Shown piece by piece: positions 1-64,000 of a stretch of 64,000 bases of DNA (positions within the stretch are counted from its first letter, which is position 1; every line of letters begins with the position of its first letter). The position numbers and the translations under genes were made by a program. A model generated the notes under the pieces. That model was given only the letters and a program-made list of their open reading frames with translations, ran no database searches and was not told the origin of the DNA. Origin of the DNA: Cyclobacterium sp. (GTDB lineage Bacteria; Bacteroidota; Bacteroidia; Cytophagales; Cyclobacteriaceae); the NCBI RefSeq assembly GCF_014762705.1, contig NZ_JABURL010000123.1:1-64000 (forward strand), given 5' to 3'.

Positions 1-924
1 AAAAATTTGTACAGGACCACAAGCAACCTGCATCGCCATGTTCAGCTCATCTTTACCTCCAAAGGGATCATTGTCATCGATCCCATTATATGAGGGATGA
101 TTGGGGTTATAAATAAAATTTTTATTTGGCCTGCTGGGATCGTCAAGGGTAGGAATATCATATTTCACCTGCCTGCCTGAAATTGGATCAATCTTCGTTG
201 CTAATGCCTCTATTGCGTCAAGGTCTACACTCAATATAGCTGCTCCTAAAGCATATTCTGTAATGTAAGTAAAGTTTTTGGAAGGTGCGCCTGCATTTGT
301 AAATCCTCCACTGGTCACCAATAAAAAGGGCTTTCCATTAATCAAAGTATGCTCAAGCCCATTTGTGGAATGATTTTCCTCAGACCTTGGCAGTCCCCTT
401 ACCAGATCGATTACATCCCAGGCAGAACCAGTCCAGGTTAGCCTGGTGATGGTGCCTGAGTTGGTATCAAGCCCCTTATCTCCACTGGGTCCGCCCCACT
501 TGGGATCACTAGAAGAAACATAAATTATAGGATTAGAGGCCGAACCGGCTACTGTTAACCCAGTTATTTGGCGTTTATTCCTATTATCAAAAGCAGGATT
601 GCCGTTGTCGTCAAAATTTGGAATTTCTTTTACTGCTGTTAAAACCTCAGCACCAATAACCTCATATTGATTCGTCCCAATTTTTAAAATGGTATATATT
701 TTTATGGTCCCATCAATCTGAGAAACGTATAGCCGCTCATCCGGACCAAATTTAAGCGAGGTCCCATTTGAAATGGGACTGAAGCTATTAAATTTTAATG
801 CAGTTTGGTCAAAACTAACACTTTGACCTATCGCCCTGTGGTTCAATAGTAACCCTACTATCAAAACTAAAAAAAATAGGGAAAAAGATGAGGATTTTTT
901 TTTCGCAAAACAGCCCATTTTCAT
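1..924 (-). CDS. Sorbosone/glucose dehydrogenase-like secreted beta-propeller protein, 5' part
   Basis: The gene runs off the left edge; 308 codons of its N-terminal part are present. The first ATG (924) starts a signal peptide with a lysine-rich N-region, a hydrophobic core (about residues 13-27) and an A-I-G-Q cleavage region. The rest resembles the quinoprotein glucose/sorbosone dehydrogenase fold: KFGPDERLYVSQIDGTI is a typical propeller blade, and RSEENHSTNGLEHT resembles the family's active-site histidine region. Such proteins in Bacteroidota are often large, with malectin-like or T9SS sorting domains at the C-terminus, but that end lies outside the window. It probably oxidises a sugar or binds carbohydrate in the periplasm or on the surface (inference). 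A second in-frame ATG lies two codons later. Confidence 0.8.
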   Translation of the reverse strand, partial: MKMGCFAKKKSSSFSLFFLVLIVGLLLNHRAIGQSVSFDQTALKFNSFSPISNGTSLKFGPDERLYVSQIDGTIKIYTILKIGTNQYEVIGAEVLTAVKEIPNFDDNGNPAFDNRNKRQITGLTVAGSASNPIIYVSSSDPKWGGPSGDKGLDTNSGTITRLTWTGSAWDVIDLVRGLPRSEENHSTNGLEHTLINGKPFLLVTSGGFTNAGAPSKNFTYITEYALGAAILSVDLDAIEALATKIDPISGRQVKYDIPTLDDPSRPNKNFIYNPNHPSYNGIDDNDPFGGKDELNMAMQVACGPVQIF

Positions 925-1436
925 TAGAATTATGGTATAACTAGATCTTAACCTGGAATTTAAATTTGGAATAAAACCTCATTGTCAATTTAAAGCAATT
1001 TAAGCAAAAAAATTAATTAACCAACATTTTTATGTTCTTTAAATTCATTTTTGTGTATTTTAACTACCTATTGCTTTGAAGGCTTGTTAAAATAAACCAA
1101 TAGCCATGAAAAAAATTTCAGTCCATTCATGAATATTATCAATTATTCTATTTTCAATCATAATCGCAGGTGTATAATTATATTTTATCAATCAATTATT
1201 CAACTATATAGCTCGCAAATACCGATAAATAGATTCGTTTGTCTGAAAGAAGGAAAAGGAGATAAACCCATTGTCGGTGGTTGAAAAATTGAAAATGCCA
1301 GGCAAGCATACCCCCTTTACATAAAAGGAATTACCCTATCACTAAACGCATTGGTAACGACCATTAAAGTTGCTTTTGGAATTGAGGCAGCAGGATGAAA
1401 AAATGGGAAGAATCCGCACATTGGAGGAATTTACGC
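925..1436. other. Intergenic region, no gene supported
   Basis: This 512-base AT-rich gap separates the start of the left-edge gene from the stop of the GMC oxidoreductase gene. It should contain the promoter of the former and the 3' end of the latter. No strong hairpin terminator, no clear TAnnTTTG box and no convincing small gene were seen. The short open frames reaching into the GMC gene lie antisense to it. Confidence 0.6.
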
Positions 1437-3125
1437 CTACATGTCCCCTCTTTTCAATGCCTTCACCGCATGGTCTACCGCTCTGGCGGTAAAGGCCATG
1501 TAGGTCAGACTGGGGTTTTGGGTGCCGGTAGAGGTCATGGATGCTCCATCTGTCACATATACATTGGGGCAGGCATGCATCTGATGGAATTTTCCAAGCA
1601 GGGAGGTTTCAGGGTCTTTCCCCATGCGCACTCCGCCCATTTCATGAATATCCAATCCTGGTGCCTGCCTGCTGTCATTTTGCCGGATGTTTTTGCATCC
1701 GGCGCTCTCCAGCATTTCGGCTCCCTGGTCTAAAAAGTCACGCAGGGATTTTTCATCATTTTCATCGTAGCCCACATCCACACGTAGCTGAGGCATGCCC
1801 CAGTCGTCTTTTTGGCTTTGGTCAAGGTAAACCCGATTGTTTAATTTGGGAATGGTCTCCCCCTGCATCATCATGTATACTCCCCAGGGTCCGGCCTCCG
1901 AATTAGCCTCCTTAAAATCCGGGCCGAAATCTTCATTTCTGGCAGCTCCCCAGCCTCCGCGTCCTGCGGAATAAAAACTCATGTATCCGCGCAAAAAATC
2001 CATCTCCTGCCTTTTGACATTCCTGAAATTCGGCAACATGACAGCGGTAGGCCTCCTTCCATAATAGTAGGAATCCAGGTGGCCGTCCATGCGGGCAGAT
2101 AATGACCCGCGGTAATTGTGAAATGCAATATGGGTACCCAACAGACCATTGTCATTCCCCAAACCGTTTGGAAAGCGCTCTGATCTGGAATTCAACAATA
2201 TCAGGTTAGAATTCATTGCCGAGGCATTGACGAAAATTACTTTGGCAAAATATTCCGTGGTCTCTTTGGAAAGGGCATCAACGATGCGGACTCCCGTCAC
2301 CTTTCCCTGGGCATTGTCATAAATTAAGGAATGTGCCACAGAATGGGGCCTGAGTGTCAAATTCCCTGTTGCAGCTGCAGCAGGCAAGGTAGATGCATTG
2401 GAACTGAAATAGGCCCCAAATGGACAGCCTCGCTGGCAAAGGCTCCGTGCCATACACTGTCCCCTGCCCTGGGTTGTATGGTGCGGCTGTGGTTCCGTCA
2501 GGTGGGCACAGCGCCCAATCACAAATTTCCGGTCCGGATACGCACCTAAGATACGTTCCTGAACCAGCCTTTCCACCTTGTTCATTTCCCAGGGGGGCAA
2601 AAACTCTCCATCAGGTAAAGTTTCCAGGCCGTCTTTATTCCCACTAACACCAATAAACCTTTCCACATAGCTATACCATGGGGCGATATCCTCGTATCGA
2701 ATGGGCCAATCTACGGCAAACCCATCCCTCTCTGGCCCTTCAAAATCATATTTACTCCAGCGCTGCACCTGCCGGGCCCATAGCAGGGACTTGCCGCCAA
2801 CCTGATATCCCCTGATCCAGTCAAAGGGCTTGTCCTGAATATAGGGGTGCTCCTTGTCTTTGACAAAAAAGTGATCTGCATCGTCTTTAAAAGCATAACA
2901 ACGGGAAACCACCGGATTTTCCTGGCGAAGCTCCAGAGGCAATTGACCCCTAAGTGGAAATTCCCAGGGAGGGGTATGCATGGTTGGATAGTCGTCCTTG
3001 TGCGTCACATTCCTTCCCCGCTCAAGAACAAGTGTTTTTAAACCTTTTTCGCACAATTCCTTTGCAGCCCAGCCTCCACTGATTCCCGAGCCAATAACGA
3101 TGGCATCATAAGTATGATCATTCAT
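1437..3125 (-). CDS. GMC family FAD-dependent oxidoreductase
   Basis: 562 residues. It is a flavoprotein of the glucose-methanol-choline family that probably oxidises a sugar or polyol alcohol group. The N-terminal Rossmann motif GSGISGG (about residues 12-18) binds FAD. The segment GGKSLLWARQ is a GMC signature. A cysteine-rich stretch, CMARSLCQRGCPFGA, lies mid-protein. The C-terminal domain carries HEMGGVRMG and TQNPSLT, which supply the His and Asn catalytic pair. There is no signal peptide, unlike some relatives exported with a small Tat-dependent subunit, and no gluconate-dehydrogenase subunit 3 gene lies beside it. It starts 10 bases after the stop of the upstream permease gene, so the two are probably co-transcribed. 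The substrate cannot be read from the sequence. Confidence 0.9.
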   Translation of the reverse strand: MNDHTYDAIVIGSGISGGWAAKELCEKGLKTLVLERGRNVTHKDDYPTMHTPPWEFPLRGQLPLELRQENPVVSRCYAFKDDADHFFVKDKEHPYIQDKPFDWIRGYQVGGKSLLWARQVQRWSKYDFEGPERDGFAVDWPIRYEDIAPWYSYVERFIGVSGNKDGLETLPDGEFLPPWEMNKVERLVQERILGAYPDRKFVIGRCAHLTEPQPHHTTQGRGQCMARSLCQRGCPFGAYFSSNASTLPAAAATGNLTLRPHSVAHSLIYDNAQGKVTGVRIVDALSKETTEYFAKVIFVNASAMNSNLILLNSRSERFPNGLGNDNGLLGTHIAFHNYRGSLSARMDGHLDSYYYGRRPTAVMLPNFRNVKRQEMDFLRGYMSFYSAGRGGWGAARNEDFGPDFKEANSEAGPWGVYMMMQGETIPKLNNRVYLDQSQKDDWGMPQLRVDVGYDENDEKSLRDFLDQGAEMLESAGCKNIRQNDSRQAPGLDIHEMGGVRMGKDPETSLLGKFHQMHACPNVYVTDGASMTSTGTQNPSLTYMAFTARAVDHAVKALKRGDM

Positions 3126-3135
3126 GGTAATTCAA

Positions 3136-4380
3136 TTATTCATAACGCAATGATTCTATGGGGTCCAATCGGCTGGCTTTGTAGGCGGGTAACATCCCGG
3201 AAAACAAGCCCACCAAAACACATACGACAAAGGCAAAAATTATCCAGACCCATGGAATCAAAAAACCTCCAGGACCCACTGAATTCCCTACCAGATTTCC
3301 GATACCGATCCCCATTAATACTCCCAAAATTCCTCCAAGAACACAGATCACTATGGCTTCTATCAGAAATTGCTGTCTAATCCGCTGAGGCGTCGCTCCC
3401 AGGGCCTTTCGGATCCCGATTTCCCTTGTTCTTTCGGTTACGGATACCAACATGATATTCATCAGGCCAATGGCTGCCCCGAGCAAAGTGATAAACCCGA
3501 TGCCAAAGCCCCCGATCCTGAGAAATCCTGCGATCTCCTCCAAACTTTCTCCCAGGGTTTGGGATTTTACCACTTCAAAGGAATCCTCCATACCAATGGC
3601 ATCCTCACGGATGGAACGCATGATGCCTGTTGCCTGCCCCATTTCATAATCAAGTTTCAACGGGTCTTTTCCTGCCACCGTGATGGTATACCGAAAGGTG
3701 CCTCTTTGATCCAGGTTTCTCGCATTGAGGATGGGAATGACAATGGCCCTGTCTGCACCTGAATCTCCACCTACCCCTCCTTGTTTTTCCATGACGCCCA
3801 CAATCGTGTAGCGCCTGCCAAAAAAAGAGATGTAATTTCCTATGGGATTTTCCCCCTTATCGAACAAAGTACTTTGGATCTCTGTACCTATCACACAGAC
3901 ATTGTTCCCATATTGAATTTCTATGTTACTGAAATTCCTGCCTTCTTCAATACTTATTCCTTTGATCAAAAAGTAATTTTCATCCCCTCCAATGATCCGG
4001 CTATTGGGATTGGTTTCTTTGGATCCTCTTTTTACCTCAGCCGAGCCTGTCACAGAAGTGGTGATGGTGGATAAACCCCATTCGCTGTATTTGTCTTTAA
4101 AAGCCTCCGAATCCCTGTATGATATATTTGGATAATTTTTTGGCGCAACCCCGGAGGTGGTAGCCCTTCCTCCAGAGAATCTTTTGCCCCGCACATCAAA
4201 ATTATTTGCGCCAAACCCGGAAAGACTTTCCTCAATCTGGGCCTTCATGGCATCTATTGCCGTCAACATGCCTACCAGGGAAGTAATGCCTATAGCAATG
4301 ATCAAACCAGTCAAAATTGTCCGTAATAGATTGGTTTTTACCGACCGGAAGGCCTCACGTATATTTTCGATCAAATTCAT
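3136..4380 (-). CDS. ABC transporter permease, MacB/FtsX type
   Basis: 414 residues with the layout of MacB-like permeases: one N-terminal membrane segment (about residues 20-42), a large periplasmic MacB core domain, then three membrane segments in the last 130 residues. The FtsX-domain signature [18 protein letters not shown] lies before the third segment, and the protein ends with [17 protein letters not shown], typical of the family. Such proteins transmit force from a cytoplasmic ATPase to periplasmic partners and do not form a channel. No ATPase or adaptor gene lies next to it, which is unusual. The partner is either encoded elsewhere or shared. It lies directly upstream of the GMC oxidoreductase gene on the same strand. 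Confidence 0.9.
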
Positions 4381-4492
4381 GCTTTGTCCGTAAATGGCCG
4401 CTTTTATAAATATGGATCAACTATTTCGATAATATTAACCATTTATTGTTTTTGCACAAAGGAATTCAGAGAATTTAACTTTTTAACTCCTT

Positions 4493-5104
4493 TTAATGCA
4501 TCCGGTCTCCCCTGATAGCCAAATGCTCCATCACTCCTTTTTCAAAGGCCAGCCATTCTGCCCAGCGTTGATCCACCTTGCCCGGATCATTATAGGATTT
4601 TGCCAGTTGTATGAAATTTACGTAATGACCGGCTTCGGAAATCATCAATTCGTGATAAAACTGTTTCAACTCCTCATCGGCCAGATTTTTCCAAAGAATT
4701 TTGAAACGCTCACAGGAGCGGGCCTCAATCAGCGCATTCATCAGCAAATGCTCCGTCAATTGGTCTGTCCTGCTACCGCCCTTCCGCACAAAACTTTGCA
4801 ACTGCAGCACATATTCATCCTTTCTGGGGAATCCAAATTTATACCCCCGCTTTCGGATTTGCTCCATGACTGATTCAAAATGCGCCCACTCCTCAGCAAC
4901 TACAGGAACAAGAACATCCACCATCCGGTCATATTCCGGGAATTTGATAATCAGGGAAATGCAGGAGGAAGCTGCTTTCTGTTCGCAATAGGCATGATCC
5001 ACCAATATCTCTTCCAGGCTCATTTTCGCTACATCCACCCAGCGGGGATCGGTGGGCAATTGTAGCCGCAACATTTTTTGCTTTGTCGATTCCTGCCAAT
5101 CCAT
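4493..5104 (-). CDS. miaE: tRNA 2-methylthio-N6-isopentenyladenosine hydroxylase MiaE
   Basis: 203 residues from the ATG at 5104; a TTG two codons earlier is less likely. MiaE is a ferritin-like non-haem diiron oxygenase that hydroxylates the isopentenyl group of ms2i6A37 in tRNA. Iron-ligand motifs are visible: E-x-x-x-x-H-A-Y-C-E-Q-K early, EEWAH (about 71-75), EARSCERF, and EAGHYVNF late, matching two E-x-x-H pairs plus bridging glutamates. Length fits the family. It begins 8 bases after the porin stop, as the third gene of an lpxK-porin-miaE cluster. The reaction needs oxygen, consistent with an aerobic host (inference). Confidence 0.88.
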   Translation of the reverse strand: MDWQESTKQKMLRLQLPTDPRWVDVAKMSLEEILVDHAYCEQKAASSCISLIIKFPEYDRMVDVLVPVVAEEWAHFESVMEQIRKRGYKFGFPRKDEYVLQLQSFVRKGGSRTDQLTEHLLMNALIEARSCERFKILWKNLADEELKQFYHELMISEAGHYVNFIQLAKSYNDPGKVDQRWAEWLAFEKGVMEHLAIRGDRMH

Positions 5105-5112
5105 ATTCAAAT

Positions 5113-7023
5113 TTAATCAAAGAAATACCAACTGATTCCCAGGTCCAGCATATTTTTTAAACCCGTATAACCGGGTGTTACGAAGTAGCCATCATTCTCC
5201 AGGTACCCTGCATTCAGGTGATTGTACCTGAAAAGCACCCTGGTGCGGTTGATCCTAAAGTTTAAAAAAGCGTCTACCACCGGATAAGCATAAACATTGA
5301 AATCATTCTGCAGGTAAAATTGCTGGGTGGAGGGCATGTAGGCGGGCGCGAAATTATCTGAGCGGTACCTTACTTCCAGCCCCAACTGCACATACACGTT
5401 TTCATCAAATAAGGGGCCGTCAAAAAACACCCTGGAATTGACAAAAACTTCAGGAATCCTGAATTTTTCAGCTGCACCACCGGTGATCAGGGTGTAATAT
5501 GCCTCAGACTGCCAGTGAAATTTACCGGCAAAGATAAAATGGGCATTCAGTCCGGGGATCACCATAAATGCTTCTGAGGAAGCTTGTTCGGGCACCTGCT
5601 CCTCATTGTAATACACATAATTGTTGATCCTGTTAATGGTAAGGTTGGGTCTTATTTTAAAATGGGTGAAATCAGCTTTAATGGTCCCTTTAATCTGATC
5701 TACCCCCGTATTGGAAAAGTCGTTGTCCCATTGGTAATGATTGCCCCGGTACCGTTCCTGGGCCAGAGTGGGCTTGTACAAAGCTTTGGTGTAACTGATA
5801 TCCAGAAAAGGGGAGATAAATAATCCGCTGACCCTGTAGCCATCGGGAATCAGGTATTCACCTTCTGCCTCAAACACCCAATTTTCATTGATCTCACCCC
5901 TCAATGCCCCACCCAGATACAACTCTGTAAATGAATTGTTGGATGAAAAAAACCTGCTGGCCATTCTTCCGGAACGAAATTTCAGGTATGCATTGTAATA
6001 GACAGGACCAAAATCCCCCTTAAAACCCATTTCATTTCTCCACTCAGAAAAATGATTGTGGTTGTTGGTGGTATCTGTTTTGCTATGCACCAGGCTGGTA
6101 TCAGAAGAGTTGAACCGGTTATCATTAAAAAAAGCCGCATCGGACGTACCCAGGTTGCTAAAAAAAGTCACTTCCTGCTTTTTCTTATCGAAAACATGAT
6201 ATATCTGCCAGCCCTTCAACAATTCGAACTCGTGATAGAGGTGGTATTCCTGTCGCAAATCAACGGCTTTGGAATTCCGAAGCCAGACTTTGGAATCCTC
6301 ATAGGTAAAATACAATGATGTAGTATCTACCTCCGGCGGGATGATCCCTCCCTGCTCGTTGACATTGTGTTTCATCCTGGAAAAACTGGCCAGGAGCCGG
6401 TACTTGCCATTTTCAGAATGGTAATTGGTATGCATTTCATAAGAATCATTGACCACATTGTTATCGTCCCTGCGCGTAGGGTTTAAGGTCTTTCTTGCGC
6501 GTATTGTGCGGTAGGCAATCCCTACATTCCAATTGGGTTTGATATTCCGGACAAATTCCACATCCAGCTTATTGCGGTTTCCGCCACCAAAAAAAGCCGC
6601 AATATGGGTATGGGGAGATTTGGTATCATAATACCTGATGCTGTCCGTGGTATTGTGGTACAGGTCATATACCTCAAAACCTGAGGTGCTGCCTATCTGT
6701 TCGGGCACATCGTAAAATATGGGCCTGGCTGCCGTTCCCAAATTTGCAAGATCCTGGTATTTGTACCAGGTGTCCGCCACGGCTTCATAATTGTGGAAGC
6801 CTGTAAGTGAAGTGTCCAACTCCATTTTTTCAAACCGGTTGTTCCTTACCGATTTTTCATAAAAATAAAGAGAAGTGTTGGGACCGTAGACCATCTTGGT
6901 AGAATCGTCCAACAAGCCTCTTCTTGGACTGTTCTCATCCTCCTCCTCCACAGTTGTTTGCTGGGCGAATAAAGGAAGCTTCCATGACAACAAAATAGCC
7001 AACACAATAAAAAAGAGTCTCAT
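5113..7023 (-). CDS. Putative outer-membrane porin (Bacteroidota putative porin family)
   Basis: 636 residues from the ATG at 7023. A TTG four codons upstream is in frame, but the ATG, one base after the lpxK stop, gives a clean signal peptide (MRLFFIVLAILL then LPLFAQQ). The mature protein begins with an acidic linker and is then rich in alternating aromatic and polar beta-strand segments, ending in an aromatic strand (GISWYFFD), as expected for an outer-membrane barrel. Composition and length match the Bacteroidota putative porin family (Porin_10-like; assigned by recall, not by search). Transport specificity is unknown. The link with lpxK suggests coordinated outer-membrane assembly. Confidence 0.8.
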   Translation of the reverse strand: MRLFFIVLAILLSWKLPLFAQQTTVEEEDENSPRRGLLDDSTKMVYGPNTSLYFYEKSVRNNRFEKMELDTSLTGFHNYEAVADTWYKYQDLANLGTAARPIFYDVPEQIGSTSGFEVYDLYHNTTDSIRYYDTKSPHTHIAAFFGGGNRNKLDVEFVRNIKPNWNVGIAYRTIRARKTLNPTRRDDNNVVNDSYEMHTNYHSENGKYRLLASFSRMKHNVNEQGGIIPPEVDTTSLYFTYEDSKVWLRNSKAVDLRQEYHLYHEFELLKGWQIYHVFDKKKQEVTFFSNLGTSDAAFFNDNRFNSSDTSLVHSKTDTTNNHNHFSEWRNEMGFKGDFGPVYYNAYLKFRSGRMASRFFSSNNSFTELYLGGALRGEINENWVFEAEGEYLIPDGYRVSGLFISPFLDISYTKALYKPTLAQERYRGNHYQWDNDFSNTGVDQIKGTIKADFTHFKIRPNLTINRINNYVYYNEEQVPEQASSEAFMVIPGLNAHFIFAGKFHWQSEAYYTLITGGAAEKFRIPEVFVNSRVFFDGPLFDENVYVQLGLEVRYRSDNFAPAYMPSTQQFYLQNDFNVYAYPVVDAFLNFRINRTRVLFRYNHLNAGYLENDGYFVTPGYTGLKNMLDLGISWYFFD

Positions 7024-7024
7024 C

Positions 7025-8092
7025 CTAATTTTCAACGACGGAATTTTTTGATTTAATCACTTCATGCACCCGACGCAGTAAATCCTGCTCATCGTTTTTC
7101 TCCATATCAACCTCTACGGGTAACGCAAAAATGGGCAAGTGCGGTAGTATTTTCAATAACTTTTTATCTCTAAGCTTTACGGCATCTTTCTCAGTGGTAA
7201 CAATTGCCGGCCGGGATTCCCTGTACTTATCACAGACATTTCTGATTTTAAGCATGTCACTTTCGGAATACCGGTGGTGATCCGGAAAAGATATGACTTC
7301 AAGCACCCTGTGATTTTTATTCAATTCATTTAACAAGGGCCGGTAATCCACTATTCCTGTGAGCAGGACCAGGTTTTTATGAAGACTCTTTTCTCCGGCC
7401 TCAATAGGGTATGGTTTGCCGTAACGCAACCCGGCAAAATAAACAGGGACTTCCTCTCGGGTATAGGCTTTTATTTTTGCGGTCATTTTTATTTTTTCCT
7501 CAGGTGAAAGGATATCGGGGCATTTGGTTACGACCACTGCATCTGCCCTGTTGGCATTTTTCCTTCCCTCGCGGAGCCTGCCCATAGGCAAAAGGAAATC
7601 TTCGTAAAATGGTTGTTCGTAAGTAGTCAATAACACATACAAATCTGCTTTCAGGTAGCGGTGTTGGTAAGCGTCATCCAGCAATATGCCCTGCACCCCA
7701 TCCTCTACCGCCAAAATCATTGGGATGGCCAGTATTCTTTCTTCTCCTACTGCTACCCGAACATGGTCTTTAAATTTAGAAAATATCTGAAAAGGCTCAT
7801 CTCCAATTTCTGATGGGCCTACCGTATCATCAGCAAGAATAAACCCCCTTGTTTTGCGACCGTATCCCCTGCTCAATACGGCAAGATTTACCTTTGGAGA
7901 CAGGTGTTTGATCAAAAATTCTATGAAGGGTGTTTTGCCCGTCCCTCCCACGGCAAGGTTTCCTGCCACAATGGTAGGCACCTCAAATTGCTGACTTCTT
8001 TTTATTCCCGCATCGAACAAATGGTTTCGAAAGGCAGTGATTCCCCCGTAAAGCAAAGCAAAAGGAAATAACAAAAAGTCAGGGAAGCGCAT
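7025..8092 (-). CDS. lpxK: Tetraacyldisaccharide 4'-kinase LpxK
   Basis: 355 residues. LpxK phosphorylates the 4' position of the lipid A disaccharide at the inner membrane. A short N-terminal hydrophobic helix anchors the protein. The P-loop GNLAVGGTGKTPF (residues 44-56) follows in the LpxK-typical place. Further conserved blocks are LSRGYGRKTRGF, GDEPF and ILLDDAYQHR, which carries catalytic acidic residues. Length is normal for the Bacteroidota form. It is the first gene of the minus-strand cluster with the porin and miaE, and diverges from the Nif3-like gene across only 44 bases, so two promoters must share that gap or overlap the coding ends. Confidence 0.95.
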   Translation of the reverse strand: MRFPDFLLFPFALLYGGITAFRNHLFDAGIKRSQQFEVPTIVAGNLAVGGTGKTPFIEFLIKHLSPKVNLAVLSRGYGRKTRGFILADDTVGPSEIGDEPFQIFSKFKDHVRVAVGEERILAIPMILAVEDGVQGILLDDAYQHRYLKADLYVLLTTYEQPFYEDFLLPMGRLREGRKNANRADAVVVTKCPDILSPEEKIKMTAKIKAYTREEVPVYFAGLRYGKPYPIEAGEKSLHKNLVLLTGIVDYRPLLNELNKNHRVLEVISFPDHHRYSESDMLKIRNVCDKYRESRPAIVTTEKDAVKLRDKKLLKILPHLPIFALPVEVDMEKNDEQDLLRRVHEVIKSKNSVVEN

Positions 8093-8136
8093 TGTGGTTT
8101 TTTTTGTAGTTTTGATTGAAAAACAAAAGCAAATAT

Positions 8137-9237
8137 ATGGTTTATTTGATTAAGGATATCATTTCTCATTTAGAATCCATTGCCCCACCCGCTTACCAGG
8201 AAAGCTATGACAATTCCCAATTACTGGTGGGTAACCCTGAAAGCCCTGTGGAAGGCATTCTCTGTGCGCTCGATGTCACAGAAGCTGTGGTGGAAGAGGC
8301 CAAAAGCAAAGGGTGTAACCTGATCATTGCCCACCATCCCATCCTATTTAAAGGGCTCAAAAGCCTTACAGGGAAAAATTATGTAGAAAGGACCGTCATT
8401 AAAGCCATAAAAGAGGATATTGCCATCTATGCCATCCACACCAACCTGGATGCGGTAGATCAGGGGGTTAACCAAAAAATCGCTCAAAAAATCGGCCTTT
8501 CCGATACAAAAATACTGGCCCCGAAAAAAGGTGTATTGACCAAATTGACAACCTTTATTCCGAAAGGAAATGCAGACGAAGTCCTTCAAGCCTTGTATAA
8601 AGCCGGTGCGGGCATTATTGGCAACTACGCGCATTGCAGTTTTCAAACTGAGGGTCAGGGCAGCTTCCTTCCCATGGAAAATGCCCAGCCCAGTATAGGA
8701 TCCAAGGGAAAAGAAGAAATGGTGACAGAAAAAAGAGTGGAATTGATGTTTCCCAGTCACCTCCAATCAAAAATCATTCATGAACTGAAAGTGGCTCATC
8801 CCTACGAGGAGGTGGCTTATTACCTGCATCCCCTGGAAAATGAGCACCAGGATGTAGGTTCGGGCATGATCGGACAACTGCCGGAGCCCCTGTCGGGAAT
8901 GGATTTTCTGGAGCATCTTAAAAAATCCATGGGACTACAAGTATTGAAACATACGGCTATTTTGGACAAAAAAGTAAGCAAGGTAGCTCTTTGCGGAGGG
9001 GCTGGAATATTTCTATTGGGCAGGGCAATAAAATCAGGAGCCGATGTGTTTGTTACGGCAGATGTTAAGTATCACGATTTCTTTGAAGCGGATCAGCAGA
9101 TTTTACTGACTGACATTGGGCATTATGAAAGTGAAATTTACACAAAAGAACTTTTAAAAGATTTATTGTCGCAAAAATTTAGTAATATTGCAACCTATTT
9201 GACAAATATAGTTACAAATCCAATAAGTTACCTTTAG
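8137..9237 (+). CDS. Nif3-like dinuclear metal center protein (YbgI/NIF3 family)
   Basis: 366 residues from the ATG at 8137; an in-frame TTG at 8116 would add seven residues not typical of the family. The N-terminal half carries NIF3 metal-binding blocks: YDNSQLLVG, then IIAHHPILFKGLK and IHTNLDAVDQGVN. The C-terminal part has GGAGIFLLGRAIKSGADVFV, TADVKYHDFFEA and DIGHYESE. Between them is the inserted domain found in longer bacterial members (about residues 125-240). The family is often annotated as GTP cyclohydrolase I type 2, but its true role is unsettled. The stop is followed three bases later by the zinc-ribbon gene, a neighbour widely kept with Nif3. Confidence 0.92.
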   Translation: MVYLIKDIISHLESIAPPAYQESYDNSQLLVGNPESPVEGILCALDVTEAVVEEAKSKGCNLIIAHHPILFKGLKSLTGKNYVERTVIKAIKEDIAIYAIHTNLDAVDQGVNQKIAQKIGLSDTKILAPKKGVLTKLTTFIPKGNADEVLQALYKAGAGIIGNYAHCSFQTEGQGSFLPMENAQPSIGSKGKEEMVTEKRVELMFPSHLQSKIIHELKVAHPYEEVAYYLHPLENEHQDVGSGMIGQLPEPLSGMDFLEHLKKSMGLQVLKHTAILDKKVSKVALCGGAGIFLLGRAIKSGADVFVTADVKYHDFFEADQQILLTDIGHYESEIYTKELLKDLLSQKFSNIATYLTNIVTNPISYL

Positions 9238-9240
9238 TAA

Positions 9241-10008
9241 ATGGAAAGTCCGGTCGCACAAAAACTAGAAGCTATTCTTAATCTTCAAAATATTGATTCC
9301 CGTTTAGATGCTATTTTTAAGGTGAGGGGAGCCCTTCCCGAAGAAGTCCAGGATTTGGAAGATGAAATCATCGGCTATGAAACACGGTTGAGCAAATTCA
9401 ATTCTGATATATCGGCAACAGAGGATGAGATCAAAAAGCACAAAGATGCCATCAAGGAGTCTGAAAAACTGATCAAAAAATATCAGGATCAGCAGATGAA
9501 TGTGAGAAACAACCGGGAATACGATGCCATTACCAAAGAATTGGAATTACAGGATCTTGAAATTCAAGTCTCCAAAAAGAAAATAGCTGAAGCACAAATT
9601 AGAATCGAGGAAAAACAAAAAGACATTTCCGATCTGAACGAAATCCTGAAAGACAGGCAAAATGACCTCGATCAGAAAAAAGGAGAATTGGATACCATAG
9701 TTTCAGAAAGTGAAACAGAAGAGAAAAAGCTCCGAAACGAAAGGGAAAAAGCTGCCAAAAAAGTAGAAGACCGGTTGATCAAGTCTTATGACAAAATCAG
9801 AAACAACGCAAAGAACGGTCTGGCAGTGGTCCTGGTAAAGAGGGGAGCCTGTGGTGGATGTTTCAATATAGTACCCCCTCAGCGGCAAGCTGAAATCAGG
9901 GAAAGGAAAAAAATCATTGTCTGCGAACACTGCGGAAGGATACTGGCAGGTGTAGAAGATGAAATCGTGGAAGAGCCAACGCCTAAAAGAAAAAGATCAA
10001 AAGCTTAA
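9241..10008 (+). CDS. Coiled-coil protein with C-terminal C4-type zinc ribbon
   Basis: 255 residues. Residues about 10-175 form a long charged heptad-rich coiled coil. A short basic linker follows, then a zinc ribbon with two CxxC knuckles (GACGGC and VCEHCG). This is the bacterial protein family with an RNA-binding-like zinc ribbon commonly found beside Nif3. Proteins of this type have been tied to ribosome or nucleic-acid interactions, but no catalytic residues are visible here. It starts three bases after the Nif3 stop, so the two are certainly co-transcribed, and a strong hairpin terminator follows 12 bases after its stop. Confidence 0.9.
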   Translation: MESPVAQKLEAILNLQNIDSRLDAIFKVRGALPEEVQDLEDEIIGYETRLSKFNSDISATEDEIKKHKDAIKESEKLIKKYQDQQMNVRNNREYDAITKELELQDLEIQVSKKKIAEAQIRIEEKQKDISDLNEILKDRQNDLDQKKGELDTIVSESETEEKKLRNEREKAAKKVEDRLIKSYDKIRNNAKNGLAVVLVKRGACGGCFNIVPPQRQAEIRERKKIIVCEHCGRILAGVEDEIVEEPTPKRKRSKA

Positions 10009-10020
10009 ATCAATTTATAT

Positions 10021-10046
10021 AAACCGGATAAATCCGGTTTTTTTTT
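10021..10046 (+). terminator. Rho-independent terminator after the Nif3/zinc-ribbon pair
   Basis: A perfect 8-bp stem, AAACCGGA with TCCGGTTT, closes a 4-base loop and runs straight into nine T residues. It sits 12 bases past the zinc-ribbon stop. Confidence 0.88.
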
Positions 10047-10099
10047 GAATCCAATTTATTTTTTGTTTCGTATATATTAATTACATATATTACGATTCT

Positions 10100-10510
10100 A
10101 TGAAAACCGTTATTTTAGCATTAACCCTAATTGCCTTTAGTCAGGTTTCCTTTGCAAAAGAAGGTCCTGAAAAGACTTTTTTAATTATTTTTAATGAAGC
10201 GGAATTAAAACGCATTCAGTCAAGTCCTGCAAAGGTGGAATTGAATTTTTTAAGTGCCTTTGAAACCAAGGCCTATGGTGGAAATTCAGAAAGGGCATTG
10301 ATGGTAACAGTCCCCTTTGCTGATTGGACCGTGTGTGAAATGGGAAATATCCTAGTAAAAATAACTGAAGATAAAGAAGTCCCTTTGGATAACATTGCTT
10401 TCCGGATCATAGACCTGAATGAATGCCAGGAGAATTTCAAGGCCTTGCTTTCTGATTCAGAAGATCAAAGGCAAAGCAAAAAAACCGCTACCATCAAACT
10501 TACTTTATAG
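10100..10510 (+). CDS. Small secreted protein of unknown function
   Basis: 136 residues. I do not recognise the family. A clear signal peptide (MKTVILALTLIAFSQVSFA, likely cut after SFA) precedes a mature chain of about 117 residues with only two cysteines (in TVCEMG and NECQEN), which could form one disulfide in the periplasm. The C-terminus is basic (QSKKTATIKLTL). It is transcribed alone after the terminator at 10021-10046, and its last 11 bases overlap the 3' end of the convergent phosphatase gene. Codon use looks like its neighbours. Confidence 0.65.
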   Translation: MKTVILALTLIAFSQVSFAKEGPEKTFLIIFNEAELKRIQSSPAKVELNFLSAFETKAYGGNSERALMVTVPFADWTVCEMGNILVKITEDKEVPLDNIAFRIIDLNECQENFKALLSDSEDQRQSKKTATIKLTL

Positions 10511-11129
10511 CCTCCATTTTTTTAAGCGGAGAAGGGTGGTATTTATCCAGATATATCTGACCATTTTCAGCCTGGTGCAATTCATAGCAACATAGGTTTT
10601 CATGCCTGAAGACATCCATATAGCGGAGGTCATATCCCAGTAATACGGTCATTAAAATGCGAATTGCTCTGCCATGCATGCAAATTAAAATATGAGACCC
10701 TCCCTGGTTTAAAATATAATCCATGGCCCTGCTCAGGCGTTTTGCCACATCTACCGGAGATTCTCCACCATTGATTTTGTTGTCCAATTCTCCTGAAGAC
10801 CATTTATCCAACATGTTGAGATAATACTGATTTTCATCGTGGTCCATAGGTAATCCTTCATAATTACCCCAGGAAATCTCGTTCAATTCCGGCATCTTTT
10901 CCTGGTATACTTCCTCGTTCAAAAAATTCTCAATGGATTGTCTCGTTCGGATAAGGGAAGAATAATAAATATGATCGAAAGGAATATGCCTGAAATTTTT
11001 ATAAAAGGCTTTTGCTTGTTTAATTCCTGTTTCGTTGATGGGGGCATCGATCCCACTTCCCTGCACCACCCCTTTGAGGTTATAATCCGTTTGCCCATGC
11101 CGTACCACATATATTTTTTTACTGCTCAA
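10500..11129 (-). CDS. Histidine phosphatase family protein (phosphoglycerate mutase-like)
   Basis: 209 residues. The RHG motif (R10-H11-G12) provides the phospho-accepting histidine. R61 in LIRTRQS, E84 in NEISWGNYEG and H152 in CMHGRA complete the usual pocket, so this looks active. Family members include cofactor-dependent phosphoglycerate mutases, alpha-ribazole phosphatase and broad phosphatases; the short length argues against true glycolytic mutase, and the substrate cannot be set. Translation probably starts at TTG (11129): a stop lies two codons upstream in frame and no ATG precedes the RHG motif. The 3' end overlaps the convergent secreted-protein gene by 11 bases. Confidence 0.85.
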   Translation of the reverse strand: MSSKKIYVVRHGQTDYNLKGVVQGSGIDAPINETGIKQAKAFYKNFRHIPFDHIYYSSLIRTRQSIENFLNEEVYQEKMPELNEISWGNYEGLPMDHDENQYYLNMLDKWSSGELDNKINGGESPVDVAKRLSRAMDYILNQGGSHILICMHGRAIRILMTVLLGYDLRYMDVFRHENLCCYELHQAENGQIYLDKYHPSPLKKMEAIK

Positions 11130-11182
11130 GATTCTCTATTTTTGATTCCAAAATCAAAGAAAAAAATTTTATTGAATAAAAC

Positions 11183-11602
11183 ATGATATTTACTGAAAAA
11201 CCGGATCTAAATTTTTTAAATCAAATGGGAAAGGAAAGCATGACCGGTTTTCTTGAGATTACTTACACAGCCATTGGGGATGATTTTCTGGAAGCCACCA
11301 TGCCTGTGGGACCAAAAACCAAACAACCATTTGGATTGTTACATGGGGGAGCCAGTGTGGTGTTGGCCGAAAGTCTCGGCTCGGTAGCAGCCTCCCTGAC
11401 TTTGGAAAATGACAAAGCCTATGCAGTGGGATTGGAGATCAATGCGAATCACCTGAGGCCCGTAAAGGAAGGAAGTGTGACAGGAAGGGCCACGCCCATA
11501 CATTTGGGCAAGAAAACCCAGGTTTGGGAGATAAAAATAAAGGATAACAAAGACAGACTATCTTGCATCAGCCGCATTACCCTGGCCATTCTTGAAAAGT
11601 AA
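11183..11602 (+). CDS. menI: 1,4-dihydroxy-2-naphthoyl-CoA hydrolase (hotdog thioesterase)
   Basis: 139 residues. The hotdog-fold enzyme hydrolyses DHNA-CoA in menaquinone synthesis. The sequence tracks E. coli YdiI/MenI closely: TKQPFGLLHGGASVVLAES is almost identical, and Q48, H54, E63 and S67, the catalytic positions of that enzyme, are all in register. It is the first gene of a menI-menF-menD cluster, 6 bases before menF, which strongly supports this over a generic PaaI-type thioesterase. The start ATG follows an AT-rich leader. Confidence 0.88.
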   Translation: MIFTEKPDLNFLNQMGKESMTGFLEITYTAIGDDFLEATMPVGPKTKQPFGLLHGGASVVLAESLGSVAASLTLENDKAYAVGLEINANHLRPVKEGSVTGRATPIHLGKKTQVWEIKIKDNKDRLSCISRITLAILEK

Positions 11603-11608
11603 GATTTT

Positions 11609-12811
11609 ATGGAAACAACCAATAAGATAGCCGAAATTACGAAAGCCCTATTGCTGGAGCATCTGTTGTTCAGGGCACTGCATGAAAATTTACCCATTGC
11701 CATTTGGAAAAAACCCAAGCAGCCACTAATTGAGGTTATCATTGACGAAGACAAAGAGGGCATCAAACAGCCTGGCATGGACCTGGATCAACTGCCTCCC
11801 GGATTTATGATCCATCCATTTCTTCATTCGAAAGACCACCAACCTTTCTTTATCAAAGCCACCAATTATTACCGGTTTAGCCTGGATGAGAACGATTTGT
11901 CGGATGATCAATTTCCAATTTGGGAAAATTCAAATAAAGAACTGACAGTAAAGATCCGTGATATCATCCAATCCTTTCCTGCAGGCAAAAAGGCAAAAGC
12001 CTCCCGAAAGTCAGATTTTATCCAGACAGTCAATAAAGCCATTGAATCCATAGCATCCGGAAAGCTGTATAAGGTGGTGCCTGCCCGTCTGAAGAAAATG
12101 ACCCTTCCCTCGGATTTCGATTTGGCAGGTACCTTTCTGGCCCTTTGTGATGCCTATCCCAATGCTTTTATCAATTGTTTCTACAGTGAATCCACGGGAT
12201 TCTGGATCGGGGCCAGCCCGGAAACCCTGATCAAGACCAGGGGGGATAGTTTTTATACCATGGCATTGGCAGGAACCCAGAAGGCAAAAGGGGATAACCC
12301 CTTAAAAAATGCCGCATGGACACAAAAAGAAATTGAAGAACAGGCCCTGGTAAGTCGATATATTGTGGATTGTTTCAAGAAAATCCGGCTAAGGGAATAC
12401 CTGGAATTAGGACCTAAAACCACCATAGCAGGTGGCCTGCTGCATCTAAAGTCTGAGTTTCTGGTGGATATGAAAGCGACCAATTTCCCACAATTGGGCA
12501 GCGTGATGCTAGAATTACTACACCCTACTTCTGCCGTATGTGGCATGCCAAAAGCGGAAGCCCTGGAACTCCTTGAAACTGAAGAGAATTTTGACCGGTC
12601 CTATTTTTCCGGTTTTATTGGCCCTGTCAATATTGAAGCGGAGACCGCATTGTATGTCAACCTCCGTTGTGCCAAATTGGAAAACAAGGAAGTCCTTCTT
12701 TTTGCTGGGGCGGGGGTCACGGAAGATTCTGTCCCTGAAAAAGAATGGGAAGAAACGGAAATGAAATGCAACATCATAGGAAAAATCATCAAAACCAACC
12801 AATCCCGTTGA
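11609..12811 (+). CDS. menF: Isochorismate synthase MenF
   Basis: 400 residues. It converts chorismate to isochorismate, the first step of menaquinone synthesis. The C-terminal chorismate-binding domain (about residues 130-395) shows IASGKLYKVVPAR, the PEFLIGASPE-type block FWIGASPETLIKT, ALAGT, HLKSEF, LHPTSAVCGMPK and YSGFIGP-like YFSGFIGP blocks. The conserved lysine and glutamates around the magnesium site are present. Shared chorismate enzymes such as salicylate or anthranilate synthases are possible in principle, but placement between menI and menD settles the role. The 3' end overlaps the start of menD. Confidence 0.92.
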   Translation: METTNKIAEITKALLLEHLLFRALHENLPIAIWKKPKQPLIEVIIDEDKEGIKQPGMDLDQLPPGFMIHPFLHSKDHQPFFIKATNYYRFSLDENDLSDDQFPIWENSNKELTVKIRDIIQSFPAGKKAKASRKSDFIQTVNKAIESIASGKLYKVVPARLKKMTLPSDFDLAGTFLALCDAYPNAFINCFYSESTGFWIGASPETLIKTRGDSFYTMALAGTQKAKGDNPLKNAAWTQKEIEEQALVSRYIVDCFKKIRLREYLELGPKTTIAGGLLHLKSEFLVDMKATNFPQLGSVMLELLHPTSAVCGMPKAEALELLETEENFDRSYFSGFIGPVNIEAETALYVNLRCAKLENKEVLLFAGAGVTEDSVPEKEWEETEMKCNIIGKIIKTNQSR

Positions 12812-14511
12812 TACTCCCTCAAATCAGCCACCTGGTTTCTATTTGTGCAAAAAGTGGTGTTACACAAGCCATTCTTTCTCCGGGGTCCAGGTGTGCTCCT
12901 TTATCGCTGGCCTTCATCAGGCATCCTAACATCCATTGCAGAACCATATCTGATGAAAGATCAGCGGCCTTCATGGCTTTGGGCATGGCACAGCAACTCA
13001 ACAAGCCTGTTGTATTGGTCTGTACAAGTGGTTCTGCTACCTTAAATTACGGACCCGCCATTGCAGAAGCCTTTTACCAGCAAATTCCCCTATTGATCCT
13101 CACGGCAGACCGTCCGGCAGAATGGATAGAACAGTGGGATGGCCAAACTATCCGGCAACAAGATATCTATGCCCCCCATATCAAAGGTAGTTTTACTTTC
13201 CCTGATGATGCAAGCCCAACAGACAAACTGTGGCATGCCAAACGGACCGTCAAAGAAGCCATTGTACTTTCAAAAACCTTTCCCTGTGGCCCCGTACACA
13301 TCAATATCCCGCTAAGGGAACCCTTTTACCCTGCTCCGGGGGAAAACTATAATTTCGAAATTACAGACATGGAGCCGGTTTTGGATGTGGAGACGGGAAG
13401 CTATGCTCTCAGGGAAGAGGTCAGACAAAAATTAAAAAATCAGTTGTCAGGCTTTAAAAGGATACTGCTCCTTCCAGGTCAGCAAAAACCCAACCTGAAA
13501 ATTAAAAGGCTGCTGGAAGAAATTGTCCAAAACCAAAAAGGACTCCTGGTAACGGATGTGACCAGCAATATGGCCCAACCGCTGGCCATCGTTCATCATG
13601 ATTTTTTTGCAGCCGAGGCTTCAAAGGATAAAGAAATGGTCCCAGACTTGCTGATTAGTTTTGGCAAATCCATATTATCCAAGTCGTTAAAACAGTTTTT
13701 AAGGAATTGCCCCGTGTCTCACTGGCATGTACAGCCTGAAGGCAGGGTCCCGGATCCATTCCAACACCTGGATCAAATCATTCGGCTACAACCCGAAACA
13801 TTCCTTGAATTTCTGCTAAAGGAAGGTCCTGAAATAGATCCGGTTTTTGGCCAGGCCTGGAAAGACAAAAATGAGATCGTAAAAGTTCAGCTTCCCCAAA
13901 TGCTTAATGGGGCTTCATTCGGGGAATTGAAAGCATTGTCACGCATTTTGCATTCCTTACCAGCAGCAGGAAAAGTACATCTGGCCAACAGCATGGCTGT
14001 CAGAAATGTGAATTTTTTGGGCTTAAGCCAGGATAAAATCGAAATCATCTGTAACAGGGGCACCAGTGGTATTGATGGCAGCAACAGTACAGCGGTGGGC
14101 TGTACTTTCACCACCAAAGAACCTGTTACGCTGATTACGGGTGACCTGGCTTTCTTTTACGACAGGAATGCTTTTTGGCATCAATACAACATGAGCAATC
14201 TCAGGATTATTTTGTTCAACAATCATGGAGGAGGAATTTTCCGCATGATAGATGGACCTTCCAATTTGCCTGAACTGGAAGAATACTTTGAAACGCGGCA
14301 GAGACTTAACGCCAGGCTGCTGGCCAAAGAGATGGGATTCGAATATACACTGGTCAAATCCATGCCCGGGCTTAAAAAGGGCTTAACCGATTTCTTTCAG
14401 GATTCCATAAAACCTAAAATAATTGAAATTGAAAGCAGCAGTGAGCTCAACTCCCGGGTTTTGAAGTCCTTTCGGAGAAAAATCAAGGCAAGAATCTCCA
14501 AACAGGAATAA
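12808..14511 (+). CDS. menD: SEPHCHC synthase MenD (2-oxoglutarate decarboxylase)
   Basis: 567 residues from a TTG at 12808 that overlaps the menF stop (TTGA). ATGs at 12745 and 12766 are in frame but would add up to 21 residues unlike known MenD N-termini, whereas MILPQISHLVSICAKSG matches well. MenD is a thiamine diphosphate enzyme joining isochorismate and 2-oxoglutarate. LSPGSRCAPL and SDERSAAFMALG (catalytic Glu) lie in the N-domain, and GDLAFFYDRNAF followed by NNHGGGIFRMI forms the ThDP/Mg site. The stop-start overlap suggests translational coupling with menF. Later men genes are not in the window. Confidence 0.92.
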   Translation: MILPQISHLVSICAKSGVTQAILSPGSRCAPLSLAFIRHPNIHCRTISDERSAAFMALGMAQQLNKPVVLVCTSGSATLNYGPAIAEAFYQQIPLLILTADRPAEWIEQWDGQTIRQQDIYAPHIKGSFTFPDDASPTDKLWHAKRTVKEAIVLSKTFPCGPVHINIPLREPFYPAPGENYNFEITDMEPVLDVETGSYALREEVRQKLKNQLSGFKRILLLPGQQKPNLKIKRLLEEIVQNQKGLLVTDVTSNMAQPLAIVHHDFFAAEASKDKEMVPDLLISFGKSILSKSLKQFLRNCPVSHWHVQPEGRVPDPFQHLDQIIRLQPETFLEFLLKEGPEIDPVFGQAWKDKNEIVKVQLPQMLNGASFGELKALSRILHSLPAAGKVHLANSMAVRNVNFLGLSQDKIEIICNRGTSGIDGSNSTAVGCTFTTKEPVTLITGDLAFFYDRNAFWHQYNMSNLRIILFNNHGGGIFRMIDGPSNLPELEEYFETRQRLNARLLAKEMGFEYTLVKSMPGLKKGLTDFFQDSIKPKIIEIESSSELNSRVLKSFRRKIKARISKQE

Positions 14512-14592
14512 TTTTTGAAAAAGTATTTCATTGTAAAAAAAATCTGATTTGTTTTTTCTACATTTAAGCCAATGAATTTAACCATTTGAATC

Positions 14593-15474
14593 ATGCAAAA
14601 GCAATTCAACGAAAAGGAAAATGCTCCTTTGGGCAATATTGAAGAATGGGAAGAGGACTTAAAAGTGCGTTATCCCAAACCTAAATCCGAACAAGCAAAA
14701 AGCAAGGAGGACTATCGGAATTATCACGATTCTGAACGCATAGATACTGTAAGGGAATTTTACCGTTTGAATCACCAATACCAGACCTATGACTTCGTTT
14801 GCCAAAAACAAGCGGATTTCCTGAAGTTTGACAAGAAGGAAATGCCTTTCTGGGATGCCATAGCTTACCTCAACACCCTGGTGGATGACTCTGACCCAGA
14901 CATCAGCCTGGACCAGCTACAGCACCTGTTGCAGACTTCTGAAGCCATCAGGGCCGATGGGCACCCTGATTGGTTTGTTTTGACTGGCTTTATCCACGAT
15001 ATGGGCAAAGTGTTGTGCCTTTTTGGAGAACCCCAGTGGGCTGTGGTTGGGGATACTTTTCCGGTAGGTTGCGGGCATTCTGATAAAATCGTATACCCGG
15101 AATATTTTAAAGCCAACCCTGATACGGATAATGAACGATTCAATACCAGGTATGGTGTTTATGAACCCAATACAGGGCTGGAAAATGTAAAAATGTCCTG
15201 GGGACATGATGAATACCTTTACCAAATGGTAAAGGATTATTTGCCCGAACCTGCCTTATACATGATTCGGTATCATTCTTTTTATGCCCAGCATAGGGAG
15301 GGTGCATACGACCATCTTTTAAGCGACCATGACAAGGAAATGTTTAAATGGGTAGATAAATTTAACCCCTATGACTTGTATTCCAAGGTACCGGTGCCAC
15401 CAGATGCCAAAGCCTTAAGACCATATTATGAGGACCTGGTAGCGAAATACCTGCCGGCGACCATGAAGTTTTAA
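14593..15474 (+). CDS. myo-Inositol oxygenase (MIOX)
   Basis: 293 residues. It oxidises myo-inositol to D-glucuronate with O2 using a mixed-valent diiron site in an HD-domain fold. All ligands of the characterised animal enzyme can be placed: H124 (ADGHPDW), H135 and D136 (FIHDMGK), H205 (WGHDEY), H228 (RYHSFY) and D261 (FNPYDLYSK). Length is nearly that of the eukaryotic proteins. MIOX is best known from eukaryotes and is less common in bacteria. The next gene, 71 bases on, is a sodium:solute symporter, suggesting that inositol is imported and oxidised here. Glucuronate catabolic genes are not in the window. Confidence 0.93.
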
Positions 15475-15501
15475 TCATTTTACCAGAAAATGCCCCAATT
15501 C

Positions 15502-15532
15502 ATTGCTGCCCGGTAGCCCATCGGGCAGCAAT
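15502..15532 (+). promoter_or_regulatory. Intercistronic hairpin between MIOX and symporter genes
   Basis: A perfect 11-bp stem (ATTGCTGCCCG with CGGGCAGCAAT) closes a 9-base loop in the 71-base gap. It lacks a strong T-run afterwards, so it more likely stabilises or processes the mRNA, or partially attenuates it, than fully terminates. Confidence 0.6.
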
Positions 15533-15545
15533 TTAATGTTAACCC

Positions 15546-17120
15546 ATGCTTACAGCCCTTACCTTTATAGGTTTTACACTTTTTGTAGCTTTTCTTTCCT
15601 GGTATAAATTACGAAAAGACGATATCAGTTCCAGAGACGGCTATTTCCTGGGAGGGCGATCACTTACAGGTGGTGTCATTGCAGGGTCCATGATATTGAC
15701 CAATATCTCCACAGAACACCTGATCGGACTTAATGGATCTGCCTATAAGAATGGCATGATCATCATTGCCTGGGAGGTCACCAGTGCCATTGCCCTGGTG
15801 ATTGCGGCATTGTATTTTCTCCCTATTTACCTGAAAATGGGCTTAACCACCATTCCGCAATACCTGGAAAACAGGTTTGACAGTAGTACCAAAACCATCG
15901 TGGCATTTCTGCTCATGGTCTCGTTTGTGGTCACCTTGCTTCCCATTGTTCTCTACACAGGTGCCATCAACCTGGAAAGTATTTTCAATGTTTCAGAAGT
16001 GCTGAACGTCGGCCTTTCGGAGGGAATCTGGATTACCGTTATTACTATTGGTGTAATCGGATCCATCTATGCTATCTTTGGAGGCTTAAAAGCCGTGGCC
16101 CTTTCAGATTCCATCAATGCCATAGGACTTATTATCGGAGGCTTAATGGTACCTGTATTTGCACTTTGGGATATAGGAGACGGGAACATTTTCACCGGAA
16201 TGAGCAAGGTGTATGATTATGCGCCTGAAAAATTCAACGTCATTGGTAAGGCAGACTCGGTTTTGCCATTCAGTACCATTTTTACCGGGCTGATGATCAA
16301 TCAGCTTTATTTCTGGGGGATGAACCAGACCATTATTCAACGTGCTTTTGGAGCCAAAAACATGGCTGAGGCACAAAAAGGGCTTTTGCTTACGGGCTTG
16401 TTTAAAATCCTGATACCCCTGATCATTGTTTTGCCAGGCATTATTGCCTATTATTATTACAGCGACCAATATTATGACAATCAGGATTTTATTTATCCCG
16501 TTTTGCTGACACGTGTCATGCCACTGGGATTGTTGGGTTTTTTCGCTGCTGTGGTCCTTGGAGCCATATTGAGTACCTTCAACAGTGTATTGAATTCGGC
16601 AGCCACCATTTTCAGCCTGGACATCTACAAAAAAATATTCCGACCCGATTGTTCTGACAAAACTTTGGTGCGGGTAGGACGCCTAAGCTCATTGGTATTG
16701 GCAGTCCTGGCCATTTTAATTGCTCCTCTGGTAGGAAATGCTCCGGAAGGCCTTTACCAGCTGATGCAACAGCTCAATGGTATCTTTTTTATTCCCATAG
16801 CTTCCATATTAATTGCCGGTTTCTTTATCCCAAAGGTAACTGCCAGAGCCGCCAAAATTGGTTTATTCACAGGCCTGTCTTTTTACCTGATCACCAGTTT
16901 TTTCCTGGATATTGGCATTCATTTCATCCATATTTGGGCCATTGAGTTTATTCTAAACCTGGCCTTGATGCTGTTGGTTAGCCATTATTTTCCCGGAAAA
17001 CCAAATACCTTTGTCAGCAGGCCTCCTGTATTGGAAATGAAACCCTGGAAATATGCCAGACCTGTAGCGGCTATCCTCTGCCTGGTGACTGTATTGATCT
17101 ATATCTGGCTGGGAAGTTGA
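15546..17120 (+). CDS. Sodium:solute symporter (SSS/SLC5 family), likely inositol transporter
   Basis: 524 residues with about 13-14 hydrophobic segments in the LeuT-like SSS layout. Visible blocks include GYFLGGRSLTGGVIAGSMILTN (shortened here; around residues 30-50), TTIPQYLENRF, GGLKAVALSDSINAIG and GAILSTFNSVLNSAATIFSLDIY, all typical of SLC5 sugar and inositol carriers. Sodium-coupled uptake across the inner membrane is expected. Its position directly after a myo-inositol oxygenase gene is the basis for proposing inositol; glucuronate or another sugar is also possible. A perfect hairpin in the short gap before it may set its expression relative to MIOX. Confidence 0.9.
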   Translation: MLTALTFIGFTLFVAFLSWYKLRKDDISSRDGYFLGGRSLTGGVIAGSMILTNISTEHLIGLNGSAYKNGMIIIAWEVTSAIALVIAALYFLPIYLKMGLTTIPQYLENRFDSSTKTIVAFLLMVSFVVTLLPIVLYTGAINLESIFNVSEVLNVGLSEGIWITVITIGVIGSIYAIFGGLKAVALSDSINAIGLIIGGLMVPVFALWDIGDGNIFTGMSKVYDYAPEKFNVIGKADSVLPFSTIFTGLMINQLYFWGMNQTIIQRAFGAKNMAEAQKGLLLTGLFKILIPLIIVLPGIIAYYYYSDQYYDNQDFIYPVLLTRVMPLGLLGFFAAVVLGAILSTFNSVLNSAATIFSLDIYKKIFRPDCSDKTLVRVGRLSSLVLAVLAILIAPLVGNAPEGLYQLMQQLNGIFFIPIASILIAGFFIPKVTARAAKIGLFTGLSFYLITSFFLDIGIHFIHIWAIEFILNLALMLLVSHYFPGKPNTFVSRPPVLEMKPWKYARPVAAILCLVTVLIYIWLGS

Positions 17121-17393
17121 TTTTTTAACCATCTGCTCATTTCCCATTAATTTGAATTCCCTGGTGTACTTCAGTGTCTTTTAGCTGTAACCTCAACTTT
17201 TCAGGTAAAACCCGAAATCCATTAACCTGATTTGGATGGATAAACTTGTGGGTAAGACCATGTTTATTTGCTCAGGCAATTCCCTTATTGAATACAAGCT
17301 AAAAAGAGCAAATCAGTCAAATCCCCCCACCTTTATTTCTTTTTAAGGCCTGTTTCCTTGTTTGAACGGTACTATTTTTGGTGCTTTTGTTAT

Positions 17394-17401
17394 TAACTTT
17401 G
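17394..17401 (+). promoter_or_regulatory. Possible Bacteroidota -7 element upstream of the RND operon
   Basis: TAACTTTG matches TAnnTTTG exactly. The T-rich TTTTTG upstream ends only 13 bases before it instead of about 19, so the -33 element is poor. A transcript from here would give the efflux operon a leader of roughly 550 bases. Confidence 0.35.
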
Positions 17402-17405
17402 TACT

Positions 17406-17774
17406 GTGGAATTAAGAATAGTAAAAATATCAACTTTTTTTTCCAGGTATATCCTCACCAATTTACTCGCTTTGTTTTTGGTGGGTCTTTCCGTGGCTGA
17501 GGGAAAAGAAGCTATTCATCAATTTCCTACAGCAGGTATACATTGGGACATGTCGGACCTAGACTTTGTGGATTTTCCCACCTCAGTGAGCAGAGGCCAG
17601 TCTGGAAATCAACAATCCAGGGAAATGATGCTCCCGCTTTTTTATTTAAAAAACAATCCTTTCCGCCTGCTACAGTTTTTACATGCCTCATTACCAGAAA
17701 TATTTACTCCATTCTCCACGCCAGGCCAAATCAGGCAAATCGTCTCCCTGGTAGTTTGGTGCAATGCCCCCTGA
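17406..17774 (+). CDS. Possible small secreted protein ahead of the efflux operon
   Basis: 122 residues from a GTG. I do not recognise it. The N-terminus looks like a signal peptide: basic residues, a hydrophobic core (about residues 16-30) and a small-residue V-A-E-G region. The remainder has no known motif. The GTG lies only five bases past a possible -7 box, which would make the message leaderless, so the gene may be spurious or start elsewhere. A second, overlapping frame (17543-17881) is also open but lacks any protein-like feature. Small secreted proteins do often precede RND operons in Bacteroidota, which is the main reason to keep it. The 180 bases between its stop and the adaptor gene hold nothing clear. 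Confidence 0.35.
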   Translation: MELRIVKISTFFSRYILTNLLALFLVGLSVAEGKEAIHQFPTAGIHWDMSDLDFVDFPTSVSRGQSGNQQSREMMLPLFYLKNNPFRLLQFLHASLPEIFTPFSTPGQIRQIVSLVVWCNAP

Positions 17775-17953
17775 TCCATTTCTCCTTTTTTAATGGTGAA
17801 GAGCTATTACTCTCTTGCACATCCTATTATCCTTTACAACCCAAAATAGCCACCATCCCGGATTGCGCGGAAATTGGTTGAAACTGCCTGTTTTCTTGCT
17901 GTTCACTGGATGGATAGAGCTTGTTCAAGTGTTTATTTAATCCCATTTCAGCA

Positions 17954-19186
17954 ATGAATAAAAAAATTCTGGGGCTCCGGTATTCCGGTATTAAAAATGC
18001 CCGATTTAATCACCTGTCTAAATTACTTGTCATAACGGTCATTGGGGCTACCTTTCTTTCCTGTAGTGAAGGAAGAGGTAAAAACAAGAAGAATGCAGAA
18101 GTGTTGGAAGTCCCTGTTTTTACCCTAATGCCCAAAGACATTGAGGTCCCCCAGACCTATGTCTGTGATCTTCAGGCGATACAATTTGTGGAAGTCAGGT
18201 CCAAGCTGGAAGGATTTGTAGAAGAAATATTTGTAGATGAAGGCCAGGAGGTAAAAAAAGGGCAACCCCTTTTCCAATTGTCATCGGCAGAATACAATGA
18301 ATTGGTCAATTCTGCTACTGCCAAACTCATGCAAGCCAGGGCAGAGGAGAAAGCCGCCACCCTGGAAATGGAAAGGCTGAAAGTGCTGGTGGACAAGAAG
18401 ATTTACTCTTCCTCTGAATTAGAGTTGGCACAATCGAGAAAAGAAATGGCCCAATCTGCGATCATGGAAGCCCAATCCATGCTAAAGAATGCCCAGGTAG
18501 GGCTTTCTTATACCACCATTAAAGCCCCCTTTGACGGCATAGTGGACCGGATACCCTACAAAACGGGCAGTTTGGTAAAAAGTGGAGACCTGCTGACCAA
18601 CATCACGGATATCAGTGAGATTTTTGCCTACTACCGTATCACGGAAAACGAATACCTGGAATACATGCGCGGGGAATTGGACAAGGACGCAGACTCAGAG
18701 CAAATGAATGAACAGGTGAGGGAAACCCTTAAAGACGAACAAGAGGAGATTTCGCTGATCCTTTCGGACGGGGTGGAATACCCTTACAAGGGTAAACTGG
18801 AAACCATGGAAGCGGACTTTGAACAAGGCACCGGTTCCATTGCGCTGCGGGTCCGGTTTCCAAACCCTGACGGCTTGATCAAACATGGGGCCAGCGGTAA
18901 GGTCCAAATGACCAATGAATTAAAAGACGTGTTCCTGATACCCCAAAAGTCCACTTTTGAAATTCAGGAATACAATTATGTCTACCTGGTAGATAAAGAA
19001 AACAAGGTAAATGTGAGAAGTTTCCGGCCATTGAGAAGGCATGGGTTATTCTATGTGGCCCAGGACTTTAACACCAATGACAAGGTGGTCCTTGAAGGCA
19101 TACAACTCCTGAAAGATGAGGCTACTGTAAAGCCAAATCCAATAGGTGAAGAAGAAGTGTACCATTCCTTGAATCTACCGCTTTAG
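17954..19186 (+). CDS. RND efflux periplasmic adaptor lipoprotein (HlyD/AcrA family)
   Basis: 410 residues from the ATG at 17954; an in-frame TTG 33 bases upstream is less likely. A signal sequence ends in a lipobox (ATFLSC), giving an inner-membrane lipoprotein. The chain has the membrane-fusion order: lipoyl half (VRSKLEGFVEEIFVDEGQEVKKGQPLF), a helical hairpin (about residues 115-170), lipoyl return (YTTIKAPFDGIVDRI), beta-barrel, and membrane-proximal domain. It bridges the pump encoded next to the outer-membrane factor. An acidic insertion (DADSEQMNEQVRE region) sits in the barrel part. It is the first confident gene of a three-gene operon with 21- and 17-base gaps. Confidence 0.92.
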   Translation: MNKKILGLRYSGIKNARFNHLSKLLVITVIGATFLSCSEGRGKNKKNAEVLEVPVFTLMPKDIEVPQTYVCDLQAIQFVEVRSKLEGFVEEIFVDEGQEVKKGQPLFQLSSAEYNELVNSATAKLMQARAEEKAATLEMERLKVLVDKKIYSSSELELAQSRKEMAQSAIMEAQSMLKNAQVGLSYTTIKAPFDGIVDRIPYKTGSLVKSGDLLTNITDISEIFAYYRITENEYLEYMRGELDKDADSEQMNEQVRETLKDEQEEISLILSDGVEYPYKGKLETMEADFEQGTGSIALRVRFPNPDGLIKHGASGKVQMTNELKDVFLIPQKSTFEIQEYNYVYLVDKENKVNVRSFRPLRRHGLFYVAQDFNTNDKVVLEGIQLLKDEATVKPNPIGEEEVYHSLNLPL

Positions 19187-19207
19187 CAGGCCAAAACCCA
19201 TTGACAA

Positions 19208-22200
19208 ATGTTTGATTTATTTATTAAACGACCCATTCTCTCCACAGTAATCTCCATATTGATTACTTTGATCGGATTATTGGCCCTTTTTGGTTTGCCC
19301 GTAACCCAATTCCCTGAAATTGTCCCCCCATCCGTAACCGTCACTTCCCAATACCGGGGAGCCAACGCTGAAGTGGTCACCAAAGCCGTCACCACCCCGC
19401 TAGAAAGGGCGATCAACGGTGTTCCCGGAATGACCTATATGTCATCGGTAAACACCAATGACGGGGTATCCGTGATCACGGTCTTTTTCAATGTGGGCAC
19501 TGATCCCGACCAGGCAGCCGTCAACGTACAAAACCGGGTAGCCACGGTAGTGGATGAATTGCCCGAAGAAGTCATTCGGGCCGGTGTCATGACAGAAAAA
19601 GAGGTGAATTCGATGTTGCTATACCTTAACCTCATGACATCGGACAGTACCCAGGACGAAAAATTTGTATACAATTTTGCCGACATCAACATCCTGCCCG
19701 AGCTTAAGCGGATCGACGGAGTGGGCCGGGCTGAAATCATGGGAAACAGGGATTATGCCATGCGTATCTGGCTGAACCCGGACCGCATGGTGGCTTATAA
19801 CCTAACCCCTCAGGATGTCAGTGAGGCCATACAAAGCCAAAACGTTGAAGCTGCTCCGGGGAAATCGGGAATCAGTTCCGACCGGGATCCCCAGGCCCTG
19901 CAATATGTGCTCAAGTACACCGGGAAATTTAATACTCAGGAAGATTATGAAAACATCACCTTAAAATCCCTGCCCGATGGCTCACTATTGAAAATTCGGG
20001 ATGTGGCAGAAGTAGAATTCGATTCCGAAGACTACAATATGGTTTCCATGACTGACGGGCGGCCTTCCGCCTCTATCATGATCAAACAGCGCCCCGGATC
20101 CAATGCCCGGGAGGTCATTCAAAACATCAAGGACAAGATGGAAGAACTTCAGGGATCTTCCTTTCCACCGGGCATGAAATATAATATCTCCTATGATGTC
20201 TCCCGATTTTTGGATGCCTCCATTTCGGAAGTGGTGAAAACCTTGATCGAGGCATTTTTGCTGGTATCATTTGTGGTGTTTATTTTCCTTCAAGATTGGA
20301 GGTCCACCCTTATCCCAGCCATAGCAGTGCCTGTCTCGCTTATTGGAACCTTCTTTTTTATGGGCCTTCTCGGATTCTCCATCAACATGCTGACCTTGTT
20401 TGCGATGGTACTGGCCATTGGCATAGTGGTGGACAATGCCATTGTCGTCGTGGAAGCCGTTCACGTGAAGATGCACCAAAACGGAATGAACGCCAAAGAG
20501 GCTACCTTCGCAGCCATGAAGGAAATTGGAGGTGCGATCATCGCCATTACCCTGGTCATGTCCGCCGTATTCATACCGGTAAGTTTTCTTTCTGGTCCTG
20601 TAGGGATTTTTTACCGGCAATTCTCTCTTACGCTGGCCATCGCCATTGTCATTTCCGGGATCAATGCCCTGACCCTTTCCCCGGCCTTATGCAGTTTGCT
20701 TTTGAAGCCTGTACATCACGAAAAAGGAAAAGGGCTGATGAGTCGTTTCTTTACGGCTTTCAACGAAAAATACGATGCTTTTTCGGGAAAATATGCCCAT
20801 TTCATAGGAAAAACCGCAGGAAGAAAAGCACTTACTTTTGGCATTTTAATCCTGTTTTTTGTCCTTACCTATGGCATGACCTTTGTTTTGCCCACGGGCT
20901 TTATCCCTAACGAAGATCAGGGGATGATTTATGTCAATGTGACCACTCCTCCGGGTTCAACCATGGACCGCACCCAACAGATAATGGATGATGTGCAAGC
21001 CTCCATCCTACCCTTTGAAGAGGTGGAAACCATCTCCACGCTGGCAGGATATAGCCTGCTTACCGAAACTGCCGGTGCTTCCTATGGCATGGGCATGATC
21101 AACCTGGTCGGATGGGATGACCGGGAAGCGGATGTCAATGAATTGATCCAAAAATACCAGGAAAGAACCGACCACATCACAGGTGCCTCTATCCAGTTTT
21201 TTGGTCCGCCTCCAGTACCAGGTTTTGGTAATGCATCTGGATTTGAATTGCAAATGCAGGACAAAACCGGAGGGGACCTGGAATTTACCGCCCAGACAGT
21301 AGACGATTTCCTTACAGCCATCAGACAAAGGCCGGAAATACAGGATGCCTTTACCAATTTTGACCCCTCATTCCCTCAGTATATCCTCAGGGTAGACCAT
21401 GACAAGGCCGCCAAACTGGGGGTTGACGTCCGTGCTTCCATGCAGACGCTACAGAGTTTTATAGGAAGTTATTACAGCTCCAATTTTATACAGTTTGGTC
21501 AGATGTACAAAGTCATGTTACAGGCCTCACCCGAATTCCGAACCAATCCGGAATCCCTGCTGAAAATGTACACCAAAAACAAGCAGGGAGAAATGGTCCC
21601 CTACTCTAATTTTGTGACCCTGGAACGGGTGTACGGTCCCGAGCAGCTGACCCGGTACAACATGTTTATATCCGCCATGGTCAATGGTGATGCCGCTCCA
21701 GGTTATTCCAGCGGAGATGCCATCCGGGCAGTAGAAGAAACCGCTGTTTCCATTCTTCCGAGAGGCTTTTCCATCGATTGGTCCGGTATGACCAGGGAAC
21801 AAATCGCCTCCGGCAATCAGGCAGTGTACATATTTATTATTTGCCTCCTGTTTGTTTACCTGCTCCTTGCAGCCCAATACGAAAGCTATCTGCTTCCTTT
21901 GCCTGTAATCCTCTCTTTACCGGCCGGGGTATTCGGTTCCTTCCTTTTATTATACCTCACAGGCTTGGAAAACAATATTTATGCGCAGGTTTCCCTGATC
22001 ATGCTGATCGGTCTGCTGGGTAAAAACGCCATTCTTATCATTGAGATTGCCGTTCAGTCCCGGCAAAAAGGCATGGGGATCCTGGCTTCAGCAAAACATG
22101 CGGCAGTAGAAAGGCTACGGCCCATCCTGATGACTTCATTCGCATTTATCAGCGGCCTGATCCCACTTGCGCTTGCCAGCGGAGCGGGAGCTATAGGCAA

Positions 22201-22375
22201 CCGAACCATTGGCACCGCAGCAGCAGGAGGAATGTTTATTGGAACTTTTGTCGGAATTATCCTCATTCCCGGACTATTCGTCGTGTTTGAATCCCTGGCT
22301 GCCTATTTCAAAAAGCAACCCGCACCGGTAGCTGAAGATCAAAGCGTTCCTTCAGGTAGTCTCAAAACTTCTTAA
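19208..22375 (+). CDS. RND efflux inner-membrane transporter (HAE1/AcrB family)
   Basis: 1055 residues, the usual length. Twelve membrane segments and two large periplasmic loops are evident. The N-terminus MFDLFIKRPILSTVIS is typical of the family. The proton-relay segment in TM4 reads VVDNAIVVVEAV: Asp409 is present but the second position, aspartate in E. coli AcrB (D408), is Asn410. The TM10 lysine is kept in LLGKNAILIIEIAVQ. The pump should export hydrophobic compounds or drugs by proton antiport with the adaptor and NodT-like channel on either side. Function with a single relay Asp is plausible for this subgroup but would differ from AcrB. Confidence 0.95.
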   Translation: MFDLFIKRPILSTVISILITLIGLLALFGLPVTQFPEIVPPSVTVTSQYRGANAEVVTKAVTTPLERAINGVPGMTYMSSVNTNDGVSVITVFFNVGTDPDQAAVNVQNRVATVVDELPEEVIRAGVMTEKEVNSMLLYLNLMTSDSTQDEKFVYNFADINILPELKRIDGVGRAEIMGNRDYAMRIWLNPDRMVAYNLTPQDVSEAIQSQNVEAAPGKSGISSDRDPQALQYVLKYTGKFNTQEDYENITLKSLPDGSLLKIRDVAEVEFDSEDYNMVSMTDGRPSASIMIKQRPGSNAREVIQNIKDKMEELQGSSFPPGMKYNISYDVSRFLDASISEVVKTLIEAFLLVSFVVFIFLQDWRSTLIPAIAVPVSLIGTFFFMGLLGFSINMLTLFAMVLAIGIVVDNAIVVVEAVHVKMHQNGMNAKEATFAAMKEIGGAIIAITLVMSAVFIPVSFLSGPVGIFYRQFSLTLAIAIVISGINALTLSPALCSLLLKPVHHEKGKGLMSRFFTAFNEKYDAFSGKYAHFIGKTAGRKALTFGILILFFVLTYGMTFVLPTGFIPNEDQGMIYVNVTTPPGSTMDRTQQIMDDVQASILPFEEVETISTLAGYSLLTETAGASYGMGMINLVGWDDREADVNELIQKYQERTDHITGASIQFFGPPPVPGFGNASGFELQMQDKTGGDLEFTAQTVDDFLTAIRQRPEIQDAFTNFDPSFPQYILRVDHDKAAKLGVDVRASMQTLQSFIGSYYSSNFIQFGQMYKVMLQASPEFRTNPESLLKMYTKNKQGEMVPYSNFVTLERVYGPEQLTRYNMFISAMVNGDAAPGYSSGDAIRAVEETAVSILPRGFSIDWSGMTREQIASGNQAVYIFIICLLFVYLLLAAQYESYLLPLPVILSLPAGVFGSFLLLYLTGLENNIYAQVSLIMLIGLLGKNAILIIEIAVQSRQKGMGILASAKHAAVERLRPILMTSFAFISGLIPLALASGAGAIGNRTIGTAAAGGMFIGTFVGIILIPGLFVVFESLAAYFKKQPAPVAEDQSVPSGSLKTS

Positions 22376-22392
22376 AGTCAATTCCCTATTCT

Positions 22393-23850
22393 ATGAATAC
22401 CAAACAATCAAGATACCTGTTATTCTTTATTTTGCTTGGAATGGGTCTCTATTCCTGCAAAATACCGCAACATGTGACAGATGAACACATCAGCCCGCCG
22501 GAATCCTATCCCGAATCCCTGGCTTCTCCAGCGGATAGTACCAAACTGGCACTGACCCGGTGGGAGGCCTTTTTTGGTGACCCGCAACTACAGGCCCTGA
22601 TAAAAAACGGTTTGGAAAACAACCAGGATTTGGCCAAAACACTGATGCAGATCCGAATTGCCAGAGCGGCCATGAGCCGGGCAAAAATGGGCCAATTGCC
22701 TGAAATCAATCTTGAGGCCGGAGCAGGAATCCGGAAATTCGGCGACTATACCATGGACGGGGTCGGAAACGACGACACCAACCGTTCCCCCACCGTTCCG
22801 GAAGACAAACGTATTCCGGTGCCCTATAAGGATTTTATTCTGGGAGCGGCATTTAATTGGGAGCTGGATATCTGGGGAAAACTCAATATGAAAAAAAAGC
22901 AGGCTTTGTCCAGGTATCTGGCTTCAGAAGAAATGAGTAACCTGACAAAGACCTGGTTGATAGCGGAAATTGCCAATACCTATTACACCGTAGTGGGCCT
23001 GGATGAAGAAATAGAAACGCTGCTTTCCAATATCGCCTTCCAGGAACAGGCATTCGAATTGGGAAAAAGCTTGAAAAATGCCGGTCAGGAAAGCCAATTG
23101 TCGATCGATCAGTTTGAAGCCCTGATGCTCAACTCCAAGGGCCTTTTGGTCAGGAAACGCAGGGAACTGAGACAGGCAGAATTGAACCTGGCTTACCTCA
23201 CCGGGGGCTATCCGGAAGCCATATCCCGGCAGTCTTTGTCAGAAGTGGACATTTTTCCGGATGCCCTTCAGCTGGGTCTGCCATCGGATCTGTTAAGGAT
23301 GAGACCGGATATCCGGGCAGCCGAACAAACCCTTAAAGCCAATAACCTGGAAGTGGGAATCGCCAGAACGGCATTTTTCCCTACTTTTAACCTGTACGGC
23401 ATGGCCGGATTCAATGCTTTTGAATTCAGCAAGCTCTTTCTGAACCCGGCCTCAACAGTACACCAGTTAGGGGGAGGCCTGGTGGCACCGGTATTCAACA
23501 GAAACAGGATCAAGGCTGCTTATGAAAGCGCCAGGGCCCGGCAAAAGATAGCCTTGTATGACTATGAACAAACCGTTCTCAATGGTTATTTGGAAGTGCT
23601 GGGGCTGGTCAATAATTACACCACCTATCAGGAAGAACTCGAGTTGAAAACCAATGAGGTATTGGTGCAGCGGAGGTCTGTGGACAATGCCAATACCATG
23701 TTTAAGGTAGGATATGCAGACTACCTGGATGTGATCAATAGCCAGTCCAATGCCCTTTCTTCCGAGCTGGACTATATCAACCTAAAAGTGCAACAACTAC
23801 AAAATATCACCAGTTTGTACAGGGCCCTGGGCGGGGGCTGGCAGCAATAA
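22393..23850 (+). CDS. RND efflux outer-membrane channel lipoprotein (NodT/TolC family)
   Basis: 485 residues. The signal peptide ends in a lipobox-like LYSC, so it is an outer-membrane lipoprotein of the NodT/OprM type. Two outer-membrane-factor repeats follow. Conserved blocks are WEAFFGDPQLQALIKNGLENN near the start, ELDIWGKL, LPSDLLRMRPDIRAAEQ (the second-repeat signature), GGGLVAPVFNRNRI and VGYADYLDVINSQ. It completes the tripartite pump and is followed 76 bases later by a strong terminator that closes the operon. Confidence 0.93.
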   Translation: MNTKQSRYLLFFILLGMGLYSCKIPQHVTDEHISPPESYPESLASPADSTKLALTRWEAFFGDPQLQALIKNGLENNQDLAKTLMQIRIARAAMSRAKMGQLPEINLEAGAGIRKFGDYTMDGVGNDDTNRSPTVPEDKRIPVPYKDFILGAAFNWELDIWGKLNMKKKQALSRYLASEEMSNLTKTWLIAEIANTYYTVVGLDEEIETLLSNIAFQEQAFELGKSLKNAGQESQLSIDQFEALMLNSKGLLVRKRRELRQAELNLAYLTGGYPEAISRQSLSEVDIFPDALQLGLPSDLLRMRPDIRAAEQTLKANNLEVGIARTAFFPTFNLYGMAGFNAFEFSKLFLNPASTVHQLGGGLVAPVFNRNRIKAAYESARARQKIALYDYEQTVLNGYLEVLGLVNNYTTYQEELELKTNEVLVQRRSVDNANTMFKVGYADYLDVINSQSNALSSELDYINLKVQQLQNITSLYRALGGGWQQ

Positions 23851-23926
23851 GCCTACTCTGCGAAGAGGCACATGAATAACAGGTAGGCAGTATGGTTACC
23901 GAAAAATTACTCCTACACATAGCAGG

Positions 23927-23963
23927 AAAAAATCCTGCCGGATAATGCCGGCAGGATTTTTTT
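23927..23963 (+). terminator. Rho-independent terminator closing the RND operon
   Basis: A perfect 15-base inverted repeat (AAAAAATCCTGCCGG and its complement) with a 6-base loop ends in seven T residues. The A-rich left arm would let it act in both directions. Confidence 0.9.
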
Positions 23964-24132
23964 GTCCTTTTCCCCAGGAAGGGGATGCAATCATTTAAAT
24001 TCCGCCAAGCAATCCGGGAAGATAAAGCTGAATTTTTTAGTGGATAACAGACAATTGCAGTACTTCCTTTGACTGAATAAAGTTTTGATACCAGCATTCC
24101 CGATGATTTTAAAGAAATAATTAATAATATTA

Positions 24133-24207
24133 AACCCTGACTAAAAGTTGATTTTGTGAGGGATATCCAACTGGATTTTGTAAGCTATCCCTGATTATGT
24201 CAGGGTT
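24133..24207 (+). promoter_or_regulatory. Nested inverted repeats upstream of the first Crp/Fnr gene
   Basis: Outer arms AACCCTGAC (24133-24141) and GTCAGGGTT (24199-24207) are perfect complements. Inside them lie GGGATA (24160-24165) and TATCCC (24186-24191), and a direct repeat of GATTTTGT. The right arm ends 12 bases before the ATG. It may be an operator or a 5'-leader fold. The rest of the 369-base gap 23851-24219 holds the terminator above and nothing else recognised. Confidence 0.5.
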
Positions 24208-24219
24208 ATAATATGTTAT

Positions 24220-24717
24220 ATGCCATTAGAAAAAATAATTTCCGTGAAAGAAATAACAATTAAAAAGGGTGAAACAATACAGCGAAGTGGAGAGATTGGA
24301 ACAAAAGTATATCATGTAAAATCTGGACTATTACGCAGCTATTCTATTGATAAAAATGGCAAGGAAAATATTTTCATGTTTGCACCTGAAGGATGGGTTA
24401 TTGCAGACACTTGCGAACCTGAATCAAAATCAACTCTTTTTATAGATGCATTAGAAGATTCCACTGTTATTGAATTCAAAAAAGACCTCGAACGAGAAAA
24501 ACAGAATGTTGGAGCGATCACAAAAAGGTTGAATGCAATGCAAAATCGAATCATGATGCTAATTAGCACAAACGCCATTGAACGTTATGAGTACTTCATT
24601 CAAACCTATCCCAATATTGTCCAGCGTGTTCCTCAACACATGATTGCTTCATATATTGGTGTGAATCCTGAAACATTAAGCGCTGCCAAAGCAAAACGCC
24701 TGAAGAAAAGCAGTTAA
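24220..24717 (+). CDS. Crp/Fnr family transcriptional regulator, short form
   Basis: 165 residues, shorter than the usual 190 or so because the N-terminus begins close to the cyclic-nucleotide-binding fold. The cNMP-binding-like beta roll covers about residues 10-85 (VYHVKSGLLRSYSIDKNGKENIFMFAPEGW). The C-terminal helix-turn-helix is QRVPQHMIASYIGVNPETLS. No cysteine cluster for an Fe-S centre is visible, so it is not FNR-like. It lies 81 bases before a small membrane-protein gene that it may control. Nested inverted repeats directly upstream suggest autoregulation. Base composition is more AT-rich than the flanking efflux operon. Confidence 0.85.
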   Translation: MPLEKIISVKEITIKKGETIQRSGEIGTKVYHVKSGLLRSYSIDKNGKENIFMFAPEGWVIADTCEPESKSTLFIDALEDSTVIEFKKDLEREKQNVGAITKRLNAMQNRIMMLISTNAIERYEYFIQTYPNIVQRVPQHMIASYIGVNPETLSAAKAKRLKKSS

Positions 24718-24761
24718 TTCATTTCTTATGAAATCATAATGGATAGGTTTTACCCTAGAAT

Positions 24762-24769
24762 TAACTTTG
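24762..24769 (+). promoter_or_regulatory. Possible -7 element for the small membrane-protein gene
   Basis: TAACTTTG matches TAnnTTTG and lies 29 bases before the ATG at 24799. No good TTTG is found about 19 bases upstream; an activator such as the neighbouring Crp/Fnr protein could replace it (inference). Confidence 0.4.
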
Positions 24770-24798
24770 CACTTCAGTAAAACAATATCAAAATAGAA

Positions 24799-25248
24799 AT
24801 GAAAAATTTATTAAAAGTATCAGCTGTACTTTGGATCATTTGGGGACTTATACACGTTTTGGCAGGAGTAATGACAATGAAAGGAATATTGACCAATGAC
24901 ATTGCTTCGTCAGTTGCAGGAATTGCTGATGCCGTGGACTCTGAATCGTTGCAAATGAACTACCCAAAAGCAGCAGGTGCAGTAATCGGACAACACGGAT
25001 TTAACTTACTTTGGATTGGATTGGTAACACTCATAAGTGCTTTCTTTATTTGGAAAGGAAATAAAAATGCAATTTTTCTTGCTGCAATTTGTGGTGGTTT
25101 AGCTGATTTAGGCTATTTCCTATTTATGGATTTAGGCGAATATGTAAATTTTATGCCTGGAACCGTAATGACTATAGTTTCATCTTTAGCAATAATTACA
25201 TCCTTTTATGCTTATTCTAAAAGCAGGAAACTAAATACATCCGAATAA
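24799..25248 (+). CDS. Small four-helix inner-membrane protein of unknown function
   Basis: 149 residues with four hydrophobic segments (about 5-27, 65-87, 92-111 and 118-138). The N-terminal SAVLWIIWGLIHVLAG and the HGFNLLWIGL stretch recall small integral membrane proteins seen beside Crp-type or AraC-type regulators in Bacteroidota, but I cannot assign a family. It has no catalytic motif. It follows the short Crp/Fnr gene with its own possible promoter and is probably the regulator's target. The stop codon is followed within 15 bases by the 3' end of the minus-strand intron-like element. Confidence 0.7.
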   Translation: MKNLLKVSAVLWIIWGLIHVLAGVMTMKGILTNDIASSVAGIADAVDSESLQMNYPKAAGAVIGQHGFNLLWIGLVTLISAFFIWKGNKNAIFLAAICGGLADLGYFLFMDLGEYVNFMPGTVMTIVSSLAIITSFYAYSKSRKLNTSE

Positions 25249-25261
25249 AAAACGGCATACA

Positions 25262-25848
25262 ATCGAGTAGCCTGACCTGAGCCAAATGGCTCAGGTTGAG
25301 GCTCTCACACCACCAAGGTGCGACAAGAAGTCGCTTTGATAACTGTTTAACGTTCCATGAACGATTAAACCTTGTGTTCCATCACAAGTAGCCTATGGAC
25401 ACGTGCATTTCTGGTAACGGAATTGTGCGAAGCTATCCGGACAATATAGCCCGTAAAGAGATTCTGCTAAGAATGTCTGTTGCGCACCAACGTCAGGTGC
25501 GGGGGAGTATTGGGTATGGTCAACATACGTGAACTGCTGATAAATGTCGTGACGTGTAGACAGCGAAAGACGTTGACAGGCTGTGACTAAAGCGGTCTGC
25601 CTGGCAGGCTTTGCGGTGTCTGCTACATGGATTTCAATTTTCCCGGCAAAGAGGCAGGATCAAAACCCTCCTATCATCTAATCGTAACTTGGTAAGTACT
25701 CCGAGACAGCTTGCCCCAACACCTCCTGGCGATCCCCAAGCTAAGGGATACAGAAATTCGGCACAGGCTACTGATGGGGATTAGTACAGGCTTTCACCCG
25801 TTGGAACGGTCAACTTTTTGACCTATATTCACCATTCAAGGCACACAC
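25262..25848 (-). mobile_element. ORF-less group IIC-like intron or remnant
   Basis: Read on the minus strand, the segment begins GTGTGTGCCTTGAATGG (class C introns start GUGUG) and continues with GGGTGAAAGCCTG near the 5' end. It ends with GGTGGTGTGAGAG (25302-25314), a 9-bp domain-VI-like hairpin (25275-25296) and CTACTCGAT, the 3' terminus common in class C introns. A domain-V-like hairpin (GCGAC/GTCGC, 25320-25334) lies just before that. No reverse-transcriptase reading frame exists in its roughly 585 bases. Domain V looks degenerate, with several G-U pairs in the lower stem, so splicing is uncertain. It fills most of the 746-base gap between two island genes. The exact 5' boundary is uncertain by a few bases (25846 or 25848). 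Confidence 0.55.
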
Positions 25849-25906
25849 ATTGGCTTGAGTACAGCGGGAAGGAAGCGAATAAAATAAATTTAGTATATTA
25901 AATGAA

Positions 25907-25963
25907 GTTCGGGAAAGCCGGGGGATTGGGCTCCGAAAACCCCCACAGCACCCAAGCCCGAAC
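25907..25963 (+). repeat. 57-base imperfect inverted repeat upstream of the second Crp/Fnr gene
   Basis: Outer arms GTTCGGG and CCCGAAC are perfect complements; GGGGG (25920-25924) and CCCCC (25940-25944) pair inside. It is much more GC-rich than its surroundings and ends 31 bases before the ATG. It could be an operator, an mRNA hairpin, or a recombination site left by insertion. Confidence 0.5.
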
Positions 25964-25994
25964 CTTGCCATTAATTTGGAAAATATAAAAACAA

Positions 25995-26576
25995 ATGGAA
26001 AAATTACTCTTTGATTTCATCTCAAAATATATCACCCTCACAGCGGATGAAGAAAAAGCTTTAATAGACCTAAATATCTTTCGTTCTTTTAAAAAAGGAA
26101 CTTTACTGTTAGCGGAGGGACAAAAGTCGAACAATGGTTATTTTGTATTAAAAGGCTGCATTCGAATCTATTATATGATTGATGGAGAGGAGAAAACAAC
26201 CGCTTTTTATACCGAAATGGAAGGTTTTACCCCTCCAGGTGTGGTGGACAAAAAGCCATCGAAGTTCTATGTTTCCTGTGTCGAGGACTCGATTCTTACC
26301 ATTTCTGACCCTAGTATGGAAGAAGAGATTTTCCAAAAATTTCCAAAATTTGAAACAATGTGCCGGGTTTTATCGGAAGAGCTTCTGGTAAAGCAACAGC
26401 TTGATTTTGATACCTTTAAAACCTCATCCCCTGAGCAGCGTTACCTTAAACTTTTAGAAAATCGCCCCGATTTGATTCAGCGTGTTCCGCAATATCAATT
26501 AGCAAGTTTTTTGGGTATTAAACCGCAATCTTTGAGCAGGTTACGTGCAAGAGTACTTGAAAAAAATAAGAGATAA
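25995..26576 (+). CDS. Crp/Fnr family transcriptional regulator
   Basis: 193 residues, full length. The cNMP-binding-like domain covers about residues 25-115 (FKKGTLLLAEGQKSNNGYFVLKG at its start). A helical linker follows, then a C-terminal winged helix-turn-helix with QRVPQYQLASFLGIKPQSLSRLRA. This is the common Bacteroidota subgroup; no cysteine ligands are present. It probably controls the outer-membrane protein gene 84 bases downstream. It is the second such regulator in the island and shares the QRVPQ...ASxxG HTH pattern with the first, but the rest is diverged, so they are not a recent duplication. Confidence 0.88.
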   Translation: MEKLLFDFISKYITLTADEEKALIDLNIFRSFKKGTLLLAEGQKSNNGYFVLKGCIRIYYMIDGEEKTTAFYTEMEGFTPPGVVDKKPSKFYVSCVEDSILTISDPSMEEEIFQKFPKFETMCRVLSEELLVKQQLDFDTFKTSSPEQRYLKLLENRPDLIQRVPQYQLASFLGIKPQSLSRLRARVLEKNKR

Positions 26577-26623
26577 AATCCCTTTCTTAACTTAAGTGAA
26601 CGATTATCGGTTTCGCACTCCCC

Positions 26624-26631
26624 TATTTTTG
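26624..26631 (+). promoter_or_regulatory. Possible -7 element for the outer-membrane protein gene
   Basis: TATTTTTG fits TAnnTTTG and lies 29 bases before the ATG at 26661. The -33 region has no clear TTTG, which would fit activation by the upstream Crp/Fnr protein (inference). Confidence 0.35.
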
Positions 26632-26660
26632 TCATATCGTTTTACATTAACTAAACAGAT

Positions 26661-27281
26661 ATGCAAAAGAAATTTTTATGGATTGGAATTGTTTTAGCTT
26701 TGACAAGCAGTTTTAAGGTCAATGCACAATACTCTATGCAGGATAGCAATTCCAAAAGATATTTTATTGGAAGTACATTTTTCGTCCTGGGAAATTTCGT
26801 TGAGAGCAACCAACCTGATTTTGCTCAGCTTAATTTTGGCTACCGCATCACAGAAAAGAATGTGGTATCCCTAGAGCTAAAAACCTGGAAATACGCCTGG
26901 TCCCTGGGTATTCCCTATGGAGATTCTTATGAAGCACCGGAAGAAAAGTTTCCCGGCTACATCAGAGAATATGGCTTTGCAGTAGCTTATCAGCGATTCT
27001 TGTGGAAGGGCCTTTATGCTGGAGTTCACGTAATGAATGCCTGGCAAAGCTTTGTTGACGAGGACAACCAGAAAATTGGTAAGGGCTTTCAGATTTTCAA
27101 CACCTATAGAGTGGGCTATCACATTAAACTATTTAGAAACAGAATATTTATAGAACCATCTTTAGCTATTACGCATCGTCCGTACCACACAAAAATGCCT
27201 GATTCCTTTAAACAACTTGATGACAAAAATTCAAAATTCTTTTTCGGAGAACCGGGTCTGCATTTTGGGTTTAATTTTTAA
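26661..27281 (+). CDS. Secreted beta-barrel-like outer-membrane protein, unknown function
   Basis: 206 residues. A signal peptide (MQKKFLWIGIVLALTSS, then KVNAQ with cleavage after NA) precedes a chain with alternating aromatic/polar strands: FIGSTFFVLGNF, QLNFGYRITEKNVVSLELKTW, YGFAVAYQRFLW, YRVGYHIKLF, and a terminal HFGFNF ending in Phe, the usual signature of a small outer-membrane barrel of about eight strands. I cannot assign a named family. It is three bases before a lipoprotein gene, so they are co-transcribed, and both probably answer to the Crp/Fnr gene upstream. Confidence 0.75.
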   Translation: MQKKFLWIGIVLALTSSFKVNAQYSMQDSNSKRYFIGSTFFVLGNFVESNQPDFAQLNFGYRITEKNVVSLELKTWKYAWSLGIPYGDSYEAPEEKFPGYIREYGFAVAYQRFLWKGLYAGVHVMNAWQSFVDEDNQKIGKGFQIFNTYRVGYHIKLFRNRIFIEPSLAITHRPYHTKMPDSFKQLDDKNSKFFFGEPGLHFGFNF

Positions 27282-27284
27282 TCG

Positions 27285-27653
27285 ATGAAAACTATCCTGA
27301 ATCTAACAAAATCAGTCATTTTCGTATTCTCATTCGCACTAATTTCATGCGAAAAAGAAGACCCCCATTTCTCACCTACAAATTTGTGCGAAGTACAAAA
27401 CCCCGTACAGGAAGTAGAATGGCTAAAAAATGCCATTGATGAAGTGCGTAGTGATGAATACTCCTATTATTCCACGGCTTTGTATCAAGGTGAAAGGGTC
27501 TTCTTCTATGGAAATTGCGACCCACTGATCAATTATGCATCATTCATTAGAAACTGTGCCGGCGATAATTTAGGAAATACAGAGGAGCTTTATAATAGAC
27601 TTTCAGAAATAAATGTGCTATGGAAACACGAAAACTCAAAATGTATTTTTTAA
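27285..27653 (+). CDS. Small lipoprotein of unknown function
   Basis: 122 residues. The signal sequence ends in the lipobox ALISC, so it is lipid-anchored. The mature part is acidic and has cysteines in NLCEVQNP, YGNCDPL, IRNCAG and SKCIF, enough for two disulfides. The pattern of an early C-x-x-x-N-P, then EWLKNAIDEV and GERVFFYGNCD, resembles small Bacteroidota lipoproteins of the DUF6970 kind (recall only). It begins three bases after the outer-membrane protein gene stop. Function unknown. Confidence 0.7.
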   Translation: MKTILNLTKSVIFVFSFALISCEKEDPHFSPTNLCEVQNPVQEVEWLKNAIDEVRSDEYSYYSTALYQGERVFFYGNCDPLINYASFIRNCAGDNLGNTEELYNRLSEINVLWKHENSKCIF

Positions 27654-27845
27654 TACAATCATTTACCCCAAATAATCAATAGTTTAATGTTTAATAGGTC
27701 CAATATTAATTGTATTAATAATGATAGGGTATAAAAATTAAAACCTTCGAAAAAGTCGATGGACTTGAGAATATGTATGCTAGCCGGCTCAGAAAAAGGG
27801 ATCTGCAACTAAGCACTGAAAGGGATTCAGTTTTCTCAATCCGGA

Positions 27846-28937
27846 TCATAGATAAGCCGGTTCCTGCTGGCTCAGGCAATGGAAAGATCCCAGCCCCCAA
27901 ATCAAATCCCAGGAATCTATACCCACCACCTGCCTGTCGGGAAAACAGCCGCTGAGTATATCCAGTGCTTTTTCATCATTTTTATCCCTGAAGGTGGGCA
28001 CAATCACATGTTTATTGGCGATGTAAAAATTGGCATAACTGGCCGGTAAGCGGGTATCTTCGTAAATCACAGGAGAAGGCATGGGTAATTCAACAATATC
28101 CAGGGACTGCCCGTCCGGAAGCCTGAAAGCCTGTAACATCTCCAGGTTTTCTTTCAATACCTGGAAATTCTCATCCTTTTTTTCGGACTCGACCACGGTC
28201 ACCACTTTATTTTCGCTGACAAAGCGGGTAAGGTCATCCACATGTCCATCTGTATCATCCCCAATGATCCCATCTTTTAGCCAAAGTAGCTGCTGTATAC
28301 CATAATAGTCCCTCAATATATTTTCGATCTCTTCCCGGCTATGTTGGGGATTCCTGTTGGGGTTTAACAAACAGGCTTCGGTAGTGATCAGGGTACCTTT
28401 GCCGTTAAAATCCACCGATCCCCCTTCCATAATGATACCGGGTTTAAAGCAGGGAATATTCAAAATCAAGGCCACTTTTTCCGGGATTTGATTGTCCAGG
28501 TCATAGGGTGGGTATTTATTCCCCCAGGCATTGTATCCCCAATCCACGATGGCTTTTCCCATTTCCTTATCCTTATTCAGCAAAAAAGAAGGGCCATGGT
28601 CCCTGCACCAGGCATCGTTGGTAGGAAAATGGTGAAAAATCACCTGATTCATGTCTGCCTCTGCCCTGTCAAGCTGCTCGCAGGCAAAAGTTTGCATGGC
28701 TGAATCGCTTACCATGATGTTCACTTTTTCACCTTGTGTCAGATAAGCCACAAACTTACTGTAGGCGGGATAAATGGTTTCGATTTTTCCCGGCCAGGAG
28801 GCTTCCTTATGAGGCCAGCTCAACCAGGTGGCATCGTGTCTGTGAAATTCCGCAGGAAAGAAATACCCCAAAGCTGAGGGGCATACCGGGTCAGTGCCTG
28901 AATTGCCTTTAAAATTAAATTTAGGATCAATTTCCAT
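27846..28937 (-). CDS. aguA: Agmatine deiminase
   Basis: 363 residues from the ATG at 28937, which overlaps the stop of the upstream amidase gene; an ATG at 28964 would add nine residues and a longer overlap. The enzyme converts agmatine to N-carbamoylputrescine. Family blocks are complete: GYFFPAEFHRHDATWLSWPH, NDAWCRDHGPSF, IMEGGSVDFNG, GDDTDGHVDDLTRF and the C-terminal GSFHCLSQQEPA, whose cysteine is the nucleophile. Pairing with the amidase gene makes the agmatine route to putrescine clear and argues against protein-arginine deiminase. Confidence 0.93.
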   Translation of the reverse strand: MEIDPKFNFKGNSGTDPVCPSALGYFFPAEFHRHDATWLSWPHKEASWPGKIETIYPAYSKFVAYLTQGEKVNIMVSDSAMQTFACEQLDRAEADMNQVIFHHFPTNDAWCRDHGPSFLLNKDKEMGKAIVDWGYNAWGNKYPPYDLDNQIPEKVALILNIPCFKPGIIMEGGSVDFNGKGTLITTEACLLNPNRNPQHSREEIENILRDYYGIQQLLWLKDGIIGDDTDGHVDDLTRFVSENKVVTVVESEKKDENFQVLKENLEMLQAFRLPDGQSLDIVELPMPSPVIYEDTRLPASYANFYIANKHVIVPTFRDKNDEKALDILSGCFPDRQVVGIDSWDLIWGLGSFHCLSQQEPAYL

Positions 28938-29802
28938 CCAGGTAGCGCTTGAGAATTGGGTCATAACTATCTATCCTTCTATCCCTAAGAAAAGGCCAAT
29001 GGGTCCTGTAACGGTCAGATCCGGACAGGCTGACAGGAACTACCTGCACTGCTTCCTCCAAATGTGGGGCCTGATAAATGACTTTTCCGAATGCGTTGGT
29101 CACAAAAGAACCTCCCCAAAACTGCAATTCTCCCTCTTTTCCGGTACGGTTTACAGCTATTACCGGAACCCCGTTGGCAACTGCATGAGATTTTTGTATG
29201 GTTTGCCAGGCCTGGTATTGTTCTTCATTGGTGTCCGGATCCTGCGATTCATGCCAGCCAATGGCTGTTGGGTAAAACAACATATCAGCACCCATAAGAC
29301 TGGTGATCCTGGCTGCTTCGGGATACCACTGGTCCCAACAAATGAGTATTCCCAAATTGCCATATCTTGTGGAAAATACTTTGTACCCCAGATCACCGGG
29401 GGTAAAATAAAATTTTTCATAAAAACCGGGATCATCCGGTATGTGCATTTTGCGGTATTTACCCAAATAGCTGCCATCGGCATCCAGCACTGCTGTAGTA
29501 TTGTGGTATATGCCCTCCGCACGCTTTTCAAACAGAGAGGCAATGATGACGATATCCAGCTCTGCAGCCAACTTTGAAAAGATTTCGGTACTTGGACCAG
29601 GAATTTTTTCAGCAAGTGAGAAGTTTTCATAAGCTTCTACATCGCAGAAATAAAGCGACCTGAAAAGCTCCTGCAGACAAACAATCCTGGCACCCTGACC
29701 GGCCGCCTTTTTGATGGCGGCAACTGTTTTTTCAACATTCGCTTCAGGTTCTCCCCCACAAGTGAGTTGCACCAAACCAATATTAATATTCTTTTCTGTC
29801 AA
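28927..29802 (-). CDS. aguB: N-carbamoylputrescine amidase
   Basis: 291 residues. It is a nitrilase-superfamily enzyme that hydrolyses N-carbamoylputrescine to putrescine, CO2 and ammonia. The catalytic triad is visible: E45 (CLQELF), K118 (KYRKMH) and C155 (ILICWDQWYPEAAR). The QWYPEAAR context is typical of carbamoylputrescine amidases. Translation appears to start at TTG (29802), since no in-frame ATG lies nearby before the first beta strand. The stop overlaps the next gene's ATG, implying coupled translation with agmatine deiminase. Confidence 0.92.
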   Translation of the reverse strand: MTEKNINIGLVQLTCGGEPEANVEKTVAAIKKAAGQGARIVCLQELFRSLYFCDVEAYENFSLAEKIPGPSTEIFSKLAAELDIVIIASLFEKRAEGIYHNTTAVLDADGSYLGKYRKMHIPDDPGFYEKFYFTPGDLGYKVFSTRYGNLGILICWDQWYPEAARITSLMGADMLFYPTAIGWHESQDPDTNEEQYQAWQTIQKSHAVANGVPVIAVNRTGKEGELQFWGGSFVTNAFGKVIYQAPHLEEAVQVVPVSLSGSDRYRTHWPFLRDRRIDSYDPILKRYLDGN

Positions 29803-29860
29803 AGGAATTTTATTTAATTGTATGAATACCTGTTACTTAATCCAAAAACTTAAAAAAATA

Positions 29861-31000
29861 CTAAGTAGCCAATAGTTGCATTTTCTCTTTATGGATGACC
29901 GGATTGGCATACATGGCAAGGAAATTTCTTACAGCCACCGGATTATCCAATTCCACACCCTCTCTCATTCTTTCCTCAAATTCATCTTTTTCCTGAACGG
30001 TATATTGATCTTTATGTTCTTCTGATTGGTTGAGCAAATCCAGGGCAATGTAGTTGGTTGGCCATAGCCGGTAATTTTTTACAATTTCTTTATCCAGCTC
30101 CTCCACCAACAATTGTAATTGTTTATTTACCGTTTTTTCCTTTTCAAATATTACCTCTATTTCTTTTTCCAGTATCTCACCTACCGAGATGTGAATCCGC
30201 TTTTTTTGCCCCATTATACCACTCATAAGGGTAATAAAATCCTCATTTTTTTGCTTCACATAAGCCTCTTCCCGGGACTTTGCCAAAAGCTCGGGCATTT
30301 TAAGCATATCCGTAGGATCATTTTCATAGGAAATGGATACCGGCACAATCTTAAGCTTGATAAAATAATCCTTTAAAGGCATCTCTCCGCAGGCTTTAGA
30401 CAGCATTTTCAACACCCCTTTCTGTGTCAAATCCATCCCATCCTTGGTTCTTCCCTCTCTCTGGGCAATCCAAACAGACCTGTTTTGGGAAAAAATGGCC
30501 TCACGGATAAATTCAGCATTGAGCAGGGAATATTCCAACATGGCCTTATGGCTCAGCCCCCTGTGCACGATGAAATTCCGCGTAAGCCTGGATAGGGTTT
30601 TTAAAAATGGTTTCTTAACCAGATTATCTCCAATAGCAGAAGTGGTCATTAACATGCCGTGTTCGTACAGGGTCGTGTTCAAGAGGGAAGTATCGAGGAT
30701 GATATCCCGGTGGTTGGAAATAAACAAATAGGCCGTATTGGGTTGCAGCTTTTCAAAACCCGAGGTTGTCAGCCCATTCGAACTGATGGCCAGCACCTTT
30801 TGAACGGAATGGTATATGAAGTTGATCTGAAAGTCTCGTATTGAATGCGTTTTTAGCAACTGCTCTGTCCATTCTTCATCCGTCTTATCAGGAAAAGTAA
30901 AATTCATCATTGCTTTCATCATGGGATGAGCTGCCACTTCCATCAAAGCCCGGTTGACTTCACTATCATAAAAAGGTCTTATCGAATCAAATTTGGACAT
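29861..31000 (-). CDS. Lysophospholipid/glycerol-3-phosphate acyltransferase-like protein
   Basis: 379 residues. The central PlsC-like domain has SNHRDIILD, a histidine-aspartate motif with spacing H-x5-D instead of the usual H-x4-D, followed by NFIVHRG and IAQREGRTKDG, which correspond to the second and third acyltransferase blocks. An N-terminal helical region of about 90 residues and a C-terminal charged helical tail flank it. No membrane segment is obvious. It probably transfers acyl groups in phospholipid or another lipid synthesis. The EGRTKDG block and length set it apart from short PlsC enzymes. It stands 58 bases upstream of the agmatine genes on the same strand. Confidence 0.8.
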   Translation of the reverse strand: MSKFDSIRPFYDSEVNRALMEVAAHPMMKAMMNFTFPDKTDEEWTEQLLKTHSIRDFQINFIYHSVQKVLAISSNGLTTSGFEKLQPNTAYLFISNHRDIILDTSLLNTTLYEHGMLMTTSAIGDNLVKKPFLKTLSRLTRNFIVHRGLSHKAMLEYSLLNAEFIREAIFSQNRSVWIAQREGRTKDGMDLTQKGVLKMLSKACGEMPLKDYFIKLKIVPVSISYENDPTDMLKMPELLAKSREEAYVKQKNEDFITLMSGIMGQKKRIHISVGEILEKEIEVIFEKEKTVNKQLQLLVEELDKEIVKNYRLWPTNYIALDLLNQSEEHKDQYTVQEKDEFEERMREGVELDNPVAVRNFLAMYANPVIHKEKMQLLAT

Positions 31001-31076
31001 ACTTTATCTATTAATAGGGTGCAAATTACAAAAAATGGCCCAAAGGTTCCTTCCTTTTGTCAAACAATAGTACTGA

Positions 31077-31112
31077 AACAAAAAAGCCCCGGGTAGAATG
31101 GGGCTTTTTTTT
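31077..31112 (-). terminator. Bidirectional rho-independent terminator after the DUF1080 gene
   Basis: A perfect 10-bp stem (AAAAAGCCCC with GGGGCTTTTT), 9-base loop, with T-runs on both strands. On the minus strand it lies about 50 bases past the DUF1080 stop. Confidence 0.85.
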
Positions 31113-31162
31113 AAGTTTGGCTTCACCTTATTGGGGTTTCAGCACCAGAAAATAAATTTTTA

Positions 31163-31774
31163 TTACAAAGTGGTCACTTTGATATTTTTCCATGAAATTT
31201 TTAATCCTCCACCACTGTGAATCTGTAAGGCAATCTGCCCCTCTCCTTCTCCGATTTTTTCATCGGTATAATCTACCATTTCTACCCCGTTTAACCAGGT
31301 GGTAACATGATCCCCTTCTACACGGATTTTGATATCATTCCATTCTCCAAATTTTAGGTTCTTGTCCTTTTCAGGATCTGGCTTGATCAACCAGCCCCTG
31401 CCATAGGACTCATAAATCCCCCCTGTATCATTGCCGGGAGGAGCCACTTCAACCTGCCATCCGGACACCTTGGTGCCTTCAAATGTGGATCGGAAGAAAA
31501 TACCACTATTGCCGTCCTGATCTTGCTTGAATTGCGCTGTCAACTCGAAATCCTTGTAGTTTTCCTCTGTTCCCAAATAACCATATTCTGCATCTGGCCC
31601 ACTTTCTGAAACCAAAATCCCGTCTTCCACATACCACTTTTCCGTCCCATATATGGTCCACCCGGACAGGTCTTCACCATTAAAAAGTTCTTTCTCTCCG
31701 GAAGATGAGGCACAGGACAACAAGAAGACCAGGGACAATACCAGGCTTCCACTTTTTACAATTGTTTTCATCAT
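31163..31774 (-). CDS. DUF1080 (3-keto-disaccharide hydrolase-like) lipoprotein
   Basis: 203 residues. The signal peptide ends in a lipobox (FLLSC), so it is a surface or periplasmic lipoprotein. The mature chain is one concanavalin-like jelly roll of the DUF1080 family: LFNGEDLSGWTIYGTEKWYVEDGIL at the start, NSGIFFRS, and GWQVEV near the middle, and IALQIHSGGG near the end. Members of this family have been linked with hydrolysis of 3-keto-glycosides. The adjacent Gfo/Idh/MocA gene fits a scheme in which a sugar is oxidised at C3 and the linkage is then cleaved. Substrate unknown. Confidence 0.9.
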   Translation of the reverse strand: MMKTIVKSGSLVLSLVFLLSCASSSGEKELFNGEDLSGWTIYGTEKWYVEDGILVSESGPDAEYGYLGTEENYKDFELTAQFKQDQDGNSGIFFRSTFEGTKVSGWQVEVAPPGNDTGGIYESYGRGWLIKPDPEKDKNLKFGEWNDIKIRVEGDHVTTWLNGVEMVDYTDEKIGEGEGQIALQIHSGGGLKISWKNIKVTTL

Positions 31775-31805
31775 TTGTTCTAGGTTTTACTTATCTGTTT
31801 GAAAT

Positions 31806-33152
31806 TTATACCAAAGTCATATTTACGGGATCCCATTGGATAAACTGATCCTGAAAATAACTGTCATTGCACAATAATGCAGGTGCTGCGGCGCGAAAAG
31901 CAAAAACCGGATCCTCTACTACCTTCCCGCCTTCACGGATGGCCTGGAAGAAGTTGCCAAAATGATCGTAATGAGCCCCTTTATACCCCGGCTCCACTTT
32001 GTATACCATTTCATTCGGGGGAAGGATCCTTTTCCTGTCGGCTGCGGCTCCTCTCATTTTTGCCTGTGCTTCCATAAAAGGATCATCACTGGCTGTCTGC
32101 TGATTGGTTTTCACGACGACCTCATCCCACTTCACATCCATAGACCCCTTGCTCCCCACAATCCTAAGGTAGGTAGTTCCGCTGGTGCCGTCTACAAAGT
32201 TACACCTTAATGAAAGGTTGAAACCAGGGTGCTGTTCACTGTCCGGATATTGAAACATACCCAGCAACACATCGGGTACTTCCCTGCCATCCTTCCAATA
32301 CCTCAATCCACCCATAGCTGATACTTTATCGGGACCCAGGGAATTGGTAATGAAATGAAGACTGGTAAATAAATGTACAAAGAGATCACCTGACATGCCG
32401 GTGCCATAATCCAGGTAATTTCTCCATCTGAAGAACCGCAACGGATCAAATTCCCTAGATTTGGTATTGGAAATATAGCGTTGCCAGTCCACCGTACTTT
32501 CAGAAGCATCTTTGGGAACCAGGTATTGCCATGCCCCTTCAGGGGAATGCCTGGCCCAGAATCCTTCTGCATAATTGATGTCGCCTATGGCACCTGATGC
32601 CAGCAACTCCCGGGCCTTCTCATTTCCCAGACTGGAAATACCCTGACTGCCAACCATAAAAACTTTTCCCGATTTTTTCCAGGCATCAATCACTTCTTTT
32701 CCTTCGGAAACATGGTGTACCATGGGTTTTTCGCAATACACATGCTTTCCGGCATTCAAGGCATCTATGCTGATCTGTTTGTGCCAGTGATCTGGTGTCC
32801 CAATCAACACAGCATCAATATCCTTCCTTTTAAGTATTTCTTTGTGGTCCTTGGTCAGGAACAAATGATCTCCCCACTTTTCTTTGGCTGATTCCAACCT
32901 GCCATCATACAAGTCACAAACTGCTGTGATTTGAACATTGTCATGCTGAAGAGCGGTGTTCATGTCCTGGGTTCCCATAATCCCAGCACCTATAAGCGCT
33001 ATTTTAAGCTCACCGGCTGCAGCATCCTGCTGCTGTCTCCGCATATGGGTGAAATCAGGTGACTCCTGATGGGCAAAGGCTGCTGGTGCCAATGCCGAAG
33101 CTGCTCCGGCAAGGCTCAATCTTCTTAAAAATTGACGTCGGTTATTTTCCAT
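31806..33152 (-). CDS. Gfo/Idh/MocA family oxidoreductase with Tat signal
   Basis: 448 residues. The N-terminus NNRRQFLRRLSLAGAAS is a twin-arginine signal followed by PAAFAH, so the folded enzyme with its bound nucleotide is exported. The Rossmann domain begins at ALIGAGIMGTQDMN (about residues 52-65). CEKPMVH is the family's catalytic lysine motif, and the C-terminal domain has DYGTGMSGDLFVHL. Exported Gfo/Idh/MocA proteins of this type are often paired with DUF1080 proteins in Bacteroidota, as here, 31 bases apart. A role in periplasmic sugar or glycoside oxidation is inferred. Confidence 0.92.
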   Translation of the reverse strand: MENNRRQFLRRLSLAGAASALAPAAFAHQESPDFTHMRRQQQDAAAGELKIALIGAGIMGTQDMNTALQHDNVQITAVCDLYDGRLESAKEKWGDHLFLTKDHKEILKRKDIDAVLIGTPDHWHKQISIDALNAGKHVYCEKPMVHHVSEGKEVIDAWKKSGKVFMVGSQGISSLGNEKARELLASGAIGDINYAEGFWARHSPEGAWQYLVPKDASESTVDWQRYISNTKSREFDPLRFFRWRNYLDYGTGMSGDLFVHLFTSLHFITNSLGPDKVSAMGGLRYWKDGREVPDVLLGMFQYPDSEQHPGFNLSLRCNFVDGTSGTTYLRIVGSKGSMDVKWDEVVVKTNQQTASDDPFMEAQAKMRGAAADRKRILPPNEMVYKVEPGYKGAHYDHFGNFFQAIREGGKVVEDPVFAFRAAAPALLCNDSYFQDQFIQWDPVNMTLV

Positions 33153-33286
33153 AATTATCAGTTTGATCCAAACAAAGAATAAATATAGCCAAATATTTAA
33201 AACATATTTTTACACAATGAGATAAACTTAATAAATAATTTAAGCTATCTCCCCTTTTATTCCCCGTTAAGCCCTGAACTATGCAC

Positions 33287-33324
33287 AAAAAAAATCCCTG
33301 CCAGATCTGGAAGGGATTTTTTTG
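33287..33324. terminator. Strong bidirectional terminator-like hairpin
   Basis: AAAAAAATCCCT (33288-33299) and AGGGATTTTTTT (33312-33323) pair perfectly; the loop holds the palindrome CCAGATCTGG. A- and T-runs make it work both ways. It would end transcription from the lipoprotein gene on the minus strand. Confidence 0.85.
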
Positions 33325-33340
33325 ATTACCTAAAATCCGA

Positions 33341-33408
33341 AAACCTGTCAGGTTTTTGTTGATATTCAAACTACAATAATCTTTGAATAGGTGAATCCTG
33401 ACAGGTTT
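33341..33408. repeat. REP-like inverted repeat with CCTGTCAGG arms
   Basis: AAACCTGTCAGG and CCTGACAGGTTT are perfect 12-base complements 44 bases apart. A second pair, ATTCAAA and TTTGAAT, nests inside. The rest of the 365-base gap 33153-33517 carries the terminator above and nothing else recognised. It looks like an extragenic palindromic element. Confidence 0.6.
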
Positions 33409-33517
33409 TACCCCTGCTTAATCAGTTGAATATTAGGATTGGGTTGTTGAATTACGGGATGAAGTAACTAAAATTTGTTTTGTGACTTAAATACAATCCT
33501 GATTATTTATTGGGGCC

Positions 33518-33847
33518 TTACTGATTGGGTTGATTCTGGTTTCTATTGTTGTCGTAATTAGGATCGTTGGGGTCCATCATGCGCTGTTGCGGCCATTGAG
33601 GGACCAATTCCTTTTCCTCTAAACTTACCAATTCATCGTTTTCAAAAGTGGCTAGCAAATAGAATCGTTCATCTTTGTTGATCCGGTAAACTTTTTTTTC
33701 ATTGGTCAACTGGCTGATTACTGCATCTTTATTTTGTCTCAGAAATTTACTTTCAGACATTCCTAACTGATAGGGAATTCTAGGCTGAAACAAAGCACAG
33801 GAACCCATTAAAAATACCAAACTCAAAATACTCAGTGTTCTTTTCAT
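33518..33847 (-). CDS. Small lipoprotein of unknown function
   Basis: 109 residues from the ATG at 33847 (a second ATG three codons upstream is possible). MKRTLSILSLVFLMGSC is a signal peptide with lipobox MGSC. The mature part has a short conserved-looking segment (about residues 25-75) with SESKFLRQNKDAVISQLTNE, like small SmpA/BamE-type or assembly-associated lipoproteins, then a tail very rich in Pro, Asn, Asp and Gln. The BamE resemblance is weak and only suggested by GMSESKFL. No operon partner is present; it diverges from the SRP RNA gene. Confidence 0.65.
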   Translation of the reverse strand: MKRTLSILSLVFLMGSCALFQPRIPYQLGMSESKFLRQNKDAVISQLTNEKKVYRINKDERFYLLATFENDELVSLEEKELVPQWPQQRMMDPNDPNYDNNRNQNQPNQ

Positions 33848-33973
33848 TACATGCATTTGCGTTAAATAATAAATTGACAGTCTTTATCAATTTCATACAA
33901 TACAAGTACAATAATTTTGCCAAAAGTTTACCGTTTGAACCTAAAGCCATTAGCTGTTGGGGCAATAAAATTT

Positions 33974-34004
33974 TTTGTCGATGCAAAAATTTTATTTACC
34001 TTTG
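33974..34004 (+). promoter_or_regulatory. Bacteroidota primary-sigma promoter of the SRP RNA
   Basis: TTTG (33974-33977), exactly 19 bases, then TACCTTTG (33997-34004), matching TTTG-N19-TAnnTTTG. The RNA 5' end expected about 5 bases later coincides with the start of the SRP RNA stem. Confidence 0.85.
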
Positions 34005-34007
34005 TCA

Positions 34008-34092
34008 TGAGCGGCACGACCAGCTCCTGCTAAATCCCCCAGGTCCGGAAGGAAGCAAGGGTAGGCGGTTGTAGCGGTGCGATGCCGCTTAT
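34008..34092 (+). ncRNA. ffs: Signal recognition particle RNA, small bacterial type
   Basis: The apical SRP loop GGTCCGGAAGGAAGCAAGGG is present and carries the GGAA tetraloop and the asymmetric loop that bind Ffh. The terminal stem pairs AGCGGCA (34010-34016) with TGCCGCT (34083-34089), followed by a run of T residues that ends transcription. Length of about 80-85 bases fits the 4.5S type lacking the Alu domain. A textbook promoter lies immediately upstream. Confidence 0.95.
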
Positions 34093-34179
34093 TTTTTTAT
34101 CCTTTTCCCCAACACTTCCCGCTTTTTATTAATTTTGATTTAAATTTACCAGCATACATCAAAAACCATACTTATTAAA

Positions 34180-34836
34180 ATGAAATTCTTTATTGATACA
34201 GCGAATTTAGAAGAAATTAAAGAAGCCTATGAATTGGGTGTACTGGACGGAGTAACTACCAATCCCTCTCTGATGGCCAAAGAAGGCATCAGTGGTGAAG
34301 ACAAGGTCAGGGACCACTATAAGGCCATTTGTGATATAGTAGATGACAAAGTCAGTGCTGAGGTAATCGCCACGGATTTTGACGGGATGATAAAAGAAGG
34401 CAAAGCCCTGGCAAAAATTGATGACAAAATAGTAGTCAAAATACCTATGATCAAAGATGGTATCAAGGCCATCAAGTATTTTTCCAGTGAGGGTATCCGA
34501 ACCAATTGTACATTGGTTTTTTCTGCGGGGCAGGCCATATTGGCAGCAAAGGCAGGGGCAAGTTATCTTTCCCCTTTTATTGGAAGATTGGATGACATCG
34601 CGTTTGATGGTTTGGATCTGATTGCACAGATCGTCCATATCTATCAAAATTACGGCTTTGAAACGGAAGTATTGGCTGCTTCTGTGCGCCACACCATGCA
34701 CCTGGTAAAATGTGCAGAGCTGGGAGCAGACGTGGTCACTTGTCCATTAAAGGTAATTACAGGCTTATTGAACCATCCCCTGACAGATAAAGGTCTGGCT
34801 CAATTTCTGGCAGATCATGCCAAAGCCAATAAATAA
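34180..34836 (+). CDS. fsa: Fructose-6-phosphate aldolase / short transaldolase
   Basis: 218 residues, the length of the short transaldolase (TalC/Fsa) family. It forms a Schiff base with K87 in VVKIPM. Conserved blocks include [45 protein letters not shown] and SPFIGRLDD. The protein catalyses either transfer of dihydroxyacetone units between sugar phosphates (transaldolase, in the pentose phosphate pathway) or aldol cleavage of fructose 6-phosphate. Sequence alone does not separate these. It is monocistronic, with a terminator directly after. Confidence 0.93.
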
Positions 34837-34843
34837 AAGAAGC

Positions 34844-34873
34844 AAAGGACAGGTATTCCATCTGTCCTTTTTT
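34844..34873 (+). terminator. Rho-independent terminator after fsa
   Basis: A perfect 9-bp stem (AAAGGACAG with CTGTCCTTT), 9-base loop and a run of six T residues, 8 bases past the stop. Confidence 0.85.
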
Positions 34874-34923
34874 GGTTATATATTGTCCTAAAAGAAAGCA
34901 AACCTCTCAAAAAACGCTTGGTC

Positions 34924-35127
34924 ATGTACATCATCAAAGTGAAAGGAAAGGCCAAAATACCGGATTACATCCAGATCAGGGATGAAAATTTTGTTTTGGT
35001 AGCTTATTTCAGAGCGGATCGTCCATTAAAGAACATAGAGAAGTTTGGTCTGGAAGGCAAAGAAGCTGCTTTGGAACAATTGATCAAAGAATTGCCTTTC
35101 GGTAAACTAAAAAAACTCAGCCTCTGA
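34924..35127 (+). CDS. Small conserved protein upstream of ftsE
   Basis: 67 residues from the ATG at 34924; a TTG two codons earlier is in frame. I do not recognise a named family. The chain alternates short beta strands (MYIIKVKGKAKI, FVLVAYFRA) with a basic helix ending KLKKLSL, and could form a small alpha/beta domain. There are no cysteines or histidines. Its stop is one base before the FtsE ATG, so both are translated from one message; a role linked to FtsE is inferred from that alone. Confidence 0.7.
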   Translation: MYIIKVKGKAKIPDYIQIRDENFVLVAYFRADRPLKNIEKFGLEGKEAALEQLIKELPFGKLKKLSL

Positions 35128-35128
35128 T

Positions 35129-35842
35129 ATGATTTTCTCTAATGAGCCTGTGGTCAAAGTAACCAATGCCTGTATTTTTCAAGGGATCAATACCATCCTG
35201 AAAAATGTAAATTTCAATATTGAAAAAGACGAGTTCGTATTTTTAATTGGCCGTACCGGAAGCGGAAAGAGTTCCCTGCTCAAAACTTTGTATGCTGACT
35301 TGCCATTGATTATGGGTGAGGCCCAGGTGGTAGGATATTCCATAGCCAATATCAAAAAGAAGGAAATACCCTTTTTGCGCCGCAAGCTGGGCATTGTTTT
35401 TCAGGATTTTCAATTGTTCCCCGACCGCAGTGTTGCGGAAAACCTGTATTTTGTGTTACGAGCAACTGGCTGGAAAGACAAAATCAAAATGAAAAACCGG
35501 ATGATCGAGGTGTTGATGGGCGTGGGGCTGGGCGGTGCCGCCACCAAAATGCCTCACCAACTTTCCGGTGGGGAACAACAGCGTGTGGTCATTGCCAGGG
35601 CCCTGCTCAATGAGCCTTCCATTCTGTTGGCAGATGAGCCTACCGGTAATCTTGATCCGGATGTTTCAGACGGCATATTCAAACTCTTCCAGGAAATCAA
35701 TAAAAAAGGGACAGCCATCCTGATGGCAACCCACAACTACGAATTGCTTAAAAAATACCCCTACCGCATCCTTAAATGTGAAAACGGGCAGGTTTTGGAT
35801 AGCAAAACATCGGAAATTTCGCTTTCTGGCTCTGGTCTTTGA
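35129..35842 (+). CDS. ftsE: Cell-division ABC ATPase FtsE-like
   Basis: 237 residues. It is a single ABC nucleotide-binding domain: Walker A GRTGSGKSS (41-49), Q-loop FQDFQLFPD, signature LSGGEQQR (145-152), Walker B ILLADEPTGNLD and the H-loop in MATHNYELL. Order and length match FtsE, which with FtsX controls cell-wall hydrolases at the septum. Lipoprotein-release LolD ATPases are close relatives. No ftsX is adjacent, which is usual in Bacteroidota. It is translationally coupled to the small gene before it. Confidence 0.85.
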   Translation: MIFSNEPVVKVTNACIFQGINTILKNVNFNIEKDEFVFLIGRTGSGKSSLLKTLYADLPLIMGEAQVVGYSIANIKKKEIPFLRRKLGIVFQDFQLFPDRSVAENLYFVLRATGWKDKIKMKNRMIEVLMGVGLGGAATKMPHQLSGGEQQRVVIARALLNEPSILLADEPTGNLDPDVSDGIFKLFQEINKKGTAILMATHNYELLKKYPYRILKCENGQVLDSKTSEISLSGSGL

Positions 35843-36017
35843 CCGCTAAAGCAGAACTTTTTTCTGCATACTATACTTCCCGATTTAAAAAAACAAGCCA
35901 TAAAAGCACCATAAATTTCACATCTCCCGAAAATCCTAATTGGGGAAAATTTGCTGAAAAGGGCAACTTTATTTTCCCTGTGAGAGTAGAGTAAGTAAAA
36001 CCATTAAATAAAGTCCC

Positions 36018-36203
36018 ATGGAAATTGAACATTATTTTCAGTGTCCTTATTGCCTGGCTGAAATTTCCATGCTTCTGGACCCCAGTGTGACGGAGCAGGA
36101 ATATATTGAAGATTGTGAAATTTGTTGCAATCCGATCCAGGTAGCTTATGGAATAGAAAATGGAGAACTTCACTGGTTTAATGCATCTGGTATAGAACAG
36201 TGA
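36018..36203 (+). CDS. CPXCG-motif small zinc-ribbon protein
   Basis: 61 residues. Cysteines in QCPYC (C9, C12) and DCEICCNP (C33, C36, C37) form a compact zinc knuckle, matching the CPxCG-related cysteine-rich family. The rest is acidic. It probably binds zinc and a protein or nucleic-acid partner in the cytoplasm; no enzyme motif is present. It stands alone 70 bases before a secreted-protein gene. Confidence 0.8.
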   Translation: MEIEHYFQCPYCLAEISMLLDPSVTEQEYIEDCEICCNPIQVAYGIENGELHWFNASGIEQ

Positions 36204-36272
36204 AATTTTATTCAAATTAACCTTGAAAATCCTGCCACAGCCCTTATTTTAGGTGATAAATTAGATAGGGAT

Positions 36273-36797
36273 ATGGTTAGATATTTAGGTTTTTCACTCT
36301 TTTTATTGGTATTTTTTCGCGCATTTCAGGGCCAGGCACAGGTCGTGGAAGAAATCAAAACGGCTGGCCAGATTTATGCCTATGCGCAGCTTCATGGGGA
36401 CCATGAGATTCTGCTTGATTTTACTTATCCCGCGCTGATTGAAAAAGCCGGGGGCAGAGATGCCATGAAAAACATATTGAAGCAGATCCAGGAAACCAAA
36501 CACAAAAAAGGACAGCATTTGACCTCTGTGGAGTTTGGAGACCAGATCCAATCGGTCAGTGTCAAAGATGAAATTCACGCCATTGTGCCCATTACACTTG
36601 TCACCAAGGTACCGGGAGGCACGCTCACCAGCAGCAGTAACCTAATCGCCGTTGGTACGGAAAACCGGGAAAATTGGTACTTTATAGAGACCACCGCTCT
36701 GGAAGAAAGAAACATCAAAAAGGTGCTTCCCAATTGGGATCATAGCCTTACTTTGCCTTTCAAAAAAGCGCCGGTATTCAAGGAAGACAAGCGTTGA
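36273..36797 (+). CDS. Secreted protein of unknown function
   Basis: 174 residues. A signal peptide (MVRYLGFSLFLLVFFRAF then QGQAQ) leads a mature domain of about 150 residues that begins with a helix (EEIKTAGQIYAYAQLHGDHEILLDFTYPALIEKAGG) and continues with beta strands, a layout like small NTF2-like or DUF4440-like periplasmic proteins. That likeness is weak. There are no cysteines. It converges on the SDR gene, whose stop is 11 bases away. Function unknown. Confidence 0.65.
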   Translation: MVRYLGFSLFLLVFFRAFQGQAQVVEEIKTAGQIYAYAQLHGDHEILLDFTYPALIEKAGGRDAMKNILKQIQETKHKKGQHLTSVEFGDQIQSVSVKDEIHAIVPITLVTKVPGGTLTSSSNLIAVGTENRENWYFIETTALEERNIKKVLPNWDHSLTLPFKKAPVFKEDKR

Positions 36798-36808
36798 GCG
36801 TTATCACA

Positions 36809-37681
36809 TCATTTCTTTCCCTTCCTTTTCTCTTCCATGGCATCCCACCATTCATTTTTGATGGAACTCAAGCCATTGAACTGGCCTGCACCCTGAAGCC
36901 ATTCACCACCATCGATGGTAATGATTTCGCCATTGATAAAAGCCGAATATGGAGAGATCAAATAAGCAGCCAGGTTGGCCAATTCCTGATGTTCCCCTAC
37001 CCTTTCCAGCGGAACTCTTCTTGCAGGATTAAATTTATCTGCAAGTTCCCCGGGCAATAGTCGCTGCCAGGCTCCTTCGGTTGGAAAGGGGCCGGGAGCA
37101 ATGGCATTGCTCCGAATACCATAAGGAGCCCACTCTACGGCCAAAGAGCGGGTCATGGCCAAAACACCGGCTTTTGCCGCTGCACTGGGCACCACAAAAG
37201 CAGAACCGGTAAAGGCATAGGTGGTCACAATATTCAGGAAGGTCCCTGCTTCCTTTTCCCTGATCCATTCTCTTCCTGCCACCAGGGTAAGATTTGCTGA
37301 TCCTTTTAGAACAATATCCAGGATGGTATGAAAGGCATTAGCAGAAAGCCTCTCCGTCGGAGAAATGAAATTAGCGGCAGCATTGTTGACCACCACATCA
37401 ACTTTACCGTAATGCTGCCTGGCTTTCCCATACATTTCTTCCACCTGATCATAATCCCTCACGTCACAAGCCAAAGGCAACAGGTCCCCTCCGGTTTGTT
37501 CCCTCAATTTATCCGCTGTCTTTTCCAGAACTTCCATTTTCCGGCTACTGATGACCAGCCTCGCCCCGAGGGTCAGAAAATACCTGGCCATGGATTTTCC
37601 CAATCCCGTGCCCCCACCGGTTACCAGGACTACCTGATCCTTTAGCGCATCGGCCACCAACATCCCTTGATTATATTTCAT
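36809..37681 (-). CDS. Short-chain dehydrogenase, 2,4-dienoyl-CoA reductase-like
   Basis: 290 residues. The NADP-binding motif TGGGTGLGKSM (21-31) and VNNAAANF (98-105) define a classical-length SDR. The active-site Tyr is missing: the YxxxK position reads S166-A-A-A-K170. Loss of this Tyr is characteristic of the 2,4-dienoyl-CoA reductase subgroup, and GGGTGLGKSMA, AVEWAPYGIRSNAIAPGPFPTEGA and the C-terminal extension also fit it. It probably acts in breakdown of polyunsaturated acyl chains, but may be a related enoyl or ketoacyl reductase. Its leader (TATAAACAGATG on the minus strand) matches that of the MDR gene at 54391. Confidence 0.85.
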   Translation of the reverse strand: MKYNQGMLVADALKDQVVLVTGGGTGLGKSMARYFLTLGARLVISSRKMEVLEKTADKLREQTGGDLLPLACDVRDYDQVEEMYGKARQHYGKVDVVVNNAAANFISPTERLSANAFHTILDIVLKGSANLTLVAGREWIREKEAGTFLNIVTTYAFTGSAFVVPSAAAKAGVLAMTRSLAVEWAPYGIRSNAIAPGPFPTEGAWQRLLPGELADKFNPARRVPLERVGEHQELANLAAYLISPYSAFINGEIITIDGGEWLQGAGQFNGLSSIKNEWWDAMEEKRKGKK

Positions 37682-38076
37682 CTGTTTATAATTTGTTTTT
37701 AATAGGCCGCATGCCTGCCTGTAGACAGACAGGGAATCTTTGACGATTAAAATAATCTTTGCCCGGTGTGTTTAATGATGATTTTAATCGTGTCGATTTC
37801 ATGTGTTTATAATTGTTTTATATAGCCATAACTTGTCCCGCACCGTAGGTCGGGATGCTTGTCTTTCGGGGAGATTCTCGCATTTTGCCCCGAACCCTAT
37901 CGGGGCATCCGGCTCTTCGTGCCTTGCGACATCCCTGATTTCATAAGCTTGCGGTATTTAGGCAAACTTATTTTTAAAATACGTAATTTTATGATCAATC
38001 AAATGATTGGGTTAAAGTTTATTTATCTTTGGCCGATTAACTGATTAGGAAACACCCGAAAAATGTCACGTTTCTC
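37682..38076. repeat. Intergenic region with palindromic repeats
   Basis: The 395-base gap holds an imperfect palindrome CCTGCCTGT/ACAGACAGG (37714-37733), a short TCCCG/CGGGA hairpin (37836-37855), and the block GCACCG-AGGT...GGGGAGATTCTCGCA (37840-37881) followed by a perfect 8-bp hairpin TGCCCCGA/TCGGGGCA (37886-37907). A diverged copy of that block with its own hairpin lies at 54430-54484. No gene is supported here. Confidence 0.55.
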
Positions 38077-38883
38077 ATGAAATCTATTTTCAGATACATT
38101 CTTTTCCTTTTTTTGCTTTCCTGTAACCTGGACAATAACAGGGAATTGCAGATTGATCAGTCCTATGAGGGGGAAGAAGCCTATTGGGTTTCTAAATCCA
38201 TGGACGAACACCTGCACCTTGCTTTTTATGATTTGGAAGCATTCAAAAAGAAGGCTTTTACCGATAGCCTGCCTGGCTGTCCTTCGGTATTATTTTCCAC
38301 CGATTCACTAAGCCTTACCCTTAATTATGATCAAGCCGCTTGTGAAGATGCAGGCAACTCAGAGTTTGAGGGCTCCATCCAGCTTCAGTACAGCCTCCCT
38401 TCTCCGGGCAGCAACGACACCCTTCAACTGAATTTCCAAAACTACCACAAAGAAAACACAAAGGTACAGGGCGCGAGGGTTTTCTATATCGCCAGAAAAC
38501 GTACAGATAGTAAACTATTGATTGAGGAAACTGATTCGCTGTTATTGGTTAACAACTTTGGCTCCAGCACCCGTATCAGACCACGGCTTGAGCATCAAGC
38601 CCAGTTTCAATCGGGTGTCTTGACAGAAATCAGCAGCAGTGGCGACATGACAGGTAGAAATTGGAGTGGAAATGAAATCATGATTAACCTATCCAAAACA
38701 ACAGGATCTGAATGCCTGTCCAGCTCTATTTTCAGACCTACTTCGGGATCTGAAACCTGGACCATTTTGAGAACTGGCGGAGGCAATGTCATCCATGAAT
38801 TGGTTTATTCCGAAACCGGAGATTGCGAGACCAAAACCACCATCCGTTTATCTGAAGGAGTGGTGATGGAAAAAAGCCCCTGA
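38077..38883 (+). CDS. Lipoprotein of unknown function
   Basis: 268 residues. The signal sequence ends in the lipobox FLLSC. The mature protein begins with an acidic linker, then a mostly beta chain of about 230 residues. Cysteines in PGCPS, AACED, SECLSS and GDCETK could form two disulfides. I do not recognise a family. It converges on the LytTR regulator gene 8 bases away, with no operon partner. Confidence 0.65.
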   Translation: MKSIFRYILFLFLLSCNLDNNRELQIDQSYEGEEAYWVSKSMDEHLHLAFYDLEAFKKKAFTDSLPGCPSVLFSTDSLSLTLNYDQAACEDAGNSEFEGSIQLQYSLPSPGSNDTLQLNFQNYHKENTKVQGARVFYIARKRTDSKLLIEETDSLLLVNNFGSSTRIRPRLEHQAQFQSGVLTEISSSGDMTGRNWSGNEIMINLSKTTGSECLSSSIFRPTSGSETWTILRTGGGNVIHELVYSETGDCETKTTIRLSEGVVMEKSP

Positions 38884-38891
38884 AGGTAGAT

Positions 38892-39638
38892 CTACATGGC
38901 CCGCAAAGCTGCTAGCAACGCTTCTTTTTTTCTGGTTGATACGTCTATTTCGGATCCATTTTCCAAAATCAGGGTTCCACCTTTCCCTTTTTTAAATTGT
39001 TTTACCTTGGAAAGATTAACCAGATGGCTGTTGTGAACCCTGAAAAATCCCAATACCTGTAACATGGACTCGAATTCTTTGAGGGTTTTAGCCACAGTGA
39101 TTTTTTGTTTGTTTTGAAAATGTATGACCGTGTAGTTTACGTCGGCTTGCAAGTGGCTTATTTCGTCCAACTCCACAAAAACAAGTCCCTCTTGTGTAGG
39201 AATCGGAATCTTTTTTTTGGCCATGTAGAAAGCAGGCAAAACCTCTGCAGCTCTGACCAAAGCTTCGGGTTTCCGGTCAGATTTTGACTTAATTTTTTCT
39301 AATGTTAGCAGCAATTCATCGGGATCAATGGGTTTTAGCAGGTAGTCAAGGGCATTGGCTTTGATCGCTTCTATCGCATACCTTTCATGTGCTGTTGTGA
39401 ATACCAATGCAAAGGGCGGGTCTTTTTTCCCATTTAACCAATTAAACACAAGCTCCTCATCCAATTCAATATCCAGAAAAACAACATCCGGGACATTGCT
39501 TTCCAAAAAGACATCCAAAGATTCTGTATCTGAAAATGATCCCAAAACCTTTACTTTTTCATTTGCATATACCGCCAGCAAATTTTCCAACCTGCTTCTG
39601 CAGTGGTCTTCGTCGTCTATGATTATCGCATTCAGCAT
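38892..39638 (-). CDS. LytTR-family response regulator
   Basis: 248 residues from the ATG at 39638, whose first bases overlap the kinase stop (ATGCTGA). A longer frame exists but its extra residues are not receiver-like. The receiver domain (1-120) has acidic residues D8, D9 and E10, phospho-acceptor D56 (VVFLDIEL) and Lys in LLKPID. The LytTR DNA-binding domain (about 140-245) shows the typical HNSHLVNLSKVKQF block. It should be phosphorylated by the kinase encoded just upstream and control transcription. Confidence 0.93.
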   Translation of the reverse strand: MLNAIIIDDEDHCRSRLENLLAVYANEKVKVLGSFSDTESLDVFLESNVPDVVFLDIELDEELVFNWLNGKKDPPFALVFTTAHERYAIEAIKANALDYLLKPIDPDELLLTLEKIKSKSDRKPEALVRAAEVLPAFYMAKKKIPIPTQEGLVFVELDEISHLQADVNYTVIHFQNKQKITVAKTLKEFESMLQVLGFFRVHNSHLVNLSKVKQFKKGKGGTLILENGSEIDVSTRKKEALLAALRAM

Positions 39639-41728
39639 AATTCCGGCAATTCCAATTCTACCCGATATCCTGTATCCATAGCCCCATGCTGAACCCTGGC
39701 TTTTGCCTTTCTGGATTGGTTCCAAACCGATATCCTGTCTTCAGTAAGGCGCATCCCCATCGAGTGCCCATTTTTGATTTTCTTAAGCGGCTCCGGTCCA
39801 TCAAGGCCTTTGCCATTGTCCTCTACGATTAAGGTAATCCCATTACCTGATTTCCTGATGACTACCCTTATTTCACCCGGAATTTCGTTCTTTTTTGAAA
39901 AACCATGCCAAATGCTGTTTTCTACATAAGGTTGGAGCAATAAGGGAGGCACCTGGATTTTATCGGAATCAATTCCGGATTCAAGATCAATTACGTAGGA
40001 AAATTTACCGTTAAATCGAAAAGCCTCCAGTTGCATGTATATTTCCAACATTTGCAAATCCTCCTTTAATGAAATGGTTTGTTCTCCACTTTTTTCCAGG
40101 ATCATGCGCATCAATTTTGCAAATTTACCCAGGTAATAGTCAGCGGTAATCGGGTCATGCTTTAAAATAAAATCGCTGATCGCATTGAGGGAATTAAAAA
40201 TAAAATGAGGATTGAGCTGAGCTTTGAGCCATTTCATTTCTGTTTCTGCAATTTTTTGTTTCAATGCTGCCTCCTGCTCCCTTTCTCTTGCATCTCTTTT
40301 TTTCTTGTATAAAACGGCGACCACCAGAAAGAAAAATACAAAAAACACAAAGACCCCTGCTATCAATTGCTTTTTATAAGCTTGTTCTTCCACCGCTGTT
40401 TTGCCCATGGCCAGGGCCTTTTCATGGGAGGCCTTTAAAAGCATTTCCTTTTTATCGAATTCAAATCTGGCTTGTTGGCGGAGCAATTCTTTTTGTTTTT
40501 CATCATTAAAAATACTATCCCTGAATTCCAGGTGCTTTTTATGCCAGAAAAGGGCATTTTCAAAATCATCCTTTAAGGCATGGGTATTGCTCAAACCTAA
40601 ATACACATCCTGGAGCAAAGATTTTGCTCCAGAACGCAAAGCCATAACCCTTCCCTTTTCCTGCCATTCCAGTGATTTGCTGATTTTGTTTTCGGGGGTA
40701 ATGGACTCAAATGGCAATAAATCAGGTGGCATAGCAGCGATCAGCTTACCCAATAAGTGGTAATTCATCGCCCCGTTTTCCAGATCGTTGGTTTGTTCAT
40801 AAGCCTTGATAGCCTGCAGATGGAAATAATAGGCTGAATCATACTGCTTCAAATTTAAATGCACCCTTCCCATATTGGTCAGGTCACTTCCTATTCTTCT
40901 GAGATTGCCAATTTCTTTGTTTATGGCAAGGGAATGATTAAAATGAATCAATGCCTCTTCATGCACTTTGTTTAGATCCAGAATAACGCCCATATTACCC
41001 AAAGCATTGGCCATGCCCTGTTGGTTTCCTGCTTTTTCAAACCATTCATAGGCGCGTTGCTGATAATTAAAGGCCGTATCAAGTTCTCCTGTATTCTTAT
41101 AGACCAAACCGATATTGGTGGCAAGATTTGCCTGTAACAATTCCTCCTCTTCCGGCATCAATTTCAAAGCTTCAAAAAAAGCCGCCAATGCTTTCGGGTA
41201 ATCTGCCAAAGAAAGGTATACCACACCCAAATTGGATAAGTTATAATAAATCCCCGGTGCATGGCTCATGGTTTGGAAACGGGAAATCGCCTCCTCATGA
41301 CTTCGAATGGCCTCCAGAAAATCGGACTGATTGTATTGGATCAGGGCCATGTTACTCAGGGCTTTTGCCACACCCAATTCATTTTTCAAGGAGGTGTGTA
41401 TTTTCATGGCCTCCATGTAGGCTTTTAAGGCCAAAGAATCCTCTCCTTTGGCCCAATAATTTGAGCCCAGGTTGTTCCAGGAAACTGCCTGATAATGTTG
41501 ATGCTTCAGTTTTTCTGCCAGATTCCTTGCCATTTGGGCATAGTAGATTCCGGAATCAGGCTTAATGCTATAAAAAGCATAAGCCATTTCATTCCATAGC
41601 ATGATTTTAGTAGTGTCAGGAATACCGGTCCGCTGTACAATTTGCCGGAGACTGTCCAATTCATTTCGCTGACCGAAGGCCGTCAGGCAAGGAGTTATTA
41701 CCCATATCCAAACAACAATTAACCTCAT
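39632..41728 (-). CDS. TPR-repeat sensor histidine kinase, LytS/YehU type
   Basis: 698 residues. A signal peptide (about 1-19) is followed by a periplasmic array of tetratricopeptide repeats (about 50-420), a coiled coil, one membrane segment (about 455-475), and the His_kinase domain with LKAQLNPHFIFNSLNAISDFI, where the H of NPHF is phosphorylated. The ATP-binding lobe has VENSIWHGF (N box) and VEDNGKGL (G1). The target is the LytTR regulator whose gene overlaps its stop by seven bases. This architecture is common in Bacteroidota; the signal sensed by the TPRs is not known. Confidence 0.92.
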   Translation of the reverse strand: MRLIVVWIWVITPCLTAFGQRNELDSLRQIVQRTGIPDTTKIMLWNEMAYAFYSIKPDSGIYYAQMARNLAEKLKHQHYQAVSWNNLGSNYWAKGEDSLALKAYMEAMKIHTSLKNELGVAKALSNMALIQYNQSDFLEAIRSHEEAISRFQTMSHAPGIYYNLSNLGVVYLSLADYPKALAAFFEALKLMPEEEELLQANLATNIGLVYKNTGELDTAFNYQQRAYEWFEKAGNQQGMANALGNMGVILDLNKVHEEALIHFNHSLAINKEIGNLRRIGSDLTNMGRVHLNLKQYDSAYYFHLQAIKAYEQTNDLENGAMNYHLLGKLIAAMPPDLLPFESITPENKISKSLEWQEKGRVMALRSGAKSLLQDVYLGLSNTHALKDDFENALFWHKKHLEFRDSIFNDEKQKELLRQQARFEFDKKEMLLKASHEKALAMGKTAVEEQAYKKQLIAGVFVFFVFFFLVVAVLYKKKRDAREREQEAALKQKIAETEMKWLKAQLNPHFIFNSLNAISDFILKHDPITADYYLGKFAKLMRMILEKSGEQTISLKEDLQMLEIYMQLEAFRFNGKFSYVIDLESGIDSDKIQVPPLLLQPYVENSIWHGFSKKNEIPGEIRVVIRKSGNGITLIVEDNGKGLDGPEPLKKIKNGHSMGMRLTEDRISVWNQSRKAKARVQHGAMDTGYRVELELPELC

Positions 41729-41886
41729 GATTCAACTTAATCCGACTACAAAATACTTCTTTATTGTATCATTTACTAAATTAAGACAGGCAAAAAATAA
41801 ATGAATGCCAGCACTTAATCAATCTGACTTTTGGATATTAACTAAGGGAGGTACATTGAAGCCAAAACGATATAAAAAATTTGGCT

Positions 41887-42489
41887 ATGAAAATTACAAG
41901 TTATTTACACCAGAATACATATAGTTTATTGACATTATGTAGCATTTGTTTTCTTTTCCTGTTTTATTCAGGTGCTCAGGGTCAGGCTTTTGATAAAGGC
42001 ACAAAAGTAGTCAGCGCCGGAATAGGAATCGGGAGTTCCCTTGGAAGTTTTTCCCACAATTCCCAAACCCCGGCCATAAGTGTTCAATATGAGCAAGGGG
42101 TATGGGATGCGGGCGCAGATGGGGTTGTCAGCCTCGGGGCTTATGTGGGGTACAAAAGCTTTGGTTGGAAAACAGAAACCTCCGGCTTCAACACTTCAGC
42201 CAGCTGGAAATACACCATTATCGGCATCAGAAGTGCCTATCATTATCAAGGGCTGGACAACGAGGACCTGGATGTTTACGGGGGCTTGATGCTGGCTGCT
42301 AATTTACTTAATTATTCTTACACTGATTCCCAGGGTAATCGTCAGGGGGCTGGAAATTTTGGCAACAGTACAGGGCTGACTTTGTATCTTGGGGGGCGCT
42401 ATTATTTCTCTCCTATGGCTGCTGGCTTTGCTGAAATAGGCTACGGTATTTCCTACCTGAACCTTGGATTGGCCCTTAGATTTCAATAG
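41887..42489 (+). CDS. Outer-membrane beta-barrel-like protein, unknown function
   Basis: 200 residues from the ATG at 41887; a TTG two codons before is in frame. The long N-region with a hydrophobic core (YSLLTLCSICFLFLFYSG, then AQGQA) is a signal peptide. The mature chain is glycine- and aromatic-rich with alternating strands (VVSLGAYVGYKSFGW, YGGLMLAANLLNYSY, LTLYLGGRYYFS, AEIGYGISYLNLGLALRF), as in small porin-like barrels of eight or so strands. Its end overlaps the convergent AstE-like gene by seven bases. Confidence 0.75.
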   Translation: MKITSYLHQNTYSLLTLCSICFLFLFYSGAQGQAFDKGTKVVSAGIGIGSSLGSFSHNSQTPAISVQYEQGVWDAGADGVVSLGAYVGYKSFGWKTETSGFNTSASWKYTIIGIRSAYHYQGLDNEDLDVYGGLMLAANLLNYSYTDSQGNRQGAGNFGNSTGLTLYLGGRYYFSPMAAGFAEIGYGISYLNLGLALRFQ

Positions 42490-43448
42490 TGTTCGGCCAA
42501 TTTATTGGAACTTGTCCTTCCTATATGGACAAGGGCATCACCGGCATTGACTACAGGTTGATTATTGATGCCAATGACATGTCCCGAAGAAGAGCTCTTT
42601 ACAGGAACTTTTACCTGTCCGTAAGGGTCAGATATTTTTGCCAATACCTGACCTCTCTTTACTTCATCTCCCAATGATACCGAAGCATTGAAAATTCCGG
42701 AAATTTTCGCCCTGACCCAGCCACTTTCCTGAATCTTCAATGTTCTTACCGGTGGAAAATCGCCTGCTATCATGTCCAGATGTTTCAAGAGTCTTCCGGT
42801 ACCCATGATACCCTCCTGAATCACCTGTTCATCCAAACGCATGGATTCTCCCCCTTCGAAAACCAAAATATGTTTCTTGTTTTTATAAGCTTCCTTACGG
42901 AAGGACTTGTCGATATGGGGAGAATTTACGGTGAAATTAGCCCCAAAGATCTCTGCCAATTTTAACCCAGTCTTATCCCTGAAATCCACCCTTACCTGGG
43001 GATAATTGGAAAGCATCCTTCCCCCGGTGTGGAAGTCTATACCGAAATCTATTTGAGGGATGATCTCGTGTGTCATGATATAGGCAATCTGAGAGGCCAG
43101 AGACCCTTTACTGCTTCCGGGAAAACTCCTGTTGAGATCTCTTCCATCGGGAAATGTTCTGGAATTACTTAAAAACCCATACACATTTACAAGTGGAATA
43201 AAAATAAGGGTACCCTTTTTGGGCTCATAGATATTTTCTTCCAGCATTCTCTTTACCGTGACAATACCATTAATTTCATCTCCATGGACTCCCCCACTGA
43301 TCAAAACGGTAGGGCCAGGATTACTGGAACTCCGGATAAAAACCGGCAAATCGATAAGGGTATGGGTAGGAAGCCTTGCAATGGCTATCTCTATGTTCAG
43401 GGTTTGGCCGGGCCTTACCCTGATACCATTTATCACCATTTCTTTCAT
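42483..43448 (-). CDS. Succinylglutamate desuccinylase/aspartoacylase family hydrolase
   Basis: 321 residues. It is a zinc carboxypeptidase-fold deacylase. SGGVHGDEINGI supplies the first His and Glu zinc ligands, FIPLVNVYGFLSNSRTFPDGRDLNRSFPG carries the Asn-Arg substrate block, and IDFHTGG supplies the second His. A C-terminal biotinyl-lipoyl-like domain (about 235-310; VSLGDEVKRGQVLAKISD) is typical of this subgroup. Relatives in Bacteroidota often lie near rimK-type ligases, which is not the case here. It probably removes an acyl or amino-acyl group from a small molecule or peptide. Confidence 0.85.
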   Translation of the reverse strand: MKEMVINGIRVRPGQTLNIEIAIARLPTHTLIDLPVFIRSSSNPGPTVLISGGVHGDEINGIVTVKRMLEENIYEPKKGTLIFIPLVNVYGFLSNSRTFPDGRDLNRSFPGSSKGSLASQIAYIMTHEIIPQIDFGIDFHTGGRMLSNYPQVRVDFRDKTGLKLAEIFGANFTVNSPHIDKSFRKEAYKNKKHILVFEGGESMRLDEQVIQEGIMGTGRLLKHLDMIAGDFPPVRTLKIQESGWVRAKISGIFNASVSLGDEVKRGQVLAKISDPYGQVKVPVKSSSSGHVIGINNQPVVNAGDALVHIGRTSSNKLAEHY

Positions 43449-43563
43449 AAAAAAGCAGACTATAATTATTTTTCCATAATGTTTAACCGCTACTTTTTAG
43501 GGCTAAATTGCTGGATTTTTTTTCTATTTGGTCAAATAACCTTTAATTCGTGGTATATTTTAT

Positions 43564-44607
43564 ATGATGAAGATACAAGAAAATATTTCTTTAAGTGCCT
43601 ATAATACTTTTGGAATAAACAAAAAAGCCCGATTTTTATATGAAGCTGAAAGCAAGGAGGACGTACTTTACGCTTTTAACCAGTCCCGTCAATTAAACAA
43701 GCCCCTATTCGTTCTTGGAGGAGGAAGTAATATTTTATTGCTCGAGGACCTGGATGCGGTGGTACTGAAAATCAACATTCAGGGAATTGACAGCATCCGG
43801 GAAGATGGTGAGCAGGTGATACTGAAAGTAGGCGCAGGTGTGGTATGGCACGATTTGGTGAAGTATTCCATAGAAATGGGATTAAGTGGTTTGGAAAACC
43901 TTTCCCTAATTCCCGGTACGGTGGGAGCTGCTCCCATGCAAAATATTGGTGCCTACGGGGTGGAAATCAAATCGGTATTTGATCATCTGGAAGCCATGGA
44001 AATTGCATCCGGACAATCCAGGGTGTTTACCGGGCAGGATTGCAGGTTTGGCTATAGGGAAAGTATCTTCAAAAATAAATTAAAGGGGAAGTATATCATC
44101 ACTCATGTTGCCTTCAGGCTTAGCAAAAACCACGAACCCAATATAAATTATGGAGACATCCGACTCACCCTGAAGGAAATGGGAAATGCTTATCCAAGCC
44201 CTGCCAATATCAGTGAAGCAGTAGTGAAAATCCGGCAACAAAAACTTCCTGATCCAAAAGAATTGGGGAATGCCGGAAGTTTCTTCAAAAATCCAACCAT
44301 ACCCCAGGTTGACTTCAATCAGCTTAAGAACCAATACCCGGAAATTCCGGGCTATCCCATTGAAGACAACATGGTGAAAATCCCGGCAGCATGGCTGATA
44401 GACACTGCCGGCTGGAAGGGAAAACGGTGGGGAGCTGTAGGCGTGCATGAAAAACAACCCCTTGTTCTGGTAAATTACGGCGGAGGTACCGGAACGGACA
44501 TACTCGAATTGAGCGGGAAAATCCAGGCTGATATTGTGGCCAAATTTGGCATACAGCTTGAAAGGGAAGTTAATACCGTCAGCTCGGAAAATTTGATCCA
44601 GCTTTGA
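43564..44607 (+). CDS. murB: UDP-N-acetylenolpyruvoylglucosamine reductase MurB
   Basis: 347 residues, the longer type I-like form. It reduces the enolpyruvyl group with NADPH and FAD to give UDP-MurNAc for peptidoglycan. Blocks visible: NTFGINKKA, LGGGSNILL (FAD binding), LIPGTVGAAPMQNIGAYG, FGYRESIFK, and GNAGSFFKNP with the catalytic Ser. The late catalytic Glu region and the C-terminal lobe are complete. Two adjacent ATG codons (43564, 43567) could start it. A weak TATATTTT box lies at 43554-43561, just upstream, but too close for a normal leader. Confidence 0.95.
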   Translation: MMKIQENISLSAYNTFGINKKARFLYEAESKEDVLYAFNQSRQLNKPLFVLGGGSNILLLEDLDAVVLKINIQGIDSIREDGEQVILKVGAGVVWHDLVKYSIEMGLSGLENLSLIPGTVGAAPMQNIGAYGVEIKSVFDHLEAMEIASGQSRVFTGQDCRFGYRESIFKNKLKGKYIITHVAFRLSKNHEPNINYGDIRLTLKEMGNAYPSPANISEAVVKIRQQKLPDPKELGNAGSFFKNPTIPQVDFNQLKNQYPEIPGYPIEDNMVKIPAAWLIDTAGWKGKRWGAVGVHEKQPLVLVNYGGGTGTDILELSGKIQADIVAKFGIQLEREVNTVSSENLIQL

Positions 44608-44827
44608 AACCCGAGTTCAAGCCCAAAGGAATGGTACGCGAAACTGATTTGATTGTCCGGGGATGAGCCTTCTTGTATTTGATGGTTTTGGATATAACGC
44701 AGAATCGCTTATCTGGCAGTTATCAAATCCTCCTATGGATAGTACCTTCAAAGAATCCTTTAAAAGACCTGCCAATACCCGTTTGAGGACAAGGAAATTA
44801 TGAATTAAAACCTATTAAAAGGGCATA

Positions 44828-45310
44828 TCAAATCAAATCATCCTTTATTTGAAGCGTCTTTTGATAGTGTTCCACCCTCACTCCAAACTTCTCGAGAAAC
44901 ACCAATCCTTCATCAATTCCGATTCCTTTGTAGCTGGCATAGGAATACAAATAAACCACCTTTTGAATACCCATGGAATAGATGATTCGCGCACAAGGGA
45001 GACAAGGAGCCAGGGTCACATAAAGGGTGGATCCTTCGACAGAGGCCTTGTTTTTAACGGCATACAGGATAGCGTTTTGTTCAGCGTGCAATGCCAGTGA
45101 ACAGCTTCCTTTACTATCTCTGCTACATCCCACGTCTGGAAATTCTTCGTCACAATTATGGGTTCCTGAAGGAGGCCCATTATAACCTATGGAAATAATA
45201 CGGGTTTCTTTGGACAGGACAGCACCAACATGTTTTTTGATACAATGAGACCGTTGGGCAAGGCTGACTGCCAATTCCATAAAAATATCATCAAAATCTG
45301 GTTTGGCCAT
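44828..45310 (-). CDS. dCMP deaminase family protein
   Basis: 160 residues. It is a zinc-dependent cytidine/deoxycytidylate deaminase. HAEQNAI supplies the zinc-binding His and catalytic Glu; PCLPCARIIY supplies the two cysteines. The inserted segment CDEEFPDVGCSRDSKGSCSLALHAEQ is typical of dCMP deaminases, which add a structural zinc. It should convert dCMP to dUMP for thymidylate synthesis. It is monocistronic and diverges from the response-regulator gene. A possible TAnnTTTG box (TAGATTTG) is at 45393-45400 on the minus strand. Confidence 0.92.
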   Translation of the reverse strand: MAKPDFDDIFMELAVSLAQRSHCIKKHVGAVLSKETRIISIGYNGPPSGTHNCDEEFPDVGCSRDSKGSCSLALHAEQNAILYAVKNKASVEGSTLYVTLAPCLPCARIIYSMGIQKVVYLYSYASYKGIGIDEGLVFLEKFGVRVEHYQKTLQIKDDLI

Positions 45311-45484
45311 AATGTAAAATTCTGTTATTTAAAGATGAACCGGTTTCCTTCAGATAAGGCTATGTTTGAAAATTTTCCCGGGCATTAACTCACAAATCTA
45401 GTGTTTTTAACGTTTTCGATTAGTGAAAAAATTGGCTTAAAAAAAATAATCTTCACCATAATTTATTTATTGAAAATAAAATTC

Positions 45485-45492
45485 TACTTTTG
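45485..45492 (+). promoter_or_regulatory. Possible -7 element for the single-domain response regulator
   Basis: TACTTTTG matches TAnnTTTG, 42 bases before the ATG at 45535. A weak TTTA lies 19 bases upstream in the -33 position. Confidence 0.45.
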
Positions 45493-45534
45493 TATCAATT
45501 TATTTGCTTTTCAAAAACAAGTTTATGTATTTCA

Positions 45535-45912
45535 ATGGTTAAAATAGTTTTAATTGACGATGATCCTATCAGTATTTTTGTTACAGAAAAATTGATACAA
45601 CGGAATATCATGGAGCCTTGTAGGGTTTTCTCTTTTGACAATGCTATGGATGCCTTAAAAGACATTTATCACATCAACCCCCATTATTTATTTCTTGACC
45701 TGAATATGCCAGAAATGACTGGCTGGGATTTTTTGGAAGTTTTCAATCCTGTCAAAGCAGATCCTGAGATTTATATTTTAAGCAGTTCCGTTGATGAACG
45801 GGATATCATGAAGGCCAATCAATATGATAAAGTAAAGAAATACCTCTCCAAACCACTTATTAAGCAATATATCAATTTGATTTTTGGCAAATCCGGACAG
45901 GATTCCCACTGA
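45535..45912 (+). CDS. Single-domain response regulator
   Basis: 125 residues from the ATG at 45535, which starts the receiver domain directly (MVKIVLIDDDPISIF); an earlier TTG adds 15 unlikely residues. Acidic pocket D8-D10, phospho-acceptor D55 (LFLDLNMPEMTGW) and a conserved Lys (YLSKPL) are present. There is no output domain, so it acts through protein contacts or as a phosphate sink. No kinase gene is adjacent. Confidence 0.9.
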   Translation: MVKIVLIDDDPISIFVTEKLIQRNIMEPCRVFSFDNAMDALKDIYHINPHYLFLDLNMPEMTGWDFLEVFNPVKADPEIYILSSSVDERDIMKANQYDKVKKYLSKPLIKQYINLIFGKSGQDSH

Positions 45913-45943
45913 AAAAAATAATTTTTTTAGGCTAAGCAGAAAC

Positions 45944-45951
45944 TACTTTTG
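45944..45951 (+). promoter_or_regulatory. Possible -7 element for the conserved unknown at 45984
   Basis: A second TACTTTTG, 32 bases before the ATG, with a T-run in place of the -33 TTTG. Confidence 0.35.
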
Positions 45952-45983
45952 CTGAAATTGGTTTATACATAAAAAATAAAACC

Positions 45984-46469
45984 ATGGCAAAAGCGAATCC
46001 CAACCTGATATTTAAACTGCGTAAAACAGTAGAAAAATTAAAGAAAGGTGCAACTTACCAATGGGGGCACATGGGTGCCTGTAATTGTGGAAACCTGGCA
46101 CAGGAAATCATTCAGATAAGTAAGGCTGAAATTCATAGGCTGGCCATGCAGCGTTCCGGAGATTGGAGCGAACAGCTGGTAGACTATTGTCCGAGTAGTG
46201 GCATGCCCATGGACCTTATGATTTCAAAACTGTTGGATTCAGGGCTGGAAAGAGATGATCTGATTCACCTGGAAAAGTTGTCAGACCCTGAAATATTGTC
46301 CCATATCCCAAAAGAGCGGAGGGATAAAATGGTTAAAAATCACATTGGGGATGTAATTCTTTATCTGGAAACCTGGACTCAGATTCTGGAAACACAATGG
46401 GCTGCTGCTCAGCCCGTACAGGTCCTTTCTGTAGGCCGGAAAATAAATTATTCAGAGGCCTTGAGTTAA
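45984..46469 (+). CDS. Conserved protein of unknown function
   Basis: 161 residues, mostly helical and cytoplasmic, without signal peptide or membrane segment. The segment YQWGHMGACNCGNLAQEI, with two close cysteines and a histidine, and later GDWSEQLVDYCPSSG could form a metal site (two Cys in CNC, His in WGH, a Cys in DYCP). I have the impression of a protein kept across Bacteroidota but know no function. It lies between the single-domain response regulator and the acidic small protein, each with its own leader. Confidence 0.7.
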   Translation: MAKANPNLIFKLRKTVEKLKKGATYQWGHMGACNCGNLAQEIIQISKAEIHRLAMQRSGDWSEQLVDYCPSSGMPMDLMISKLLDSGLERDDLIHLEKLSDPEILSHIPKERRDKMVKNHIGDVILYLETWTQILETQWAAAQPVQVLSVGRKINYSEALS

Positions 46470-46524
46470 TTCCGAAAATTTCATTAATTAGCCAAAATTA
46501 ACGTAGATAAAAAACCTGGGGCTT

Positions 46525-46710
46525 ATGAATGAAGACTTTGACAACGATTTTGAAGAAGATCCTGATGATGAATTCGATGAGGAATTCAACGATTTGGTTT
46601 TCGATGAAGAAGAAGACAATGGACTGGAGGATGATGTTTTCATGGATTTTGATGAAGATGATTTCGATGAACTGGAGGAAGACTTTTCAGAAGACGATGA
46701 GTTTGAATAA
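46525..46710 (+). CDS. Extremely acidic small protein
   Basis: 61 residues, of which 37 are Asp or Glu and 10 are Phe, with no Lys, Arg or His. The chain is built of short acidic runs broken by single phenylalanines (EFDEEFND, MDFDEDDFDEL). It is probably disordered in isolation. Acidic, aromatic-spaced chains of this sort can mimic nucleic acid or bind basic proteins, but this is inference. The antisense strand is also open and would encode a serine-rich chain, an artefact of the GAA/GAT/GAC codons. It follows the conserved unknown by 55 bases and may share its message. Confidence 0.6.
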   Translation: MNEDFDNDFEEDPDDEFDEEFNDLVFDEEEDNGLEDDVFMDFDEDDFDELEEDFSEDDEFE

Positions 46711-46845
46711 TACTCTTGTGGATTAAACTCATTTAGTGGATTCATAAAATTGAGGCTTTACCGGTATTGGTTTGGATAAATCCTTTGTAATCCGTTTTTT
46801 GCTTCCTAAATTGCGTTCAATTTTGATATCAAAACCATTTTGTAT

Positions 46846-46992
46846 ATGTTATTAGAAATATTCAGTTCTCCGATAGCGTCCGGAGCCCAGGTTTTTTGGT
46901 TGATTGTGGCCATCCTGGTTGGCTTGGGAGCAGGCTTGTCTGCCATTGATTTTAGAAGCACTGTGTTTAAAAAAGAAGAGAAAGATCATTAA
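46846..46992 (+). CDS. Small single-pass membrane protein
   Basis: 48 residues: a short amphipathic N-terminus, one hydrophobic segment (about residues 14-33, VFWLIVAILVGLGAGLSAI) and a charged tail with FKKEEKDH. The sequence is protein-like, ends directly at a strong terminator, and is in the same direction as the genes before it, which supports its being real. Function unknown; such miniproteins often modulate larger membrane complexes. Confidence 0.55.
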   Translation: MLLEIFSSPIASGAQVFWLIVAILVGLGAGLSAIDFRSTVFKKEEKDH

Positions 46993-47026
46993 AAAAAAGC
47001 CGGTCACACTGACCGGCTTTTTTTTT
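46991..47026. terminator. Bidirectional terminator between converging units
   Basis: AGCCGGTCA (46998-47006) and TGACCGGCT (47010-47018) form a perfect 9-bp stem with a 3-base loop, flanked by eight A and nine T residues. It closes both the small membrane-protein gene and the POT transporter gene. Confidence 0.9.
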
Positions 47027-47060
47027 ACTTTTAGTTTTTCTGCCGTTACGATATTTTTTT

Positions 47061-48656
47061 TCATCGGACCTTGCCCATTAATTTTCTTATGGGGCCGGAT
47101 AAAACCATTAGCACCAATCCTGCGCCTACTACAGTGTAGACGATTAAAAGGTACTGTTGGGGCATTTCAGCCAATGCTTCGCTGGTACCTCCACTGGCGC
47201 TTCCGGCAATTCTCCCTGCAACAAGGTTACCCATAGCGATGGAAAGAAACCACATGCCCATCATTTGGCCGGCAAACTTCTTCGGCGCCAGTTTGGTGGT
47301 CAAACTCAATCCCACCGGGCTAAGACTTAGCTCACCAAAGGTATGAAACAAGTAAGTAATCACCAGCCAGGTAGGAGCTGCCAGATCACCTGAAGCGGCA
47401 ATTTTGGCTGCAAAATACATGACCAAAAATCCTATCCCCAATAAGATAAGCCCAAACGAAAATTTCAATGGGGAACTAGGCTCCATTTTTTTCCTGGCCA
47501 GCCCCACCCACATGGCTCCAAAAAAAGGAGCGAAAATAATGATAAATATACTGTTTACAGACTGAAAATATCCCGCAGGAATTTCCCAGCCCAACATCAT
47601 CCTATCTGTAAACCTTTCTGCAAATAAATTCAGAGATGATCCGGCCTGCTCAAATCCGGACCAAAATATCGCGGAAAAAACAAAAAGTATCATGATCACC
47701 AAAACCTTCTTTTTTTGCTCCGCGTCCAATCCCCCAAACAGTAATACATAACCAAAATACAACAGTGCCACTATAGCGATTACGGTATTCGAAACTTCTG
47801 CAATAGCCACGGGATCCAGTCGGATGATTTGTAAAAAGAACAGTACTATCAAAACAAAAGTCAGGCCCAATATGAGCCACATCCCTTTAAAAGCACGCTT
47901 TTGTGCTGCCTTTTCCCCAGGATCCTGTGGCAAAACAGCTTCTCCTATTCCTTTTAAATATCCTCCTGTGAGCTTGTACTGCACCAGCCCCATCAACATT
48001 CCGAATCCGGCAAGTCCAAATCCAAGATGCCAGTTGTATACAGCGAGGGTACTACAGGCTATGGGAGCCAAAAATGCCCCCAAATTGATCCCCATGTAGA
48101 AAATGGAAAATCCAGCATCTCTCTTTGAACTGTTTTCCGGATACAACTGCCCAACAATTGAACTGATATTCGGTTTGAGCAAACCTGTACCCAAAACGAT
48201 CAGTACAAGGCCCAAAAAGAAGGAAGGCAAGTCTATGCCCGAAAGCTGATTGGAAGTGCCTTCTTTTCCAGATAGCCAATGAAATAGACCCGGCAAAGCC
48301 ATGGTAAAATGCCCTATGGTGATGATGATTCCACCGATCCAGACGGATTTTTTGAGACCGATAAGGCGGTCTGCTATCCAGCCTCCCGGAAGAGCCAGCA
48401 GATAAACCCCCATAGAATACAAACCGTAAATGGCCCCAGAGGTCTGATCATCAAAACCCAGGCCTCCGGTGGCAATAGGTGCTGTCATGAACAAAATGAG
48501 CAGGGCCCGCATGCCATAATAGCTAAATCGTTCCCACATTTCTGTAAAGAAAAGGGTCATCAGGCCTTTGGGGTGACCAAATAATTGGGGGCCTTCGTAT
48601 TCCAGAATGTCTTCCGGGGCATTGTGTTTTCCTAAAAACTTGTCTTCTTTTTTCAA
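47061..48656 (-). CDS. Peptide MFS transporter (POT/PTR family)
   Basis: 531 residues with about 14 membrane helices, the bacterial POT count. FFTEMWERFSYYGMRALLILFM in helix 1 contains the ExxERF motif of proton coupling. FSIFYMGINLGAF in helix 5 is the PTR2 signature. It imports di- and tripeptides with protons. Translation seems to start at TTG (48656): a stop lies upstream in frame with no ATG, and the next Met is after the first conserved block. A shared terminator lies 35 bases past its stop. Confidence 0.92.
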   Translation of the reverse strand: MKKEDKFLGKHNAPEDILEYEGPQLFGHPKGLMTLFFTEMWERFSYYGMRALLILFMTAPIATGGLGFDDQTSGAIYGLYSMGVYLLALPGGWIADRLIGLKKSVWIGGIIITIGHFTMALPGLFHWLSGKEGTSNQLSGIDLPSFFLGLVLIVLGTGLLKPNISSIVGQLYPENSSKRDAGFSIFYMGINLGAFLAPIACSTLAVYNWHLGFGLAGFGMLMGLVQYKLTGGYLKGIGEAVLPQDPGEKAAQKRAFKGMWLILGLTFVLIVLFFLQIIRLDPVAIAEVSNTVIAIVALLYFGYVLLFGGLDAEQKKKVLVIMILFVFSAIFWSGFEQAGSSLNLFAERFTDRMMLGWEIPAGYFQSVNSIFIIIFAPFFGAMWVGLARKKMEPSSPLKFSFGLILLGIGFLVMYFAAKIAASGDLAAPTWLVITYLFHTFGELSLSPVGLSLTTKLAPKKFAGQMMGMWFLSIAMGNLVAGRIAGSASGGTSEALAEMPQQYLLIVYTVVGAGLVLMVLSGPIRKLMGKVR

Positions 48657-48770
48657 ATCAAATGCAGTGTAAGTGGTGGTATTTTATAAAATGGGTAATG
48701 GATTGAGTACAATTATAACATGATACTACCATTATTTCAGTATTATTGCAAAAAAACAAATGATCGTTAT

Positions 48771-49205
48771 ATGAAAACAGGTGAAATTCATACCGAAAAG
48801 GGTACCATGAAAATTAATTTTTATGATGAAGATGCCCCCAAAACTGTAGAAAATTTTATCCAACTTGCCCAAAAAGGGTTTTATGATGGGCTAACTTTCC
48901 ATAGGGTTATCCCTAATTTTATGGTACAGGGAGGCTGCCCCAAGGGAAACGGTACAGGTGGACCAGGCTACCACATCGACTGTGAGTTGGATGGGGAGCT
49001 ACAATACCATGACAGGGGGGTGCTTTCCATGGCACATGCAGGAAGGAATACAGGAGGCTCCCAATTTTTCATTTGCCATAATCGGGACAACACACAACAT
49101 CTGGACAGAAACCATACCTGCTTTGGAAAAGTGACTGAAGGAATAGAGACCCTGGACCAGCTAAAACAAGGGGATAAAATCACAAAAATCATTATCCATG
49201 ATTAA
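48771..49205 (+). CDS. Cyclophilin-type peptidyl-prolyl isomerase
   Basis: 144 residues from the ATG at 48771; an upstream in-frame ATG (48720) adds 17 residues that look random. It is a single cyclophilin domain without signal peptide, thus cytoplasmic. The catalytic region LTFHRVIPNFMVQGG (Arg) and the GGSQFFI strand are present, as are ENF and FGKVTEG. It catalyses cis-trans isomerisation of X-Pro bonds. It converges on the nucleoside transporter gene 18 bases away. Confidence 0.92.
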   Translation: MKTGEIHTEKGTMKINFYDEDAPKTVENFIQLAQKGFYDGLTFHRVIPNFMVQGGCPKGNGTGGPGYHIDCELDGELQYHDRGVLSMAHAGRNTGGSQFFICHNRDNTQHLDRNHTCFGKVTEGIETLDQLKQGDKITKIIIHD

Positions 49206-49223
49206 GGATAGGTCCGGCAAAAG

Positions 49224-50507
49224 CTAAAATAGTGCCCCGGCAACAGTGGCAGTCATCAGACAGGCAATGGTAGCGGCCAGTAAAGCACGCATACCCAACC
49301 TGGAAAGGTTACCCTGTTGTCCGGGTGCTATACTTCCAATCCCACCTACCTGAATGGCAATGGAACTGAAATTTGAAAAACCGCAAAGCGCATATGTAGC
49401 TATCACAATGGATTTTTGAGACAGCGAACCTGCAGCCTTCATTTCTGCCAGTCCCAAATAAGCCACAAATTCATTGATTACGGTTTTTTGCCCAAGTAAA
49501 GACCCTACCTCCAGGGTATCCTTCCATTCTACACCTATAACCCAGGCAAAAACCCTGAAAACCTGCCCCAAAAGGTATTCAAGCGACAAACCGGAAAATG
49601 TTCCATCGGTTCCTGATGCCACCAATGCATTGAGTCCCGAGAAATCGCCTACAATTTCGGAAAGTAAATAGTTTAGGGCTGCGATCACGGCAATGAAAGC
49701 CAACAACATGGCCCCAACGTTAAGGGCCAGTTTCAATCCCTCAGCAGCTCCTCTTGACATGGCGTCTATGAGGTTTACATCAGGAATCTGATCACTGATT
49801 TGTAAATTATCATTGATGATATCCTTGTTTTCTTCAGGGATGATTATTTTAGAGATTACAATTGCAGCAGGGGCATTCATAATACTTGCCCCAAGCAGGT
49901 AAGTGGCGAACCGGGTTTTTTCAACAGGGTCATCTCCCCCCAAAAAAGCAACATAGCCAGCCAATACCCCCCCGGCAATGGTAGCCATTCCGCCCGTCAT
50001 CAAACACATCAGCTCAGACCTGGTCATGGTAGGAATAAATGGCCTGACCAATAGAGGTGCCTCCGTTTGACCCAAAAATATATTTCCAGCAGCCGACAAG
50101 CTCTCTGCACCGGATAGCCGCATTGTCCTTGCCATTACCCAGGCAATACCGAAAACGACCTTTTGAAGAATACCTAAATAATAAAGCCCTGCAGAAACAG
50201 TAGAAAAAAAGATAATGGTAGGCAAAACCTGAAATGCAAAAATAAATCCAAAAGAACTGGTAGCCAGATCTCCAAATAAAAACTCAGCCCCTTCTTCCGA
50301 AAAACTTAAAAAAGTTACAAAACCCGCACTAACTTTGGAAAAAAGCCCGGCAACAAAATCAACCTTTGTAATCAAAATACCAAAAATCACCTGTAGGCTT
50401 ATACCTATGCCCACTAATCGCCAATCTATTTTTTTTCTATTTAAAGAAAATAGGGCAGCAAAAACTACCAGGACCAAAATCCCAAATACACCTCTTAAAT
50501 AATCCAT
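49224..50507 (-). CDS. Concentrative nucleoside transporter (NupC/CNT family)
   Basis: 427 residues, about 8-10 membrane helices. CNT blocks are clear: FLGQTEAPLLVRPFI (nucleoside binding), TGGMATIAGGVLAGYV, GASIMNAPAA, KTVINEFVAY and ALCGFSNFSSIAIQVGG, which carries the late substrate and ion site. It imports nucleosides with sodium or protons. It lies 119 bases after the bifunctional nuclease gene on the same strand, possibly as the last gene of the etf unit. Confidence 0.93.
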   Translation of the reverse strand: MDYLRGVFGILVLVVFAALFSLNRKKIDWRLVGIGISLQVIFGILITKVDFVAGLFSKVSAGFVTFLSFSEEGAEFLFGDLATSSFGFIFAFQVLPTIIFFSTVSAGLYYLGILQKVVFGIAWVMARTMRLSGAESLSAAGNIFLGQTEAPLLVRPFIPTMTRSELMCLMTGGMATIAGGVLAGYVAFLGGDDPVEKTRFATYLLGASIMNAPAAIVISKIIIPEENKDIINDNLQISDQIPDVNLIDAMSRGAAEGLKLALNVGAMLLAFIAVIAALNYLLSEIVGDFSGLNALVASGTDGTFSGLSLEYLLGQVFRVFAWVIGVEWKDTLEVGSLLGQKTVINEFVAYLGLAEMKAAGSLSQKSIVIATYALCGFSNFSSIAIQVGGIGSIAPGQQGNLSRLGMRALLAATIACLMTATVAGALF

Positions 50508-50626
50508 ACCAGTCCTTTCATTTCACAAACATCACTTGCCGAACTGATACCGGATTTGCCATGGTAAGCCTTTCAAATTAAAATAATGGTTTGTGTAAAG
50601 GGAAGAAAAACATGTCCGTGCTGGCT

Positions 50627-51238
50627 TTAATTTCTTCTATTGATCTCGTCTCTCAACCGGGCAGCCTTTTCATAATCCTCATTGCTGATGGCCTTTTCAA
50701 GCATCTGGTTTAATTTATCCAGGCTGAAATCCTTCAAGGAGGCTTCCTGAGATTTGCTCTTTTCTTTAGCCCCCTTACCAGTTCCGCCACTTGCCGATGC
50801 TTCCTGCTCTCTTTTTTCATCTTCCTCGGTAAACTCTATCGCTGCCTCCGTCATTACCGAACTGGCACAAAATATGGGTGCATCAAACCTTACTGCTATC
50901 GCAATGGCGTCGGATGGCCTTGCGTCAATCTCTACTTTTTTGAAAGAACTGTGGCACATAATTTTGGCATAAAACACTCCCTCTCTCATGTCTGAGATCA
51001 AAATATGATCCACAGAAAATTGAAAATTCGAAGCAAAAGATTTAAATAAATCATGTGTCATAGGCCGATTGGGAATGATTTTCTCAATTTCTATGGCAAT
51101 AGCCTGAGCTTCAAACATACCAATTACGATAGGAAGCTTTCTTTTTCCTTCAGATTCACCCAATATCAGGGTAAAAGAACCCGATTGTGCGCTATTCGAA
51201 GACAAGCCCAGGATTTCTAACTCAATTGTATTATCCAC
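50627..51238 (-). CDS. Bifunctional nuclease (DUF151) protein with UVR motif
   Basis: 203 residues. The DUF151/BFN domain spans about residues 1-140, with LPIVIGMFEAQAIAIE, RPMTHDLFKS and ARPSDAIAIAVRFDAPIF. A low-complexity linker rich in Ala, Ser and Gly follows, then a UvrB/UvrC-type motif (LNQMLEKAISNEDYEKAARLRDEI) at the C-terminus. The domain has been described as a nuclease active on RNA and DNA in plants; its bacterial role is not settled. It starts at GTG (51238), three bases after etfA, so it belongs to the etf operon. Confidence 0.9.
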   Translation of the reverse strand: MDNTIELEILGLSSNSAQSGSFTLILGESEGKRKLPIVIGMFEAQAIAIEIEKIIPNRPMTHDLFKSFASNFQFSVDHILISDMREGVFYAKIMCHSSFKKVEIDARPSDAIAIAVRFDAPIFCASSVMTEAAIEFTEEDEKREQEASASGGTGKGAKEKSKSQEASLKDFSLDKLNQMLEKAISNEDYEKAARLRDEINRRN

Positions 51239-51241
51239 AGT

Positions 51242-52210
51242 TTATTGTTTTAATGCTTTAATCGCTTCTGTCAGCTTTGGGACTATTTCAAAAGCGTCCC
51301 CTACTATACCATAATCCGCTGCCTTAAAAAAAGGAGCCTCTGGATCCTTGTTTATAACCACAATATGTCTGGAGGCGTTCACTCCAGCCAGGTGCTGAAT
51401 CGCCCCTGAAATCGCTATAGCTATATACAAAGAAGGAGCCACCTTCACTCCGGTTTGACCCACATGTTCATGGTGGGGCCTCCACCCCAAATCCGAAACA
51501 GGTTTGGAGCATCCCCTGGCTGCATGAAGGGAATCAGCCAAATCCTCTATCATCCCCCAGTTTTCCGGACCATTCAAGCCCCGCCCCCCTGATACGACGA
51601 TATCTGCCTCGGGCAACAAAACCTCCCCGCTAGCCTTTTCCTTCCCGGTTATTTTGGCGGCAAAAACGGACTCAGGCAACTCTAAGGTCAACTTCTCAAC
51701 AGTAACAGCCGTACCATCCGTTTTGATAGGCTGGGTATTCTTTTTTATGGCCAATATCCTGTTCTCTGTTGTAATGGCAGTATCCACAAAAGCTTTTCCC
51801 GTGAAAATACTTCTTTTTACTACAAAGCCATCCGAAAGTTCAGGCAAACCAACTACATTGGAAACCAAACCTGCATTCAATTTAACAGCTAATCTTGCTG
51901 CTACTGCATCACCTAAAGCAGATTTTGCCAGGACAAGAGTACTGGCGTTAACCTGTTGATAAACCAAAGCGATCATATGGGCATGAGCCTGAATGACTCC
52001 GGAATTTAATCGCTCATCAGCCACATGATAAATGGCCTCTGCCCCTGCCTGACCCAACAGTTCCCAGTCCTCTTCTGCAATCGTACCCAATCCCAAAACA
52101 CTGACTTTTCCTCCGGATCTTTCTGACAGAGCGGATGCATAGGAAACAGCTTCCAAAGAAGAGTTCTTGATTTTTCCCTGATCTTGTTCTATATATACTA
52201 ATATTGACAT
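51242..52210 (-). CDS. etfA: Electron transfer flavoprotein alpha subunit
   Basis: 322 residues. EtfA binds FAD and passes electrons from acyl-CoA dehydrogenases to the membrane quinone pool. The C-terminal FAD domain has VVSGGRGLNGPENWGMIEDLA, GCSKPVSDLGWRPHHEHVGQTG, APSLYIAIAISGAIQHLAGV and INKDPEAPFFKAADYGIVGD, all canonical. It lies 13 bases after etfB on the same strand and 3 bases before the BFN gene. Confidence 0.96.
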   Translation of the reverse strand: MSILVYIEQDQGKIKNSSLEAVSYASALSERSGGKVSVLGLGTIAEEDWELLGQAGAEAIYHVADERLNSGVIQAHAHMIALVYQQVNASTLVLAKSALGDAVAARLAVKLNAGLVSNVVGLPELSDGFVVKRSIFTGKAFVDTAITTENRILAIKKNTQPIKTDGTAVTVEKLTLELPESVFAAKITGKEKASGEVLLPEADIVVSGGRGLNGPENWGMIEDLADSLHAARGCSKPVSDLGWRPHHEHVGQTGVKVAPSLYIAIAISGAIQHLAGVNASRHIVVINKDPEAPFFKAADYGIVGDAFEIVPKLTEAIKALKQ

Positions 52211-52223
52211 TTTCTTTGGCTAT

Positions 52224-52955
52224 TTAAAGTATTTTGGCGTCATTTTTCAGCAATTCCACCAACTGATCCACATTTTCCACAATCTTTACCTCACCCTTCG
52301 GCGCAGGAAGTTCGTAAATCCTGGTCTCTGTCCTTTGCTCCATTGAGACAGCATCCACCACATTCAATGGCTTTGTTCTGGCAGACATGATCCCTCTCAT
52401 ATTCGGGATTTTCCATTCTGCTATGGGTTCCTGGCATCCTGCTATGAAAGGCAAGGCTACCTCAATAAATTCTTTCCCGCCTTCGATTTCCCGGTCCAAT
52501 CTGGCAGTCTTACCTTCTAATTCCAGTTTCATTACAGGGGAAACGGAGGGGATACCTAATAATTCACCCACCATGCCATGTACCATACCTCCATTAAAAT
52601 CAATCGATTCCCTTCCCATTAGGATCATGTCGTAATCCTTTTCTTTGGCCTGATGGGCAATTTGCTCCGCCACAAAATAGGCATCCTTGGGAAATGCATT
52701 TACACGTATGGCTTCATCTGCACCAATGGCCAACGCCTTCCTCAGGGTAGGTTCAGTTTCCGCCTCGCCAACATTGAGCACAGTAATGCTGCCGCCAGTC
52801 TCTTCTTTAAGTTCCACCGCCCTTGCCAGCGCATAGTCATCATAGGGCCCAATAATAAATTGAACACCGGTTTTGTCCAACTGTGTATTTCCAGCTGTGA
52901 ATTTGATCTTTGAAGTGGTATCAGGCACATGCGTGATACATACCAATATATTCAT
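52224..52955 (-). CDS. etfB: Electron transfer flavoprotein beta subunit
   Basis: 243 residues. EtfB binds AMP and docks with EtfA. Blocks: MNILVCITHVPDTTSKI, FIIGPYDDYALARAVELKE, GADEAIRVNA, LMGRESIDFNGGMVHGMVGELLG (AMP-binding ETF signature) and RGIMSARTKPL. It is the first gene of etfB-etfA-bfn. The start lies 57 bases from the divergent TPR gene, whose possible promoter overlaps this leader. Confidence 0.96.
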   Translation of the reverse strand: MNILVCITHVPDTTSKIKFTAGNTQLDKTGVQFIIGPYDDYALARAVELKEETGGSITVLNVGEAETEPTLRKALAIGADEAIRVNAFPKDAYFVAEQIAHQAKEKDYDMILMGRESIDFNGGMVHGMVGELLGIPSVSPVMKLELEGKTARLDREIEGGKEFIEVALPFIAGCQEPIAEWKIPNMRGIMSARTKPLNVVDAVSMEQRTETRIYELPAPKGEVKIVENVDQLVELLKNDAKIL

Positions 52956-52967
52956 GTAATTTTTAAT

Positions 52968-52975
52968 TAACTTTG
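52968..52975 (+). promoter_or_regulatory. Possible -7 element for the TPR protein gene
   Basis: TAACTTTG matches TAnnTTTG, 36 bases before the ATG at 53012, in the divergent gap shared with etfB. No TTTG in the -33 place. Confidence 0.35.
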
Positions 52976-53011
52976 TTCACAATTCTTAAAAATAAATGCA
53001 ATTCCCCTACC

Positions 53012-53338
53012 ATGAAACATGCTGACAGGATAAAGGAACTTTTACAATACATTGAAAAAGAACCTAATGATCCTTTTAACATTTATGCCCTGGCTTTGGA
53101 ATACCAAAATCAAGACAAAGAAAAGGCTTCTTTTTATTTTAACAAACTATTGGAAGAACATAAAAGCTATCTTCCTACCTATTATCATGCTGCCTTACTG
53201 TTTATGGAACTTAATCAGCCTGAAAAAGCAGAAAAAACATTCCTTGATGGCATTGCCCTGGCAAATACCCAAAACGATGCACATGCCAAAAAGGAATTGC
53301 AAAACGCTTATTTCAATTTTCAGGTTGATGGAGATTAG
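53012..53338 (+). CDS. Small tetratricopeptide-repeat protein
   Basis: 108 residues from the ATG at 53012; a longer TTG-started frame adds 13 unlikely residues. It contains about two and a half TPR-like helical pairs (DPFNIYALALEYQNQDKEKA, YLPTYYHAALLFMELNQPEKA, AHAKKELQNAYF). It is cytoplasmic and probably a protein-binding adaptor. It diverges from etfB and converges on the MDR gene; there is no operon partner. Confidence 0.8.
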   Translation: MKHADRIKELLQYIEKEPNDPFNIYALALEYQNQDKEKASFYFNKLLEEHKSYLPTYYHAALLFMELNQPEKAEKTFLDGIALANTQNDAHAKKELQNAYFNFQVDGD

Positions 53339-53392
53339 ACCGGCGTGCCCTTTCGGGGATCCTATTGAATTCCAAAACTGTAGTGGTACAAA

Positions 53393-54391
53393 TCAGTCTA
53401 TTTTCAAAACCAACTTTCCTAACTGCTGGCTGTTTTTCATTTTATCAAAGGCAGGCACAGCATTTTTCAGAGAAAATACTTCGTCTACAAGGGGAATGAT
53501 TTTATGAAGCGTTACCCATTCCAGCATCTTTTTAAAATCTAAATCAGACCCCATGGTGGAGCCTTGTATGTTCAGCTGTTTCCAGAATATTTTACGGGCA
53601 TCAATTTCACCAGGATTTCCCAAAGTGGCTCCATAGACTACAATCCTTCCTCCTGGTCTGGCCACTTCGATTAAATCATTCAATGTGTTTCCCATGGCAC
53701 TGTCTATAATAAGGTCAAAACCCATTTCGGCAGTTTTAGCTTCATTGACCCAATCTGCTTTATAGTTATATCCGGCTCCAACGCCCATTTCGAGGGCTTT
53801 TTCAAGTTTCCAGTGCTCACCACTGCTCACGCTGACTTTTGCTCCGGAACTCAGGGCAATCTGAACGGCCATTTGGGCTACCCCTCCTCCAAAACCAGTC
53901 ACCAATACCTTGTCTTCCTTATGCAAATGTCCCTGGTAGACCAGGGCCCGGAACGCTGTTAGTCCTGCCAATGGTAAAGCCGCTGCCTGAAAATCATCCA
54001 AATGGGAGGGTTTTTCGTGAACCCTGTCCATTTTTACACAAATATATTCGGCCAGGGTTCCATGATTGGGCATACCCAGAATACTGAAATCAGCTCCCTG
54101 GGCGGATGGATTATTCCCCCAATTATTGGCAGGGTTTATTAACACTTCTTTTCCTATCCAATCCGGATCTACCCCTTTTCCTGCTTCTACAACTGTTCCG
54201 CTTCCATCCGAACCCAAAATAATACCGTCCTTTAAATTGGGATATTTCCCTTGCCTGCACCATTGATCTCTATGGTTCAAGGCTGCAGCTTTTATTTTTA
54301 TTTTAATTTCCTGCCGACCCGGAACTGGTTCTTTTAAATCCACCAGGGAAATCCCTTCGGGGTGATTACTATTTAAAACGATACACTTCAT
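53393..54391 (-). CDS. Medium-chain dehydrogenase/reductase (zinc-type or quinone oxidoreductase-like)
   Basis: 332 residues. The GroES-like N-domain has AAALNHRDQWCRQGKYP and GSDGSGTVVEAG; the nucleotide-binding motif VLVTGFGGGVAQMAVQIA is at about residues 163-180. The usual catalytic zinc Cys early in the chain is replaced by the NHRD type seen in quinone or crotonyl-CoA reductase-like members, and the structural zinc lobe is missing, so it is probably a zinc-free NADPH reductase. Its leader (TATAAACAGATG) is the same as that of the SDR gene at 37681. Confidence 0.85.
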   Translation of the reverse strand: MKCIVLNSNHPEGISLVDLKEPVPGRQEIKIKIKAAALNHRDQWCRQGKYPNLKDGIILGSDGSGTVVEAGKGVDPDWIGKEVLINPANNWGNNPSAQGADFSILGMPNHGTLAEYICVKMDRVHEKPSHLDDFQAAALPLAGLTAFRALVYQGHLHKEDKVLVTGFGGGVAQMAVQIALSSGAKVSVSSGEHWKLEKALEMGVGAGYNYKADWVNEAKTAEMGFDLIIDSAMGNTLNDLIEVARPGGRIVVYGATLGNPGEIDARKIFWKQLNIQGSTMGSDLDFKKMLEWVTLHKIIPLVDEVFSLKNAVPAFDKMKNSQQLGKLVLKID

Positions 54392-54659
54392 CTGTTTATA
54401 TTTTGATTTTCTAAGGTCGAAACTGGACTGGCACCGAAGGTTCCTGTTCTTTGGGAGAATCTCGCACCTTCCGGCAGGAAGGTGATTATAATCATCTCGC
54501 TGTTTGTCCCCTTCAACACGTTCGATTTCTTAATATAAGAACTTTCTTTCAATTCAGGTCGATTGGTGCATCCCGTTCCATAGAGACAACAGCGCAAGGC
54601 TGAAAGCTGTCTATTGCTTTAAAGATTCAATTTCAGGGATTTAAATATTTTGCCAATAT
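54392..54659. repeat. Intergenic region with second copy of the GCACCG...TCTCGCA block
   Basis: GCACCGAAGGT (54431-54441) and TTTGGGAGAATCTCGCA (54450-54466) match the block at 37840-37881, and a perfect 8-bp hairpin CACCTTCC/GGAAGGTG with a GGCA loop (54465-54484) follows, as in the other copy. Otherwise nothing was seen in this gap. Confidence 0.55.
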
Positions 54660-56240
54660 TTAAAATGGAGCTTTGTCTTCTCCACCAGGAAAGGGGTTCT
54701 CCCCTTGCTCATCTCCATTGGCACGGCTTCCCATCCTAACCATTCCTCCTTCATCAAAACCCTTACCCCCTGCACTACTAGGAAAACGACTTCCATATAG
54801 CGCATCCTGGGCCTGGTAGGGAACATTCAAATCCAAATCGGTAAACTTGGTGTACTTGCCAATAAACCTGAGCTTCACATTTTCCAGCGAGCCGTTTCTA
54901 TGCTTGGCAATAATGACTTCACCTACGCCAGAGGTACTGTTTCCATCTTCATCCTCAGTAATCCCATAGTATTCCGGACGATATAAAAACATGACAATGT
55001 CGGCATCCTGCTCAATGGCTCCAGACTCCCTAAGGTCGGATAATTGAGGTCTTTTGTCTCCTCCCCTTGTCTCCACGGCTCTGGAAAGCTGCGACAAGGC
55101 TATTACCGGAACGCTAAGTTCTTTGGCTATTTTTTTCAGGGCCCTGGAAATACTTGAAATTTCTTGTTCCCGATTGCCTCCATTATTTCCCTTACTGTCT
55201 CCGGACATAAGCTGAAGGTAATCCACTACGATCAACTGAACATCATTCTGGGCCTTGAGGCGACGGCATTTGGCCCTTAATTCCAAAATAGATAAAGCCG
55301 GGGTATCATCCACAAACAAGGGTGCTGAAGTAAGTTTTCCGGTTTTATGGATCAGCTGCTGCCATTCATAATCTGCCAGGTTTCCTTTCTTAATTTTTTC
55401 AGAATCCAGTTCTGCTTCTGAACTGATCAATCGATTGACCAGCTGAATGGAAGACATTTCCAATGAAAAAATGGCAACCGGTCGATCATGGTCTACCGCA
55501 GCATTTCTCAAAACCGATAGCACAAAGGCAGTTTTTCCCATTGCCGGACGTGCAGCAATGATCACCAAATCTGATTTCTGCCAACCAGAGGTGACTCTGT
55601 CCAGGGCTGTAAAACCAGAGGGCACACCTGTAAGTCCATCCTTTTGCCCCTTTTTGCTCTCCAACTCAATTATGGCCTCGCGCATGATAGAGCGCATGTC
55701 CACGTAGTTTTTCTTGATATTATTTTCGGAGATTTCAAACAGGGACTGCTCCATCTTATCCAAAAGTTCAAAGACATCGGTGGTATCCTCGAAAGCCTCC
55801 TTTTGTATATCAGAAGCGATCCTGATCATGTCCCGTTTCATGGCCTGCTCAGTGATGATTCTGGCATGATATTCAATATTTGAGGCTGATGAAACCCTTG
55901 AGGTAAGCTCTGTGATAAAGTAAGCTCCGCCTACCAATTCCAACTTCCCGTTCTTTCTGAGTTGATTTGTAACGGTAAGCAAATCAATGGGTTCCCCTGC
56001 ATTGAACAAATCCAGAATGGCCTCATAGACCATCTTGTGGGCATCTTTATAAAAACTGTCTGGCAAAAGAATATCAACCACCGCCGTCAGGGCATCTTTT
56101 TCCAACATCAATGCTCCCAGGACGGCCTCTTCCAAGTCAATGGCCTGGGGAGGCAATTTGCCCAATGCAGCTGCAGGATCACCTGATCGCCTCCTTAACG
56201 TCCCTAATCGTTCAGTTTTATTGCTGTTTTTATCTGCCAT
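54660..56240 (-). CDS. dnaB: Replicative DNA helicase DnaB
   Basis: 526 residues. The hexameric helicase unwinds DNA at the fork. The N-terminal DnaB domain begins at PPQAIDLEEAVLGALML; the RecA-like domain begins at TGVPSGFTALDRVTSGWQ with Walker A AARPAMGKTAFVLS. Walker B is LIVVDYLQLMSG, followed by the LSQLSRAVETRGGDKRPQLSDLRESGAIEQDAD block with the Gln sensor and arginine finger. No intein or insertion is present. The C-terminal tail of about 60 residues is Gly- and acid-rich and variable, as usual. Confidence 0.96.
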   Translation of the reverse strand: MADKNSNKTERLGTLRRRSGDPAAALGKLPPQAIDLEEAVLGALMLEKDALTAVVDILLPDSFYKDAHKMVYEAILDLFNAGEPIDLLTVTNQLRKNGKLELVGGAYFITELTSRVSSASNIEYHARIITEQAMKRDMIRIASDIQKEAFEDTTDVFELLDKMEQSLFEISENNIKKNYVDMRSIMREAIIELESKKGQKDGLTGVPSGFTALDRVTSGWQKSDLVIIAARPAMGKTAFVLSVLRNAAVDHDRPVAIFSLEMSSIQLVNRLISSEAELDSEKIKKGNLADYEWQQLIHKTGKLTSAPLFVDDTPALSILELRAKCRRLKAQNDVQLIVVDYLQLMSGDSKGNNGGNREQEISSISRALKKIAKELSVPVIALSQLSRAVETRGGDKRPQLSDLRESGAIEQDADIVMFLYRPEYYGITEDEDGNSTSGVGEVIIAKHRNGSLENVKLRFIGKYTKFTDLDLNVPYQAQDALYGSRFPSSAGGKGFDEGGMVRMGSRANGDEQGENPFPGGEDKAPF

Positions 56241-56546
56241 ACAAACAAAAGTACCCCTTTAAGGTCAAAGGTTTTGAACAATTTATACACTTTATTATCC
56301 ACAAGCCTGTAACCATTACTTATACAACCCATTGGGGACAAAATCTATTCCAGAGATGTGAAATTATTTTTTTACCAGCTCCAGAGCAAAAATCGGTTGA
56401 TTAATTAAACCCGTAAAAATTCCTATATTTGCAATCCTGGTTTAACTAACAATACTCCAAAAAAAGTTCAGGTAGGAGGAAGGGCCAGGAAACGTCGTAC
56501 ACTCAATTTTGAACCTAACCTTTTTCATATACAAAGAAAAATTCCA
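56241..56546. other. Divergent intergenic region between dnaB and the exonuclease gene
   Basis: This 306-base gap must contain the dnaB promoter (minus) and that of the exonuclease gene (plus). TATATTTG at 56424-56431 matches TAnnTTTG; a TTG lies 24 bases upstream instead of 19. It would give the exonuclease mRNA a leader of roughly 110 bases. TTATCCACA-like sequence occurs at 56293-56301 (one DnaA-box-like 9-mer, TTATCCACA), but it is alone. Confidence 0.4.
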
Positions 56547-57353
56547 ATGAAATTGAATTTAAAGAATCCGATTGCATTTTTTGATCTTGAAGCCACAGGA
56601 GTCAACATATCTACAGATAGAATTGTAGAAATATCTGTATTAAAAATTTATCCCGATGGCAAGGAGGAAATCAAAACCATGAAAATCAATCCTACGGTAC
56701 CCATACCGCTGGAATCCTCCCTTATTCATGGCATCTATGACAAGGACGTGGTCAATGAACCTGTTTTTAAGGATGTGGCGCGGGAGCTGCAGCAGTTTTT
56801 TGAGGGAGCGGACCTGGCAGGCTTTAACGTATTGAAATATGATATCCCCTTATTGGTCGAGGAATTTTTAAGAGCGGGCATTGACTTTGATCTGGAAAAG
56901 AGAAACCTGCTGGATGCCCAAAAGATCTTTTTCATGATGGAAAAAAGAAACCTGGCATCTGCTTATAAATTTTATTGCGGAAAGGTCCTGGAAAATGCCC
57001 ATAGTGCCGAGGCAGATACGCTGGCTACTTATGAGGTGTTCAAGGCCCAGATAGATAGGTATGCGGGAGAGCAAATGGAAGACCTCCAGGGAAACATCGT
57101 GGGTGTTATGGAAAATGATATGAAAAAAATCCACAGCATGATCAATGAAAAAATGGTGGATTTAGCAGGGAGATTTGTTTTCAATGACAAAGGGGAGGAA
57201 TGCTTTAATTTTGGAAAACAAAAAGGAAAACCTGTTACGCAGGTCTTAAAAGAAGAACCCGGTTATTACGACTGGATGATGAAGGGAGACTTTCCGCTGG
57301 ACACCAAAAGAAAACTAACTCAGGTAAAACTCCGGGGGTTTAATCAGAGATAA
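56547..57353 (+). CDS. DnaQ-like 3'-5' exonuclease
   Basis: 268 residues. The exonuclease domain (about 7-175) has motif I FFDLEATG (D13, E15), motif II in LAGFNVLKYDIPLLVEEF (Asn-Asp pair) and motif III HSAEADT, a DEDDh arrangement. A helical linker and a C-terminal domain of about 70 residues with FNFGKQKGKPVTQVLKEEPGYYDWMMKGDF, a module seen in exonuclease-related Bacteroidota proteins, follow. It may be the proofreading subunit or a repair nuclease; it is longer than E. coli epsilon's catalytic core. It diverges from dnaB. Confidence 0.9.
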   Translation: MKLNLKNPIAFFDLEATGVNISTDRIVEISVLKIYPDGKEEIKTMKINPTVPIPLESSLIHGIYDKDVVNEPVFKDVARELQQFFEGADLAGFNVLKYDIPLLVEEFLRAGIDFDLEKRNLLDAQKIFFMMEKRNLASAYKFYCGKVLENAHSAEADTLATYEVFKAQIDRYAGEQMEDLQGNIVGVMENDMKKIHSMINEKMVDLAGRFVFNDKGEECFNFGKQKGKPVTQVLKEEPGYYDWMMKGDFPLDTKRKLTQVKLRGFNQR

Positions 57354-57415
57354 TGGTTTTTTTGGCACTGTATTTCCTATAAAAGGTCGGCGTGGACGGT
57401 CATAAGATTGAACCG

Positions 57416-57916
57416 ATGATTAAAATTTACCAGGCAGACAGCCAACAAATCCCACTAATTCAGGATATGGCCAAAATCATTTGGCCCATTGCATTTGGGG
57501 AAATTCTTAGTTCCGAGCAATTGGCCTACATGATGGACATGATGTACAGCAAAGGCTCCCTTCAAGAGCAAATGGGAAAAAAAGCCCACAAATTCCTTAT
57601 CGCTTCCAAGGGAAAGGAATCCTTGGGCTTTGCCTCCTATGAACTTCATTACCTTGGATTGCCTCAGCTTAAAATCCATAAATTGTATATACTGCCTACA
57701 GCACAAGGCAGTGGCATCGGCAAGAAAATACTAACCTACCTTGAAACGGAAGGGGAAAAAACCGGCATGAAGAACCTGGTGCTGAATGTCAACAAATACA
57801 ATAGTAAAGCTATCCAATTTTATGAAAAGCGGGGATTTACAAAGATAAGGGATGAGGTTATCCCTATCGGAAATGGCTATGTGATGGATGATTTTACCCT
57901 GAATAAAAAAATTTAA
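57416..57916 (+). CDS. GNAT family N-acetyltransferase
   Basis: 166 residues from the ATG at 57416; an in-frame GTG eight codons earlier is less likely. The acetyl-CoA site is KLYILPTAQGSGIGKKILTYLE (Q/R-x-x-G-x-G/A motif QGSGIG), preceded by strand SLGFASYELHYL and followed by LVLNVNKYNSKAIQFYEKRGF, typical of GNATs. It transfers acetyl from acetyl-CoA to an amine; the substrate cannot be inferred. It converges on the two-component cluster 13 bases away. Confidence 0.9.
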   Translation: MIKIYQADSQQIPLIQDMAKIIWPIAFGEILSSEQLAYMMDMMYSKGSLQEQMGKKAHKFLIASKGKESLGFASYELHYLGLPQLKIHKLYILPTAQGSGIGKKILTYLETEGEKTGMKNLVLNVNKYNSKAIQFYEKRGFTKIRDEVIPIGNGYVMDDFTLNKKI

Positions 57917-57929
57917 TTACTAATAAACA

Positions 57930-58940
57930 TTACTCATCGGGCAAATCAATTTTCCTGGTTTTGGAATTAATATCCTTGATCACATCATCCAATTCTGAAG
58001 CAGAAACCAAAACATGATCCAACAATTCCTTTTTATCTTTTGACAAACCTTCTAGTTCAACTTCCAGCAGACTTACCAAGCCCATCAAACGGGCAAGGGG
58101 AGCCCTAACCACATGAGACTGAATCCATGCAATATCTTTGAGCCTTTTGTTCTGTTCTTCTATGGTTTCAATGTAAGCCTTTTTTAGAGTGACATCGTTG
58201 GCCAGTACCAACTTGGCAGGGCGACCACTGAAGTTGATCGGATTAGAGCTGATTTCCACCGTAATGATCTCCCCGTTTTTTTTTGAATGCAGGAAAGTTC
58301 CTGCATTTTTAAAGCCAGGATTTTTTTTACCCTCTTCTACAGCGATTAGCAGCTTATTTCTTTCCTGCTCAGGCCGTATATCCGCTATGGTCATGCCAAG
58401 AAATTCTTCTCTCGGAAAACCATAAGATTGAATGGCTGCTTCATTGACATCCAAAAATTCAAATGAAACCTGATCGTATACCCACATGGGCAAAGGGCTG
58501 AGATGGAAAAGTTCTTTGTACCGGTGTTCCGATTCTTCTAACCTATTGAATACTTTCTTTCTTTCTATACTGTAAATGATACTCCGAAATAATATATCCG
58601 GGTGAAGCTCATCCTTAACCATGTAATCAGACATGCCCAAACTGATAGATTTGACAGCAAAATTCCTATCCGCATAACCGGTCAAAACTACAATGGGAAT
58701 CCTGGCAGCCATGGCCAAAATTTCTTTGATCAATGGCTCTCCGCTTTTATCCGGGAGACTAAGATCCAAAAGTATGATGTCAAAATCCGCAAAATTTTGT
58801 GCAGCAGCATCTTTGTAGGTAGCCACCCAATCAATTTTGGATGTGGGGAATTTTTCTTCCAGGGCCTCTGCCACCAAAATATAATCCCCTTCATTATCTT
58901 CGATAATGAGGATCCGTTGAATATCTTCCTCTGAGGACAT
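57930..58940 (-). CDS. REC-PAS-histidine dimerisation protein lacking a kinase ATP-binding domain
   Basis: 336 residues. Receiver domain (about 8-125) with D14-D15 type acidic pocket and phospho-acceptor D59 (IILLDLSLPD); PAS domain (about 140-255; LFHLSPLPMWVYD, VNEAAIQSYGF); then a HisKA-like helical hairpin (about 260-325) containing IAWIQSHVVRAPLARLMGL. H276 stands where a kinase phospho-acceptor would. The protein ends 60 residues later, so no N, G1 or G2 boxes exist. It cannot phosphorylate itself. Its ATG is three bases after the stop of the receiver gene upstream, so they form an operon. It may accept phosphate from the nearby kinase encoded at 59802. Confidence 0.88.
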   Translation of the reverse strand: MSSEEDIQRILIIEDNEGDYILVAEALEEKFPTSKIDWVATYKDAAAQNFADFDIILLDLSLPDKSGEPLIKEILAMAARIPIVVLTGYADRNFAVKSISLGMSDYMVKDELHPDILFRSIIYSIERKKVFNRLEESEHRYKELFHLSPLPMWVYDQVSFEFLDVNEAAIQSYGFPREEFLGMTIADIRPEQERNKLLIAVEEGKKNPGFKNAGTFLHSKKNGEIITVEISSNPINFSGRPAKLVLANDVTLKKAYIETIEEQNKRLKDIAWIQSHVVRAPLARLMGLVSLLEVELEGLSKDKKELLDHVLVSASELDDVIKDINSKTRKIDLPDE

Positions 58941-58943
58941 ACC

Positions 58944-59375
58944 TTATACCCTGGAAGGGAGTTTTACCAATGAGAACCAAAAGCTTTCAATCTTTTGCAA
59001 GATATCCTGATAGCTTTCCGGCCCCATAGGCTTTGAAATGTAACTGTTTGCATGATTTTTGTAAGATTCCAGGATATCCGTCTCACTGGAGGAAGTAGTT
59101 AGCATGATTACGGGTATTTGCTTTAACCCATTTGAGCTTTTGATAAATTGCAACACTTCCTGACCGTTCTTTTTAGGTAAATTAATATCCAGCAAAACCA
59201 GATCAGGAATATTGTTGTCGTTTACACACAAGCAACTTTCCAAAAACTCCACTGCTTCATGACCATCTTTTGCATAACTGATTTGTAGCGGTATATTAAG
59301 TTCCTCCAAAGCATCTGAAATCAATAAAACATCTCCTTCATTATCTTCGATCAAAAATATATTCAACATGTTCAT
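58944..59375 (-). CDS. Single-domain response regulator (Rcp1-like)
   Basis: 143 residues from the ATG at 59375; ATG at 59369 is also possible. It is a stand-alone receiver of the longer type partnered with phytochrome- or PAS-type kinases: acidic pocket EDNEGD, phospho-acceptor D63 (LVLLDINLPKKNG), TSSS switch residues and K in YISKPM. There is no output domain. It is co-transcribed with the REC-PAS-histidine protein that follows after three bases. Confidence 0.92.
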   Translation of the reverse strand: MNMLNIFLIEDNEGDVLLISDALEELNIPLQISYAKDGHEAVEFLESCLCVNDNNIPDLVLLDINLPKKNGQEVLQFIKSSNGLKQIPVIMLTTSSSETDILESYKNHANSYISKPMGPESYQDILQKIESFWFSLVKLPSRV

Positions 59376-59384
59376 GATCAGCAA

Positions 59385-59801
59385 CTTAACTTGGTTAGAA
59401 TCTTTAACCCGTAATTTTTCTCAGGTCATGTAAGGAAATAAGTATAAAAATTATTTAATTCCAAAGATTGAACGAGAAATTACACACCTCACAAGTATGG
59501 AATGGGTAAAATTTATTCTATTGGAAAGGTATGATTTGTATTATCCTATTCCAATTGTATAACGTTAAAGCTTAAATTAGGGTATATTTTGAAGCAGGCA
59601 AAAGTTCAATGAACGAAATAGTTGTAAAAGGTTTTTTTTGTCAGGAAGTGATGGCTCAAAGGCGAAAACTGCTTCCCTTTGACCTGCCCCTGGAGGATAG
59701 GCTAAATTAAGGCATCCCAAGGAATATATATAAACTTTTATGACCTTTTGAAAACATCAGATGAAAGCGAAAATCGGGCTTCCCGATACCTTTTTTCCAG
59801 G
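59385..59801. other. Intergenic region within the two-component cluster
   Basis: This 417-base AT-rich gap lies between the kinase gene stop and the receiver gene start, both on the minus strand. A small hairpin ATCGGG/CCCGAT with a 3-base loop (59773-59787), followed on the minus strand by a short T-run, could weakly terminate the kinase message. No gene was seen. The receiver gene promoter should be here. Confidence 0.4.
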
Positions 59802-60767
59802 CTAGACTTTTTCTCTGGAAACCGCATCTTTTACGGTAAAATGGATGGCACTACCTTCTCCTAAAACAGAAGTAGCCCAAATTTTACCCCCTCCATCTTC
59901 TATGATTTTTTTACAAATAGCCAGGCCCATACCTGAACCTCTCCTGATGAGGCCTTGATCATATTGCTGTAAAATATAAAATATGCTGTCCAGGTTTTGA
60001 GAGGCTATGCCTACACCGTTATCTTTTACGGATATGGTTTGAAAACCATCAGCTTTGAAAACACTGATTTCAATCTTCAGTGGTCTTGATGAATCCCTGA
60101 AATTAAATGCGTTATTTAACAGCTGATCAAATAATTGCAAAAACCTTTTGTAATCACCTTTGATACTCGGCAAATCTTCTTTCTTCAAATCGATTTTTCC
60201 TACCCCGAATTTCCTGGAATTCAAATGAATAGCCTTTTCCAAAACTTCATTCAGATCTACAATCTGCAAAGCTTCCCTTTCCTTTGTCAATTGTGAAAAC
60301 TCTACCAAATCCTGAATCACATCTTTAATTTTATAGAAATTATCTAATGTCAATTCCAGAAAGGAAATAGATTTTTCTGGAAGACTGTTTTTGTTTTTCC
60401 GGATAAATAGCTCCAAAAAACCATGACTCTGTCTTACTGGCTCAACCAATTCATTGGATGCCACGGAAATAAACTGATCCAATTGATTTTTGGCATGATC
60501 GGATTTTTTCCGTTCCTTTTCGATCTTTAAATTGGCTTTTTCAAGCTCTTTGACCTTACTATCCAAATACAGGTAATGTTTTTCCATTAAATAGTACAAC
60601 AAAATCCCTGTCAAAAAAATAAATGCTGTCCCTTTAAAAGATTGATAATTTGTTAATATTGAAACATCTGTACTCTGGAAAAAATAAAGTATCAAAGTAT
60701 CACTTGCAAAAATCCATAGTATCCCTACAACTACATAAAGAATGGCTATTTTTAAACTCGTTTTCAT
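59802..60767 (-). CDS. Membrane sensor histidine kinase-like protein without the phospho-acceptor His
   Basis: 321 residues. Two membrane segments (about 6-27 and 46-60) enclose a very short periplasmic loop, so it has no real sensor domain. A coiled coil (65-97) leads into a HisKA-type hairpin where the canonical SHEL reads S104-N105-E-L-VEPVR: Asn replaces the phospho-acceptor His (codon AAT at 60453-60455). The ATP-binding lobe is intact: LLNNAFNFRD (N box), DNGVGI (G1) and GSGMGLAICKKI (G2). It can probably bind ATP but cannot phosphorylate itself in the usual way. It is upstream of the receiver and REC-PAS-histidine genes. Confidence 0.9.
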   Translation of the reverse strand: MKTSLKIAILYVVVGILWIFASDTLILYFFQSTDVSILTNYQSFKGTAFIFLTGILLYYLMEKHYLYLDSKVKELEKANLKIEKERKKSDHAKNQLDQFISVASNELVEPVRQSHGFLELFIRKNKNSLPEKSISFLELTLDNFYKIKDVIQDLVEFSQLTKEREALQIVDLNEVLEKAIHLNSRKFGVGKIDLKKEDLPSIKGDYKRFLQLFDQLLNNAFNFRDSSRPLKIEISVFKADGFQTISVKDNGVGIASQNLDSIFYILQQYDQGLIRRGSGMGLAICKKIIEDGGGKIWATSVLGEGSAIHFTVKDAVSREKV

Positions 60768-60964
60768 TTATGCTGGTTCTTCATCCTACCCTATCTCTCA
60801 ATGCTACATATCAAATGATTAAATTACGAAACAAAATTGATTAGCGGAGATTTCAACACCAATTAATTTTAACGAATTAAATTTTATTTTCAAGTACAAA
60901 TCCATTCATCAAAATGCCTTAAATTGGTGAAGTGAAAAAAGTTGATAGTTAAAAACAATTAACC

Positions 60965-62047
60965 ATGTTTAAAATCTCTCAAATTACTATTTTCAGCTTG
61001 CTGGTCATCTTTATTTCCTGCTCTACTTCCACTGAAAAAATTACTCCCAACAGGCAAAATATCAGCCTTTCGGTTTATGCTTCAGGAAAAGTATTGAGCA
61101 AAAATCAATATGAGGTACAGCCAAATGGTAGTGGATACATCCAAAAAATCTTTGTCAGCGAGGGCGATATTGTAAATAAGGGGGATATTTTGTTTTCTTT
61201 GTCCAATGAGGCCACCGAACTGAACCAGGACATGGCCAGCCTCTCCAAATCATTTGCGGAAAAGGAAAACAACACCGCAAGGCTGAAAGATTTGGAGGTA
61301 AAAATAAAACTGGCTCAGGAAAAAATGACCCATGACTCCTTATTATGGGAAAGACAAAAAAAACTGCATGACAAAGGAATTGGGACAAATCTTGACCTTG
61401 AACAGCGGCTGTTGCAGTATTCCCAATCCGAAACGGAACTCAAAGCCCTGCAACTTAACCAGGAAACCCTGATCAGGGAAATCGAATTCAATGCTGAAAA
61501 TGCTCAAAAAAACTTTGAAATAGCCAGTTCCCTGGCGAATGATTTGGAAATTAAGAGTAAAATAGATGGAAAGGTTTACTCCCTTTTGAAAGAGACAGGT
61601 GAACTAGTGAACCAACAAAGCAAACTTGCCGTGTTGGGTAATGGGGAGGAGTTCATATTAGAGCTTTTGGTAGACGAATATGACATTGCTCAAATCAAGG
61701 CGGGGCAGAAAATTAAAATCAACATGGATAGTTACCGTGGAGAAGTCTTTGATGCTACCGTTACCAAAATCCATCCCATTATGGATGACAAAACCAAAAG
61801 TTTTGTTGTTGAAGCTGAGTTCACCAACTCTCCCCCGCAGTTGTACCCCAATTTGACTTTGGAGGCTAACATTATCCTTCAAACAAAAGAAAATGCCCTT
61901 CTGATTCCGTCTTCCTATCTGATTCAGGATCAGTATGTCATCAATATCGAAGGAGACACCGTTGGAGTCAAAACCGGCATTAAAAACTACCAAAATACAG
62001 AAATATTAAGTGGAATTGAAGAAACAACTGAATTGATTAAACCTTAA
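60965..62047 (+). CDS. Periplasmic adaptor lipoprotein of a MacA-like exporter
   Basis: 360 residues. Signal peptide with lipobox (FISC). The chain has adaptor architecture: lipoyl half (VQPNGSGYIQKIFVSEGDIVNKGDILF), a long helical hairpin (about 85-175), lipoyl return (KSKIDGKVYSLLKETGELV) and a beta-barrel (EFILELLVDEYDIAQI, GQKIKINMDSYRG). Some C-terminal membrane-proximal residues are short compared with AcrA. It works with the permease and ATPase encoded downstream on the same strand. The 120-base gap to the permease holds no recognised element. Confidence 0.9.
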   Translation: MFKISQITIFSLLVIFISCSTSTEKITPNRQNISLSVYASGKVLSKNQYEVQPNGSGYIQKIFVSEGDIVNKGDILFSLSNEATELNQDMASLSKSFAEKENNTARLKDLEVKIKLAQEKMTHDSLLWERQKKLHDKGIGTNLDLEQRLLQYSQSETELKALQLNQETLIREIEFNAENAQKNFEIASSLANDLEIKSKIDGKVYSLLKETGELVNQQSKLAVLGNGEEFILELLVDEYDIAQIKAGQKIKINMDSYRGEVFDATVTKIHPIMDDKTKSFVVEAEFTNSPPQLYPNLTLEANIILQTKENALLIPSSYLIQDQYVINIEGDTVGVKTGIKNYQNTEILSGIEETTELIKP

Positions 62048-62167
62048 AATCTGGCAGAAAGATCCTGTAAAAACAAGGGGCAATTATTCATCATCCGAGA
62101 TTTTTCCGAGTGTCGGAATCCTTCAGTACAGGACAAGTTATGGCCTTAGAAAACAAATTATAAACAC

Positions 62168-63427
62168 ATGAAATTCGGTTTATTACTGGAAATAGCCCAA
62201 AAACTCATGCTTGCCAGGTTCAAACAAACACTGGTCGCCGCTGTAGGAGTAACTTTTAGTATTACCATGTTTGTGGCACTTTTAGGCTTTATGAATGGTT
62301 TAAACATGATGCTGGATGGATTGGTACTGAACAGAACACCTCATATCCGCTTTTACAATGAAATCAAGCCAAACCCCAACCAACCTGTTGACATGTCTGA
62401 TACCTATAGCAGCTATAACAATACCATCAGGTCCATCAAACCCAACAGCAGCCGCAAAAGTATCTATAACAGTACTGCCATGATCCATACCTTGCTAAAC
62501 GATGAGCGGGTTTTGGGAGTAGCCCCAAAAGTAAACACCCAGGTGTTTTACAACATCGGAAACATAGATATAACGGGATCCATAAATGGAATCGATGTAG
62601 ATGCAGAAAATGCACTTTTTAGTTTTGAAGATTATGTCACTGCAGGAAACAGCGATGACCTGAAAAACATCAATAACAGCATCATATTGGGCAAAGGTGC
62701 CGCCGACCGCATGCTGGCCCAGATTGGGGATGTGATTCAGGCCACTACGGCCCAAGGGAATACCGTACGATTAAAGGTGGTGGGATATTATCAATCTGGT
62801 TTAGGTGACCTGGACAATGTACAAAGTTATACATCCCTGGAAACGGCCCAAAAAATATTGGGCGAACCTCCTTCATTTATTACGGACATACAGGTAAAGT
62901 TGAAATCACTGGAACTGGCCCCTTCCATGGCCATCGATTATGGGAATTTATTTGAGATAAAAGCAGATGACATACAAACCGTCAATGCACAGTTTGAAAC
63001 CGGCACAGAAATAAGAAACCTAATCAGCTATGCGGTTGGCATTACCCTGCTTATCGTTTCAGGATTTGGGATTTACAATATTCTGAACATGATGATTTAT
63101 GAAAAAATGGATACCATAGCTATATTAAAGGCTACAGGGTTTTCAGGAAGAGATGTAAACATCGTTTTTACCCTGATCGCTCTGATCATTGGAATAGTGG
63201 GTGGAGCGGTAGGATTAATCTTAGGTTATCTGGCAGGAATGGGCATTGATCAACTCCCCTTTGAAACTGAGGCCTTACCCACCATCAAGACATTCCCTGT
63301 AGACTTTAATCCCCGGTATTACATTATTGGTGGTGTTTTTAGTTTGTTGACCACTTACATGGCCGGTTATTTCCCGGCTAAAAAAGCGAGCAGTGTAGAT
63401 CCGGTAGAAATCATAAGAGGAAAATAA
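62168..63427 (+). CDS. ABC transporter permease, MacB/FtsX (LolC-like) type
   Basis: 419 residues: one N-terminal membrane segment (about 22-45), a periplasmic domain (about 50-275) and three segments in the last 140 residues. The FtsX part has MIYEKMDTIAILKATGFSGRDVN and the ending PAKKASSVDPVEIIRGK. The pattern resembles lipoprotein-release or MacB-type permeases. Its leader, AAATTATAAACACATG, closely resembles those of the SDR and MDR genes in this window. The stop is one base before the ATPase ATG, so the two are coupled. Confidence 0.92.
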   Translation: MKFGLLLEIAQKLMLARFKQTLVAAVGVTFSITMFVALLGFMNGLNMMLDGLVLNRTPHIRFYNEIKPNPNQPVDMSDTYSSYNNTIRSIKPNSSRKSIYNSTAMIHTLLNDERVLGVAPKVNTQVFYNIGNIDITGSINGIDVDAENALFSFEDYVTAGNSDDLKNINNSIILGKGAADRMLAQIGDVIQATTAQGNTVRLKVVGYYQSGLGDLDNVQSYTSLETAQKILGEPPSFITDIQVKLKSLELAPSMAIDYGNLFEIKADDIQTVNAQFETGTEIRNLISYAVGITLLIVSGFGIYNILNMMIYEKMDTIAILKATGFSGRDVNIVFTLIALIIGIVGGAVGLILGYLAGMGIDQLPFETEALPTIKTFPVDFNPRYYIIGGVFSLLTTYMAGYFPAKKASSVDPVEIIRGK

Positions 63428-63428
63428 C

Positions 63429-64000
63429 ATGAAGGAAATACCTGTATTGGAAGCCCGAAACATCAATAAATTTTTCTATAATCTTGTAGAAACCCAAGTG
63501 CTGAAAGATATCACTTTCACCATCAAAAGGGGGGAATTTGTATCGGTTATGGGGAAATCTGGCTGCGGAAAATCCACTTTACTTTATATTTTATCTACTA
63601 TGGACACCAGTTACCAGGGCAGGTTGCTGATAGATGAAAGCCCTGTAACCGGTCGATCTCAATCCTTTCTTTCCCGGATCAGGAATGAAAAAATCGGTTT
63701 TGTCTTTCAGTTCCATTACCTATTGGCGGAATTTTCTGTACTTGAAAATGTAATGATTCCTGGGCTCAAACTAGGAAAAATGGGCCGAAAGGAATTGGAA
63801 TACAAAGCCATGGAAAAACTCCGTATTTTTGGTATGGAAGACCATGCCCTTAAAAAAGCCAATCAATTGTCCGGCGGACAAAAACAAAGGGTAGCCATTG
63901 CGAGGGCATTGATCAATGATCCTTTAATTATCATGGGGGATGAACCCTCCGGAAACCTGGACAAAAAAAACAGTGATATTGTCTTTGGGATTTTTAAAGA
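63429..64000 (+). CDS. ABC transporter ATP-binding protein (MacB/LolD type), cut by the right edge
   Basis: 190 codons of the N-terminal part are present. Walker A GKSGCGKST (42-50), Q-loop FQFHYLL, signature LSGGQKQR (147-154) and Walker B LIIMGDEPSGNLD are all intact; the H-loop lies beyond the edge. LolD/MacB-type ATPases have this DEPSGNLD form. With the adaptor and permease before it, it forms a tripartite exporter of MacAB type. It starts one base after the permease stop. Confidence 0.93.
   Translation, partial: MKEIPVLEARNINKFFYNLVETQVLKDITFTIKRGEFVSVMGKSGCGKSTLLYILSTMDTSYQGRLLIDESPVTGRSQSFLSRIRNEKIGFVFQFHYLLAEFSVLENVMIPGLKLGKMGRKELEYKAMEKLRIFGMEDHALKKANQLSGGQKQRVAIARALINDPLIIMGDEPSGNLDKKNSDIVFGIFK

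Follow-up and report, generated by a model that had tools for sequence, protein, structure and literature searches.

The composite element and its flanks

The window (the whole stretch analysed, 64,000 nucleotides from a Cyclobacterium sp. contig) contains a variable hotspot (23900..27815) that lies between a tolC-like gene and an agmatine-deiminase-like gene. Two cNMP-binding (Crp/Fnr-type) regulator genes lie in this hotspot, and a Bacteroidales small SRP RNA (RF04183) is found elsewhere in the window at 34002-34094 (+). Inside the hotspot, an intron remnant on the minus strand (25262..25848) is flanked by two open reading frames of the plus strand (24799-25248 and 25995-26576) and is antisense to both. 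The former is an accessory gene at this locus that encodes a 149-aa protein with no Pfam match and stops 13 nt before the remnant; it is absent from the sampled orthologous loci and has homologues elsewhere in the family.

The earlier note on this DNA had described the segment as an ORF-less group IIC-like intron, antisense to its neighbours. The ends and the orientation that it reported are real. Read directly on the minus strand (25848→25262), the segment starts with GTGTGTGCC, carries GGTGGTGTGAGAG and a 9-bp hairpin (ACCTGAGCC/GGCTCAGGT), and finishes with the domain VI (D6) hairpin followed by CTACTCGAT, thereby presenting both the GTGYG 5' end and the D6 with a ...CTACTCGAY 3' end by which group IIC introns are recognized. 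Reading of the ORFs revealed no reverse transcriptase (RT) gene inside 25262-25848, and neither an RT nor a complete domain V (D5) was found on either strand. Related copies, proposed as a check on the initial description, do exist: the 5' ∼60 nt and the 3' ∼55 nt of the remnant match other places in the same genome at 87-98%. Given these genome-wide matches and the occurrence of the same ends around a same-strand RT in full-length IIC introns, the ends of the remnant are beyond chance. Approximately 380 of the 587 nt of the segment, however, belong to the 5' domain of an unrelated chloroplast-like (CL)-type intron on the plus strand.

The outer intron is of group IIC

At both ends, the segment agrees with RT-encoding group IIC introns from the same genus and family. 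The 5' part (25699..25848, minus strand; inner boundary approximate) begins with GTGTGTGCCTTGAATGGTGAATATAGG... and comes from a group IIC(-attC) intron. RT-bearing IIC introns in the same orientation (L018, L054 and L125-L136) share its first ∼60 nt at 90-98%. At the other end, the residual 3' strand of IIC domain V (CTTGGTGGT; 25309..25317, minus strand), whose 5' strand and loop are gone, matches the intact D5 haplotype GAACCGCCAAGTACGAGACCCGTACG-CTTGGTGGT of L123, L155 and L156. It is followed by the D5-D6 linker and domain VI (25262..25308, minus strand), with the 3' end CTACTCGAT and the same D6 type as in introns L123, L129 and L144.

Introns with the GTGTGTGCC start carry a same-strand RT that is closest to the GsI-IIC RT (267 bits) and then to the 7uim maturase (249), and scores far lower against LtrA (135 bits) and T.el4h (111); this assignment to class IIC comes from a PDB comparison of the G067 copy. 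Of these, 7uim is a second group II maturase, while LtrA is of class IIA and T.el4h of class IIB. Full-length members (∼1.85-2.3 kb) are found in Algoriphagus, Litoribacter, Belliella, Echinicola and other genera and finish with D5-D6-CTACTCGAT. Those of 1.85 kb have the layout hairpin, GTGTGTGCC ... D5 ... CTACTCGAT, T(A/G)..., and supply the intact D5 used for comparison. The segment has no RT in cis, but an RT-bearing relative with the same 5' end (L018, truncated at a contig end) is present in the same genome.

Other ORF-less IIC elements with both ends, 413-495 nt in length, were observed in L199 (minus, 1501-1962), L180 (plus, 1501-1913) and L179 (minus, 1501-1995). In L199 and L180, the 5' strand of D5 contains a small hairpin repeat (TGGGACTGAGCGT..AAAATGAT..ATCATTTTAG..), which also occurs dispersed through the genus. 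The idea of a mobile subfamily of compact ORF-less elements was tested with a 462-nt element of G543 and rejected: there were only partial matches and no clean multi-copy unit.

The inner intron is a CL-type 5' domain on the plus strand

The sole match of the segment in an Rfam scan is to RF02012 (group-II-D1D4-7) at 25370..25508 (99.6 bits, gathering 34) on the plus strand; it thus flags the strand opposite to the outer intron. RF02012 introns elsewhere (in G249 and in numerous genomes from a single distant family within the phylum) have a group II RT further downstream on their own strand. The strand of RF02012 is thus correct, and the possibility that it is a wrong-strand family was ruled out by the RTs found on its strand in many genomes. 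The upstream flanks of the RT-bearing RF02012 introns all differ, with similarity starting exactly at GTGCGAC or a variant thereof. GTGCGAC is also found at 25318 on the plus strand of the window, and similarity to the G249 intron runs from there through domain I to ∼25698.

The RF02012 match, the alignment with the G249 intron and the conserved boundary define 25318..25698 (plus strand; 3' limit approximate) as the 5' domain (domain I) of an IIB/CL-type intron that lacks D2-D6 and the RT. Its RF02012-type D1-D4 region has an exact 5' end, while D5-D6 and an RT downstream on the CL strand are absent from the segment. The fragment begins exactly at the CL intron 5' end and is joined antisense into IIC domain V. 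The RT of the G249 intron has T.el4h (6me0), the RT of an IIB intron, as its closest solved structure (526 bits).

Domain V is disrupted

The earlier note had recognized a domain V with several G-U pairs in this region, which turned out not to be a D5. A search of both strands with the D5 model RF00029, extended to E<=1, gave no match in the segment; the match that it does have is to RF02012 (plus strand). Fourteen distinct chimeras, the one in the window among them, keep the D5 3' strand, but on the 5' side they have the CL intron 5' end in reverse complement, with the junction (slash) reading ...GTCGCAC/CTTGGTGGT; ACCACCNNN is the complement of the IIC D5 3' strand. Intact D5s of the family are of the type GAACCGCCGTATACGAGACCCGTACGTACGGTGGT and show the compensating variants CCAAG/CTTGG, CCGGA/TCCGG and CCCGG/CCGGG. 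Among seven distinct intact D5s, 98.9% of the cells are paired and covariation reaches 0.286 (0.088 when shuffled), whereas in the 14 distinct chimera copies 78.6% are paired and covariation is 0.042 (0.045 when shuffled). Thus, the pairing is not maintained across copies, although the intact-D5 control does covary. In the hairpin that can be drawn for the chimera, each of the three pairs atop the lower stem is broken in between 6 and 13 of the 14 copies, and the upper stem is the CL end's own short hairpin.

Where a functional group IIC intron would have a covarying domain V hairpin with both strands, only the 3' strand is left and, with complete domain V missing, the segment is not a compact ribozyme. 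Judging from the sequence, splicing or retrohoming in cis is not expected, because D5, the RT and most of the remaining domains are missing from either strand. Of the two origins initially suggested, a decayed copy or a compact element mobilized in trans, decay is borne out by the loss of the RT, most of IIC D1-D4 and the D5 5' strand; the compact ribozyme is not, and mobilization in trans found no support in the form of a clean multi-copy unit. The initial observation was thereby partly confirmed and its interpretation partly supported.

The attC-like setting and the hotspot

The 5' exon of the remnant contains an attC-like imperfect hairpin (25849..25970, minus strand) with the box TGGCAAG at 25964-25970 and the arms GGCTTGGGTGCTGTGGG/CCCGCTGTACTCAAGCC at 25942-25958 and 25852-25868. 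Taken alone, this hairpin has little statistical weight (p about 0.12-0.15); the other insertion sites, however, show the same geometry. Upstream of the IIC 5' end there is an imperfect hairpin with arms of ∼17-25 nt and a loop of mostly 54-74 nt, preceded by an AAC(G) box at ∼17 of 25 sites. The arm sequences vary by site yet stay complementary, and 13 of the 25 sites rank above 95% of random genomic stretches; the likeness of all these hairpins to attC is one of shape only. IIC-attC introns insert at the attC bottom strand, after the hairpin and antisense to cassette genes (PMC7923331), and the remnant agrees with them in orientation and position. Its antisense orientation would be accounted for by the upstream hairpin, which resembles attC, the target of such introns. 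Many chimeras adjoin attC-like hairpins and are antisense to cassette-like genes.

The integron integrase model (TIGR02249) had 12 matches in this genome, none of them above the 265-bit cut-off (best 119). A complete integron was therefore rejected, and the setting resembles a CALIN. On contigs C120 of this genome and C22 of G067, co-oriented ORFs alternate with remnants. Two integrase-less arrays (L016 1-7000, corresponding to 28-35 kb of C120, and L047 4400-18200 of C22) have attC-like hairpins and IIC remnants between co-oriented accessory genes, and several of these genes match anti-phage defence models. Among the cargo of arrays and related loci are a TIR protein of the CAP12/Pycsar type, a Fic protein (G124), and HEC-04-like and PDC-type candidates. 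One block, consisting of remnant, hairpin, ORF and remnant, is shared at 88% by the two species (this genome and G067); it breaks off at the remnant's 3' end, beyond which they have different genes.

In G545, the tolC-like gene is separated from the agmatine-deiminase-like gene by a nearly empty interval of ∼0.26 kb. In G538, this interval measures 2.8 kb and holds a TIR-like reading frame and an IIC remnant with a recognizable D5, and it contains different genes in G540, G124, G542 and G067.

Copies of the chimera and their descent

The CL 5' part occurs in this setting in ∼24 copies (one of them weak) from 7 of the 149 family genomes, with four copies in this genome. The D5 junction is identical in nearly all of the 24 aligned chimera copies. 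The other junction is variable: copies in L047 (near 14.2 kb) and L048 (near 5.9 kb) extend to CL D3, and those in L053 and L054 retain only the first ∼200 nt of CL. The CL copies form one group, separate from G249. Both the haplotypes of the D5 3' strand and the D6 types are found dispersed across the CL tree. Since they do not track this tree, one insertion inherited by simple descent does not suffice as an explanation; a better fit would be a single acquisition with repeated later exchange at the junction, or else joining that happened more than once. Candidate mechanisms for the junction are homing of the CL intron into the D5 complement, RT template switching at D5, and recombination.

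A survey of 148 family genomes yielded no intact nested parent, i.e. an RT-bearing CL intron inside an IIC D5. At the strict cut-off, they contain a single RT match, that of an RT-bearing CL intron in G126, which is sited elsewhere. A CL-type intron with an RT reading frame on contig C42 of G126 (L056 1500-5300) lies between identical 183-bp inverted repeats. Carriage by a plasmid or phage was considered and rejected, with three short plasmid matches of 70-80% and no phage match.

Origin of the composite element

The segment is very probably a non-functional composite relic in an integrase-less cassette hotspot, made of decayed IIC-attC intron ends around an inverted CL 5' domain. A group IIC-attC intron would have inserted after an attC-like hairpin, antisense to the cassette genes of the variable Cyclobacterium hotspot. 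A CL-type (IIB) intron would then have become joined antisense inside IIC domain V such that its 5' end precisely abutted the D5 3' strand, and deletion would have taken D2-D6 and the RT of CL as well as the rest of D1 to D4, the RT and the D5 5' strand of IIC. We infer this order of events and, likewise, a spread and reshuffling of the copies by cassette movement, gene conversion and homologous recombination between repeats. Speaking against the reading as a whole are the failure to find an intact nested parent, the scatter of the D5/D6 haplotypes, the weakness of the window's own attC-like hairpin and the lack of an integrase match above the cut-off in this genome.

It is extremely unlikely that the segment is instead a compact group IIC intron without an ORF, able to splice and dependent on intact IIC introns for an RT that mobilizes it in trans. 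Such an intron would account for the precise IIC ends at several attC-like sites, in the presence of IIC RT genes in related genomes and of other short elements with both ends (413-495 nt), but not for the missing D5 5' strand with its pairing not kept, nor for the loss of most of IIC D1 and D2-D4 around an interior that is another intron reversed; moreover, the short elements are not clean multi-copy units. Euglena group III introns can retain only DI and DVI and, by analogy, the chimera might have spread as a D5-less non-autonomous unit, with D5 catalysis and RT provided in trans by intact IIC introns. The precise 3' ends amid unrelated flanks and an internal deletion shared across loci favour this, as do two copies in G018 that are 97.8% identical over ∼460 nt while their neighbouring ORFs and flanks differ. 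Gene conversion between array copies also explains that identity, however, the 5' parts and deletion points vary between copies, and we know of no bacterial precedent for a trans-supplied D5; we consider such spread very unlikely. There is a slight chance, smaller still, that a bacterial D5-less group II derivative composed of the IIC 5' part and D6 only has been trans-mobilized into attC-like sites by intact IIC introns and, just as doubtfully, that the antisense pieces of another intron are filler within it. If true, bacteria would have their own equivalent of group III introns, or a group II 'MITE'.

The chimera might also be useful to cassettes as a recombination substrate, a promoter carrier or a 3'-UTR RNA, which we consider unlikely. 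It does recur between co-oriented ORFs in arrays, the 88% block of two species stops at its 3' end, and outward promoters have been reported for IIC-attC introns, as indicated by a reference listed in PMC4424553. On the other hand, RF02012 scores drop across copies from 99.6 to ∼30 bits and shared deletions disrupt a D1 hairpin, so that there is no sign of selection on the CL RNA. The composite relic is the preferred reading.

Relation to known systems

Surveys of group II introns detect them by RT or domain V and would miss these remnants, which lack an RT and a complete D5, although they recur in several genera of one family. No description of this IIC/CL combination was found in the open-licence papers searched. 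Through these remnants, IIC-attC-type introns are seen in Bacteroidota, in attC-like cassette arrays that carry defence-like genes (for CAP12/Pycsar-type TIR, Fic, HEC-04 and PDC-type proteins), and a junction that recurs at one domain V position merits a mechanism.

The outer intron resembles group IIC-attC introns of the S.ma.I2 type (PMC7923331, PMC4424553) in its 5' and 3' ends, its D6 and the IIC-type RT of its full-length relatives and, probably, in being sited immediately 3' of a bottom-strand hairpin that resembles attC, in antisense to cassette genes. Unlike these introns, the remnant is without the RT, most of D1-D4 and half of D5, its target is (A/G)AT/T or similar rather than TTGT/T, and its host belongs to Bacteroidota. 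The inner part shares the domain I sequence and the exact GTGCGAC start with IIB/chloroplast-like RF02012 introns (one distant family of the phylum, G249 and the Methanosarcina control), but nothing beyond this 5' domain survives; it lies antisense within a IIC intron and has no RT or D5-D6. As in twintrons (nested group II introns, e.g. in Methanosarcina acetivorans; PMC4424553), one group II intron lies inside another. The inner intron is, however, inverted and truncated here, not inserted in sense and spliceable, which makes sequential splicing impossible. The closing comparison is with CALINs, clusters of attC sites without an integrase, that harbour CL1 and IIC-attC introns (PMC7923331): co-oriented accessory genes between hairpins, intron fragments of both classes and no recognized integron integrase are common to both settings, whereas in the arrays described here, whose hairpins resemble attC in shape only, the two intron classes are fused in one repeated element.
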